Assembly (NCBI GenBank): GCA_029256575.1
Contig: JAQSXR010000021.1
Coordinates: 17,125-81,124 of the forward strand
Reading direction: 5' to 3'
Length of the DNA stretch: 64,000 nucleotides
DNA from: Clostridiales bacterium
GTDB taxonomy: Bacteria; Bacillota; Clostridia; Lachnospirales; JAQSXR01
Within the stretch, counting starts at the first letter, position 1, and every line of letters begins with the position of its first letter. Shown here in pieces: positions 1 through 64,000 of the stretch. The notes beneath the pieces were generated by a model. It searched no databases and had not been told where the DNA came from. It saw only the letters and a list, made by a program, of their open reading frames with translations. Made by a program: the position numbers and the translations under genes.

Positions 1-85
1 TCAGAAATAAAATTTGATGAATTTACTGAAAAATATGATTAAATCTTCAATTTATAGGCAATCATTTATATTAGGATTAATGTTG

Positions 86-114
86 TTGACCAAAAATAAT
101 AAATGTGGTATAAT
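86..114 (+). promoter_or_regulatory. Sigma-A type promoter for veg
   Basis: TTGACC, 17-nt spacer, TATAAT, upstream of the ORF at 146. Confidence 0.8.
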
Positions 115-145
115 AGAATTACTAATATGGAAATGAGGGTTAATT

Positions 146-391
146 ATGATTGAAAAAAAAGATATAGATCATGTTAAAGTTACCATGGACAGGCATATTG
201 GGCATCGTGTGAAGATCAGAGCAAACAAAGGTAGAAAAAAAGTCGTTATTCGAGAAGGAATTATATTCCAAACGTATCCAAGTATTTTTATTGTAAAAGT
301 AAATAGCAAACAATCCGATGTTGAAAGATGCATATCTTTTAGTTATACAGATATTTTAACAAAGAATATTCAACTTTCATTGTGTCAATAG
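146..391 (+). CDS. veg: Veg family protein
   Basis: 81 aa; Veg-like KVTMDRHIGHRVKIRANKGRKK...REGIIFQTYPSIFIV. Confidence 0.9.
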   Translation: MIEKKDIDHVKVTMDRHIGHRVKIRANKGRKKVVIREGIIFQTYPSIFIVKVNSKQSDVERCISFSYTDILTKNIQLSLCQ

Positions 392-447
392 GAATAATTA
401 GCCTCCGAACCTTAATATAATTAATAGAAAGGTTAGGAGGTATTATT

Positions 448-2016
448 ATGGAATTAATTAAACGTGATATTACTATGATAAAAACTAAGGCAAAGGCAAA
501 TATACAATTAACGCTAGATGACGATTTTAATGTACCAGATGTGAAACCAGATATTGATAAACTAATTGCAGAGCGTGCAGACATTAGAATTTCTAATAGT
601 GAGGCGTTTCAGGATAAGGTTCGCGTTCAAGGAGAATTAAGATTTACTGTTTTATATCTTGCAAGTGGAGACTCAAAACCAGTACATAGTATGTCAGGAA
701 CGATTCCTTTTGATGAACTAATTAACTTGGATGGGGTTAAAGGCGAGGACATTATTAGAGTAAGTAGTGAGGTAGAGGATTTAAATATTAATATTATTAA
801 TTCAAGAAAATTAAGTGTAAGGTCTGTTATTGGATTTAATTTCGTTGCAGAAGAAGAAAGTGTGAGTAATGTACTTACAGAGGTTGCTGGAGAAGAAGAT
901 GTTATGTCTATTTTTGAAAATGTACTTATTTCTCAAATGCAAGTTAATAAAAAAGACATACATAGAATTAAAACAGAAATTGCATTACCAAATAACAAAC
1001 CAAATATTATTCAAATATTATGGGATACTGTTGATTTGCGTAATATGGAAGCAAGAATTGTAGACGAAAGGGTCCAAATTAGGGGAGAACTTGCTTTATT
1101 TATCCTATATTTGGGAGACATCGAAGACAATGCAGTAGAAGCGGTTGAGTTTGAGGTTCCTATCAATGCAATGATAGATTGTGTTGGATGCAGAGAAGAA
1201 ATGATACCGAAAGTAAATGTTACCGTTCAAGAAAAGAGTATTGAAGTTATACCAGATAGTGATGGAGAAGATAGACTTTTAGATGTTGAAGTAGTGTTAG
1301 AACTTGATATGAAAGCCTATGACCAAGAAGAGGTTGAAATAGTTAAAGATGTATATAGTCCTTCTATGGATCTTCAATTAGCCAAAAAAGATGTAGTTTT
1401 TGAAAACATATTAATAAAAAATAATACACAGACAAAAATAAATTCAAAAGTAAATATTCGAAAAGGGGAACCGTTGATATTGCAAATTTGTAATTCTACA
1501 GCTACACCTCTTATTGATAATATAGAAATTGTAGAAAATGGACTAAATGTTGAAGGTGTCATGATGCTTCAGATTATGTATGTTGCTGAAGATGACAAGA
1601 AACCATTTGGTGTGATTAAAGAAAGCCTACCATTCAAGCAATTCGTTGAAGCCCGCGGAATGAATGAAGACATTATTTATGATATCATTCCAACTATTGC
1701 ATATATCAGTACAAATTTACTTGATAACTCAGAGGTTGAAGTAAAAGCAGGTATTGAATTAAGTTCATTGGTAATTAATAAAAATACAGTTAGTGTAATT
1801 TCCGACATTGATCAAAGACCATTAGACTTATCTTTACTACAAGAGTTCCCAAGTGTAGTAGCTTATGTTGTTAAAAAAGGTGATACATTATGGAATATAG
1901 CAAAGAGATATTACACAACAGTTGATGCAATAAAGAGATTAAATAACTTAGATAGTGACCTTATAAGACCTGGAGATAAATTAATAATTGTAAAAAATGT
2001 TGCAGGAGCTATGTAA
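448..2016 (+). CDS. DUF3794/SPOCS domain protein with C-terminal LysM
   Basis: Repeated SPOCS-like modules; C-terminal LysM YVVKKGDTLWNIAKRYYTTVDAIKRLNNL. Confidence 0.9.
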   Translation: MELIKRDITMIKTKAKANIQLTLDDDFNVPDVKPDIDKLIAERADIRISNSEAFQDKVRVQGELRFTVLYLASGDSKPVHSMSGTIPFDELINLDGVKGEDIIRVSSEVEDLNINIINSRKLSVRSVIGFNFVAEEESVSNVLTEVAGEEDVMSIFENVLISQMQVNKKDIHRIKTEIALPNNKPNIIQILWDTVDLRNMEARIVDERVQIRGELALFILYLGDIEDNAVEAVEFEVPINAMIDCVGCREEMIPKVNVTVQEKSIEVIPDSDGEDRLLDVEVVLELDMKAYDQEEVEIVKDVYSPSMDLQLAKKDVVFENILIKNNTQTKINSKVNIRKGEPLILQICNSTATPLIDNIEIVENGLNVEGVMMLQIMYVAEDDKKPFGVIKESLPFKQFVEARGMNEDIIYDIIPTIAYISTNLLDNSEVEVKAGIELSSLVINKNTVSVISDIDQRPLDLSLLQEFPSVVAYVVKKGDTLWNIAKRYYTTVDAIKRLNNLDSDLIRPGDKLIIVKNVAGAM

Positions 2017-2051
2017 GTATAAATTAAGATCAAGAAATAGCACTAATATAA

Positions 2052-2093
2052 TAGGAGGCGACTGAAAACCTAACGATTTTCAGTCGCCTCCTA
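2052..2093. terminator. 17-bp perfect-stem hairpin
   Basis: taggaggcgactgaaaa / ttttcagtcgcctccta, 8-nt loop; no strong U-tract. Confidence 0.6.
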
Positions 2094-2214
2094 CAAGTTT
2101 GGGTATATGTATATATAGGAACATAGATTAGTATCAATATAATAATGAAATGTTTCTTGAATTATATATGTGTATACAGTATAATATAAACATACAAAAT
2201 ACAAGGGTGAAGAT

Positions 2215-3081
2215 ATGAAACAAATACAATTGAGAGCACGTGCTAAGATTAATCTTGCATTAGATGTAGTCAGAAAAAGAGAAGATGGTTATCATGACTT
2301 AGAAATGATAATGCAGACAATTGATTTATATGACAAAATTTCTATTAAAAAAATTGTGTCTAATAAAATAATTATCAGGACTAATGTCAAAGGTTTGCCT
2401 GTTAATGAGAGTAATATTGTGTATAAAGCGGCAAAGTTACTTATTGATAAATTTTCAATTTCAAATGGTGTTTATATTTATATTGAGAAACATATACCGA
2501 TTGGATCAGGGATGGCTGGTGGAAGTACAGATGCAGCAGCAACCTTAAAAGGCATGAATACTCTTTTTGATTTAAATTTATCAGTAGAAGAATTAATGAA
2601 TTTAGGACTTGCATTGGGTGCGGATGTTCCATATTGTATACTTGGAGGGACAGCTTTAGCCAAAGGTATTGGCGAGCAATTAACTCAATTAGAAGATATG
2701 AAAAATTGCTTTGTCTTGATTGCAAAACCTTGGATAAGTGTATCGACTAAATTAGTATTTACAAATTTAAATATAAATGATATAAAAGTACACCCAGATG
2801 TTGAGGGGATGGTTGAAGCAATTAGTCAAAAAGACTATCCTGGTGTAATTAGTCGACTTGGAAATGTACTTGAACTTGTTACGATTGCGAAATATCCGAT
2901 AATTGGAGATATAAAGCACAAGCTTAATTGTTTGGGTGCGGATGGAGTATTAATGAGTGGAAGTGGGTCCACAGTGTTTGGCTTGTTTACAGATAAAGCA
3001 GTAGCGCATAAGGCTTATACTGCAATGAGAAATGATAACAAGGCAAAGACAGTATATCTAACCAAGCTATATAATAATTAA
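2215..3081 (+). CDS. ispE: 4-(cytidine 5'-diphospho)-2-C-methyl-D-erythritol kinase
   Basis: GHMP kinase motifs IPIGSGMAGGSTDAAATL, LMSGSGSTVFG. Confidence 0.93.
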   Translation: MKQIQLRARAKINLALDVVRKREDGYHDLEMIMQTIDLYDKISIKKIVSNKIIIRTNVKGLPVNESNIVYKAAKLLIDKFSISNGVYIYIEKHIPIGSGMAGGSTDAAATLKGMNTLFDLNLSVEELMNLGLALGADVPYCILGGTALAKGIGEQLTQLEDMKNCFVLIAKPWISVSTKLVFTNLNINDIKVHPDVEGMVEAISQKDYPGVISRLGNVLELVTIAKYPIIGDIKHKLNCLGADGVLMSGSGSTVFGLFTDKAVAHKAYTAMRNDNKAKTVYLTKLYNN

Positions 3082-3133
3082 GAAAGTAATTAGTGAAAAG
3101 ATAATAATAAGAGGGATAAAGGGAGGGCTTACT

Positions 3134-3814
3134 ATGCAAGATAACTTGAAAGTAAATTTAAATGATTACTTACCACTACGGGACGTGGTGTTTAACACTT
3201 TAAGGCAGGCAATTCTAAAAGGTGAATTAGCACCTGGCGAGAGATTGATGGAAAAGCAACTTGCTGATAGAATGGGTGTAAGTAGAACCCCAATAAGAGA
3301 AGCGATTCGTAAACTGGAGCTAGAAGGGTTAGTTGTTATGATTGCCAGAAAAGGCGCAGAAGTAGCTCGTATTACGGAAAAGGATTTAAAGGATGTATTA
3401 GAAGTTAGATGTGCATTAGAAGAGCTAGCTGTTAAAATAGCATGCGATAAGATGTCTGATAAAAACGTTGCTAGACTTCGTAAAACGATAGAAGATTTTA
3501 AAGAAGCAGTGATTAAGAAAAATGTTGGTAAGATTATTGATAAAGATGTTGAATTTCATGACATAATCTTTGAATCAACTGAGAATGATAAATTAATACA
3601 GATAGTAAATAATTTAAGGGAGCAATTTTATCGATATAGAGTGGAACATATAAGAAAGTCAACGGATCATTCAGAGTTATTGGCGGAGCATTTAGAAATT
3701 GTAAAGGCGATATCTGAAAAGAATGTTAAAGTTGCCATGGAGGCTGCAAGAGCACACATAATTAACCAAGAAACTACAGTGATTGGTTTTATTAATAAAA
3801 ATAAAATTGAATAA
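3134..3814 (+). CDS. GntR family regulator (FCD domain)
   Basis: wHTH GERLMEKQLADRMGVSRTPIREAIRKLELEGLV and FCD-type C-terminus. Confidence 0.9.
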   Translation: MQDNLKVNLNDYLPLRDVVFNTLRQAILKGELAPGERLMEKQLADRMGVSRTPIREAIRKLELEGLVVMIARKGAEVARITEKDLKDVLEVRCALEELAVKIACDKMSDKNVARLRKTIEDFKEAVIKKNVGKIIDKDVEFHDIIFESTENDKLIQIVNNLREQFYRYRVEHIRKSTDHSELLAEHLEIVKAISEKNVKVAMEAARAHIINQETTVIGFINKNKIE

Positions 3815-3849
3815 TTATGTAATTTTTTAACCATACTAATTGCAGAATA

Positions 3850-3881
3850 TAAGAATAGGCTTAGGCTTATTCTTTTTTTAT
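3850..3881 (+). terminator. Rho-independent terminator
   Basis: aagaataggcttaggcttattcttttttt. Confidence 0.7.
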
Positions 3882-3894
3882 TGAGGTGACTTGA

Positions 3895-5412
3895 ATGGTT
3901 GAAAAACGTATGTTGTCAAAGGACTTAGATACTAATATTGCGATAATACAAGAAATATTTGTTGACTGTCAAGATTTAGTATGCAAAAAATTCCCAATTG
4001 GAAAAGATTTGTCAATACAAGTATATGCTCTATATTTTGATGTAATGGTAGATAGAGATGCAATAGAGAATACGATAATTAAGAATTTTATATCGGAAGG
4101 TAGAATTATCTATGAAGGAGTAGATGCAAAATCAGATTCTGAGAAATATAATTATGTTAATAGTGGAGCAATTGCAACGATTGATAAAAAGGAAGTAGAA
4201 AGTATTGATGAAATAATTTCCGCAGTAACATCTGGGGATACCGCGATACTAGTAGAAGGGGAAGCAAAATGCATTATTGTTGCAACTAAGAAATTCCCTA
4301 CTAGGGGTATTAGTGAACCAGACAATGAAGTTGTTGTTCGTGGATCAAAAGATGGGTTTACCGAAATTTATAGAATGAACACAGTACTTATCAGAAGGAG
4401 GATAAGAGATCCAAGGCTAAAATTGAAGCAATTTGAAGTTGGGGTACGTTCAAAAACGACAGTTGGAATTATGTATATGAAAGATTTAGCGAGAGATAGT
4501 GTGGTCAGTGAAGTTGAGAAAAACATTAAATCATTTGAGATAGACGCCATCTTAGATAGCGGAATGCTTGAACAATTAATAGAAGATAAAGGATATTCTC
4601 CATTTCCTCAAGTGCAAGCTACACAACGGCCAGATAAAACCGCTAGTGCATTGTTAGAAGGAAGGGTAGCACTTATCGTAGATAACTCTCCATTTGCATT
4701 AATCGTACCTGCCACTCTAAATTGTTTTTTACAAGCTTCGGATGATTATTACTCTCGATGGGGAATAATGGCACTAACAAGAATAATTCGATATATAGCA
4801 GCAGTAATTGCTGTATTACTTCCGGGCATATATGTTGCAGTTACGACATTTCATACAGCAATACTTCCAACTACATTAGCACTATCATTTGCAACGGCGA
4901 GGGAAGGTGTACCATTCCCAGCAGCGTTAGAAGTCTTAATTATGGAAGTTGCATTTGAGCTATTAAGAGAAGCTGGAATAAGGCTCCCAGGGTCAATTGG
5001 AAGCACAATTGGTATCGTTGGTGGGCTTATCGTCGGTCAGGCTGCAGTAACAGCAAATTTAGTCAGCCCAATTATAGTTATTATAGTTGCATTAACCGCA
5101 ATCTGCAGTTTTGCTATTCCAAATGAAGAATTAACAGCAGCAATAAGAATTACGAAATTTTTCATTTTAATTTTATCAGCCTTCTTAGGGTTCTACGGAT
5201 TCTGGTTAGGAGTTATAGCAGTACTAATTCATTTGTCTACATTAACAAGTTACGGTTTCCCATACCTTATGCCTTTTATAGCAGGCAGTATTGATAATTA
5301 TAATGATTTAGAAGATAGTTTATTTAGGATGCCATTTCGTAAGATGAAAAAAAGACCAATATTTACAAAAGAAAATGCTAGAGTAAGATTTAGAGATAAG
5401 AAAAAAGGGTGA
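3895..5412 (+). CDS. gerKA: Spore germination protein, GerA/GerKA family
   Basis: GerA family membrane protein; LIVDNSPFALIVPATL, EVLIMEVAFELLREAGIRLPGSIG. Confidence 0.92.
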   Translation: MVEKRMLSKDLDTNIAIIQEIFVDCQDLVCKKFPIGKDLSIQVYALYFDVMVDRDAIENTIIKNFISEGRIIYEGVDAKSDSEKYNYVNSGAIATIDKKEVESIDEIISAVTSGDTAILVEGEAKCIIVATKKFPTRGISEPDNEVVVRGSKDGFTEIYRMNTVLIRRRIRDPRLKLKQFEVGVRSKTTVGIMYMKDLARDSVVSEVEKNIKSFEIDAILDSGMLEQLIEDKGYSPFPQVQATQRPDKTASALLEGRVALIVDNSPFALIVPATLNCFLQASDDYYSRWGIMALTRIIRYIAAVIAVLLPGIYVAVTTFHTAILPTTLALSFATAREGVPFPAALEVLIMEVAFELLREAGIRLPGSIGSTIGIVGGLIVGQAAVTANLVSPIIVIIVALTAICSFAIPNEELTAAIRITKFFILILSAFLGFYGFWLGVIAVLIHLSTLTSYGFPYLMPFIAGSIDNYNDLEDSLFRMPFRKMKKRPIFTKENARVRFRDKKKG

Positions 5413-5416
5413 TAAA

Positions 5417-6514
5417 TTGTTCTCGATAAATAATAAAATATCCAGTAGACAAATTAAAATGATATCAATTATAGAAGTATTTAGTACAGCTAGCTTACTA
5501 TTACCCAAATTGGTTATAGAGACAACCGGTACATTAGGTTGGGCGCCTATCGTAATAGGTAGTATAGGAATACTATTATATGGCTTACTAATACAAAAAG
5601 TAACATCGAAAATTGAAAGTGGGTTTGTTGCTTTTGCGAGATCTCTACTCGGAAAATTTTTAGGTACGATTGTTGCCTTGGTTTTTATAATAAAATTAAT
5701 ATTTGCAGTTGTTTTTGTACTTTCGCTATTTACAAAAATCATTAATATTTCTTTGCTACCATTAACTCCTTCATGGGTTATCATTTTTTGCATGTTAGTC
5801 GTTAGTTCTTGGTGTGCATGCAAAGGGCTTGAAGTCAGAGCTAGAATAACAGAAATATTATTTTGGATTATTATCATTCCAATTGTTTTAATTTTATTAC
5901 TCGCAATACCAGAATTAAAACTAGATGAGATAGTAGGAAAATCAGATGCAGGGGTAATCGATGTTATAAAAGGAAGTTATTTTACTTTTATGATTTGTTC
6001 AGCAATCGAATTGTTTTTATTTACTGCGCCATACGCAGAGAAAAAAAAGGACAATCGAAAATCAATTGTACGTATCGTTATAACAATCGCAGTACTAAAC
6101 ATTGCGCTATATCTAACAACGGTTGGATTATTTGGAGTTAACGGAACCCTAAGACTTGAAATCCCAACATTAAATATAATGCAGAATGTTAAGCTGCCAG
6201 GATCATTAATAGAAAGAATGGATGCGCTAATGATTTCATTTTGGATATTAAGTATATTTTCTGTCACGAATGCGTATATATTCCACTTAGCGACTATAAC
6301 AAAGGAAATGTTCAAGAATGGGAAACAAGAACTAATTTGCGGTTTATATGGAATTATTATTTTTGGAATTACGTTCTTTATAAAGGATTATGAAAGTATG
6401 AATAAATTATTTCCTCTATATATGAGTTACTTTGGAATGCCAATAACAGTGGTAATTATGATTATTATTGGTATTACGTTACTAATAAAGGGGGATAAAG
6501 TATGCGACAAATAA
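5417..6514 (+). CDS. gerKB: Spore germination permease, GerB/GerKB family
   Basis: APC-type multi-TM protein directly downstream of gerKA. Confidence 0.9.
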   Translation: MFSINNKISSRQIKMISIIEVFSTASLLLPKLVIETTGTLGWAPIVIGSIGILLYGLLIQKVTSKIESGFVAFARSLLGKFLGTIVALVFIIKLIFAVVFVLSLFTKIINISLLPLTPSWVIIFCMLVVSSWCACKGLEVRARITEILFWIIIIPIVLILLLAIPELKLDEIVGKSDAGVIDVIKGSYFTFMICSAIELFLFTAPYAEKKKDNRKSIVRIVITIAVLNIALYLTTVGLFGVNGTLRLEIPTLNIMQNVKLPGSLIERMDALMISFWILSIFSVTNAYIFHLATITKEMFKNGKQELICGLYGIIIFGITFFIKDYESMNKLFPLYMSYFGMPITVVIMIIIGITLLIKGDKVCDK

Positions 6515-7122
6515 AATTATTCATTGTAATTGTAATCGCATTATTGCTATCGGGGTGTTGGGACAAAATTGAAATGGAAAACAAAGCTCTTGTTCTAGCA
6601 TTGGGGATTGATTTTGACGGAGATTATTATAATTTTACGTATGCAGTTGGAAATAATTCTAAACCAGAAGAATCCGAAGATACACCAACCCCTTCTGAGG
6701 GTAGTGATTTAATTAAAATAAAAGCAATGGCATTGGAAAATGCAAATGCAAGGTATATGAAAGAAACACCGAGACAACCCAATTTTGAACATTTAAAAAT
6801 TATAGTAATTGGAGAGGCATTATATAATAATCAGGAAAAATTAGAGGAAATACTATTAGAAATCGAACAAAATTACGAAATTGCACGAACTGTCTTTGTC
6901 TTTACAACGGATGGAGACGCCAATCCAATTATGGGTTTAGAAAAGAACATTGACGGCCCAATTGGATTGTATATTAGAAAAATAATAGAGAATAATGCAA
7001 AAGTAATTAGTATTAAAACAGTAAAGTTAGATGTATTATTAAGTTCCATCGGAGAAGAAGGAACAAGTTCAGTAGAATTACCTAAGATTTTATTTGCGGA
7101 TGACAAACCAATATTGCAATAA
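6502..7122 (+). CDS. gerKC: Ger(x)C family lipoprotein, truncated (N-terminal domain only)
   Basis: Lipobox LLLSGCWDKIEMEN; only 206 aa, ends at ...PKILFADDKPILQ before the expected C-terminal domain. Confidence 0.85.
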   Translation: MRQIKLFIVIVIALLLSGCWDKIEMENKALVLALGIDFDGDYYNFTYAVGNNSKPEESEDTPTPSEGSDLIKIKAMALENANARYMKETPRQPNFEHLKIIVIGEALYNNQEKLEEILLEIEQNYEIARTVFVFTTDGDANPIMGLEKNIDGPIGLYIRKIIENNAKVISIKTVKLDVLLSSIGEEGTSSVELPKILFADDKPILQ

Positions 7123-7126
7123 ATAA

Positions 7127-7303
7127 ATAGCGATCCATATATATATTGATTTTGATGCCTTGTCTTCAAGTGTTTCATAATTACAAGTTTTAGGCTTATG
7201 AAAAAGCTGACTTTGATCACTTTTTCATAGGATCTTGTAAGAAATAAAATCACCACTTTTGATGGGCATTGCATTATCAATATATATATGGGTCGCTATT
7301 TGT
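7127..7303. repeat. Foldback (MITE-like) element
   Basis: Terminal inverted repeats aaatagcgatccatatatatattgat / atcaatatatatatgggtcgctattt (1 mismatch); interior also foldable (tatgaaaaag/ctttttcata, ttacaag/cttgtaa). Confidence 0.7.
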
Positions 7304-7322
7304 TACTCTTGAAACGTGTAAA

Positions 7323-7946
7323 TTACTTAAAAATATTAAATAGTTCGAGAAACTTAAATTTAATTTTAATTTTTGAGGTTCCGGAGAGCAATGCGTTATA
7401 TTCGTCTACAGTCAGGATCGTTTCAAGCTTTTGTTTTGATTCATCCGGTACAATATTTAAAGTCGCATCGATAAAACAAAGAGATGGAAAGAGTACACAC
7501 CACCAGTTCTTCCCCTCTGATTTGCCGATTTGAATACGAAGTGCTTCGTATTTACCAGCAGGGAAAATCATATCTCCATACATTTTTGTTGGAAAATAAG
7601 TTTCTTCAAGGGATACACTGACACTATAAGAATAACCATTTTCATTGATTACTTCTTTTGCTAGATTTTCTATGTATTGCATGTTATCAATAAGTATAAG
7701 TCTACTTTCTTCAATGTTTGAAGAATCTCTTAATAGGAATTGCATATTTTGTACTACTTTGTCTTTCACTTTTAACTTAAGTGCCTGATCAGATTCGCTA
7801 TCGCTATTTGCTAAGCAATGAAAGCGTATTATTTTTTTTGCTATACCCTCTTGAATATCATTAGCGGACACACTATTTTTATTAGCTAATATAGAAATCA
7901 AAAGAGAAACTAACACAATTATTGCGATTACTTTATTTTTTTTCAT
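7323..7946 (-). CDS. spoIIR: Stage II sporulation protein R
   Basis: SpoIIR-like AKKIIRFHCLANSDSESDQALKLKVKDKV; ...YFPTKMYGDMIFPAGKYEALRIQIGKSEGKNWWCVLFPSLCF. Confidence 0.93.
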   Translation of the reverse strand: MKKNKVIAIIVLVSLLISILANKNSVSANDIQEGIAKKIIRFHCLANSDSESDQALKLKVKDKVVQNMQFLLRDSSNIEESRLILIDNMQYIENLAKEVINENGYSYSVSVSLEETYFPTKMYGDMIFPAGKYEALRIQIGKSEGKNWWCVLFPSLCFIDATLNIVPDESKQKLETILTVDEYNALLSGTSKIKIKFKFLELFNIFK

Positions 7947-8160
7947 ATTCTCACTCCTTATAAATAATTATTAACAGAATTTTATAAGATATACATATAG
8001 TGAGAAAACTTATTCGAAATTATGTACATAAAACAATACAAGAACAATTGAAGCGTTAAAAAGCTTGAATATTTTGCATATAAATAGTAAAATGAGTAGG
8101 AATAAGCAACATGCATAAAGAATACAATAAAGTAAATGTAACGTAGGAAAGAGGACAAAT

Positions 8161-9222
8161 ATGAATAAAAAAACGATTGTAGTTTTGTTTGGCGGACAAT
8201 CATCCGAACACGATGTTTCTTGTGTGTCAGCGACAACTGTTATAAATAATATAGATATAAATAAATACAATGTTGTTAAAGTTGGAATTACCAAAGAAGG
8301 TAAATGGTTACTTCATGAGGGAACAACAGAACAAATGAAAAATGGCGAGTGGAAGAATTCTTCCATAGAAGCAATAATATCTCCAAATGCAGTAAATAAA
8401 GAAGTAATTTTGAATGAAAGTGGAATATTCACTACAATGAAGATTGATATGGTTTACCCAGTGCTTCATGGTTTGTATGGTGAAGACGGGACAGTTCAAG
8501 GGCTTCTTGAATTGGCTAAGATTCCATATGTAGGATGTGGTGTACTTTCATCAAGTGTTTCTATGGATAAACTATATACAAAAATAATCGTTGATACATT
8601 AAATATAAGACAAGCAAAATATGTTGGTGTTCGTAAGGATGAATTAGTGCATATTGAACGTGTAATCGAAGAGATTGAAGCCAAATTACAATACCCAGTA
8701 TTCGTAAAGCCGGCAAATGCAGGTTCATCTGTAGGTGTAACAAAAGCGCATAATCAAGAGGAACTAGTGAAGGGATTAAATGTAGCTGCATTGCATGACA
8801 GAAAGATATTAGTAGAAGAAACAATCGTTGGAAGAGAGATCGAGTGCGCGATATTAGGCGGATATAATCCTGAGGCTTCTGTATTGGGAGAAGTATTAGC
8901 AGCAGCAGAATTTTATGATTATGATGCGAAATATAATAATGTGGAGTCAAAGACAGTAATTAATCCAGAAATGGATAGTGATGTAATAGAAAAAGTTAGA
9001 AGTGCGGCTATTGATATATTTAGAGCAGTAGATGGTTATGGAGAATCAAGGGTAGACTTCTTTGTTGAAAAAGATACAAATGAAGTAGTGTTTAATGAAA
9101 TTAATACTTTGCCAGGTTTCACAGGTATAAGTATGTATCCTATGCTATGGAGTGCATCAGGTGTTGATATTAAAGAACTTGTTGATAGACTTATTGATTT
9201 AGCATTTGAGAGAAATGCCTAG
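8161..9222 (+). CDS. ddl: D-alanine--D-alanine ligase
   Basis: LFGGQSSEHDVSCVSA; ATP-grasp motifs; NEINTLPGFT. Confidence 0.95.
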   Translation: MNKKTIVVLFGGQSSEHDVSCVSATTVINNIDINKYNVVKVGITKEGKWLLHEGTTEQMKNGEWKNSSIEAIISPNAVNKEVILNESGIFTTMKIDMVYPVLHGLYGEDGTVQGLLELAKIPYVGCGVLSSSVSMDKLYTKIIVDTLNIRQAKYVGVRKDELVHIERVIEEIEAKLQYPVFVKPANAGSSVGVTKAHNQEELVKGLNVAALHDRKILVEETIVGREIECAILGGYNPEASVLGEVLAAAEFYDYDAKYNNVESKTVINPEMDSDVIEKVRSAAIDIFRAVDGYGESRVDFFVEKDTNEVVFNEINTLPGFTGISMYPMLWSASGVDIKELVDRLIDLAFERNA

Positions 9223-9234
9223 GGAGGAAATGCT

Positions 9235-10038
9235 ATGGATAAGCCAATTGGTGTTTTTGACTCAGGAGTAGGGGGACTTACTGTTGCTAAAGAAATAATG
9301 AAACTACTACCGAATGAAAAAGTAGTTTATTTTGGAGATACGGCTAGGGTTCCTTATGGAAGTAAATCTAAGGAAACAGTAGTAAGGTATGCAAGGCAAA
9401 TTATTCGTTTTTTGCTAACAAAGGATGTCAAAGCAATCGTAATTGCTTGTAATACAGCATGTGCATTAGCTTTAGATACCGTAAAAGATGAATTTGATAT
9501 ACCGATTATTGGAGTAGTAAAGCCGGGTGTAGAGATGGCTTTACGCGTAACGAAGAATAAAAGCATTGGTATAATAGGTACAGAAGGAACAATTAAGAGC
9601 GAAACGTATACAAAGTTAATTCATAAAGTTGATAGTGGCATTCAAGTAACAGGTAAAGCATGTCCACTTTTTGTACCACTCGTAGAAGAGGGATTATTAA
9701 AAGATAGCATAACACGAGAAGTGGCAAGTAGATATCTTAGCGTTTTAAAAGAACAGAATATAGACTCATTAGTGTTAGGTTGCACACACTATCCACTTAT
9801 TACGAATATTTTACAAGAGGTAATGGGGGACAAAGTAACCCTTGTTAATCCTGCAATCGAGACCGCAAAAGAATTATCACAGCTACTAGATGAAAAAGGA
9901 ATCAAGAGCCTCAAACTAAATGAACTTGGACATGAGTTTTTTGTTAGCGATAGGGAAGAAAAATTTGAAGAATTTGCAAAACTTATATTAAAATATAAAA
10001 TGATGCCAGTTTCTCATGTAAACATAGAAGATTATTAG
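9235..10038 (+). CDS. murI: Glutamate racemase
   Basis: IGVFDSGVGGLTVAKEI; ACNTACA; LGCTHYPLI. Confidence 0.95.
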   Translation: MDKPIGVFDSGVGGLTVAKEIMKLLPNEKVVYFGDTARVPYGSKSKETVVRYARQIIRFLLTKDVKAIVIACNTACALALDTVKDEFDIPIIGVVKPGVEMALRVTKNKSIGIIGTEGTIKSETYTKLIHKVDSGIQVTGKACPLFVPLVEEGLLKDSITREVASRYLSVLKEQNIDSLVLGCTHYPLITNILQEVMGDKVTLVNPAIETAKELSQLLDEKGIKSLKLNELGHEFFVSDREEKFEEFAKLILKYKMMPVSHVNIEDY

Positions 10039-10052
10039 GCGGTGAGTATAGA

Positions 10053-10463
10053 ATGGATGATGTTACAGTAACGGTTACTGGTAGGCAAATTGATTTGGAT
10101 CCAACCCCGGTGGTTGTAGTTGCTAGGGGTAAATATAGATTAGAAAATGATATATATTATGTTGAATATACAGAAACAGAAACTGAAAGTGGTAACATTA
10201 TTATTAACAAGATTGTTGCAAATATGAATAAAGTAATCATTAACCGCTCTGGGGCTATTAACTCTATTCTGCAATTTGAGACACAAAGGAAAAACGCGGT
10301 TGAATATGAAACGCAATATGGAGTACTTTCAATGGATATAATAACGAAGGATATCAATATATCGGTTGTTGGAAATCAAATTAATATTGTTGTGGATTAC
10401 TACTTTGAAATGAATGGAGAGCATGTATCTAGAAACTCTTTATCAATTGAGATAAATCAGTAA
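10053..10463 (+). CDS. DUF1934 family protein
   Basis: Small beta-rich protein with family-like sequence and typical position after murI. Confidence 0.7.
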   Translation: MDDVTVTVTGRQIDLDPTPVVVVARGKYRLENDIYYVEYTETETESGNIIINKIVANMNKVIINRSGAINSILQFETQRKNAVEYETQYGVLSMDIITKDINISVVGNQINIVVDYYFEMNGEHVSRNSLSIEINQ

Positions 10464-10495
10464 TTTAATCAAAGCATTAATGAGAGGAAAAGTAT

Positions 10496-11404
10496 ATGAA
10501 AAAAGTTAAAAAAGCGATAATACCTGCAGCGGGGTTGGGGACAAGATTCCTACCTGCAACAAAATCACAACCGAAAGAAATGCTTCCTATTGTGGATAAA
10601 CCAACGATACAATACATTGTAGAAGAGGCAATAGCCTCTGGAATAGAAGATATTATTATAGTAACCGGTAGAAATAAGAGGTCAATAGAAGACCATTTTG
10701 ATAAATCAATTGAACTTGAATTAGAACTTGAAAGAAAAGGCGAAATTGAGTTATTGGAGATTGCGAGATCAGTATCTGAAATAGCAAATGTACAGTACAT
10801 TCGTCAAAAGGAGCCAAAAGGACTCGGTCATGCAATACTAATGTGTAAATCAATGGTAGGAAACGAACCATTTGCTGTATTACTAGGAGATGATTTAGTT
10901 GTATCTAAGACTCCTTGTCTTAAGCAACTAATTGATATATTTGAAGAACAACAAGCTACCATATTAGGTGTCCAAGAAGTGGAAAAGTCACAAGTATCTA
11001 AGTATGGTATAATAGAGTGCAAAGATGTAAGTAAAGTAATGAGTGAAGTAATTGATTTAGTGGAGAAACCATGTACACAACATGCTCCATCAAATATAGC
11101 AATTTTAGGAAGATACATAATAACTCCAAGAATTTTTGAGTTTTTAGAAAATCAAGAAGCTGGGGCAAAGAATGAAATACAATTAACAGATTCATTAAAA
11201 AGACTGAGTGAAGTAGAACGAATATTCTCTTATAAATTCACGGGAAAAAGATATGATGTTGGCAATAAACAGGGCTTTCTAGAAGCAAATATAGAATTTG
11301 CACTAAGAAGAAAAGACTTAAGAGATGATTTGCTTGAATACTTAAATAGACTAATGAAAGATCTTGATGGAACATTATCGATTGATAATAATAGTATTAT
11401 TTAA
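10496..11404 (+). CDS. galU: UTP--glucose-1-phosphate uridylyltransferase
   Basis: KKAIIPAAGLGTRFLPATKSQPKEMLPIVDKP. Confidence 0.95.
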   Translation: MKKVKKAIIPAAGLGTRFLPATKSQPKEMLPIVDKPTIQYIVEEAIASGIEDIIIVTGRNKRSIEDHFDKSIELELELERKGEIELLEIARSVSEIANVQYIRQKEPKGLGHAILMCKSMVGNEPFAVLLGDDLVVSKTPCLKQLIDIFEEQQATILGVQEVEKSQVSKYGIIECKDVSKVMSEVIDLVEKPCTQHAPSNIAILGRYIITPRIFEFLENQEAGAKNEIQLTDSLKRLSEVERIFSYKFTGKRYDVGNKQGFLEANIEFALRRKDLRDDLLEYLNRLMKDLDGTLSIDNNSII

Positions 11405-11439
11405 AGGCGATGCGAAATATAAGATAGTAAGACATAAGG

Positions 11440-11486
11440 TGACCACTGGAAAAGATCTACTTTTTCAGTGGTCTCAACAATTTTTT
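11440..11486 (+). terminator. Terminator-like hairpin
   Basis: gaccactggaaaa..ttttcagtggtc followed by a T-rich tract. Confidence 0.65.
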
Positions 11487-11587
11487 AGTATTATATCTAT
11501 TGTAAATACCCGTTTGTGTCGAAATTATTAGAAAGAGATAAGTTTGCAAAACTGTAGATTCTATGAAATTGTGGGAGGGTTATACGA

Positions 11588-11773
11588 ATGAATAAGAAAA
11601 TAATTGCAGCTATTACAGCAGTGTCTGTAATGACGTATATAATACAGCCATATTCACCAATAAAAGTACAAGCAGCAGATAGTGTAGTGAATGTTTATAA
11701 AGGGGATATTAATGCATCTGAGATAATTGGTAATTCAAAATATACCGATGTAACGAAAACAAATTGGGCTTAA
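11588..11773 (+). pseudogene. Signal peptide and start of an SLH domain; 5' fragment of an apparently frameshifted gene
   Basis: Signal peptide then YTDVTKTNWA*; the SLH remainder (GLTKDQALAFVVRIV) continues in another frame at 11764. Confidence 0.7.
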
Positions 11774-14478
11774 CGAAAGACCAGGCGTTGGCATTCGTTG
11801 TAAGAATTGTTGCTTCTGAAGAACAAGCGGAATTAGAAGCAGAAGCTATTGAACTTGCAAATACCTATGGTGAAGGGGTAACAGATTATTGGGCAAGAGG
11901 ATATTTAAAAATAGCAGCAGATTTAGGGTTGATCACGCAAGCCGAACTAGTGGATGCTTTTACAGATCCAGCGTATGATGAAGAAGGAAATCCGATTGAA
12001 CAAGATATAAGCTTTTATAGAGATAGCAATGCAACAAGAGAACAAGTAGCAGAATGGGTTGTGAAGGCAATTAGTCAGGTTAGACCTGATTTAATACAAC
12101 CGCTATACTCACAACAGGCTATTTACCAGTATACAGATAATAAAAATATTACACCAATAAGAATTCCATATGTAGAAGCGGCTATTCTAAACAAACTATT
12201 AGTTGGGAACAATAATCTAATTCGACCAAAAGATGCGCTCACAAGAGCAGAGATGCTTCAAATTCTAAAAAATGCAGACAATATATTATATAGCACAAGA
12301 GGATTGGTTAGAAAATCAGGAGTAGTAGAAAGATTAATTGACGATTCAACTCTATCAGGGACAGATAAGTTCATAAGAAAAGTGCAAATTAGAAATGCTG
12401 AGGGCTTGTTAGAAAATATAGAATTTGAATATACAAAAAATGAATATGATCTTAGCAAACAATATGATATACCAACTTTTTATAAAGGTGAGAATACAAG
12501 TCTTATGTCTGCCAAGGTTGGTGATTCAATTGAATATATTGTTGATGATATGACTAAGATAGCAAAGTATGCTTATATTAAAGGGGCTGCACAGGTAACA
12601 GAAGTAAAAGGAATATTACAACCACTAAATGATCTTGCGAGTGGAAAAATAACAATTAAAACAGATAAAGAACAGTATTTTACATATACACTTTCAAAAT
12701 CAGAATATATACCAGAGTTGAATCAATTAAAGATAGATACGATCTTTTATAATAAAGATAAAGTGCCAGTAGGTAACTATTTCAAATTATCATTACTAAA
12801 TGATATCGTGGTAGGAATAGATCCATACGCTACAGTCCCTATTAATGAATTTGGTGGTATCGTAAAAGATATTGATACAGAGTTAGGATATATAGAAATT
12901 ATTAATTTGGAAAACAACAAAGAAATTACTAAGTTATTTTATGCCAAATCAGTTATTGTTGAGAAACAAAATTACTATAATTCGGAGGATTCAGTTGGCT
13001 ATTTCGATGAAGTATTCGATGTTAACCTTGATGATGAACGAGATGCAGATATAAATGATATTGAAGTTGGAGATATAGCTTACATCAAAATGTCAGAAGA
13101 TGGACAAACAGTTACACATATAAGTGCAAAGACAAACTACACAATGAAATATGGTAAAATACTATCGATTGACTACGAAGGAGAAGATGATTATAGCATA
13201 AGAGTTGGGCTAGATGACGGAAGAACAACATACTATAACATCAATTCACTTATACCAGTTCGAAAAAATAATGTTGGAGTGCCAGTAGCAACGATTAAGC
13301 AAGGAGACTGGGTTAAACTACTCATTAACCAAGCAATTCTTGATGAAGGGCATGTTGAAGAGAGTGTAAAGCAGATAGTCCTAGATACTTATAATAGTGA
13401 AATAACAAATATCTATAAGGGGAATCTGGGCATCTATACAGCATCCCAAAATAATCTAAGCATTCAAAATTGCTATAATCTTGAAAAAACAGGTTGGAGA
13501 AACTATTCCTTTTCTAAAATAATGGAATTAGGAAGCAATATTGATGTATATTACAATAATAGGAAAATCAATCTAAGTGAAGCCATGAAGTTTTATAATG
13601 GAAGTGGATATAACGTGTTCTTAGCCACTGAAAGATATTATGATAGGGAAAAGATTGTAAAGATAAATATAATTGATGCAAGAGATTCCATAATACCAAC
13701 AGATAATGTAATATTTGCGGATGGGAATAGTACTATAAAATTATTGAACTATTCTTCTGAGATAAAAGTAAATAATGGAACAATTGTTGTTCGAAATGGT
13801 AGATTGGTAACTGGAGATAGTATATTAGCACCTGACTACACACAAGTAGTACTAGGTGGAGCTCAAGGGGCGGCGGTTATTAACATAACACAACCTGCGG
13901 TAAATGCATCAATCACAGTTTCAAGAGGTAGAATTAAAGAAATATCAGACTTAACAGGGATGACTGTTAGTTCGCAAGGAATGCTAAAAGGTATGGCTTG
14001 GGTATTCTCTCCAATCGAAAGAGAGTATGATATTAATAGTAGCACAATAATTAAAGATGAAACAGGAATTATAAGCTTAGAAGATTTTAAGACATATGGA
14101 CCTAATACACAATATGATGAAGTGTTTAACATCGTATCAGAAGGAACAACAGCGAAATATGTAATCAAGAGTCCGTATTGCAAAGAAGGTATCAAAGGTA
14201 CCGTATATGAAGTTGATGGAACTACCGTTCGAGTTAAAGATGTAGTTGTATATGATTATATAACAGGTACTTGGAGTAATCTAAGTTTAACAAATAACTA
14301 TGCAGAGATAGAAATTCAAACTAACTCGCTTATTTTAAAGAATAACAAAGATGTAGATGCAAATAACCTTGAAGTTGGAGATCAAATAAGCGTTCTTACA
14401 ACTGTTAATTTAGCATCACAACTTAAATTGGAGCAAAAGAGAAATTTACCAGGGTATATTATCCTTGTGGAAGAATAG
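11764..14478 (+). CDS. S-layer homology domain protein (3' part of the frameshifted gene)
   Basis: SLH-like repeats (TKDQALAFVVRIV; DSNATREQVAEWVVKAI; ALTRAEMLQIL); no signal peptide or ATG in this frame. Confidence 0.75.
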   Translation: MGLTKDQALAFVVRIVASEEQAELEAEAIELANTYGEGVTDYWARGYLKIAADLGLITQAELVDAFTDPAYDEEGNPIEQDISFYRDSNATREQVAEWVVKAISQVRPDLIQPLYSQQAIYQYTDNKNITPIRIPYVEAAILNKLLVGNNNLIRPKDALTRAEMLQILKNADNILYSTRGLVRKSGVVERLIDDSTLSGTDKFIRKVQIRNAEGLLENIEFEYTKNEYDLSKQYDIPTFYKGENTSLMSAKVGDSIEYIVDDMTKIAKYAYIKGAAQVTEVKGILQPLNDLASGKITIKTDKEQYFTYTLSKSEYIPELNQLKIDTIFYNKDKVPVGNYFKLSLLNDIVVGIDPYATVPINEFGGIVKDIDTELGYIEIINLENNKEITKLFYAKSVIVEKQNYYNSEDSVGYFDEVFDVNLDDERDADINDIEVGDIAYIKMSEDGQTVTHISAKTNYTMKYGKILSIDYEGEDDYSIRVGLDDGRTTYYNINSLIPVRKNNVGVPVATIKQGDWVKLLINQAILDEGHVEESVKQIVLDTYNSEITNIYKGNLGIYTASQNNLSIQNCYNLEKTGWRNYSFSKIMELGSNIDVYYNNRKINLSEAMKFYNGSGYNVFLATERYYDREKIVKINIIDARDSIIPTDNVIFADGNSTIKLLNYSSEIKVNNGTIVVRNGRLVTGDSILAPDYTQVVLGGAQGAAVINITQPAVNASITVSRGRIKEISDLTGMTVSSQGMLKGMAWVFSPIEREYDINSSTIIKDETGIISLEDFKTYGPNTQYDEVFNIVSEGTTAKYVIKSPYCKEGIKGTVYEVDGTTVRVKDVVVYDYITGTWSNLSLTNNYAEIEIQTNSLILKNNKDVDANNLEVGDQISVLTTVNLASQLKLEQKRNLPGYIILVEE

Positions 14479-14484
14479 GGGTTC

Positions 14485-16005
14485 GTGCATATGAAAAGAA
14501 GAATGCTTGTTATAATACTTTGTATATTTATGATTTGCAATACTTTAGCAGTATATGCAGATGAAGGCGAAATGGGGCCTTTTGGTGGGATAACGGAAGG
14601 AACGAATCTTCCTACGATGATGGAATATAACTTCACTACAAATTCAACATCGACGACAAAAGCAATTCCTTTTAATGAATATAAAGAAATTATCTTTATT
14701 GGAGGGACACCTGTTGAAGTAAGTGGAACAATGAAACTCACAAAGGGAGATTCTAAAGTTCGTACTAGTCAAAATGGAACGTATACAGAGAAGTATCTGA
14801 TTTCAGCAAAGAGCAAGGATGGAACAGTACTATTAAACAGAACATTAGATCTTATTGTTTCGTATGAGAATAATGGAACGGTAATAAAAAGAGATGGTAA
14901 AAAGAGCAAATGGGAAGAAACTATTACGGTTAATGGAATAACCTATACATTAAACCAATTAGAATCGAATTTTTATAAAACATCAACAGAAAATATAAAA
15001 CCGGGAGTTAGTTACTATCAAACAACAACAACATATGTAGCAATTTATTATAATGGAACAAATAAGCTTGAAGTCAAAGGTGATGGAGAAGTATACGGAT
15101 ATAAGCAACCTTGGTCAAAGTTAGAAACTCAGAAATTAACGTTACACATTAACAATCAAGAATCAACCAAACCATGGCAAATGACGGTGGTAGTTAAACC
15201 TACACTAAATGCTGAAAAGAGTATATATTTCCAAAAGACTTCACCTTCTGCAATTAGTTTTGATGGGACCTATAATCAAAGACTTGAAAGAGAAGCAACA
15301 ATAAAGTATGAAATACAAACAGATCACCCGAATCTTGATGAAGATTTATTGGTGGGAGGCATATCGAATAAACCACTTAGTCCTATTGAATCACTTGGTG
15401 TAATTCCAGCTGGATTAGATTTTCTTATCGGGCATTGGGCAGAGGGTGACGTAAGGCAATTGTATAGCTTAGGTATAATGACTGAAACGCCAAGTAGAAA
15501 TATGCTTTATCAATTAACAACACGAGGCGAGTTTGTAAAGCAACTTTGTCTGGGATTAAAGATTGACGTAGATGCATATGATGATTTAAAGGGAACGAAA
15601 CCACAGATATTTAGGGATGTAGACTATAAAAACCCATACTATAAATATGTAATGGCTGCATATCAAACAGGTATTAGTGTGGGAGTAGGTAAGGAAAATA
15701 AATTTGGTGTCGATAATCCAATAACTAGACAAGAAGCATTTGCTTTATTGGTTCGAACAATTGGTCTAGAAAGACTTGGAATAGGAAGTGCACCAAGAAC
15801 TCCATTTATCGATGATTCAAAAATAGATTCATGGGCTAGGAAAGAAATTGCAGCAGCTTATATGTTAAACATTGTAGCAGGAAATGAAAAAAATGAATTA
15901 AAACCGAAAGCGAACATAGGAAAAATGGAAACAGCTGCAATTATCAATAGAATGCTTAGGTATTTAAGGTCGGATATTGCTACCGATTATATCAACATGG
16001 AATAA
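14485..16005 (+). CDS. Secreted S-layer homology domain protein
   Basis: Signal peptide; C-terminal SLH repeats (HWAEGDVRQLYSLGIM; FRDVDYKNPYYKYVMAAYQTGI; NPITRQEAFALLVRTIG; DSWARKEIAAAYML). Confidence 0.85.
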   Translation: MHMKRRMLVIILCIFMICNTLAVYADEGEMGPFGGITEGTNLPTMMEYNFTTNSTSTTKAIPFNEYKEIIFIGGTPVEVSGTMKLTKGDSKVRTSQNGTYTEKYLISAKSKDGTVLLNRTLDLIVSYENNGTVIKRDGKKSKWEETITVNGITYTLNQLESNFYKTSTENIKPGVSYYQTTTTYVAIYYNGTNKLEVKGDGEVYGYKQPWSKLETQKLTLHINNQESTKPWQMTVVVKPTLNAEKSIYFQKTSPSAISFDGTYNQRLEREATIKYEIQTDHPNLDEDLLVGGISNKPLSPIESLGVIPAGLDFLIGHWAEGDVRQLYSLGIMTETPSRNMLYQLTTRGEFVKQLCLGLKIDVDAYDDLKGTKPQIFRDVDYKNPYYKYVMAAYQTGISVGVGKENKFGVDNPITRQEAFALLVRTIGLERLGIGSAPRTPFIDDSKIDSWARKEIAAAYMLNIVAGNEKNELKPKANIGKMETAAIINRMLRYLRSDIATDYINME

Positions 16006-16073
16006 TACAAGTTTGCAATTCAATCATAATAATGATATAATACAAGATATATTTTCACTAGGAGGAAACAGTT

Positions 16074-16553
16074 ATGCAATGGTGGCAAATAGTTTTAATT
16101 GTTCTTGCTGTATTAGTATTACTTTTAGTTATACTAGGACTTGTAGGAAGAAAGCTTCAAAAAAAGACTAGCCAAAGTCAAGAAATAGTAAATCAGAATA
16201 AACAAACGGTTTCGATGTTGATTATTGACAAGAAGAAATTGAAGATAAAGGAATCTGGATTACCAAAGGCCGTACAAGATCAAATACCTAAATACCTTAG
16301 ATTTAGAAAATTCCCATTAGTAAAGGGAAAAGTTGGACCAAAGATAGCAACATTTTTGTGTGATGAAAGAGTTTATAATGATATTCCTGTAAAGAAGGAA
16401 GTTAAAATTGAAATCGCAGGAATGTATATCGTTGGAATCAAGAGTGGCAAAATAGCACACCCAGTTGATCCGAAAGTTAAAGCAAGAAAAGAAAAAGCAG
16501 CTGCAAAAGAAGAAGCAAAAGCAGCTAAGAAAACTGCTAAAGCGAATAAGTAG
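16074..16553 (+). CDS. Conserved membrane-anchored protein with Lys/Ala-rich tail
   Basis: N-terminal TM helix; basic tail; good RBS (aggagg). Confidence 0.6.
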   Translation: MQWWQIVLIVLAVLVLLLVILGLVGRKLQKKTSQSQEIVNQNKQTVSMLIIDKKKLKIKESGLPKAVQDQIPKYLRFRKFPLVKGKVGPKIATFLCDERVYNDIPVKKEVKIEIAGMYIVGIKSGKIAHPVDPKVKARKEKAAAKEEAKAAKKTAKANK

Positions 16554-16636
16554 ATTGTAATGTGATCCACTGTATTGAATAGTAGCAAGCAGACAAAGAA
16601 AATCGCTTTGATGCAGAACATAAATCAAATATTTGA

Positions 16637-16690
16637 GTTCCATATATAATTTCTATATTTTTTATAGAATTTATATATGGAATTTTTGTT
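16637..16690 (+). terminator. Hairpin terminator
   Basis: ttccatatataatttctatattttttatagaatttatatatggaatttttg. Confidence 0.7.
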
Positions 16691-16926
16691 TTATCATTTC
16701 AATACTACATGAATTGATAAGAAAATAATAAAGCATTATATGTGATCTTATCAAAGTATAAAGTTTTAATTAGAAATCGTGTTAAATATGGGGAATAATG
16801 CGAATTATTTCAATAAACAGGCGACATAAAACGTTATGTTATGCAAGATGAATTAGTATAATAAAAGTAAGGACAAGCATATGTGCGGTGATATATATAA
16901 ACCCTACATTAGTATAAATAAGTATT

Positions 16927-17122
16927 AAATTAATAGAAGTAAATTAATAGAAATAAATTAATAGAAGCAAATTAATAGAAGTAAATTAATAGAAATAAAT
17001 TAATAGAAATAAATTAATAGAATTAAATTAATAGAAGCAAATTAATAGAAGTAAATTAGTAGAAGTAAATTAATAGAGATAAATTAATGAAAGTAAATTA
17101 GTAGAAATAAATTAATAGAAAT
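16927..17122 (+). repeat. 14-nt tandem repeat array, 14 copies
   Basis: Consensus AAATTAATAGAAGT, 14 consecutive in-register units without indels. Confidence 0.97.
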
Positions 17123-17136
17123 AAGGGGAGATTTAG

Positions 17137-17790
17137 GTGAGCGAAGTAAGATATATTATATCAGATGCATCTAGAATGATAGATGTTGAACCACATGTTT
17201 TAAGGTATTGGGAAGACGAATTACAATTAGACATACCAAGAAATGAAATGGGTCATAGGTATTATAGACCTGATGATATTAAAGTTCTTGAAAGTATTAA
17301 GAATTTAAAGAATCAAGGACTACAACTAAAAGCAATAAAGTTAGTAATAGCCAATTCAAATGGCATGGATAACTTTCAATCGATCCAGAGCTTAAAGCTA
17401 GATGATGTAAATAAAGTAAATGAAGAACATCACAATCTAGAATTAAAAGAAGATTTAGACCTTATGACTGATGAAATGAATAAGAATGAAGTTACCATCA
17501 AGCATAATATTTCAAGTTCCATGAATACATATAGTGATAAAGTAGTAATGTTTCAGAATATGATTAGAGATATGCTTGAAGACGTAGTGAGTAAAAGTAA
17601 CGGGGAATTAAATAAAACATTAACATATTCCATAAGTGAAAATGTAATTAAACAGATGGATTACCTTTTAAGAATGAATGAAGAAAAAGAAGATGAACGT
17701 TTTAAGAAATTAGATGAGAGTATAAGAGAAGTTCAAAAGGCGAGAAAAGAACTTGGGAAAAAAAACAGGTTACAAAAGATATTTGGATAA
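17137..17790 (+). CDS. MerR family regulator
   Basis: ISDASRMIDVEPHVLRYWEDEL..YYRPDDIKVLESIKNLKNQGLQLKAIK; GTG start after AAGGGGAG. Confidence 0.85.
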   Translation: MSEVRYIISDASRMIDVEPHVLRYWEDELQLDIPRNEMGHRYYRPDDIKVLESIKNLKNQGLQLKAIKLVIANSNGMDNFQSIQSLKLDDVNKVNEEHHNLELKEDLDLMTDEMNKNEVTIKHNISSSMNTYSDKVVMFQNMIRDMLEDVVSKSNGELNKTLTYSISENVIKQMDYLLRMNEEKEDERFKKLDESIREVQKARKELGKKNRLQKIFG

Positions 17791-17792
17791 AA

Positions 17793-17819
17793 AACGCCTA
17801 TCACTAGGCGTTTTTTAAT
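17793..17819 (+). terminator. Rho-independent terminator
   Basis: aaaacgcctatcactaggcgtttttt. Confidence 0.85.
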
Positions 17820-17826
17820 ATGTTAT

Positions 17827-18024
<198 letters not shown>

Positions 18025-18177
18025 TCAAATATTATTCTAATACATGGACAAGCATATTACAAGTAAAAGTTAAGCTTAATATTTTCCATTATGACTACTA
18101 TAAAAACAAGTATATGAAGTTCTTGATTATATACCATGTGAATGGTAAAATGTACAATAGAAGGCTAAGGTGATAGT

Positions 18178-18888
18178 TTGGAGAATAATAAACCAATGTA
18201 TTTGTTGGTAAAAGATGATTTGATCGAAGACATTAAACAAGGTAGACTAAAAGCTGGTGATAAGTTATTATCGGAAAGCGAACTATGTAAAAAGTATTCT
18301 ATTAGTAGAATGACTGTCAGGCAGGCAATCAATGAACTTGCAATGGAGGGTCTAGCAGAATCAATAAGAGGTAAAGGTACTTTTGTTACGAAATCACAAA
18401 CGACACAGAGAAATTTAAGGTCGTTTACGGATACAGTGAAGAGTCAAGGTGCAATACCAACAACAAAAATTATTGAATTTAGTACCGTACATTCTCTTGG
18501 TATTATAAGTGAGAAACTAGACTTAGATAGTGATGCTAAATATTATAAATTAAAACGGTTAAGATATGCTGATAATGATGCAGTAGCTTTAGAAACAGCA
18601 TATTTGCCACAGGAATATTGTGTCAATTTAGGGAAATATGATTTGACAGAGTCGCTATATGGAATACTAGAAAAAGTGTATAAGTACAAAATCATGAAAA
18701 CCAATTGCACGATTGAAGCATGTATTTCAAACACTCCTATAACAAAGTATTTTGAAAGAACCAAATCCTTTCCTATGTTAAAAGTAACAAGTGTGTTGTA
18801 TACAAATACAGGATTAAAGCTTTTTTACGAAGAAGCGTATTATGATTCGAAACGTTATAAATACCAAGTAGATATTTCAGGAAGATAA
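18178..18888 (+). CDS. GntR family regulator (UTRA domain)
   Basis: LSESELCKKYSISRMTVRQAINELAMEGLAESIRGKGTFV. Confidence 0.92.
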   Translation: MENNKPMYLLVKDDLIEDIKQGRLKAGDKLLSESELCKKYSISRMTVRQAINELAMEGLAESIRGKGTFVTKSQTTQRNLRSFTDTVKSQGAIPTTKIIEFSTVHSLGIISEKLDLDSDAKYYKLKRLRYADNDAVALETAYLPQEYCVNLGKYDLTESLYGILEKVYKYKIMKTNCTIEACISNTPITKYFERTKSFPMLKVTSVLYTNTGLKLFYEEAYYDSKRYKYQVDISGR

Positions 18889-18907
18889 AAGAAAAGAGGA
18901 TATTATT

Positions 18908-19351
18908 ATGAAAATTTCACAAATGGGCGAAACAGTTACTCAGGGAACAAGAGACTTTACAATTGGTCAAAAGATGTTGGTTGATATTAAAGGTAAGAAA
19001 ACAAAGGCAAGTTTAGTTGAAGCAGAAGTTGAGAATGAAACAATAAAAGAAATGCTTTGCCAAATCGAAGAAACATTAGAATGTGTAAAAATCATGCCTT
19101 CTAACGTAGTAGCAGAAATTGAAATTGATTTTATGATCAAATCAAGTGATGGATCAAATGAAATTGTACAACTAGAAACTAAGTTAAATGAAGCATTAAT
19201 AGCAGTAATTAATCAAGAAGTAATAGAAGCATTAGATGAAGATATTGAAGATGCTCATAATGATAGAGCAGATCTTTATGTTCGATTATTCTTGCCTTAT
19301 GAAGGTGGAGAAAGAGATTGGACTGAAGTATCTATTTTAGAACAAGACTAA
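18908..19351 (+). CDS. Conserved hypothetical protein
   Basis: 147 aa acidic ORF with good RBS. Confidence 0.6.
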   Translation: MKISQMGETVTQGTRDFTIGQKMLVDIKGKKTKASLVEAEVENETIKEMLCQIEETLECVKIMPSNVVAEIEIDFMIKSSDGSNEIVQLETKLNEALIAVINQEVIEALDEDIEDAHNDRADLYVRLFLPYEGGERDWTEVSILEQD

Positions 19352-19439
19352 TAAATTTATATTTAGTATGTACAACAAACACATAGCTGTGTTATATTTT
19401 TACATGATAAATAAATTTTAATTATAGGAGGGATTTAAT

Positions 19440-19646
19440 ATGGCAATCGTAATAAATAAAGACATGATTATAGGAGAAATAATTACAATTGATAGTGGGA
19501 TTATTCCAATACTTTTACAATCAGGTATGCACTGTCTTGGATGCCCATCAGCACAAGGGGAATCATTAGCTGATGCAACAGAGGTTCATGGAATTAATGC
19601 AGATGAGCTTGTGAATCAAATAAATGAGTACTTAGCTTTAAAATAA
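19440..19646 (+). CDS. DUF1858 domain protein
   Basis: 68 aa; LLQSGMHCLGCPSAQGESLADATEVHGIN. Confidence 0.88.
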   Translation: MAIVINKDMIIGEIITIDSGIIPILLQSGMHCLGCPSAQGESLADATEVHGINADELVNQINEYLALK

Positions 19647-19665
19647 TAATAAAATATATAATCTT

Positions 19666-19700
19666 TAAAGGGGGATGCTCAATGAGCATCCCCCTCTTTA
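19666..19700. terminator. Bidirectional terminator
   Basis: aaagggggatgctcaatgagcatccccctcttt between convergent genes. Confidence 0.88.
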
Positions 19701-19703
19701 ACA

Positions 19704-20471
19704 CTAAATAAGCGATAATACATATAAAGCGTTGTCTTTCACAATAACGTCAAAATGTTCATCAAAATATGCGGTACTTACAATAGTAACGCGTTCACGT
19801 TTACCATGTTCTGCTGCAATGTGTACATAATTACTGAATTCCTCTGAAGTATGTTCTGATTTTGTCATTAGTAAGTAGTATATATTAGAGCTTGGATTCT
19901 TGTATAAGGTATTAATTCCATTATAGCTTGGAGTAAGAATTTTACCTAAGAAGCTAATATCATCTAAAGTCTTAAATGAAAATAATTTTACTACTTGAGC
20001 ATTTGCTTCTTCATCCGTTTCCTTTGATTGAGCCTTCTTTGTATTGGAACCAAGTGAATTAAATAAGCTATCTACTAATTCAAGAGTTGAATTTGATATA
20101 CCAGATTCAATTTCAATATCATAGCTATCTTCGTCTTCGTCATCAATTTCATTATCATCAAAGTCCAGTGGGAGCATCTCCTCTGTCTGCGAAAATTTTG
20201 CAAATCTTGTATCTAGTTCATCCGGGTCATCTACCTTTGTTACTATTAACATCAAACAATCTGATGAAAGAGGAATTGCTTCTATCACTAAAGGGATATC
20301 CTCAACTTCAAAACCGAGTTCATATGAAGCTTGGTGCATAAGATCTCTGAATAATTCTTTTGCCTTCTCTGTACCATAAGCTAACTCACTGATTCGAAGT
20401 TCACGATCTAGTAAATCTGATTTATTAAGTGTACAACGTATTTGTTTATCGCTAATTTTTTCTAGTTTCAT
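19704..20471 (-). CDS. mecA: Adaptor protein MecA
   Basis: MKLEKISDKQIRCTLNKSDLLDREL...; acidic linker and conserved C-terminal domain. Confidence 0.88.
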   Translation of the reverse strand: MKLEKISDKQIRCTLNKSDLLDRELRISELAYGTEKAKELFRDLMHQASYELGFEVEDIPLVIEAIPLSSDCLMLIVTKVDDPDELDTRFAKFSQTEEMLPLDFDDNEIDDEDEDSYDIEIESGISNSTLELVDSLFNSLGSNTKKAQSKETDEEANAQVVKLFSFKTLDDISFLGKILTPSYNGINTLYKNPSSNIYYLLMTKSEHTSEEFSNYVHIAAEHGKRERVTIVSTAYFDEHFDVIVKDNALYVLSLI

Positions 20472-20741
20472 AGTATCACATCCTCTCTAAAGAGTATCTA
20501 AACATAAAGATGCATCTAGACAAATATTTGTTTTATAGTAATAATATATTAATTATAATCATTTATGTGTTATATGTAAAGTGGTTTAGAGATAGATTGG
20601 TGTGACAAATTGTTACATATATGTATATTTAAGATAAATATACCACCACAAAATGATATAAAAATAAAGGAATGGTACTTAAAGGTGCAATTTATAGGGG
20701 GGAGTGGTATAATAGCACTATAAATTACTTGGAGGAAAATC

Positions 20742-21644
20742 ATGGACAATAGCAATAAAAAATATCTCTACATATTCCAAGCTTTGTTAGCAGTCCTGCT
20801 TTATACAGTTGTTCAAGAAACGATGCACTATGCGTTTACTTTTTTGCTTGCACTTTTAAAAGGAAGCTCATCTTCCTATATAAAAAATTTAGTAGAATAT
20901 ATTGCAAACAATGGGGAACAACAGTTTATTAGTCTGATAGCACTAGTGGCAGCAGGATTAATTTGCATTCCAGTTTACTATAAATGGTATAGATACACAA
21001 TACGTTTTAAGAAGCACATTATAATAAAAGAAGCACTTTCTCTAAAAAATTTGTTTTTAATTTTTCTGGCTGGTATAAGTGCAAATTTATTTATTGCTTC
21101 AATTATAGAGCTATTCAGTATAACAAAATATTTTGCTGGATATGAGGAGTCTATAAGTTTATTGTCTGATGGGAATATAATATTGTCAACAGTCCTTGTA
21201 GTTATAATAGCCCCAATCTGTGAAGAACTCTTAAACCGTGGTATTGTTTATGAAAAAATCAAAGCACAGTTTACGCGTTTGCCTGCAATTATTATACAAG
21301 CAGCCATTTTTGCTATTATGCATGGTAATATGCTTCAAATAATATATGCTTTTATATTAGGACTTCTTTTAGGATATATATATGAGAAGTATAAGTCAAT
21401 TTATGCACCTATTTTTATGCATTTATTATTTAATGCAACGACTAAGGCAAATGCATATATTTTTACTGATAAAATAATTAATAATAATTCAATTATGGTA
21501 GGGGTATGCTTATTCTCTGGGATAGTATTATTTCTAGCAATGAAATATATTAGGAACAGTACTACGATTGAATATATTCAAGAGCCAGGCTTTCAAATGT
21601 TTGATTTGAAACAACTAGGTAGTGGGGACGATTTGAATGTTTAA
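20742..21644 (+). CDS. CPBP family intramembrane metalloprotease
   Basis: APICEELLNRGIVYEKIK; FAIMHGNMLQIIYAFILGLLLGYIYEKYKS; HLLFNAT. Confidence 0.92.
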   Translation: MDNSNKKYLYIFQALLAVLLYTVVQETMHYAFTFLLALLKGSSSSYIKNLVEYIANNGEQQFISLIALVAAGLICIPVYYKWYRYTIRFKKHIIIKEALSLKNLFLIFLAGISANLFIASIIELFSITKYFAGYEESISLLSDGNIILSTVLVVIIAPICEELLNRGIVYEKIKAQFTRLPAIIIQAAIFAIMHGNMLQIIYAFILGLLLGYIYEKYKSIYAPIFMHLLFNATTKANAYIFTDKIINNNSIMVGVCLFSGIVLFLAMKYIRNSTTIEYIQEPGFQMFDLKQLGSGDDLNV

Positions 21645-31551: not shown

Positions 31552-33243
31552 ATGAAGAAAACATTTAAATCTTTTATGATATTATTTTTTATGGGATTAA
31601 TCGTATTCGCAGGATTAAAAGGAATTAAATATTTGAGAGATAATAAACCGAATAAAACTAGAATGGATTTATCTAGTATATTTAAGGTAGAAGGTGATTT
31701 AAGCACAATTATATATGAGAATGTGCTTTTAGAAGAATCTGCGTTGATTGTAGACGATATGATTTATCTTCCAATCGAATTTGCCAAGACATATATTAGT
31801 GATAAGGTATTCTTTGATTATAATGAACTTGTATTAAGTTTTACAACTCCAACTCAATTGATTCGAAGTGTTATTGATACAAAGGAATATACAATAAACG
31901 GGGAAAAATTTGAGGAAAATCAAAAAATAACAGTAGCAAATGATGAGGATCAGATTTTTATAAGTATTGATTTTCTTGAAAAGTATTGTAATTATGAACA
32001 TTCACTTTACTCAGACCCTAATAGAGTTTTGATTAGAGAATTAGGAAAATCAGATAAGATACTAACTGTAACAGAGCATACACAAATAAGAGTTTTACCG
32101 GATGTTAAGAGTGAAATAGTAGTGGATGCAAGTAAAGATCAAGAATTAATCTATTTAGAGGTAGAGAGTGATAATTGGTCGATGGTTATGACAACAGACG
32201 GATATCAAGGCTACATAAAAAACAAGTTTATTGGTGCGACCGAAACGCAGAACAGGCCAAAAAGATTGTATGAATATGATTATACAAGTATTGCTATAGA
32301 CGGACCAGTTAGTTTGGTGTGGCATCAAGTGACGAATACTACAGCGAATAACAACATTAATGAACTTATTGATGAAACGAAAGGGGTAAATGTAGTTTCT
32401 CCTACATGGTTCTCGTTATCAAATGCAGAAGGTGATATTAAGTCAATAGCGTCTTACGAATACGTAAATACAATTAAACAAAAAGGTATGCAAGTATGGG
32501 GATTAGTGACAAATCAATTTGACCGGGAATTAACACGTGAGCTGTTAAGTTATACCTCAAGAAGAGATGCTTTTGTAAAGAATATCATAGACCTTGCGTT
32601 GGAATATGGCTTAAATGGAATCAATATAGACTTTGAGTCCTTTAATAATGCGGAAGGAGAAGCTTTTACTGAATTAATTAGAGAATTATCAATACAATGC
32701 AGAAAAAATAAATTAGTGTTATCGGTTGATATATATGTACCAAGTGCATGGAACCTCTTTATTGATAGAACAGCAATTGCAGAAGTAGCAGACTATATTG
32801 TAGTTATGGGATACGATGAACATTGGGGTGGCGGGGCAGAAAGTGGTTCTGTTTCCTCATTAGGATTTTTTGAAAAGGGATTAATGGATACACTTGAACT
32901 TGTGCCAGCTAATAAAATTATTATGGGTTTACCATTTTATACTAGACTCTGGGAAGAGGTAAATGGAGCTATTGTTTCTTATAAAGCATATGGAATGGAT
33001 AAAGCTAAAGAGATAATAACAGAACAAGGGATTACCCCGATTTGGGATGAATTCACAGGGCAAAATTATGCAGAGTATACAATTGATGAATCTATTTTCA
33101 AAGTATGGCTTGAAGATGAAAGCTCAATCAAAGAGAGAATGAAAGTCATAGAAAGTGCTAATATTGCTGGATTTGCAGCGTGGAAATTAGGGTTGGAGAG
33201 CACGGCTGTTTGGAACGTGATAGAATCGTATAACGAGAAATGA
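31552..33243 (+). CDS. Glycoside hydrolase family 18 with SH3-like domain
   Basis: GH18 motif GLNGINIDFESF; YIVVMGYDEHWGG; SH3-like region. Confidence 0.88.
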   Translation: MKKTFKSFMILFFMGLIVFAGLKGIKYLRDNKPNKTRMDLSSIFKVEGDLSTIIYENVLLEESALIVDDMIYLPIEFAKTYISDKVFFDYNELVLSFTTPTQLIRSVIDTKEYTINGEKFEENQKITVANDEDQIFISIDFLEKYCNYEHSLYSDPNRVLIRELGKSDKILTVTEHTQIRVLPDVKSEIVVDASKDQELIYLEVESDNWSMVMTTDGYQGYIKNKFIGATETQNRPKRLYEYDYTSIAIDGPVSLVWHQVTNTTANNNINELIDETKGVNVVSPTWFSLSNAEGDIKSIASYEYVNTIKQKGMQVWGLVTNQFDRELTRELLSYTSRRDAFVKNIIDLALEYGLNGINIDFESFNNAEGEAFTELIRELSIQCRKNKLVLSVDIYVPSAWNLFIDRTAIAEVADYIVVMGYDEHWGGGAESGSVSSLGFFEKGLMDTLELVPANKIIMGLPFYTRLWEEVNGAIVSYKAYGMDKAKEIITEQGITPIWDEFTGQNYAEYTIDESIFKVWLEDESSIKERMKVIESANIAGFAAWKLGLESTAVWNVIESYNEK

Positions 33244-33306
33244 CATATTATAAGCGACTTCTAATATATTTATATATAGTATAATAAATACATTAGGGGG
33301 AGCCCA

Positions 33307-33987
33307 ATGAAGACTAAGAAGCTAAGAGAATATGTGATTATAGTTTTAGTAGCCACAGTTTGTTTGTTACTTATGGATTTGTATACATCAATTAATGCAA
33401 AAACAAGAAAAGTAGTAACAGTTGTTATTGATGCAGGACATGGTGGTAAAGATGGCGGAGCAAAAGGAATTGATGGTACACTTGAGAAAGATATTAATTT
33501 GAAAATAGCTTTAAAAGTGCAACAGGTGCTTCAAAATGAAGGGATTCAGGTTGTTATGACACGTACAGCTGATATCCAACTATGTCAAGGAAGCTATTCG
33601 AAAGCAGAAGATATGAGAATAAGACAGACTATCATTGACAATGGTGATGCATCGCTTGCAATCAGTATACATCAAAATAGCTACTCTACGGAGAGAACAA
33701 GAGGAGCACAGGTATTTTGCTATAGGGGTTCTGTAGAAGGGAAAAAAGCAGGAGTTATCTTTACAGAAGAATTAGAAAAGATTATTGGTACAGAAAATGT
33801 GAGAAATGTGAAAGAAGATGGAACACTTTTTATGCTAAAACGTATTAAATGTACAGGGATATTAATTGAAACCGGATTTATCACAAATTGGGGTGAAGCA
33901 GCATTATTGAATACGGATGATTACCAAAATAAATTGGCAGAGGCTATTAAGAATGGTGTCGTTCGGTATTTGGAAATAGAAGATTAG
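33307..33987 (+). CDS. cwlD: N-acetylmuramoyl-L-alanine amidase (Amidase_3, CwlD-like)
   Basis: VVIDAGHGGKDGGAKG; TRTAD; SIHQNS; ETGFITN. Confidence 0.82.
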   Translation: MKTKKLREYVIIVLVATVCLLLMDLYTSINAKTRKVVTVVIDAGHGGKDGGAKGIDGTLEKDINLKIALKVQQVLQNEGIQVVMTRTADIQLCQGSYSKAEDMRIRQTIIDNGDASLAISIHQNSYSTERTRGAQVFCYRGSVEGKKAGVIFTEELEKIIGTENVRNVKEDGTLFMLKRIKCTGILIETGFITNWGEAALLNTDDYQNKLAEAIKNGVVRYLEIED

Positions 33988-34081
33988 GTTTGAACATACA
34001 TGATACTTGTTATGCATTTATAAAGGTGATATAATCATGAAAGTGCATAATTGGGTGTCATAATTTAACAAAGGAGTTTTC

Positions 34082-35140
34082 ATGATGGTTACCAAAACAT
34101 ATAAAATAGATAAAGATAATATAAAGTTACCATTGATAAAAGAAGTAGCTCATATATTATGTGAGGGGGGGCTTGTAGCTTTCCCAACAGAGACTGTATA
34201 CGGGTTAGGTGCCAACGCACTTGATATTGATGCAGCTTCTAAGATTTACATGGCTAAGGGTAGACCCTCTGATAATCCACTTATCGTTCATATTGCACAT
34301 AAAGAGGATGTTGAGAAACTAGTTACGAATATTCCGGAAAATGCAAAATTACTTATGGATAAATTCTGGCCTGGACCTTTAACTATTATTTTTAATAAAA
34401 GTGAAATCGTTCCGTATGGTGTAACGGGTAATCTAGAAACAGTAGGTATTAGGATGCCAGATCATAGTGTTGCGCTAGCGATAATTGATGAGGCAGGGGT
34501 TCCTATTGCAGCACCTAGTGCAAATACATCGACACGACCTAGCCCAACGAAAGCTAGCCACGTTTTAGAAGATCTTGATGGTAGAATCAATGCTATTGTG
34601 GATGGTGGGGATGTAAATATAGGAATCGAATCAACTATCGTAGATGTTACGAGTGAAATACCCGTTATTCTAAGACCAGGCTATATTACAAAAGCTGAAA
34701 TCGAGCAGGTAATTGGATTAGTAAATATTGATAAGGCAATACTTAATAATAAAAATGCAGATAGTTTTATTGCAAAAGCACCAGGGATGAAATATAAACA
34801 TTATGCCCCAAGGGGTGAGATGCTTATAGTTGAAGGCAAAGAAGAAAATGTAGTTTGTAAAATTAATGAACTTGCCAAAGAAAAAATAAAGCTAGGCAAG
34901 AAGGTTGGTATAATTGCAACGGAAGAAACCAAGGATTTGTATGAGGATGGAATTATCATAAGCCTTGGTAGAAGAGTAGATGAACTTGATATTACAAGAC
35001 ATTTATTTAACACTTTAAGAGAATTAGATACCTTGGAAATAGAATATATTTTTTCAGAAGGCTTTACGAATGATAGTGTAGGACAAGCAATTATGAATAG
35101 ACTTTTAAAGGCAGCAGGCCATAATATAATAAAAGTATAA
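34082..35140 (+). CDS. tsaC: L-threonylcarbamoyladenylate synthase
   Basis: VAFPTETVYGLGANALD; KGRPSDNPLIVHI; APSANTSTRPSPT; C-terminal Sua5 domain. Confidence 0.93.
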   Translation: MMVTKTYKIDKDNIKLPLIKEVAHILCEGGLVAFPTETVYGLGANALDIDAASKIYMAKGRPSDNPLIVHIAHKEDVEKLVTNIPENAKLLMDKFWPGPLTIIFNKSEIVPYGVTGNLETVGIRMPDHSVALAIIDEAGVPIAAPSANTSTRPSPTKASHVLEDLDGRINAIVDGGDVNIGIESTIVDVTSEIPVILRPGYITKAEIEQVIGLVNIDKAILNNKNADSFIAKAPGMKYKHYAPRGEMLIVEGKEENVVCKINELAKEKIKLGKKVGIIATEETKDLYEDGIIISLGRRVDELDITRHLFNTLRELDTLEIEYIFSEGFTNDSVGQAIMNRLLKAAGHNIIKV

Positions 35141-35153
35141 TGGAGGATTTAAT

Positions 35154-35576
35154 ATGATAGGAATTGGTAGTGACCACGGTGGATTTGAATTAAAACAAGA
35201 AATCATGAAATATTTAGAAAGTAAATCGATTGAATACAAAGATTTTGGATGCTATAGTGTAGATTCATGTGACTATCCAAATATAGGGAAAGAAGTTGCA
35301 CTGGCTGTTTCAACAAAAGAATGTGAAAAAGGAATTCTTATTTGTGGAACTGGAATTGGAATGTCAATGGTAGCAAACAAGGTTGATGGTGTTAGAGCGG
35401 CTCTTTGTGGGGACTGTTTTAGTGCAGAAGCAACCAGAGAACATAATGATGCAAATGTACTTGCCCTAGGAGCTAGAGTAACGGGAGCAGGGCTCGCGCT
35501 AAAGATTGTAGATATATTTTTAAATACACCATTTTCAAATGATGAGAGACATATTAAAAGAATATCTATGTTTTAG
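35154..35576 (+). CDS. rpiB: Ribose 5-phosphate isomerase B
   Basis: [38 protein letters not shown]. Confidence 0.95.
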
Positions 35577-35590
35577 ATAGGGGGATTAGA

Positions 35591-36103
35591 GTGAGACCTA
35601 CTTGGGATGAGTATTTTATGAACATTGTAGAATTAATTAAAACGCGTTCAACATGTCTAAGAAGAGAAGTTGGAGCCGTAATAGTAAAGGATAAAAGAAT
35701 TATTGCAACAGGATATAATGGAGCACCAAAGGGTACTGCACACTGTGAGAAAACAGGATGTATGAGAGAAGCACTCGGAATTCCATCCGGACAAAGGCAC
35801 GAGTTATGTAGAGCTTCCCATGCAGAACAAAATGCAATTGTACAAGCAGCTGCATATGGAGTTCCAATAGCAGGTAGCACAATATACGTTACAACTCAAC
35901 CATGTGTTATTTGCTCTAAACTTATTATTAATTCGGGAATTAAGAGAGTTGTATTTAGAGGAAGTTATCCGGACAAGCTTTCGCTTGAACTTTTAGGTGA
36001 GGCTGGAATTGAATTAGTGCGAGTAGATGAAGATAATAAACAAATTAGTTTAGTAGATGTAGATAATTTTACGGAAAGTAGGCAACATAATGGGGATCTT
36101 TGA
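35591..36103 (+). CDS. dCMP deaminase family protein
   Basis: [31 protein letters not shown] start. Confidence 0.93.
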
Positions 36104-37178
36104 AAATAACAATTTAATAGTTTATTTAATAGCCTTTGTTGTTGCGGCGATGGTAGCTTTTGTTACAGTACCACTTAGCAAGAAGATAGCATTTAAACTA
36201 GGAGCGATAGCAGTACCGAATGAGAGAAGTATGCATAAGAAACCAATGCCTCTTGCTGGTGGGATTTCTATAATTTGCGGATTTATTGCTGCACTTTTAG
36301 TAGCAATGTTTATTTATAAAGGATTTGAATATGAAAAAATGTTTGGATTTGTTACAGGAGCAATTATAATTGCGTGTGTTGGACTTTTAGATGATATCTA
36401 TAACCTAAGCGCAAAAGTAAAATTGTTATTTCAAATATTAGCTGCACTTGTTGCAGTATATACTGGGACAAGATTTGATTATTTAACTTGGCCTTGGAAT
36501 CCACAAGGATTTATTCACTTGGGAGATTTAGGAAGAGTAATTAGTGTATTATGGATCATTGGAGTTATTAATGCAATTAACTTTATTGATGGATTAGATG
36601 GTTTAGCCGCAGGTATTTCTTCGATTGCCTCTTTATGTTTGATGCTAATAGCAATCCTTACAAATAATCCACCAGTAGTAATATTGACAGCTGCATTATC
36701 AGGGGCTTGTCTTGGGTTCTTACCGATGAATTTCAATCCAGCAAAGATTTTTATGGGAGATACAGGGTCCACTTTCTTAGGATTTTCTCTAGCTGTAATA
36801 TCTATTCAAGGATTGTTAAAAAGCTATACTGCTATTACTGTAATCGCAGCACTTTTTGTGTTAGGTTTACCTGTTTTTGATACAGGGTTTGCAATATTAA
36901 GAAGAGTAATAAATCGAAAACCAATATATGTTGCTGATAGAGGACATTTGCATCATAGGTTAGTTGACAGAGGTTTTAGCCAAAGAAGAGCTGTAATAAC
37001 ATTATATATGGTGAGTGGTGGATTTGGAATTGCGGGAATTTTGTATGCCATAGGTGACATTAGATTAGCAATCGGTATTTTATCATTAATGTTTATAGTT
37101 TGGCTTGTTGATTTTATTGTATCGCGTTTACGAAAACAAAGTGAAGTTGATGTAGAAAAAGAGATAGAATCGAAATAA
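36090..37178 (+). CDS. Undecaprenyl-phosphate GlcNAc-1-phosphate transferase (TagO/WecA-like)
   Basis: [45 protein letters not shown]. Confidence 0.92.
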
Positions 37179-37202
37179 TTTATTTCGATTCTATCTTCTT
37201 GA
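37164..37202 (+). terminator. Terminator overlapping end of the TagO/WecA-like gene
   Basis: agatagaatcgaaataatttatttcgattctatctt. Confidence 0.75.
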
Positions 37203-37254
37203 ATACAAAAAATATAATTAATAATTTATAATTACACGAAAAGGAGTGAAATAA

Positions 37255-38403
37255 ATGGGAATTAAAGTTATGAGTATTTTTGGAACACGTCCTGAAGCTA
37301 TTAAAATGGCACCTTTGGTTAAAGCATTAGAAGCAGATAATCAAATTCAAAGTATTGTTTGTGTTACAGCACAACATAGAGAAATGTTGGATCAAGTATT
37401 AAGGATTTTTGATATAAAACCAGACTATGATTTAAATATTATGGCACCTCAACAAACCTTGGCACATATTACGACAAAGGCGATTAATGGGATTGAAGAA
37501 GTAGTCCAAGTTGAAAAACCAGATTTAATATTAGTACACGGAGATACGAGTACTACTTTTGCTGGAGCATTAGTTGGATTTTATAATAAAATAAAGGTGG
37601 GACATGTCGAAGCAGGACTTAGAACATTCGACAAATATCAACCGTTTCCAGAAGAAATAAACCGAACATTAACGACTAAAGTTGCAGATATGCACTTTGC
37701 ACCGACATCATTATCAGAAGATAATCTCTTGAGAGATGGAATAGCAAAAGATAGTATTTATGTTGTTGGTAACACCGTAATAGATGTACTTGCAACGACA
37801 ATAGATAATGATTATAAATTTGTATATCAACCACTCAATGAGATTGATTTTGTGAATAAAAGAGTTATTACTGTGACCGCTCACCGAAGAGAAAACTTAG
37901 GGGAACCATTAGAAAATATATGTTTCGCGATTAAGAAATTAGTTGAAGAATTTGATGATATTGAGATTGTATATGCTGTTCACAAAAATCCAGTTGTAAT
38001 GGATACCGTAAATAAAGTTCTAAATAATACGAGTAGAGTCCATTTGATAGATCCTTTGGATTTGCAAGATATGCATAACCTAATGAATCGTTCTTATTTA
38101 GTATTAACAGATTCTGGTGGTATACAAGAAGAGGTTCCATCACTTGGAAAACCAGTATTAGTTCTTAGAAATGTTACAGAAAGACCAGAAGGGGTTCAAG
38201 CTGGAACACTTAAGCTAGCAGGAACAGATACGTTAACTATTTATAATATGGCAAAAGAACTTTTAATTGATAAAATTGAGTATGATAAAATTGCGAAAGC
38301 AAAAAATCCATATGGTGATGGAAAGACATCACAAAGAATTGCAAAAGCTATCAAGAAAGAATTTGGACTATCTGCAGAAGAGGTAGATAGATTTGATAAT
38401 TAG
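37255..38403 (+). CDS. wecB: UDP-N-acetylglucosamine 2-epimerase (non-hydrolysing)
   Basis: FGTRPEAIKMAPLV; VHGDTSTTFAGAL; HVEAGLRTF; DSGGIQEE. Confidence 0.95.
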   Translation: MGIKVMSIFGTRPEAIKMAPLVKALEADNQIQSIVCVTAQHREMLDQVLRIFDIKPDYDLNIMAPQQTLAHITTKAINGIEEVVQVEKPDLILVHGDTSTTFAGALVGFYNKIKVGHVEAGLRTFDKYQPFPEEINRTLTTKVADMHFAPTSLSEDNLLRDGIAKDSIYVVGNTVIDVLATTIDNDYKFVYQPLNEIDFVNKRVITVTAHRRENLGEPLENICFAIKKLVEEFDDIEIVYAVHKNPVVMDTVNKVLNNTSRVHLIDPLDLQDMHNLMNRSYLVLTDSGGIQEEVPSLGKPVLVLRNVTERPEGVQAGTLKLAGTDTLTIYNMAKELLIDKIEYDKIAKAKNPYGDGKTSQRIAKAIKKEFGLSAEEVDRFDN

Positions 38404-38452
38404 TAGTAACAGATCGAATCGTAATTGATTTTAAAGAGATTTATTAAAGAGT

Positions 38453-38487
38453 AGGGATTTCCTAGATTAGGGGATCCCTTTTTATTG
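38453..38487 (+). terminator. Terminator-like hairpin
   Basis: agggatttcctagattaggggatccctttttatt. Confidence 0.6.
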
Positions 38488-38561
38488 TATAGGTTTTATC
38501 GTTCTAAGCACATAATCCTAAGAATATACTGTGGTATAGATTGTACCATAGGGAGGATTTT

Positions 38562-39347
38562 ATGATTAAAGATAAATTGATTAGTGGTGCATGCATTACG
38601 GTAGTAATATTTCTAGCGCCTTACATATTGACATTATTATTGCAACCGGGTTCACCAACAGCTAATGCAGTAACACCCACTACCCAATCAAGTAAATATA
38701 CGATTGTCATAGAAAATAATGAAGTGAATAAAGATATAAGCCTTGAAGAGTATCTAGTTGGTGTTGTAGCTGCAGAAATGCCGGCAAGCTTCGAAAAAGA
38801 AGCGTTAAAAGCACAGGCAGTTGCGGCTAGGACATATGCTTTAAAAAGATTGACGGATGTTAGCAAATTAGATGCAGACAGTATTGGACAAAGTTATTTG
38901 ACTACAGATAAGATGAGAGAGCTTTGGGGGGATAATTACTTAACTTATTTTTCAAAGATAGAAGCAGCAGTTAATGATACAAAGGGAGAAGTAGCTGAAT
39001 ACAACGATGAATTAATTGATGCGGTTTTTCATTCAACCAGTGCGGGTAAAACACAAGGTGCGAGTGAAGTATGGGGAAAAGGATACGATTATTTGGCTGC
39101 TGTTGAGAGTGAAGGGGATATAGCATCTCCAGAATATTTAGATGTTAGAACCTATACAAATGATGAAGTAAAGAATATGGTCAAAAATAAAGTGGGTGAT
39201 TTTGATATTACAACGGAAAAGATAATCACCTCTTTGCAGATAATAAGTAGAAATGATGCAAATGCTATGGCTTTGGAGGGCAAAACTTATATAGATATAA
39301 TAAAACACTATTACACAGGAGTGGAGATTGCAACTGTGGAAAATTAA
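38562..39347 (+). CDS. spoIID: Stage II sporulation protein D
   Basis: SLEEYLVGVVAAEMPASFEKEALKAQAVAARTYAL; ATG at 38562 preceded by gggaggatttt. Confidence 0.92.
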   Translation: MIKDKLISGACITVVIFLAPYILTLLLQPGSPTANAVTPTTQSSKYTIVIENNEVNKDISLEEYLVGVVAAEMPASFEKEALKAQAVAARTYALKRLTDVSKLDADSIGQSYLTTDKMRELWGDNYLTYFSKIEAAVNDTKGEVAEYNDELIDAVFHSTSAGKTQGASEVWGKGYDYLAAVESEGDIASPEYLDVRTYTNDEVKNMVKNKVGDFDITTEKIITSLQIISRNDANAMALEGKTYIDIIKHYYTGVEIATVEN

Positions 39348-39474
39348 TATAATTATATATTATTCTTGCTTTTACAAACAAAGGCTTTTGTTCGTGGTTA
39401 TCAGATAAATATAATCTGCTATTCGCGACAAAAGCCTGTAGTGGTTTATTCAAAGAAAATATTATTTAGATTTT

Positions 39475-40182
39475 TTATAAAGACCCTTTCTTCGCTGTTA
39501 GAGTGAAGGTTTTTGGGATCCCTTTGTCATATTGAGGGCAGGAGAAGTTTGGTTCTTCGGTTAAGGAAGTTATTATTAAACCAGATTGCGCAACGGCAGT
39601 TACGATTTCCCCGAGATTCCATTTGCGAAGATAGACCTTTTGAGTTTCTCCCTCTGGCATGTATTTTGCAAAAGATATTTGACTCTCAACAAGGGAGGTA
39701 TCAAAGTAATCCCCATCAACTTTGTGTTTTCTAATCTTAGCAGTAGTTCTCGTTAATTCTGATTCTGGTAAAGCAATAACATTTTCCATTAGATAACGAA
39801 TATTAACACCAGCAGATTCAGCTAGTTCAAGAGCATATCTTTTATTCCCTTCGGAAAAATCAATTACAGTAGCATCTGCTCCAAGCAAGGCAAGAGCAAC
39901 CGATTTCGTTCCATTAGAACCCATCAAGTTTGCAATCTTACTCCCTTTAATTTGAGGTATTTTTTCATTGATAATGGATAAGAATTTTTCTGGGTTATTT
40001 CTTAACTTAACAGCAGCTTCTTCTGGAGAACCAAATTTATTAACCCATGCTTCATAAGTAAGGTTATTCCATGCTTTTTCATTTGAGTCATCACAGACTT
40101 GATTTATATCAAATGAAAATGATTTTTTATCTTTAATATGCTTGAAATGGCTAAATAATTCGAAATGACATCTTATCTTCAA
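39475..40182 (-). CDS. Class I SAM-dependent methyltransferase, apparently internally deleted
   Basis: AWNNLTYEAWVNKFGSPEEAA; KIANLMGSNGTKSVALALLGADATVIDFSEGN; central strands missing after ALPESELT. Confidence 0.65.
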   Translation of the reverse strand: MKIRCHFELFSHFKHIKDKKSFSFDINQVCDDSNEKAWNNLTYEAWVNKFGSPEEAAVKLRNNPEKFLSIINEKIPQIKGSKIANLMGSNGTKSVALALLGADATVIDFSEGNKRYALELAESAGVNIRYLMENVIALPESELTRTTAKIRKHKVDGDYFDTSLVESQISFAKYMPEGETQKVYLRKWNLGEIVTAVAQSGLIITSLTEEPNFSCPQYDKGIPKTFTLTAKKGSL

Positions 40183-40390
40183 AATACTCCACGGACAAAT
40201 TCTTATTTTTGAAGTAATTCTCTAACTCAGAATAAAACAAGTCCACATCACAATCGGTAGTAAGTTTTTCTATCCAAAAACTCTGTCCACCACATGCATC
40301 TCGTAGATGAACCTTAAGACCTACAGATTTTTCTTCAAAATTGCGATTTAGTTCTATTAATTCGTTAAACGATACTATTTTCATAAACAT
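40151..40390 (-). CDS. RDAC family small protein
   Basis: 79 aa containing VHLRDACGGQSFWIE. Confidence 0.7.
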   Translation of the reverse strand: MFMKIVSFNELIELNRNFEEKSVGLKVHLRDACGGQSFWIEKLTTDCDVDLFYSELENYFKNKNLSVEYFEDKMSFRII

Positions 40391-40431
40391 ACCTCCAATG
40401 ATAATTATTTGTATTAGTATAAGGAGTATCT

Positions 40432-41493
40432 TTAAAATACACCCTTACCGCTTCGCTGGGACTTAGAAAATTTCTTCATTGACTGAGACTTTTTCTTGTT
40501 ATCTTTTTCTCTTTTTTGTGCATATCGTATTTCCTTTTGTAATTTCAAGTAATTATTCCATCTTGATTCGGTTATAGAGCCATTTCTTAGTGCTTCACGA
40601 ACGGCACAACCAGGTTCTAGATTGTGCTTGCAGTCATGGAATTTACATAGGGATACAAAATCTTCAATTTCTGAAAAGGCTTCACTTATTCCGATACTTG
40701 CATCCCACATTCCAAGTTCACGCATTCCAGGGGTATCAATAATCATAACATGGTTATCAAGTTCAATTAATTGCCTATGCGTAGTGGTATGTCTACCGCG
40801 GCTATCATCTTCTCTGATATCATTAACTTTCATAACATCATCTCCCAATAAGGCATTAACAAGGGATGATTTTCCTACACCAGAAGAACCTAGAAGAACA
40901 AAAGTCTTACCTGGCTGCATATATTCATTAATCCTATCCATACCCAAACCAGTATAGGTGCTGATTGGTATTACGTCAACACCAATAGCTACTTGCTGGC
41001 TTGAATTTATCTGTTCGGAAGGGTCAACGCATAAGTCTGCTTTCGTCAGTACAACAACAGGAGTTGCTTTGCTTTGCCATGCAGTTGCTATATAGCGCTC
41101 CATTTTGCCAATATTAAAGTCATAATTCAAAGAAAGCATAATAAATACGTAGTCAAAATTGGTAGCCACAATCTGCTCTCCACGGCCCTTATCTGGGTCT
41201 TTCCTTGAAAAGTATGATTTGCGTTCCAAAACTCTGTGAATAATATGGTGATCCAATCCATTGTGCTTTATTAATACAAAATCACCTATTGCGGGATAGT
41301 CTATATTACCATCTTCTGAATAAAAGATCGAGCCCTTCAATCTAGCTGAACCTGTGCCTAAATCACTTATTACTTTATAAACTTCACGATGTACTTCAAT
41401 AATTCTTGCAGGGATTAGCCCTGAAGCTTTTTCACTCTCTGAAATCTGTTTTTCAAAAAAACCATTAAAACCATAATTAAAAATATCTGACAA
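40432..41493 (-). CDS. rsgA: Ribosome small subunit-dependent GTPase A (long-type)
   Basis: Circularly permuted GTPase: TKADL; LLGSSGVGKSSLVNALLGDD; DTPGMRELGMWD; CKFHDCKHNLEPGCAV; TTG start after aaggagg. Confidence 0.9.
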   Translation of the reverse strand: MSDIFNYGFNGFFEKQISESEKASGLIPARIIEVHREVYKVISDLGTGSARLKGSIFYSEDGNIDYPAIGDFVLIKHNGLDHHIIHRVLERKSYFSRKDPDKGRGEQIVATNFDYVFIMLSLNYDFNIGKMERYIATAWQSKATPVVVLTKADLCVDPSEQINSSQQVAIGVDVIPISTYTGLGMDRINEYMQPGKTFVLLGSSGVGKSSLVNALLGDDVMKVNDIREDDSRGRHTTTHRQLIELDNHVMIIDTPGMRELGMWDASIGISEAFSEIEDFVSLCKFHDCKHNLEPGCAVREALRNGSITESRWNNYLKLQKEIRYAQKREKDNKKKSQSMKKFSKSQRSGKGVF

Positions 41494-41499
41494 ATTAAT

Positions 41500-41640
41500 C
41501 CTCCTTACCCTAAAAAGGGTACAAAAAAACACGCCTTCATGCGTGCTCCAAAATAAGATTCACGAAAGGTTACGGGTAGTACTATTTGATTATTAAAACC
41601 ACCATTTTCAAGTTTTTCATAAAACATACACCCTTTCGTT
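41500..41640 (-). promoter_or_regulatory. Candidate attenuator with leader ORF upstream of rsgA
   Basis: Leader ORF 41627-41505 (MFYEKLENGGFNNQIVLPVTFRESYFGARMKACFFVPFLG) or 41620-41582 (MKNLKMVVLIIK); terminator cacgc-atgaag-gcgtgttttttt; competing pairing ccttt-cgtg : cacg-catg-aagg. Confidence 0.7.
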
Positions 41641-41745
41641 TTCAGATAATTTGATTATAATACCATGGTTTACAACTGTCAAGGCATAACTTTAGCATAT
41701 GATTGATATAATTCAAAACTACCAATCATATGCATACGGAACTAC

Positions 41746-42219
41746 TTATTGTTTTTTGTTAACCCTTATAATCTTAATTGTGTAGTAAATAATAGATACA
41801 AAAAGGCTGAATAGAAATACAGGTAAAAACCATTTACCCAAAGATTGTGAATATAGCATACGATAAGTAATATAGGCAAACGCAATAACCATTTCCATTT
41901 TAGTTATAAGTAATAAGGTCTTAGTGTAATGATAAGCTTGTAACCTATTCTCAACTGTAAGTTTTGTTGGGATATTCCAAGCCTCAGGGAATTGCGATAC
42001 GATAGAGATTAGAGCATATAAAAACAAACCGATAAATGGAAGGATTATTACGCTTATCTTTTTTCCCCAACGATCAATTTCACCCGCTGCATTGTAATGA
42101 ATTGGTATTGATTCGGACATGCTACTCCAATTTGCAAATAAGATAATAATCATAAAGGCTAAGAATAGACCGGTTATGATTTCAAGAGATTTTTGAAATT
42201 TTGTGTATTTTAATTTCAT
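41746..42219 (-). CDS. DUF1648 domain membrane protein
   Basis: SMSESIPIHYNAAGEIDRWGKK; start at 42219 preceded by aggaggat. Confidence 0.8.
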   Translation of the reverse strand: MKLKYTKFQKSLEIITGLFLAFMIIILFANWSSMSESIPIHYNAAGEIDRWGKKISVIILPFIGLFLYALISIVSQFPEAWNIPTKLTVENRLQAYHYTKTLLLITKMEMVIAFAYITYRMLYSQSLGKWFLPVFLFSLFVSIIYYTIKIIRVNKKQ

Positions 42220-42232
42220 TAAAATATCCTCC

Positions 42233-42931
42233 TTACCATGGGTTACTTTTGCTAAGCCAGCCATTATCTCCCCAATGGTTTTTATCAACTGGGTTCCAAT
42301 CATTAGATTTTTGGTTTAATCTCATAATTCTAAACATAAATTTCGTTTTAATTCCTGGTTTTGTATTACAAATATGCTTGCTTATTTTTGAAGCTAGCTT
42401 GGTAACTTCTTTTTCTATCGCCAATTTCTTTTCTGGTTTTACCGTTTGCCAGCTCAAAGCCCCAACCGTTTTACCATAATTATAAATTCTTGGTACTCCC
42501 CAAAAAAACAGATTGTTTTTCAATGTTTTATTAACTTGTTTCGTTCCGGCACCTGCAGCAGTAGATATTACCAATCCAACCTTGCCGAACATCTTAGGAT
42601 GAGGACGATGAGGCATCCAACGGTATCCCATATGGTCGAGGAAGGTCTTAAGTTGCCCACTCATTCCATAAACATAGCAAGGGGAATCTAGAATTACCAG
42701 ATCTGATTCTTCAATGGCCTTTGCAATTGGTTGAACTGTGCTGGCATGAGGACATTTATCTTCACCTTTTACAAAACAATTAAAACAACCAACACAGAAG
42801 GTAGGACCATCAGCTGGAAGAAAAAATTCTTTGATTTCTGTTGAATCAGTACTAAGTTTATCTAAAAAAAGTTTTGTAATATTATATGTACTTCCTTTAT
42901 GCATTTGACCATGTAAAACAACAATATTCAT
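42233..42931 (-). CDS. Flavodoxin/NADPH-dependent FMN reductase family protein
   Basis: VVLHGQMHKGSTYNITKLFLDKL; CVGCFNCFVKGEDKCPH; SPCYVYGMSGQLKTFLDH. Confidence 0.88.
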   Translation of the reverse strand: MNIVVLHGQMHKGSTYNITKLFLDKLSTDSTEIKEFFLPADGPTFCVGCFNCFVKGEDKCPHASTVQPIAKAIEESDLVILDSPCYVYGMSGQLKTFLDHMGYRWMPHRPHPKMFGKVGLVISTAAGAGTKQVNKTLKNNLFFWGVPRIYNYGKTVGALSWQTVKPEKKLAIEKEVTKLASKISKHICNTKPGIKTKFMFRIMRLNQKSNDWNPVDKNHWGDNGWLSKSNPW

Positions 42932-42966
42932 ATATGAAACCCTTTCGACTAATTTGCTCTTTATTA

Positions 42967-43752
42967 TTATTTACGCCCAATAACTAGACCATGATTGCTC
43001 GCACCTAATATGCTTTTTTCTCTACATACTGAATAATGGTAGTCACACCATATTCTAAACTCTTCTTCACTCATTCGATCAATCTTATCCCTTAAAATCT
43101 TAGACAATCCATCGGTAGCTAGATGATCAATGATTGTAAGGTTATATCTTTGGAAATCCGCCTCAGTTTCTTCTGGAGTGGAGTAATAGGAATCAGTCCA
43201 AAAACTTGTTGAATCACCTTTCTTCATAACTCCAGTTTCTACTAATGTTTTTGCTAAATCCTTATTTAAAAATTTACCATAGCTAGTTACAACATATGGG
43301 AATACATAAAATCTATTAATATACGAAGTAACAAGGATACCGCCTTTTTTTAGAACTCTGATACACTCTGATAAACACTTGTCACGCATTGTTTTTTCTG
43401 TTAAATGATAAATAGGACCCATGCATAATACAATATCAAAAATAGCGTCATCAAATCTACTTAAATCAGTTGCATCATTTACACCGATTTCCATCGTGTA
43501 GTCCTTGCTTTTAAGCTTTTCTTCAATAAAGTCAATATGACGAGGGGTAATATCTAGGGCAGTTACGCCATAACCTCTATCTGCATAATAAAATGCATAG
43601 TTACCTGTTCCAGAAGCACAATCTAATATTTTTGCCTTTTCCGGTAAGACCGCATCTAAGGCTTTAACTGTCGTTACAAACTCAATCTTCTTTACTTTAT
43701 TAATTGTCAACTTATTATCTTCTTGGTAGTAACCTTCAACAACATTTTTCAT
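42967..43752 (-). CDS. Class I SAM-dependent methyltransferase
   Basis: KILDCASGTGNYAFYYADRGYGVTALDITPRHI; start at 43752 after aggaatt. Confidence 0.88.
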   Translation of the reverse strand: MKNVVEGYYQEDNKLTINKVKKIEFVTTVKALDAVLPEKAKILDCASGTGNYAFYYADRGYGVTALDITPRHIDFIEEKLKSKDYTMEIGVNDATDLSRFDDAIFDIVLCMGPIYHLTEKTMRDKCLSECIRVLKKGGILVTSYINRFYVFPYVVTSYGKFLNKDLAKTLVETGVMKKGDSTSFWTDSYYSTPEETEADFQRYNLTIIDHLATDGLSKILRDKIDRMSEEEFRIWCDYHYSVCREKSILGASNHGLVIGRK

Positions 43753-43962
43753 GTTAATTCCTCCTTTGAATAAAATTATTGTATTATAAATAAACAAAAC
43801 TTGAATTAGAGATGAGTTAGATATGTGAACCTATATTAAGTTTGTTATAAATGTTCTTAAGAACCTTTAAAATCTATATTTCTTTGTATATTAAGTATAC
43901 TATTTTATTGATATTTTATCTACTCTTTACCAGATAATCATGAAAATTTTGTATAAAAATAG

Positions 43963-43990
43963 GGCATCATAAGATGCCCTATTTTGTGTA
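43963..43990. terminator. Hairpin terminator
   Basis: aatagggcatcataagatgccctatttt. Confidence 0.75.
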
Positions 43991-44015
43991 AAATCATAAA
44001 TGCTTAGTTGATAAT

Positions 44016-44106
44016 AAAACTATATTTTATAGTTAATATAAAACTATATTTTATAGTTAATATTATTTCATAATTAATATTAAGATCGTATTTTATAGTT
44101 AATATT
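44016..44106. repeat. Short palindromic tandem repeat (24 nt: 2 exact and about 2 degraded)
   Basis: aaaactatattttatagttaatat at 44016-44039 and 44040-44063. Confidence 0.85.
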
Positions 44107-44134
44107 TTTATAACATAAATCTTTAATTAACAAT

Positions 44135-44533
44135 CTACTCCATCCCCAACATAAGTGCTTTACTTATAGCACTTTTAATATTCTCACTGGAAACTGTAGC
44201 ACCACTAATAGCATCAACATCATATGAATTTTCTGCTATTACCTTGTCAATGATTTTCTCAGCTTTACTACCAAGTCCATTATCGTGCGTTATAATATTA
44301 ATATCGGTAATTTGATTATTTTGTACTGTAACTTCTAATTTTACTTTTACAATTCCTGTTTCAGACTCCCCAATAAAAGTACCATCACTAACATTTGTCA
44401 TGTCGATTTCTTCAAATACTAAATTAGCCATTTTAGATTTTTGATCAATACTTAATATTATTATCGTTACACCCAAGCATGCAAACACTATAAGAATGAC
44501 ACGGATAACTATTTTCAAAACTTTATTTTTCAT
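44135..44533 (-). CDS. FMN-binding domain protein
   Basis: DGTFIGESETGIVKVKLEVTVQNNQITDINIITHDNG; DAISGATVSSENIKSAI. Confidence 0.87.
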   Translation of the reverse strand: MKNKVLKIVIRVILIVFACLGVTIIILSIDQKSKMANLVFEEIDMTNVSDGTFIGESETGIVKVKLEVTVQNNQITDINIITHDNGLGSKAEKIIDKVIAENSYDVDAISGATVSSENIKSAISKALMLGME

Positions 44534-44812
44534 AAAAAAAGATTCTCCTTATCGTAGATATATATTTAGCTACGTTCGTATTATAAGTAACAAGTTACCA
44601 TTTGTCAAGAAAAAATAGAAATATTTGGATTATATTAGCAAGTTAGGCAAATAATTAAGAAAAACGTATAGAAATAGTGATTTAGTTTAGAGCACTTGCT
44701 TGCTTTCTCTTGGTATGATAAACTTATGAGTAACCGTAAGGGACTATTAAATTTAATAATGATTGTCGTAATTGACATAGAGGATAGGAAAGTTAGAAAG
44801 TTGGAGTTACGT

Positions 44813-45514
44813 ATGAAGGAATATGTTTGTGTAGATTTAGAAACTACGGGATTAAGCCCAAAGGAAAACGAAATAATAGAGATAGGTGCTGTTAGAGTTA
44901 TTAATAACGAAGTGGTAGAAGTTTTTAGCGAACTTATTAGACCAAGTGTAAGTATACCTTCACGGATAACAATGATAACTGGTATTAGCAATAGCATGGT
45001 AAAAAATAAAGACGATATTACAAAGGTTCTCCCGAGATTTATAAAGTTTTTGGGAGGATTGCCAATAATTGCACACAATATAAACTTTGATTATGGGTTT
45101 TTACTTGAAAAGGCATCAAAACAAAAAATTACCTTGGATTGTATGGGAGTAGATACCTTGCGAATTGCAAGAGGTTTGATGCAAGAGCTTTCGTCAAAAT
45201 CATTGGCTTCCTTGTGTGAACATTATAATGTTATTAATGCGAATGCACATAGAGCATCGGATGATGCAATCGCCACCGTAAAGATTTTTGAATGTATGAA
45301 GAAAGACTATATTGAGGATTATCCAGAAATGTTTGCACCAAGACAGATTGGATATAAAGTGAAAAAGATACAATCTGTAACGAGTAATCAAAAAGAACAA
45401 TTAGCTAGTTTACTTAATAAACATCAAATAAAGATTGCGGTAACGCTTGAGGAAGTTGATAGGCCAATTGCATCGAAATTAATAAACTATATTACACAAT
45501 ACTATGAAAGGTAA
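44813..45514 (+). CDS. 3'-5' exonuclease (DnaQ/PolC epsilon-like)
   Basis: YVCVDLETTGLSPKENEIIEIGAV; HNINFDYGFL; HRASDDAIATVKIF. Confidence 0.9.
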   Translation: MKEYVCVDLETTGLSPKENEIIEIGAVRVINNEVVEVFSELIRPSVSIPSRITMITGISNSMVKNKDDITKVLPRFIKFLGGLPIIAHNINFDYGFLLEKASKQKITLDCMGVDTLRIARGLMQELSSKSLASLCEHYNVINANAHRASDDAIATVKIFECMKKDYIEDYPEMFAPRQIGYKVKKIQSVTSNQKEQLASLLNKHQIKIAVTLEEVDRPIASKLINYITQYYER

Positions 45515-45531
45515 TAAAAAGTGGTGATGAA

Positions 45532-46266
45532 GTGGTAAATATTAGATTAGACATAAGTTATGATGGAACAAAATATCTTGGATGGCAGAGATTAGGGGAT
45601 TCTGAGCTGACTATACAAAACAAAATAGAAAAAGTACTAGAAAGATTAGTTGAGCATGAAGTTGAGATAATTGGGTCTGGTAGAACGGATGCGGGTGTAC
45701 ATGCTAGGATGCAGGTTGCAAATGTGCATTTAGATACAGATAAGAACTGTAAGACAATAAAAGAATATTTAAATAAATATTTACCTGAAGATATTAGTGT
45801 TACTTCAGTAATTGAAGTTGATGAACGTTTTCACGCAAGATTTGATGTGGTTGATAAGACATATTTATATCGATTATGGATGAATGAAAACAAACCAATA
45901 TTTGAACGTAAATACGTAACGGAAATAGCTGAAAAACTTAATGTAAATAAGATGATAGTAGCTGCAAAGTTACTAGAAGGAACGCATGATTTTAAAGCAT
46001 TTTCAAGTAAGAGTACAAAGAAATCAACAATTCGAACAATAAATAAAATTACAATAGAAGAGAAGGAAAATGAAATTCACATTTATGTAAATGCGAATGG
46101 ATTTTTATATAATATGGTTCGAAATATAGTTGGAACACTCCTTGAAGTAGGACAAAATAAAAGAGAAGTTAGTACGATAAATGAAATAATAAATAAAAAA
46201 GATAGAAAGTTAGCCGGAGAACGTGCTCCAGCTAAGGGAGTTACATTATATAACGTGAATTATTAA
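45532..46266 (+). CDS. truA: tRNA pseudouridine synthase A
   Basis: DISYDGTKYLGWQ; GSGRTDAGVHARMQVANV; NGFLYNMVRNIVGTLLEVG. Confidence 0.95.
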   Translation: MVNIRLDISYDGTKYLGWQRLGDSELTIQNKIEKVLERLVEHEVEIIGSGRTDAGVHARMQVANVHLDTDKNCKTIKEYLNKYLPEDISVTSVIEVDERFHARFDVVDKTYLYRLWMNENKPIFERKYVTEIAEKLNVNKMIVAAKLLEGTHDFKAFSSKSTKKSTIRTINKITIEEKENEIHIYVNANGFLYNMVRNIVGTLLEVGQNKREVSTINEIINKKDRKLAGERAPAKGVTLYNVNY

Positions 46267-46325
46267 ATTTAAGTAGTAGTAGAAATTGATGTAATAGCGA
46301 GCTGTAATGGCGAGAGACAGCTGTA

Positions 46326-46412
46326 AAATAAACCCACTCATACTGATCAGAACCACTAAAGGTTAGATTTTATCTAACCTTTGAGTTGCTTATCAATACG
46401 GGTGGGCTATTT
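46326..46412. terminator. 87-nt foldback hairpin between convergent genes
   Basis: Apical stem aaaggttaga-tttta-tctaaccttt inside imperfect arms ending aaataaaccc../..gggctattt. Confidence 0.7.
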
Positions 46413-46422
46413 ACTGCATACT

Positions 46423-47022
46423 TTATAGATAAGAATTTAGTATTTCGATAATTTTATCCTTTTTAATAGAATTAAGAGTACTAACTTTATTTGATAATTC
46501 TGTAATTTTACTTGTGTCACCTCGGTTGCTATAAATAAGAGCTAGGGTTCTATAGGTCTCAGAGATGTCACTACTATAGAATACTTCTAATTCAAATACT
46601 GCAGTGGCCTCAGTTGTTAGTTCAAGCACTTGAAGACGTTTTCCTAATTGATGAAGCACCTGAATTAATTTGATGTAATTACCTTCGCAATTCATTAAGT
46701 ATTGAAGATTATTATATCCATATTCAAGTTTTAAATCGGTATTTGTCTTACCATGTAGGTTCAATATCTTGCTATTACTGAGTTCAGAAAGTACTGATAA
46801 ATAACGGACGATACCGGTATCGTTATTTTCAATAATAGGTAGATTTTTATAATCAAATAGTATATAATCTAAATCAGTAAGTTCCTTTTTACGAGTTGTG
46901 TTTGCTTTATTTTCTTTTTCCCAAAAAGCTTCACTAGCTGAGCTATTCATTGAGGCTGCTTTCTTGCTCTTTACAAGGGCGAGTACGGTAAGAATTATAA
47001 ATCCAATAAGAATATATGGCAT
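46423..47022 (-). CDS. Hypothetical membrane-anchored protein
   Basis: N-terminal TM and helical, TPR-like region. Confidence 0.55.
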   Translation of the reverse strand: MPYILIGFIILTVLALVKSKKAASMNSSASEAFWEKENKANTTRKKELTDLDYILFDYKNLPIIENNDTGIVRYLSVLSELSNSKILNLHGKTNTDLKLEYGYNNLQYLMNCEGNYIKLIQVLHQLGKRLQVLELTTEATAVFELEVFYSSDISETYRTLALIYSNRGDTSKITELSNKVSTLNSIKKDKIIEILNSYL

Positions 47023-47061
47023 AATAATTAACTCCTTTTATCATAGAATGAGGTGAAAAAC

Positions 47062-47172
47062 ATGTTTGGAAAAAAAGGTAAAAGAATGATGGCAACTATA
47101 ATTGTAATATTACTAGTTGTGTCAATGTTAGTAGGATTGGTGGTACCAATAATGCAAGCAATCGCTAAATAA
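47062..47172 (+). CDS. 36-aa single-TM small protein (absent from ORF track)
   Basis: MFGKKGKRMMATIIVILLVVSMLVGLVVPIMQAIAK; RBS gaggtg. Confidence 0.65.
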   Translation: MFGKKGKRMMATIIVILLVVSMLVGLVVPIMQAIAK

Positions 47173-47237
47173 TTAATATATTAATTGTACAATAACAAAC
47201 AACGAAAGTAAAACAAAAACTACTAGGAGGACTAGAA

Positions 47238-48971
47238 ATGATAAAAGAAGCGATATTTCATAAGATGGATAAGGAATATTGTTATGCTCTAGAAGCAGGC
47301 AAATTCTTATTGAAGGTTAGAACGAAGAGAGATGATATGCATATAGTTAATTTGAAGTATACGGATAAATATGCATTTTCTCGTGATGTGGTAGGAATAT
47401 TCAGCCAAGAAATGACTAAAGTAGCAACGGACCGTTTATTTGATTATTATGAAACAGTAATAGATATTGATATGATATGCTTAAGATATTATTTTGAGTT
47501 TATTGGTAAAGATAAAGAAGTTACATATTACGGGGCATATGAATTTTATAGTCAAGATGATAAATTTACTTGCGATAATATGTTTGATGCTTCACAACAA
47601 GTTAGAGAAGAAGAGATTTTTGAGACGCCAGAATGGGCAAGAGGCGCTGTTGTATATCAAATATTCCCTGAGAGATTTGCAAGAGGAAGTAAAAGAGAAG
47701 CAAAGGATTATGACGATTGGAATATGGCACCAATGGAATATAATTCAAAACTTGGAGGTAGCCTAAGAGGAATAACAGAGAATATGTCTCATATTAAAGA
47801 ATTAGGAGTAGATGTTATCTATACAACACCTATATTTAGCGCACCTAGTAATCACAAATATGATACAGAAGACTACAAAAAAATAGATCCTGAATTCGGA
47901 ACGGAAGAAGATTTTAAAGTTTTAGTTGAAGAAGCACATCAAAAAGGGCTAAAAGTAATCCTTGATGGCGTTTTTAACCACTCAGGTACGTCATTTTTAC
48001 CATTTAAAGATATAATGGAAAAGGGTCAGGAATCAAAATATTGGGATTGGTATTATATTAAAGATTTCCCACTTAAAATGACTAGGGGAGAGAAACCAAA
48101 TTTCCATTCGTTTGCATATTATTATGGAATGCCAAAATTAAACACAGCTAATCCAGAAGTTAGAGAATATATCTTCAGTGTGGTAGATTATTGGATGAAT
48201 GAATTTGGCGTAGATGGTTGGAGACTTGATGTTTCTGATGAAGTTAGCCATGATTTCTGGAGAGAATTTAGAAAACGTGTTAGAAAAAATAACAAAGATT
48301 CGATTATTATAGGTGAAGTATGGTATGAGTCTTCACCATGGTTACTTGGAGATGAATATGATTCCGTTATGAATTATTTATTTAGAAATCCAGTAAGAGA
48401 TTGGATCGCTGAAAGTAAAATAAGTGTATCAGATTTTGCGGATCAAATGGGTGCCATTAGAGGTAGATACCACATTAGAGCTCATGAAGTGTTATGGAAT
48501 TTAATTGATAGTCATGATGCACCTAGATTCTTACATTTTGCAAATGAAGATAAGCGAAAACTTAAGTTAGCAGCACTTCTTCAAATGACTATGACTGGAA
48601 TGCCAATGGTTTATTATGGGGATGAATACGCAATGACAGGAGCGAATGATCCGGATTGCAGACGCGGAATGGTTTGGGATGAAGAAAAGCAAGATAAAGA
48701 TATGTTTGAATATTACAAAAAAATTATTGCATTAAGAAAAGATTCTGATGCTCTTAAAAAGGGTGAACGTATTGATGTTATAGTAGATGACAACAATGAA
48801 TTGTATGCATTTAAGAAGATTTCTGGAGAAGAGGAATTATTGGTTATCATTAATGCAAACAATTCAGCAGTTGAATGTGATCTTCATGTTGGTAAAACAG
48901 ATCTTATTACGAACACAATTTATCAAGGAATTATGCCATCAAAATCAGGGGTAATTTTAAAGATTAAATAA
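47238..48971 (+). CDS. Alpha-glycosidase, GH13 (neopullulanase-like)
   Basis: VDVIYTTPIFSAPSNHKYDTEDY; DGVFNHSG; DGWRLDVSDEV; GEVWYES; LIDSHDAPR. Confidence 0.93.
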   Translation: MIKEAIFHKMDKEYCYALEAGKFLLKVRTKRDDMHIVNLKYTDKYAFSRDVVGIFSQEMTKVATDRLFDYYETVIDIDMICLRYYFEFIGKDKEVTYYGAYEFYSQDDKFTCDNMFDASQQVREEEIFETPEWARGAVVYQIFPERFARGSKREAKDYDDWNMAPMEYNSKLGGSLRGITENMSHIKELGVDVIYTTPIFSAPSNHKYDTEDYKKIDPEFGTEEDFKVLVEEAHQKGLKVILDGVFNHSGTSFLPFKDIMEKGQESKYWDWYYIKDFPLKMTRGEKPNFHSFAYYYGMPKLNTANPEVREYIFSVVDYWMNEFGVDGWRLDVSDEVSHDFWREFRKRVRKNNKDSIIIGEVWYESSPWLLGDEYDSVMNYLFRNPVRDWIAESKISVSDFADQMGAIRGRYHIRAHEVLWNLIDSHDAPRFLHFANEDKRKLKLAALLQMTMTGMPMVYYGDEYAMTGANDPDCRRGMVWDEEKQDKDMFEYYKKIIALRKDSDALKKGERIDVIVDDNNELYAFKKISGEEELLVIINANNSAVECDLHVGKTDLITNTIYQGIMPSKSGVILKIK

Positions 48972-49038
48972 GTTTAAACATTTTTCATCGGATAAGCAAA
49001 TATATGAATAAATTGTAGATATAGTGTTAAACTACATT

Positions 49039-49072
49039 CGAAATAGCAGTCTAAATAGACTGCTATTTTAAA
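49039..49072 (+). terminator. Rho-independent terminator
   Basis: aaatagcagtctaaatagactgctatttt. Confidence 0.8.
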
Positions 49073-49093
49073 TTTCTAGAGGGGGATGTAGCG

Positions 49094-49693
49094 ATGAAAA
49101 AGGCAGCCAAAATAGTTTTAAGTATAGCAGTTATAGTTTTTGCATTATTGTCTGCATCGTACGCAGCTGTGACATTTAAAACAACTGGAAAGATGAATAA
49201 GAATGTTTATATAGCAAATATCGATGTCACTGGAAGCACGAAACAAAAGGTTTGTGCATTATTAACAAAATTATTAGAAGAAAAACAAAGCACACTGGTT
49301 GTACTAAAAACAGAAGGCTACGAGACAACGGTTAGGCTAAAAGGAACAGTAGAGAACACGAATATGATATCCCAAATTAATAGAGCATATGAACATGGAA
49401 GAAAAAAAAGCTTCGTTAATAATCTTTCTTATTGGTTTAGCATTAGAAAAGAGACTGTTAATCTAAGCCTAGAAATAAAATATAATGAATTGCAAATAGA
49501 TTCTATTTTAGAAAGTGTAAAAAATGACTTTATTAACGGAAATAAAAGTGCTATAATCAAAAGAATTAATAACTCGAACAGTAATCAATCAGATTTGACG
49601 ATTGACATAGAAGCAACAAAACAAAATATTAAAAAATATTTGTGTAATGAAACCAATAAAAAAGAAATTGAAATAGTATTGACTGGAAGCTAA
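49094..49693 (+). CDS. Membrane-anchored protein, weakly like the YoaR/VanW peptidoglycan-binding region
   Basis: N-terminal TM; NVYIANIDVTGSTKQKVCALLTKLLEEK. Confidence 0.5.
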   Translation: MKKAAKIVLSIAVIVFALLSASYAAVTFKTTGKMNKNVYIANIDVTGSTKQKVCALLTKLLEEKQSTLVVLKTEGYETTVRLKGTVENTNMISQINRAYEHGRKKSFVNNLSYWFSIRKETVNLSLEIKYNELQIDSILESVKNDFINGNKSAIIKRINNSNSNQSDLTIDIEATKQNIKKYLCNETNKKEIEIVLTGS

Positions 49694-49715
49694 AGATATA
49701 AAGGGGGGTGAAGCA

Positions 49716-50699
49716 ATGGAAATAGGCAAAATCTCAGAAAGTATTTTGAAACGATCGATTCTTAAACAAATAAGACATAGAAGAGATGAAATAATAGTTG
49801 GACCTAATGTTGGGGCTAACTGTTCAATAATAAGTTTAAAAGAAGATGAGGATTTTGTTATTACAGCAGATCCTATCACGGGTTCTGTGTTTGACATAGG
49901 GACCCTTGCTTTGCATGCCGCCGCCAATGATCTAGCCGCCAGTGGGGCCGAACCAGTTGGAATAATGTTAACCATATTATTGCCTGAAAAATTTCCAGAG
50001 GGAAGCCTTAGAGAAATCATGAAGGAAATAGAACAAGGTTGTATATTACTAAATATGGAGATTATGGGTGGACATACGGAAGTAACAAGAGCTGTAAACC
50101 AGCCAATAATCAGTGTAACAGGAATTGGTAAGGTCAAAAAAGGAAAAGTTATTAAAACATCAGGAGCAAAGATTGGGCAAGATGTTGTTGTTTCTAAGTG
50201 GGTTGGACTAGAAGGAACATCAATAATAGCTAACATAAAAGAAGATGAGCTTCTAACAAAATATACTCCAACATTTGTAGAAGAGGCAAAGAACTTAATT
50301 CAATACATATCAGTAATTGAGGAAAGTAAAATTGCATTAAATTATGAGGTAACATCGATGCATGATGTAACAGAAGGCGGTATTTATGCTGCACTTTGGG
50401 AAGTAGCAGCTGCATCAAACGTAGGAATGGAAGTGGAACTTAACAAACTTCCAATTCGATTAGAGACAGTTGAAATATGTGAGCATTTTGATTTGAATCC
50501 ATATAAACTAATCTCTAGTGGCTGTTTGGTTATGACAACGAACAAAGGTTGGGAATTAGTGAAAGAACTAGAAAGCAAAGGAATAAAGGCGACCATTGTA
50601 GGGAAAATTACAAAAGGAAAAGAACGTGTTGTCCTAAGTGAGGATGAACGAAAATATCTAGAACCAGCGAAAAGTGATGAATTATATAAAATATATTAG
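49716..50699 (+). CDS. AIR synthase-related (HypE-like) protein
   Basis: VITADPITGSVFDIGTLALHAAANDLAASGAEPVGIMLTILLPE; GGHTEVT; MHDVTEGGIYAALWEVAAAS. Confidence 0.9.
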   Translation: MEIGKISESILKRSILKQIRHRRDEIIVGPNVGANCSIISLKEDEDFVITADPITGSVFDIGTLALHAAANDLAASGAEPVGIMLTILLPEKFPEGSLREIMKEIEQGCILLNMEIMGGHTEVTRAVNQPIISVTGIGKVKKGKVIKTSGAKIGQDVVVSKWVGLEGTSIIANIKEDELLTKYTPTFVEEAKNLIQYISVIEESKIALNYEVTSMHDVTEGGIYAALWEVAAASNVGMEVELNKLPIRLETVEICEHFDLNPYKLISSGCLVMTTNKGWELVKELESKGIKATIVGKITKGKERVVLSEDERKYLEPAKSDELYKIY

Positions 50700-50718
50700 T
50701 TAGGGAGAGTGAAATCCT

Positions 50719-51201
50719 ATGAGAAATAAGATATTAAAAGCAATTGAGAACAATGCAAAGGTAGATATTAAAGATTTAGCAATTATGCTTGAAATGAATG
50801 AGGCAGATTTAGCGAATGAAATTGCTGAATGTGAAAGAGAAAAAATAATTTGTGGTTATCATACCCTTATAAACTGGGATAAGACAGAAGATGAGAAAGT
50901 AACGGCACTCATCGAAGTAAAGGTTACTCCACAACGAGGCTTAGGTTTTGACAAAATTGCAGAACGCATTTATAGATTTAGTGAGGTAAGCTCAGTATTC
51001 CTAATGAGTGGTGGTTTTGACTTAACAGTTATAGTAGAAGGCAAAACGATGAAAGAAGTAGCTTTATTCGTATCTCAAAAACTAGCTCCGCTAGAAAGCG
51101 TTTTGAGCACAGCAACTTGTTTTGTATTAAAGAAATACAAAGATGATGGTGTGATATTTGAGGAACCAAGTAAAGATGAAAGGATGTTGGTTTCACCATG
51201 A
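50719..51201 (+). CDS. Lrp/AsnC family regulator
   Basis: N-terminal HTH; RAM domain VTALIEVKVTPQRGLGFDKIAERIY. Confidence 0.9.
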   Translation: MRNKILKAIENNAKVDIKDLAIMLEMNEADLANEIAECEREKIICGYHTLINWDKTEDEKVTALIEVKVTPQRGLGFDKIAERIYRFSEVSSVFLMSGGFDLTVIVEGKTMKEVALFVSQKLAPLESVLSTATCFVLKKYKDDGVIFEEPSKDERMLVSP

Positions 51202-52367
51202 GAAACTTTTTAGCTAATAAGGTTGTAGATATACAACCATCAGGGATAAGAAAATTTTTTGATATAGTAAGTGAAATGAAAGATGCGATTTCATTAGGTG
51301 TTGGTGAACCGGATTTCGATACACCTTGGAATGTTAGAGAAGAAGGCATATTTTCTTTGGAAAAAGGAAGAACCTTTTATACTTCCAATGCTGGACTATT
51401 TGAACTAAGAGAAGAGATATGTATTTATTTAAATAGAAGATATAGTTTGAGATATGATTATCTGACAGAAACAATTGTTACAGTTGGTGGAAGTGAGGCA
51501 ATTGATATTGCATTAAGAGCAACGGTTAATCCTGGAGATGAAGTAATCATTCCACAACCATGCTATGTTTCCTATGAACCATGCACAATCCTAGCAGATG
51601 CAGTACCAGTTATACTAGATTTAAAAGCGGAAAATGATTTCAAACTTACAAAGCAAGAACTTATTGATTCAATAACAGATAAAACAAAAATTCTTATATT
51701 AGCTTTTCCAAATAACCCAACTGGAGCAACGATGAACAAGGCGGAGTTAGAGGAAATAGCGGAAGTAATTATTGAGAAAGATATTTTAGTTATTTCAGAT
51801 GAAATATATTCTGAACTTACATACAAGGGAGAACATGTATCAATTGCAAGTTTACCAGGTATGAGAGAGCGTACGATTGTTATTAATGGATTTTCTAAGT
51901 CATTTGCTATGACTGGTTGGAGATTAGGTTATGCAGTAGGACCCAAAGATATTATTGAACAAATGACTAAAATTCATCAATTTGCTATCATGTGTGCTCC
52001 AACAACGAGCCAATATGCAGCGATTGAAGCTATGCGTAACTGTGATGATGCAGTAGCTATGATGAAAGACTCGTATGATCAAAGAAGAAAATTCCTAATC
52101 CATACGTTTAGAGAGATGGGACTTGAATGCTTTGAACCTTTTGGTGCATTTTATTTATTCCCATCAATTAAATCATTAGGAATGACAAGTGATGAATTTG
52201 CCACTGAGTTATTAAAAGAACAAAAGGTTGCTGTAGTTCCAGGAACTGCTTTTGGTAATTCGGGAGAAGGGTTTATTAGAATATCTTATGCATATTCACT
52301 TGATAAATTAAAAGAAGCGACATCTCGTATTGGGGAGTTTGTTAAAACAAGAAGAGAAAAATTATAA
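51198..52367 (+). CDS. Class I/II PLP-dependent aminotransferase
   Basis: LAFPNNPTGATM; ISDEIYSELTY; GFSKSFAMTGWRLGYAVGP. Confidence 0.94.
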   Translation: MRNFLANKVVDIQPSGIRKFFDIVSEMKDAISLGVGEPDFDTPWNVREEGIFSLEKGRTFYTSNAGLFELREEICIYLNRRYSLRYDYLTETIVTVGGSEAIDIALRATVNPGDEVIIPQPCYVSYEPCTILADAVPVILDLKAENDFKLTKQELIDSITDKTKILILAFPNNPTGATMNKAELEEIAEVIIEKDILVISDEIYSELTYKGEHVSIASLPGMRERTIVINGFSKSFAMTGWRLGYAVGPKDIIEQMTKIHQFAIMCAPTTSQYAAIEAMRNCDDAVAMMKDSYDQRRKFLIHTFREMGLECFEPFGAFYLFPSIKSLGMTSDEFATELLKEQKVAVVPGTAFGNSGEGFIRISYAYSLDKLKEATSRIGEFVKTRREKL

Positions 52368-52379
52368 CACAAATAGAAA

Positions 52380-52410
52380 GGATGCCTGTTTACATAGGCA
52401 TCCTCTTATT
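52380..52410. terminator. Hairpin terminator between convergent genes
   Basis: ggatgcctgtttacataggcatcctctt. Confidence 0.75.
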
Positions 52411-52421
52411 TGCTATTTGAA

Positions 52422-52829
52422 TTATTGACAATCTTTACACGTTCCAAAAAGATAAACCTTACTACTCGTAACTTTGAAACCAGAATCATTACACAGTTGC
52501 TTTGTGATTTCTGGGGAAATCGATTCATCTATATCAATTACCTTCCGACAAGAATTACAAAATGCGTGAGTATGGTCCAAAATATTAGCGTCATATCTGA
52601 AATTTCCCTCGCCAACATTTAACTCTTGCACCAAGTTATTAATTTTAAAGGTATCTAGAGTTTTATAAACGGTTGCTAAAGAAATGTTTGGATGATCTAG
52701 TGAAAGAGATTGATAGATTGCTTCTGCACTTGGATGCTCTTTGGTATTAAGTAATATACTGTATATTGCTAATCTTTGAGGCGTTACTTTTAAATTATGA
52801 GTCTTTAAAATGCTAGCTAATTCATTCAT
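52422..52829 (-). CDS. Fur/PerR family regulator
   Basis: LKVTPQRLAIYSILLNTKEHPSAEAIYQSL; HTHAFCNSCRKVIDI; FGTCKDCQ. Confidence 0.93.
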   Translation of the reverse strand: MNELASILKTHNLKVTPQRLAIYSILLNTKEHPSAEAIYQSLSLDHPNISLATVYKTLDTFKINNLVQELNVGEGNFRYDANILDHTHAFCNSCRKVIDIDESISPEITKQLCNDSGFKVTSSKVYLFGTCKDCQ

Positions 52830-52937
52830 ATAAAGATTCCTTTCTAATAATAAATGTCAGATAATATTAACTTAGCATTTTATTAGATAGATGTCAAGAC
52901 AATAAATACTTTTATTTTTGCATATAATGCTTCTAAT

Positions 52938-52966
52938 TTGACAAATAACGATAAATGCCTTGTAAT
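52938..52966 (+). promoter_or_regulatory. Sigma-A-like promoter
   Basis: TTGACA, 17 nt, TGTAAT. Confidence 0.65.
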
Positions 52967-53030
52967 AATATATAGACATATGCTAAAATAGAACTAGAAT
53001 AACGGGCATAATCGTATTGGAGGAATAAGA

Positions 53031-53504
53031 ATGACAGCATTTAATGTAGAATTTATTAACCCATTTTTAACGGCAGCAACAAAAATATTAAACGAAATGT
53101 GTCAAATAGAAACAAAATTGGGCAGACCAGTAATTAAGGAACCAGTATTTGGTGAAAATAGTTTAGTAATTATGATAGGTGTTACAGGTGAAATGAAGGG
53201 ACAAGTTATGATTTCATTTACACTAGACATCGCGTGTGAAATAGCTTCAAAAATGATGATGGGTATGCCTGTTCCAGAATTAAATGAACTTGCAAAGAGT
53301 GCTATCTGTGAGTTAGGAAATATGATTTTAGGTAATACTGCAACCATTTTCTCCACAAAAGGAATTGGAATTGATATTACACCTCCAACATTAGTATTTG
53401 GTAATATGTCATTTTCACACACATTTGCAAAGAATATATGCGTTCCAATCATTTATGAAGAAAATAAAGGAATCGAAATAAATATAGCTATGAAGCAGGA
53501 ATAA
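53031..53504 (+). CDS. CheX-like chemotaxis phosphatase
   Basis: FINPFLTAATKILNEMC; KSAICELGNMILGNTATIFSTKGIGIDITPPT. Confidence 0.87.
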   Translation: MTAFNVEFINPFLTAATKILNEMCQIETKLGRPVIKEPVFGENSLVIMIGVTGEMKGQVMISFTLDIACEIASKMMMGMPVPELNELAKSAICELGNMILGNTATIFSTKGIGIDITPPTLVFGNMSFSHTFAKNICVPIIYEENKGIEINIAMKQE

Positions 53505-53508
53505 AAAC

Positions 53509-53997
53509 ATGAATATAATATTATTAGAACCAGAAATACCTGCTAATACAGGTAACATAGGACGAACATGCGTTGCTACAAACACAGCTCTACATTTGAT
53601 TAAACCGTTAGGATTTGATATAAATGAAAAAGCATTAAAACGTGCGGGATTAGATTACTGGGATAAATTAGACGTAAAGATATATGAAGATTTTGAAGAT
53701 TTCTTACAACAAAATCCTGGCGCAAAGATTTACATGGCAACAACAAAGGCTAAACATACATACGCCGATGTAAAATATGAAGAAAACAGTTTTATAATGT
53801 TTGGTAAGGAAAGTGCGGGTATTCCTGAGAATATACTATATAACAACGAAGAAACGTGTATACGAATACCAATGGCTAACTCAATTCGATCTCTAAATTT
53901 ATCAAATTCAGTTTCTGTAATCTTATACGAAGCATTAAGACAACAAGAATTCAAGCAACTTCAGTTAGAAGGTCAGCTTACAAAATATACGTGGTAA
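53509..53997 (+). CDS. trmL: tRNA (cytidine(34)-2'-O)-methyltransferase
   Basis: SPOUT: MNIILLEPEIPANTGNIGRTCVATNTALHLIKPLGF; FGKESAGIPENIL; RSLNLSNSVSVILYEALRQ. Confidence 0.94.
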   Translation: MNIILLEPEIPANTGNIGRTCVATNTALHLIKPLGFDINEKALKRAGLDYWDKLDVKIYEDFEDFLQQNPGAKIYMATTKAKHTYADVKYEENSFIMFGKESAGIPENILYNNEETCIRIPMANSIRSLNLSNSVSVILYEALRQQEFKQLQLEGQLTKYTW

Positions 53998-53998
53998 T

Positions 53999-54191
53999 AC
54001 AATGGGGACGGTTCTTTTTGTATCATATTGATACAATGGGGACGGTTCTAATTGTATCACTTTGATACAGTGGGGACGGTTCTTATTGTATCACTTTGAT
54101 ACAGTGGGGACGGTTCTTATTGTATCATATTGATACAATGGGGACGGTTCTTTTTGTATCACTTTGATACAAAAAGAACCGTCCCCATTGT
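53999..54191. repeat. Five exact 34-nt direct units plus one inverted unit
   Basis: Units at 53999, 54033, 54067, 54101, 54135 (acaatggggacggttctttttgtatcatattgat); final 57 nt is a perfect hairpin. Confidence 0.97.
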
Positions 54192-54206
54192 TCACTTGAT
54201 CCGTAC

Positions 54207-56588
54207 TTATTTAAATTCAACGATTGTAACTCCTGTGTCACCTTCACCAAATACGCCGAGTCGGAAAGATTTTACGTAAGGGACTCTCTTCAAGAATTGG
54301 TGGACGCCATTTCTAAGGGCTCCGGTACCTTTTCCATGAACGACACTAACTTTTGTTAGTCTTGATAAGTGGGCATCATCTAGGTATTTATCAAGTTTTA
54401 CTATGGCATCATCAACTGTTAAACCAAGTAAATTAATTTCTGGACTAATGGATGAGGTCTTTGACATTCCTATTTTACCTGCGCCTGTGTTGCTTGGCTT
54501 ATCTGGAGTTGTGATAGGATCCATTAATAATTCGAGGTCGCGCATATTTACGAGGGATTTAAGAATTCCCATTTGTACATATAAATCACCTTTTGCATTT
54601 GGAAGAGAAGTAACAATTCCATTTAAACCAAGTGAATGTACTTTTACGGAATCTCCTAATTTTACAGATGCGAGCGCTTTCTTTGGTTTTTGAACTTTCT
54701 TCTTAAAGGATAGATTTGATTCTACTTTGTCGAGTTGTTCTTTTATCCTTTGTCTTTCTTTTTCAAGGTCGCTGTGTTTCATATTTGGACCTTGCATCTT
54801 CGTGATTTTTCTTATGCTTTCATCTGCTAGTTCTTTTGCATCTTCAAGTATCTCTTGCGCTTTTTCATTGGCGATACGAAGTATTTTTTCTTTTTTCTCA
54901 TCAAGTTTTGTATGCTCAACTTCTAATTCATTCTTGAGAGTAGCTACTTCTTTCTTGTATTCTTCAATAAGAAGTTTGTCTTTTTCAATATCTTTACGTT
55001 TTGATTCTATTTCTGATATAACGGTCTCAAAATCTTTTTCATTTTGTGGAACAATTTTCTCCGCTTCGTCGATTATATATCTTGGAAGTCCAAGGCGGCT
55101 TGATATTGCAAATGCATTACTCTTGCCTGGGATACCAACGAGTAGCTTGTATGTTGGACGAAGGGATGCAACGTCGAATTCACAACATGCATTTTCCACA
55201 CCATCTGTTGAGATAGCATATATCTTAAGTTCGCTGTAATGTGTGGTTGCCATTACTCTTACTTGACTCTTGTGAAGTTGTTGAAGGATAGCCATTGCAA
55301 GGGCTGCACCTTCTACAGGATCGGTACCTGCACCTAATTCATCAAAAAGTACAAGAGTATTATAGTTTGCTTTATCTAATATGGAAACGATATTTGTCAT
55401 GTGAGAGGAAAATGTACTTAAACTTTGCTCGATACTTTGCTCATCACCAATATCCGCGAATACATCTTCAAATACAGAAAGTTCCGAACCATCAAAGGCT
55501 GGAATGTGTAAACCCGCTTGACCCATTAGTGTAAAAAGACCGACTGTTTTTAAAGATACTGTTTTACCACCGGTATTTGGACCTGTGATGATAAGCATAT
55601 TAAATTTGTCACCAAGAGTTATGTCTATTGGAACAACTGTTTTCTGATCAAGGAGAGGATGTCTACCTTTTTTGATATTAATGTATTTTCTATTATTAAA
55701 AATAGGTTCAGATGCATTTAATGATTTCGCAAATGATGCTTTTGCAAAAATAAAGTCTAGTTCTATTAAGATATTAATATTTGTGAGTAAGGCTTCCGAT
55801 TGAGAACCTACCATTTCACTTAATGTCGCGAGAAGTTTTTCGATTTCTGCATGTTCTTTAATCTCAAGTTCACGAATTTCGTTATTTATCTTTACGATTG
55901 CCATTGGTTCTATAAAAAGAGTTGCACCGGAGGATGATTGGTCATGAAGCATTCCTTGAAATTGGCTTTTGTATTCCGATTTGATTGGAAGACAATATCT
56001 ACCGTTACGCATTGTAATTACTGCATCCTGTAACATTGTTCGAGTAGTAGACGAATTCAGAATAGAGTTAAGTTGAGATTGTAACTGTGAATGACTATTC
56101 TTAATAGCACGTCTAACATGGCTTAGTCCTGGAGTTGCATCATCACTAATTTCTTCTTCTGAAATAATGCAACGTTTTAATTCGTTATTGATTTCAGTTA
56201 GTGGTTGCAATTCATTAAAATAAGAATCGAGTATATCAATATCTGCTCCTTCAGGCTTTCTAGAATATTGTTTTGCTCGATTCGTAACGTCTAACACTGA
56301 GCTTATATTGAGTAACTCAATTAAACCTAAAGAAGATCCGACATCTAATCTTTGTAAAGATGGTCGGATTTCTTTGATAGCATTTAGAGATATTGAGCCC
56401 TTTTTGTATACGATATTAAGGGCAGCAGCTGTTTTTGCTTGATTCAAACTTATCTCTTCTATATCACTAGAAGGCATTAGTTCTTCACAGCGTTGCTTCC
56501 CAAGCGCAGATTGCGCAAAGGAAACAAGCTTAGTTATTATTTTATTATATTCTAAAGTTTTTATTGCTTTACTGTTCATAAATTTCAC
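54207..56588 (-). CDS. mutS2: Endonuclease MutS2
   Basis: ITGPNTGGKTVSLKTVGLFTLM; FDELGAGTDPVEGAALA; C-terminal Smr domain. Confidence 0.95.
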   Translation of the reverse strand: MKFMNSKAIKTLEYNKIITKLVSFAQSALGKQRCEELMPSSDIEEISLNQAKTAAALNIVYKKGSISLNAIKEIRPSLQRLDVGSSLGLIELLNISSVLDVTNRAKQYSRKPEGADIDILDSYFNELQPLTEINNELKRCIISEEEISDDATPGLSHVRRAIKNSHSQLQSQLNSILNSSTTRTMLQDAVITMRNGRYCLPIKSEYKSQFQGMLHDQSSSGATLFIEPMAIVKINNEIRELEIKEHAEIEKLLATLSEMVGSQSEALLTNINILIELDFIFAKASFAKSLNASEPIFNNRKYINIKKGRHPLLDQKTVVPIDITLGDKFNMLIITGPNTGGKTVSLKTVGLFTLMGQAGLHIPAFDGSELSVFEDVFADIGDEQSIEQSLSTFSSHMTNIVSILDKANYNTLVLFDELGAGTDPVEGAALAMAILQQLHKSQVRVMATTHYSELKIYAISTDGVENACCEFDVASLRPTYKLLVGIPGKSNAFAISSRLGLPRYIIDEAEKIVPQNEKDFETVISEIESKRKDIEKDKLLIEEYKKEVATLKNELEVEHTKLDEKKEKILRIANEKAQEILEDAKELADESIRKITKMQGPNMKHSDLEKERQRIKEQLDKVESNLSFKKKVQKPKKALASVKLGDSVKVHSLGLNGIVTSLPNAKGDLYVQMGILKSLVNMRDLELLMDPITTPDKPSNTGAGKIGMSKTSSISPEINLLGLTVDDAIVKLDKYLDDAHLSRLTKVSVVHGKGTGALRNGVHQFLKRVPYVKSFRLGVFGEGDTGVTIVEFK

Positions 56589-56731
56589 CTTTAATATTCC
56601 GTTTATTTTTAAACTAAATAGGGTATTTAACTGGTTTGCGAAGTTTCGATATCTGTATTTTAACCTATTTATAAGGGAATTGTAAAGGGATAAAAATCCA
56701 ATGTAATCTACTTGTAAAATTATACTAAAAT

Positions 56732-57727
56732 TTACTCAACAAAACTTACTTCACCAGTAAATACCAAATCAATATGACACATGCTATCTACCGTACCACC
56801 AAACATTGTATTTTGTCCGATGCCTATGTGGTATGTATTTTTCATTTTTTCATCAAGGACTGGATACCCACATAGAGATTTTACATTTTCATTTAGGCCG
56901 ATTCCAAATTCGCCAATTACATTTCCGTTTGGAGGAAGTTCGCTTAAGAAATCATTAAAAGCACTGTCGCTAGAACTCACAATCATTCCGCCTTCTATTT
57001 CTAACGTAATTTCTTTAGCAACATTATCCTCAAAATATAGAGTATCAATAAATAAGTTACCATCCGAAGAATATTCGATTGGAGCAATATAGATTTCACC
57101 ACAAGGCATATCGCCTGTTCCAGTATCCCCGTGCCATTCTCTTTCGCTTAAACTTAGAGTAAGATTGCAGTCATTACCGGTACGAATTACTACTTTGCTT
57201 TTTGAGCTTAAACTATTGATTAAAGTATCAGCCTCTGATTTTAATTTGTCATAATCAATATCATATGCATCGGTCATACGTTCTATAAATTCATTTGGAT
57301 CAATATTTGCTTCATTTGCAAATGCTTCAGATGGAACTCTAAGTTGGATGAATTTATCTTTCTTTACTAAAGTGGCAAACATATTTTTCATATATTCACG
57401 ATAGAAATTCATCTTATCTTTTGGGAAATTTGCATCTGGAATCACTGCAGCATACATACAAATATCAATTACTACATCTACTTCTTTGAAAATAGAAAAA
57501 TATTTCTCCCCAAAGATTTGTTCTGGCATATTCTCAAATAAGCCATTGTAATAAGTCTTTGCATGCTGTAACTCAATAGGAACACCGCCATTAGCAGCCA
57601 CTGCATAACTAAAGTCGTGAAGCGTTTTTCTGTCTTCATCTTCTCCCCAAAATTGCAATAATACGATTTGTCTTTTTTCGATCTCAAAAGCTTTTACTAT
57701 TTTATTTACTGTTATTTTATTAAACAT
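56732..57727 (-). CDS. Aminopeptidase M29-like protein
   Basis: LRVPSEAFANEANID; NLTLSLSEREWHGDTGTGDMPCGEIYIAPIE; GEFGIGLN; YHIGIGQNTMFGGTVDSMCHIDLVF. Confidence 0.75.
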   Translation of the reverse strand: MFNKITVNKIVKAFEIEKRQIVLLQFWGEDEDRKTLHDFSYAVAANGGVPIELQHAKTYYNGLFENMPEQIFGEKYFSIFKEVDVVIDICMYAAVIPDANFPKDKMNFYREYMKNMFATLVKKDKFIQLRVPSEAFANEANIDPNEFIERMTDAYDIDYDKLKSEADTLINSLSSKSKVVIRTGNDCNLTLSLSEREWHGDTGTGDMPCGEIYIAPIEYSSDGNLFIDTLYFEDNVAKEITLEIEGGMIVSSSDSAFNDFLSELPPNGNVIGEFGIGLNENVKSLCGYPVLDEKMKNTYHIGIGQNTMFGGTVDSMCHIDLVFTGEVSFVE

Positions 57728-57827
57728 ATTAATTCTCCTATTCTGATTGGTAAACCTTCTGGGACGTTTTGCTTGGCAAGCAATTCAAATGTTCATTCTT
57801 TGCGTGACAAACAAAACATCCTCTGGT

Positions 57828-58376
57828 TTAAAGTTTAGTGTAAATACCATTTTCTCTTTCAAAAATTCCTTCTGATACCATATATTTTCGTAGGGTGCAG
57901 AAATCATCATAGTAATCTGCAATCATTATATTGATTTCTCTTTCAGTATATTTCTTACCTTGTTCAAAAGCCTTTGCAATTTCTAGAAGGACAATCTTTC
58001 TTTTTTCATTTTGTACAGGAATGTTCTTGAGTTTACCCATTACAAAAAAGCTTTTAATTATCTTATTTCTATAATTTTCTTCTCTTTCTGTCTGTGCTTC
58101 ATGCTCATTTGAATCAATCTTTACAAGCTCTAATATCGTATTTTCTAACATCTTCTCATTAATACTATAAACAACATAGTATTGTTCTTTATAGGAAGTT
58201 GCTAAACCCACATCGATCAGTTTCTTTAAATGAAAGGATATCGTCGATGGAGTAAGTTCTAATCTTTCAGCCAATAATTCAACATACATAGGTTCTTTGA
58301 TAAGATTTTTTAGTATTTGTAATCTGGATTTGTCAGATAAACATTTGAATAATTGTATGGCTTGGTCTTCGGTCAT
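57828..58376 (-). CDS. ArsR-type HTH regulator with DUF2087-like C-terminus
   Basis: LFKCLSDKSRLQILKNLIKEPMYVELLAERLELTPSTISFHLKKL. Confidence 0.88.
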   Translation of the reverse strand: MTEDQAIQLFKCLSDKSRLQILKNLIKEPMYVELLAERLELTPSTISFHLKKLIDVGLATSYKEQYYVVYSINEKMLENTILELVKIDSNEHEAQTEREENYRNKIIKSFFVMGKLKNIPVQNEKRKIVLLEIAKAFEQGKKYTEREINIMIADYYDDFCTLRKYMVSEGIFERENGIYTKL

Positions 58377-58377
58377 G

Positions 58378-58773
58378 TTAGGACTCCCTCATTTCGTTAA
58401 ATAGATTTTTAAGTGAATCAGCAACATCTAATTTTAATTCTTCAATAACCTTATCTGCGATTAAGTTATTCTTGATTGAATACTCAAGCTTAATTCTCCA
58501 AGAGGAAGGAATCTTATTAAATGTCTCAAGATACTCGATGCAAAATTGATTGTACTTCTCTAAATCTGTTCCTTTAACACTAGCATTAACCTTTTTCTCA
58601 CTAGCATTAAATAATGTTGTAAAAATATCAAATACATTCACTTTAATTTTTTCAAAGTTTGCTTCATCTAATTTATTATCCGCTTGTAATGAAGTTGCCT
58701 TTGTAACACATACTGATTTTCTTAATTCTAATTCGTCTAAATATACTTGTTTTATTTCACCTATTGTTTTCAT
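58378..58773 (-). CDS. Hypothetical protein co-directional with the ArsR-type gene
   Basis: 131 aa, one base between the genes. Confidence 0.6.
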   Translation of the reverse strand: MKTIGEIKQVYLDELELRKSVCVTKATSLQADNKLDEANFEKIKVNVFDIFTTLFNASEKKVNASVKGTDLEKYNQFCIEYLETFNKIPSSWRIKLEYSIKNNLIADKVIEELKLDVADSLKNLFNEMRES

Positions 58774-59139
58774 AATGTAATTCTCCTTTGTTGTTTGCCT
58801 TGTAATTTTATTATATGCATATGATTAGAAAATGTCAATCTAAATTTATGATTATCGAAACAAATATTGAATTATATTTTTGCGGGTATGATAAAAGGGC
58901 TAAAACAGGGCATTCTTAAGAATTTATATAGATTAAAAAGTTTACATGAAATTTATATAACTCTATTATTGTTCAGGATAAGCACATTTTTGTATTTTGT
59001 GTTATTTTATTAGTTAAATTTTTATTGAAGTCATGAGGATAGATCTTTCAATATACCTCATAAATACAATTAAGATGAAAGGACAATATATACAAATTTA
59101 ATAATATAATTTGGAGAATGTTACAAAAATAATTTTATA

Positions 59140-59168
59140 TATTACAAAACTGTTACAATCATGGTATA
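59140..59168 (+). promoter_or_regulatory. Sigma-A-like promoter
   Basis: TTACAA, 17 nt, TATAAT (ttacaaaactgttacaatcatggtataat). Confidence 0.6.
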
Positions 59169-59211
59169 ATACACCATGTTATAAAATCGAGTTTAAAGAT
59201 GGAGGATTATC

Positions 59212-60264
59212 GTGTTTAGAAAAAAGAATGTTCATAGTACAAAAGCACATAGATATATATCATTCATGATAATGTCGAATCCATCAAAGTCTGGCAAAGT
59301 TGTAACATTTCCTAAATGGGGAATTGTATTAATACTTGTTTTATTAATTGGATCTGGTTATGGAATTGCAAAAGTAACGGCATATGTTGGAGACCTAAAG
59401 TATAGTACAGAAGTTGCGAAGCAAGAAGAAGGCATAGCACACAAGACAAATGATGAAAAACAAGAATACATAGAGAGCTTAGAACAAACAACAAGTGAGC
59501 AAGAAATAAAGTTGCAGGAAGTTCAAGGACAAGCGGAACAGATATTAGAACAAATTGAAAAGATAAAAGAAATGAAAGAAGATATTGATGAAAAGTTAGG
59601 AAATGATGGCGCATCCATTGACAAGGATGAAGTTGCTACTACTAATACATTAGATACATCAAATGCAGTAGCAGCATTAGAAGTAACACCTAGAAATATA
59701 GAGCTTACAACTCTCTCTGCAGGTGGTAATGCAACAGGAATAACGAATTTTGACGTAGAATACGATAACCTTAAGAGCATGTTAAATGAATATACAGAAG
59801 CTCTTGAATTTGAATATGAAGAATATGATGAAAGAAATAATCAAGTGGACGAGCTATTACCTTATCTTGCAGCAAAACCTACAGGATATCCACTCGATAG
59901 TACATATATAACAAGCGCTTTCGGAAATAGAAAGAGCCCATTTAATCGAAGAAGAACTGAATTTCATAGTGGAATAGACCTTAAGGCATATTATAAACAA
60001 GATGTTATGTCGACAGGAAAAGGAACAGTAATATCAGCAAAATATGATGGAACTTATGGTTACTGTATCGTTATAGATCACGGATATGGTTTAAAAACAA
60101 GATATGCACACAACTCTAAGATATTAGCTAAGGTTGGAACTGTAGTAGAAAGAGGAACTGTAATTGCCCGTGCAGGTAGTACAGGAAGAAGCACCGGAAC
60201 GCATCTTCATTATGAAGTGTTGGTAAATGGTGTAGCTGTTAACCCAGAAGATTATTTGAATTAG
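59212..60264 (+). CDS. M23 family metallopeptidase
   Basis: TM, coiled coil, YITSAFGNRKSPFNRRRTEFHSGIDLKA; STGTHLHYEVLVNG. Confidence 0.92.
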   Translation: MFRKKNVHSTKAHRYISFMIMSNPSKSGKVVTFPKWGIVLILVLLIGSGYGIAKVTAYVGDLKYSTEVAKQEEGIAHKTNDEKQEYIESLEQTTSEQEIKLQEVQGQAEQILEQIEKIKEMKEDIDEKLGNDGASIDKDEVATTNTLDTSNAVAALEVTPRNIELTTLSAGGNATGITNFDVEYDNLKSMLNEYTEALEFEYEEYDERNNQVDELLPYLAAKPTGYPLDSTYITSAFGNRKSPFNRRRTEFHSGIDLKAYYKQDVMSTGKGTVISAKYDGTYGYCIVIDHGYGLKTRYAHNSKILAKVGTVVERGTVIARAGSTGRSTGTHLHYEVLVNGVAVNPEDYLN

Positions 60265-60273
60265 GAGGGCAAT

Positions 60274-60669
60274 ATGTTTATGAAAGCAAGCGCAAAAGCC
60301 AATTTTGAAAAACCAATCACAATAATCGGTGAGGATACTGTAATTGAAGGAGCTTTACTAAAAGCAAAGAAATCAATCCGAATCAATGGAACATACAAAG
60401 GAAGTATAGAAGTTGATGGAAGTATAGTAGTAGGGGATACTGGAATTGTACAAGGTAATATTAAAGCAGACTTTATATACGTTGCGGGAAAAGTTGAAGG
60501 AAATATTGATGTTACGAAATTAGCTCATTTATCTTCTCAATGTAATGTTAAGGGTGATATTCTATGTGGAGTTATCGTTATTGATGAAGGGGCTCTACTT
60601 GAAGGTAATTGCAAGATGAAACCAAGCGCTGAAAAAGATAGTAAAAAGAATCTAGAAAAGTCAGTTTAG
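60274..60669 (+). CDS. Bactofilin (polymer-forming cytoskeletal protein)
   Basis: TIIGEDTVIEGALLKAKKSIRINGTYKGSIEVDGSIVVGDTGIVQGNIKADFI. Confidence 0.92.
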   Translation: MFMKASAKANFEKPITIIGEDTVIEGALLKAKKSIRINGTYKGSIEVDGSIVVGDTGIVQGNIKADFIYVAGKVEGNIDVTKLAHLSSQCNVKGDILCGVIVIDEGALLEGNCKMKPSAEKDSKKNLEKSV

Positions 60670-60704
60670 CCGTTTTTACTTAAATTATATGAATATAAAA
60701 TTTG

Positions 60705-60739
60705 GATGGCTGTGTGGGATTACTGCACAGCTATTTTTA
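60705..60739 (+). terminator. Rho-independent terminator
   Basis: atggctgtgtgggattactgcacagctattttt. Confidence 0.75.
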
Positions 60740-60837
60740 CACTGAAAATCCAAAAGAAATTAAAATGTTTATATTCTATAATAACTAGTGTATAATATAA
60801 AAGATACAAAATCGGTAATTAGTAAAAGGAGAAAAAG

Positions 60838-61782
60838 ATGAGATACATTAATTCGTTACGAGAAGGAGAACAACTCTCTGAAATATACCTCGTAAAATTT
60901 AAGCAAATAGCGAAAACGAAACAAGGCAAATCATACTACAATATGATTTTACAAGATAAAACTGGTACGGTTGACACAAAGATTTGGGATATCGGACCTG
61001 GAATAGACAATTTTGAACAAAACGACTACATAATGGTCGAAGCACAGGTTACTTTTTTCCAAAGTGGAATACAATTAAATGTAAGACGCCTAAGACAAGC
61101 GAAAGAGGGAGAATATGATCCAAAGGATTATATCCCAACATCAGATAAAGATATAGAAGTTATGTACAAGGAATTGCTCGCATATATAAGTGGAATCACA
61201 CAACCACACCTTAGAAAATTAGCTGAAAAGTATTTTGTTGAAAATGCAAATTTCGTTAAGAATTTTAAAGAGCATTCAGCAGCAAAGAGCGTTCATCACA
61301 GCTTTTTGGGTGGATTGTTAGAACATACGCTAGGTATTCTGAAGTTATGTGAAGTATATGTAATGCAATATCCTATCTTAAATAAAGACTTATTATATAC
61401 TGCAGCTATGTTTCACGATGTAGGTAAACTAGTGGAGATATCAAATTTCCCTGAAAATGATTATACGGATGATGGACAATTACTAGGCCATATTATCATT
61501 GGAGTTGAATGGTTGAATGAAACGATGAAACAAATAGATGGATTCCCACCAAAACTCGCAAGTATGTTAAAACATTGTATTTTATCACATCACGGAGAGT
61601 TGGAATATGGATCACCTAAGAAGCCAGCTATAATTGAGGCGATAGCGCTTCATATGGCAGATAATACGGATTCTAAGCTCATGACTTTTAATGAAATTCT
61701 ACAATCTGGAACGGAAGAAAAAGGGGATTGGTTAGGGTATAATAGATTGTTTGAATCTAATTTGAGGAAGACGGTATTTTAA
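60838..61782 (+). CDS. 3'-5' exoribonuclease YhaM family (OB + HD)
   Basis: OB-fold region; HHSFLGGLLEHTLGILKLCEVY; AMFHDVGKLVEI. Confidence 0.9.
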   Translation: MRYINSLREGEQLSEIYLVKFKQIAKTKQGKSYYNMILQDKTGTVDTKIWDIGPGIDNFEQNDYIMVEAQVTFFQSGIQLNVRRLRQAKEGEYDPKDYIPTSDKDIEVMYKELLAYISGITQPHLRKLAEKYFVENANFVKNFKEHSAAKSVHHSFLGGLLEHTLGILKLCEVYVMQYPILNKDLLYTAAMFHDVGKLVEISNFPENDYTDDGQLLGHIIIGVEWLNETMKQIDGFPPKLASMLKHCILSHHGELEYGSPKKPAIIEAIALHMADNTDSKLMTFNEILQSGTEEKGDWLGYNRLFESNLRKTVF

Positions 61783-61786
61783 TACC

Positions 61787-61907
61787 AAGGTAAATTCAAG
61801 ATCAAGACCAAGATAAGACCAAGATAAAGTCAAGATTAAGACCAAGATAAGACCAAGATAAGACCAAGATAAAGTCAAGTTCAAGACCGGGATTAAGGTC
61901 AAGATCG
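61787..61907 (+). repeat. Degenerate 11-12 nt tandem repeat
   Basis: Iterations of aagaccaagat / aagataagacc / aagataaagtc. Confidence 0.85.
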
Positions 61908-61909
61908 CA

Positions 61910-62179
61910 GGGGTTGAGTTTGCTAGGCTCACGGATTGTTCTGTAGCTATTTGCAATACGGATTCGGAATGCGCGTATATCTAATAGAATAAAATCGCTT
62001 AGAACAGTGTTTGAAAAGGGGAACTCGCCTTATGGATTTTTATGGGGTGGGTTATTGCGCTCAGACACCCCCTTTTTAAACACTTGGCGCGATGGTATTC
62101 TATAAGATATATGGGCATTCCTCATAATGTATTGTAAATAGCTACAGAACTATCTGTGGGCCTTGCAAACTTGGTGGGG
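61910..62179. repeat. ~270-nt foldback (MITE-like) element
   Basis: Arm 1 gagtttgctaggctcacggattgttctgtagctatttgcaatac..gaatgcgcgtatatctaatagaat matches the reverse complement of arm 2 caagtttgcaaggcccacagatagttctgtagctatttacaatac..gaatgcccatatatcttatagaat. Confidence 0.85.
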
Positions 62180-62184
62180 TTGGA

Positions 62185-62480
62185 TGATAGAGTGAGGGAG
62201 AAATAAAAGATTGGGATATAAGAAAAGAAATATAAGAGAGAATTGGAAGAGAGATATATAAAAGAGATATACGAGAGAATTAATAGAGATGTAAATAGAA
62301 AAATATAAGAGATATAAATAAATAAGAGAAATAAATAAGGGAAATAAATTAAGAGAAATAAATAAGAGAAATAATTAAGAAAAATAAGTAAGAGAAATAA
62401 GTAAGAGAAATAAGTAAGAGAAATAAATAAGAGAAATAAATAAGAGAAATAAATAAGAGATATATAAAGAGATATACAAG
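62185..62480 (+). repeat. Nearly C-free purine-rich tract with 13-nt tandem repeats
   Basis: Unit aaataaataagag / aaataagtaagag, clearest at about 62315-62460. Confidence 0.88.

Positions 62481-64000: not shown

Follow-up and report, generated by a model that had tools for sequence, protein, structure and literature searches.

The rsgA paralogue on the minus strand of the window (the whole stretch of 64,000 nucleotides analysed here) is preceded by a leader that we interpret, from sequence comparison, as a ribosome-mediated transcription attenuator induced by stalled ribosomes, a reading to which we assign a probability of about 0.8. A short leader ORF with its own Shine-Dalgarno (SD) sequence lies upstream of an intrinsic terminator, as in attenuators of the vmlR, ermK, and hflXr kind. 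Regulation of this kind is already known, with the vmlR and hflXr leaders as precedents. No attenuator of rsgA or mutS2 is described in the literature that we searched, mostly papers available without subscription, and the leader class is not in Rfam.

Architecture of the Leader

The original prediction, a four-segment attenuator controlling an rsgA paralogue, is supported by the comparisons described below, and its elements were found on the minus strand at the positions predicted. The principal features are as follows.

41654..41682, minus strand: sigma-70 type promoter, TTGACA-17-TATAAT, matching the consensus at 12/12 positions
41632..41639, minus strand: segment 1, ACGAAAGG, the anti-antiterminator half, with the leader SD inside it and an 8-bp complement to segment 2
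41582..41620, minus strand: leader ORF of 12 codons, MKNLKMVVLIIK, with an SD-spaced ATG at 41620 and the stop codon TAG at 41584-41582; conserved in relatives
41561..41569, minus strand: segment 2, CCTTTCGTG, inside the conserved AACCTTTCGTGAAT (41571-41558) and near-invariant in homologues
41534..41545, minus strand: segment 3, CACGCATGAAGG, which would pair with segment 2 as the antiterminator and also supplies the 5' arm and loop of the terminator
41523..41546, minus strand: intrinsic terminator (segments 3:4), GCACGCATGAAGGCGTG plus T7, a perfect stem with a T-run, at the same position in homologues
41505..41627, minus strand: alternative ORF of 40 codons, reading through the terminator, its stop codon inside the rsgA SD
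40432..41493, minus strand: rsgA paralogue of 353 codons, with a TTG start and the SD AAGGAGG; PF03193, 174.9 bits; TIGR00157, 165.9 bits

The promoter, which is perfect and lies directly upstream of the attenuator, was absent from the original prediction. RNA initiated there (41682-41654) would carry the 12-codon leader ORF, with the leader SD within segment 1. In an undisturbed cell the leader would be translated fast, segments 1 and 2 would pair, the 3:4 terminator would form, and transcription would stop before rsgA. A ribosome stalled within the leader, or at the leader start, would cover segment 1, leaving segment 2 to pair with segment 3, so that no terminator would form and the rsgA paralogue would be transcribed. 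The natural signal is most likely a ribosome-targeting antibiotic or a similar cause of stalling. What the analysis shows directly is that the elements exist and are conserved, that 1:2 pairing covaries, and that further ribosome-related genes use this leader. We infer the switching, what induces it, and any protection afforded by the RsgA paralogue; induction by antibiotics is a reasonable supposition.

Chance accounts for some of these features better than for others. An 8-bp inverted repeat such as that of segments 1 and 2 is held by 17% of dinucleotide shuffles, which makes it weak evidence by itself; a perfect-stem terminator with a T-run occurs in 0.1% of shuffles, and the two together in 0/3000. 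The leader folds with a z-score of only -1.7. Because the chance test of the 1:2 repeat and the folding z-score are weak, it is the strong conservation seen in comparisons that carries the case for an attenuator. The leader in the window is a reduced form, without the GGCA...TGCC hairpin and the second terminator of many relatives and with a shifted stop codon. At gathering score the window leader matches no Rfam 15 family, and the only matches at 20 related loci were a T-box and a tRNA, neither of which is the attenuator leader. A TTTTTATGCCC-like tail recurs 3' of the last terminator T-run at two further loci (L220 and L223) and in many leaders of rsgA paralogues; the window has the version TTTTTTTGTACCC.

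Translation attenuation might add to termination if the hairpin ACCC-TTTTT-AGGGT, predicted at about 41521-41506, after the terminator and just before the SD, limited access to the rsgA start. This would be compatible with transcription attenuation as the best explanation, and the vmlR leader has a second layer of this sort in its SL-4 hairpin (PMC9226507), but here the hairpin stops at the first A of AAGGAGG, leaving the SD uncovered, and the terminator with its T-run is better conserved than the hairpin. We consider such an addition rather unlikely.

The Conserved Leader Peptide

Two ORFs compete for the role of leader, and both are present as originally described. The 40-codon ORF, which had been put forward as the leader, is probably not the conserved one; that place goes to the 12-codon ORF, originally named as an alternative. 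We rejected the longer ORF on SD spacing and because the conserved starts and V-x-x-x-stop pattern in homologues fit the shorter one: the start of the 40-codon ORF lies a short 4 nt past the final G of ACGAAAGG, whereas the spacing of the 12-codon ORF is normal.

The pattern was counted at 52 loci, namely main-clade paralogues with at least 300 nt upstream, including relatives, so that the rows are not independent. Of these 52 rsgA-paralogue loci, 33 have an ORF of 8-18 codons that is preceded by an SD and closes with V-x-x-x-stop, compared with 1.9% of shuffles and 0/13 canonical rsgA genes; at about one-third of the 52 a leader was not recognisable by the criteria used. The leader in the window falls outside the 33 because its stop codon lies further on. 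MKNLKMVVLIIK nonetheless carries the GGTG core common to its relatives, and the GGT core allows the 12-codon ORF to be aligned with leader ORFs from 38 homologues, GG being invariant across the 39 leaders of this alignment (A2).

The conserved valine is encoded by GTG in 28/33 leaders, compared with 313/1212 valine codons in the genes, and is preceded by G in 31/33. This bias suggests that the V codon may be under nucleotide as well as peptide constraint. The commonest leader length is 10 codons. The V-V or V-I near leader codons 7-8 is reminiscent of IAVV in the ErmA leader, and its position agrees with that of the ErmA motif as well, but we treat the resemblance only as a lead. IAVV is the stalling motif of the ErmA leader (PMC12698558).

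Pairing and Its Covariation

Covariation of the pairing in homologues was a check named with the original prediction, and segments 1 and 2 do covary: their own partners outpair permuted ones in energy with p = 5e-5 (36 leaders, in a permutation that ignores relatedness). Both sides are altered in the mutS2 leaders, where segment 2 is CCTTTTTT and the SD regions are matching, AAAAAGG-like ones. Within the rsgA leaders alone the same test gives p = 0.17, which is not significant because segment 2 hardly varies there. An exact copy of AACCTTTCGTGAATACTG (segment 2) occurs seven times in 392 genomes, in all 7 cases upstream of an rsgA paralogue; of three further copies with one mismatch in the same genomes, one precedes an rsgA paralogue, and the remaining two lie elsewhere without a recognised leader. 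In the genome to which the window belongs, the exact AACCTTTCGTGAAT has only two copies, one upstream of each rsgA paralogue.

Segment 3, the other half of the proposed antiterminator, varies by clade (CACATCGAATAGG, ACGATTTAGG, CACGTTTGG, and CACGCATGAAGG) yet remains complementary to segment 2, and 2:3 pairing has a mean z of -1.11 in 28 leaders, compared with +0.07 for control terminators. The permutation test of this pairing, from which relatedness was not removed, is weak: restricted to the rsgA leaders it gives p = 0.02, and for all 36 it gives 0.52.

The leader was also folded in both states. In the window leader, 2:3 pairing is predicted when the transcript stops before segment 4 and the start region is masked, but it is also predicted when that region is unmasked, and the free energies computed for the window sequence, with the transcript ending at segment 3, do not favour 1:2 over 2:3. 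Since the unmasked strand also folds as 2:3, the order of synthesis must matter; the free energies, for their part, require a kinetic OFF state. We also rejected a small hairpin of AGUA with UACU around segment 2, which showed no convincing covariation by eye in 33 leaders and is absent from the window.

The leader might instead be an ordinary constitutive one, in which a weak terminator allows a fixed, unregulated readthrough. That a recognisable leader is absent from some paralogue loci would suit such a view, but without function one would not expect a conserved leader ORF, a conserved segment 2, and a covarying 1:2 helix across deeply diverged loci, and we regard it as very unlikely.

The rsgA Paralogue

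The gene controlled by the putative attenuator had been identified as an rsgA paralogue, and the profile matches bear this out: the protein has the RsgA GTPase domain, with the G1, G3, G4, and zinc motifs intact. It is one of 3 RsgA proteins in its genome, 1 canonical and 2 paralogues, and each of twelve further genomes has 1 canonical and 1 paralogue copy. In the tree, the paralogue in the window branches apart from canonical RsgA, and 12 of 13 canonical copies cluster away from the leader-bearing paralogues; the thirteenth (can_L155) is uninformative owing to a frame error. None of the 28 loci passing the leader criteria falls in the canonical part of the tree. A scan of genome contigs for homologues returned mostly distant Verrucomicrobial ones.

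The second rsgA paralogue of the same genome (G000:C39, L098; also L003) has a fuller leader, MIKLMKLSEVTNI, with a post-stop hairpin and two terminators. In the window, two same-strand genes come after the rsgA paralogue (39478-40390). One encodes an RDAC family protein and the other a 235-aa protein that matches nothing in Pfam or NCBIfam; next to the other rsgA paralogues examined there are no relatives of either.

Leaders of the Same Class before Other Genes

Two sequence models were used to find further leaders, one of segment 2 plus the terminator (R1), searched in 395 genomes, and one of the leader ORF region (R2), searched in 206 genomes. Both models are of sequence only because MAFFT misaligned the terminator stems and RNAalifold returned no pairs. 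Besides rsgA paralogues, the R1 matches precede mutS2 in about 10 genomes and a TetM-like gene in one. One leader-associated MutS2 was checked (TIGR01069, 569 bits), and the others are named by close likeness to it. The R2 matches precede rsgA paralogues, a GNAT/kinase-like gene, an ABC transporter gene, and genes of the CD3324 family. The kinase part of the GNAT protein scores just below the Pfam cut-off and the TetM-like protein below the equivalog cut-off, so we do not claim either as a resistance gene. The plasmid and viral collections held no relevant match to the leader.

At eight mutS2 loci the homologous leader has an ORF that is mostly GTG-started and the segment 2 CCTTTTTT. MutS2 splits collided ribosomes, and Bacillus subtilis without mutS2 is hypersensitive to chloramphenicol, tetracycline, and erythromycin (PMC10897456).

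The range of target genes bears on two further explanations. Under the first, the leader would be a ligand-binding riboswitch or would be bound by a protein, for example RsgA controlling itself, and the short ORF would be incidental. Conservation of segment 2 and of the AACYGAATA core after the stop goes beyond the needs of simple pairing, as it might in such an element. The SD-led ORF with V-x-x-x-stop is itself conserved, however, and the switching helix includes the leader SD; the presence of the same leader before genes of unrelated proteins argues against autogenous control by RsgA in particular, and we hold this explanation to be less likely again than a constitutive leader. Least probable is amino-acid attenuation, in which the leader would sense a shortage of charged Val, Ile, or Leu tRNA as in ilv-leu operons: V, I, and L are abundant in the leader peptides and V is the conserved residue, but the runs of regulatory codons are short, the codon and preceding-base bias at the conserved valine (28/33 and 31/33) suggests a nucleotide constraint too, and the targets are rsgA, mutS2, the TetM-like gene, and similar ribosome factors or possible resistance genes rather than amino-acid genes.

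Comparison with Known Attenuators

The closest precedents for a ribosome-mediated attenuator of this layout control genes that act on the ribosome. In the leader of vmlR, an ABCF resistance gene of B. subtilis, drug-stalled ribosomes bring about readthrough (PMC9226507). As in the window, a uORF lies in the anti-antiterminator and is followed by an antiterminator and an intrinsic terminator, although the uORF of vmlR has 3 codons, the target gene is another one, and the comparison is one of layout rather than of sequence homology. The hflXr leader rli80 of Listeria monocytogenes has a 14-aa leader ORF and alternative terminator and antiterminator structures (PMC6310831). It shares with our leader a short leader ORF, the alternative structures, and a target homologous to a housekeeping ribosome-acting factor; in contrast, its peptide has the RLR macrolide motif and not V-x-x-x-stop, and its target is HflX-like and not RsgA. 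The uORFC-6-1 motif before hflX in Bacillales likewise combines a conserved uORF and a structured leader upstream of a ribosome-rescue gene, but it has an RLR motif and its structure lies wholly downstream of the uORF start (PMC8632094).

The likeness originally proposed to leaders of ribosome-protection genes gains substance from the homologous leaders before mutS2 and the TetM-like gene. The tetM gene is described as being regulated by transcriptional attenuation (Su et al. 1992, as cited in PMC5418344). The tet(M), tet(O), and tet(S) leaders have a short SD-led ORF (MRQGIIK or MRQGILK), a post-stop hairpin, and a segment with ACCTTT or ACTTTT in it that pairs strongly with the 5' arm of the terminator, as segment 2 is predicted to do with segment 3 here; tet(M) and tet(O) also have a CCC-containing tail 3' of the terminator. 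They differ in their leader peptide and in that 1:2 pairing by the SD is weak. An nhmmer search against the tet leaders gave E values of 0.016 for tet(M) and 0.067 for tet(O), with 1.3 for the best shuffle, and the best match of R1 on the tet(M) leader (E 0.038) is at another place in that leader. Sequence homology to the tet(M), tet(O), and tet(S) leaders is thus only suggestive.

A Candidate Ribosome-Stress Regulon

One leader RNA common to several ribosome-acting genes defines a candidate ribosome-stress regulon. It is possible, though we hold it as a tentative proposal that may well be wrong, both that a single widespread class of leader RNA ties ribosome stalling to rescue and protection genes (rsgA paralogues, mutS2, the TetM-like gene, the GNAT/kinase gene, and the ABC transporter gene) and that the RsgA paralogue is an unrecognised resistance factor that protects the 30S subunit. 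If so, with a leader of 10 codons, the commonest length, a ribosome that halts close to the stop codon could keep another one waiting at the start codon, and the switch would sense queued ribosomes instead of a single drug. The rsgA paralogues, hitherto named by homology only, might then act under translation inhibition, possibly as resistance factors. In Streptomyces, an RsgA paralogue is among the paralogues activated by WblC that have been discussed in connection with tetracycline induction (PMC7157823). The leader signature may be usable for finding more such genes.

Some loci depart from the simple arrangement of leader and target. A small gene of the CD3324 family (Mor-like) comes right after an attenuator-class leader at two loci (L261 and L257); in the L261 genome it sits between the leader and an rsgA paralogue, and L129, by sequence, also has an rsgA paralogue following. 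At L208 (G156:C121) a second copy of segment 2 and the terminator of the L011 leader occurs about 5 kb downstream, where a leader ORF was not recognised and a large predicted membrane protein follows. At a further locus (L195) an attenuator-class leader precedes the apparent remains of a broken rsgA paralogue.
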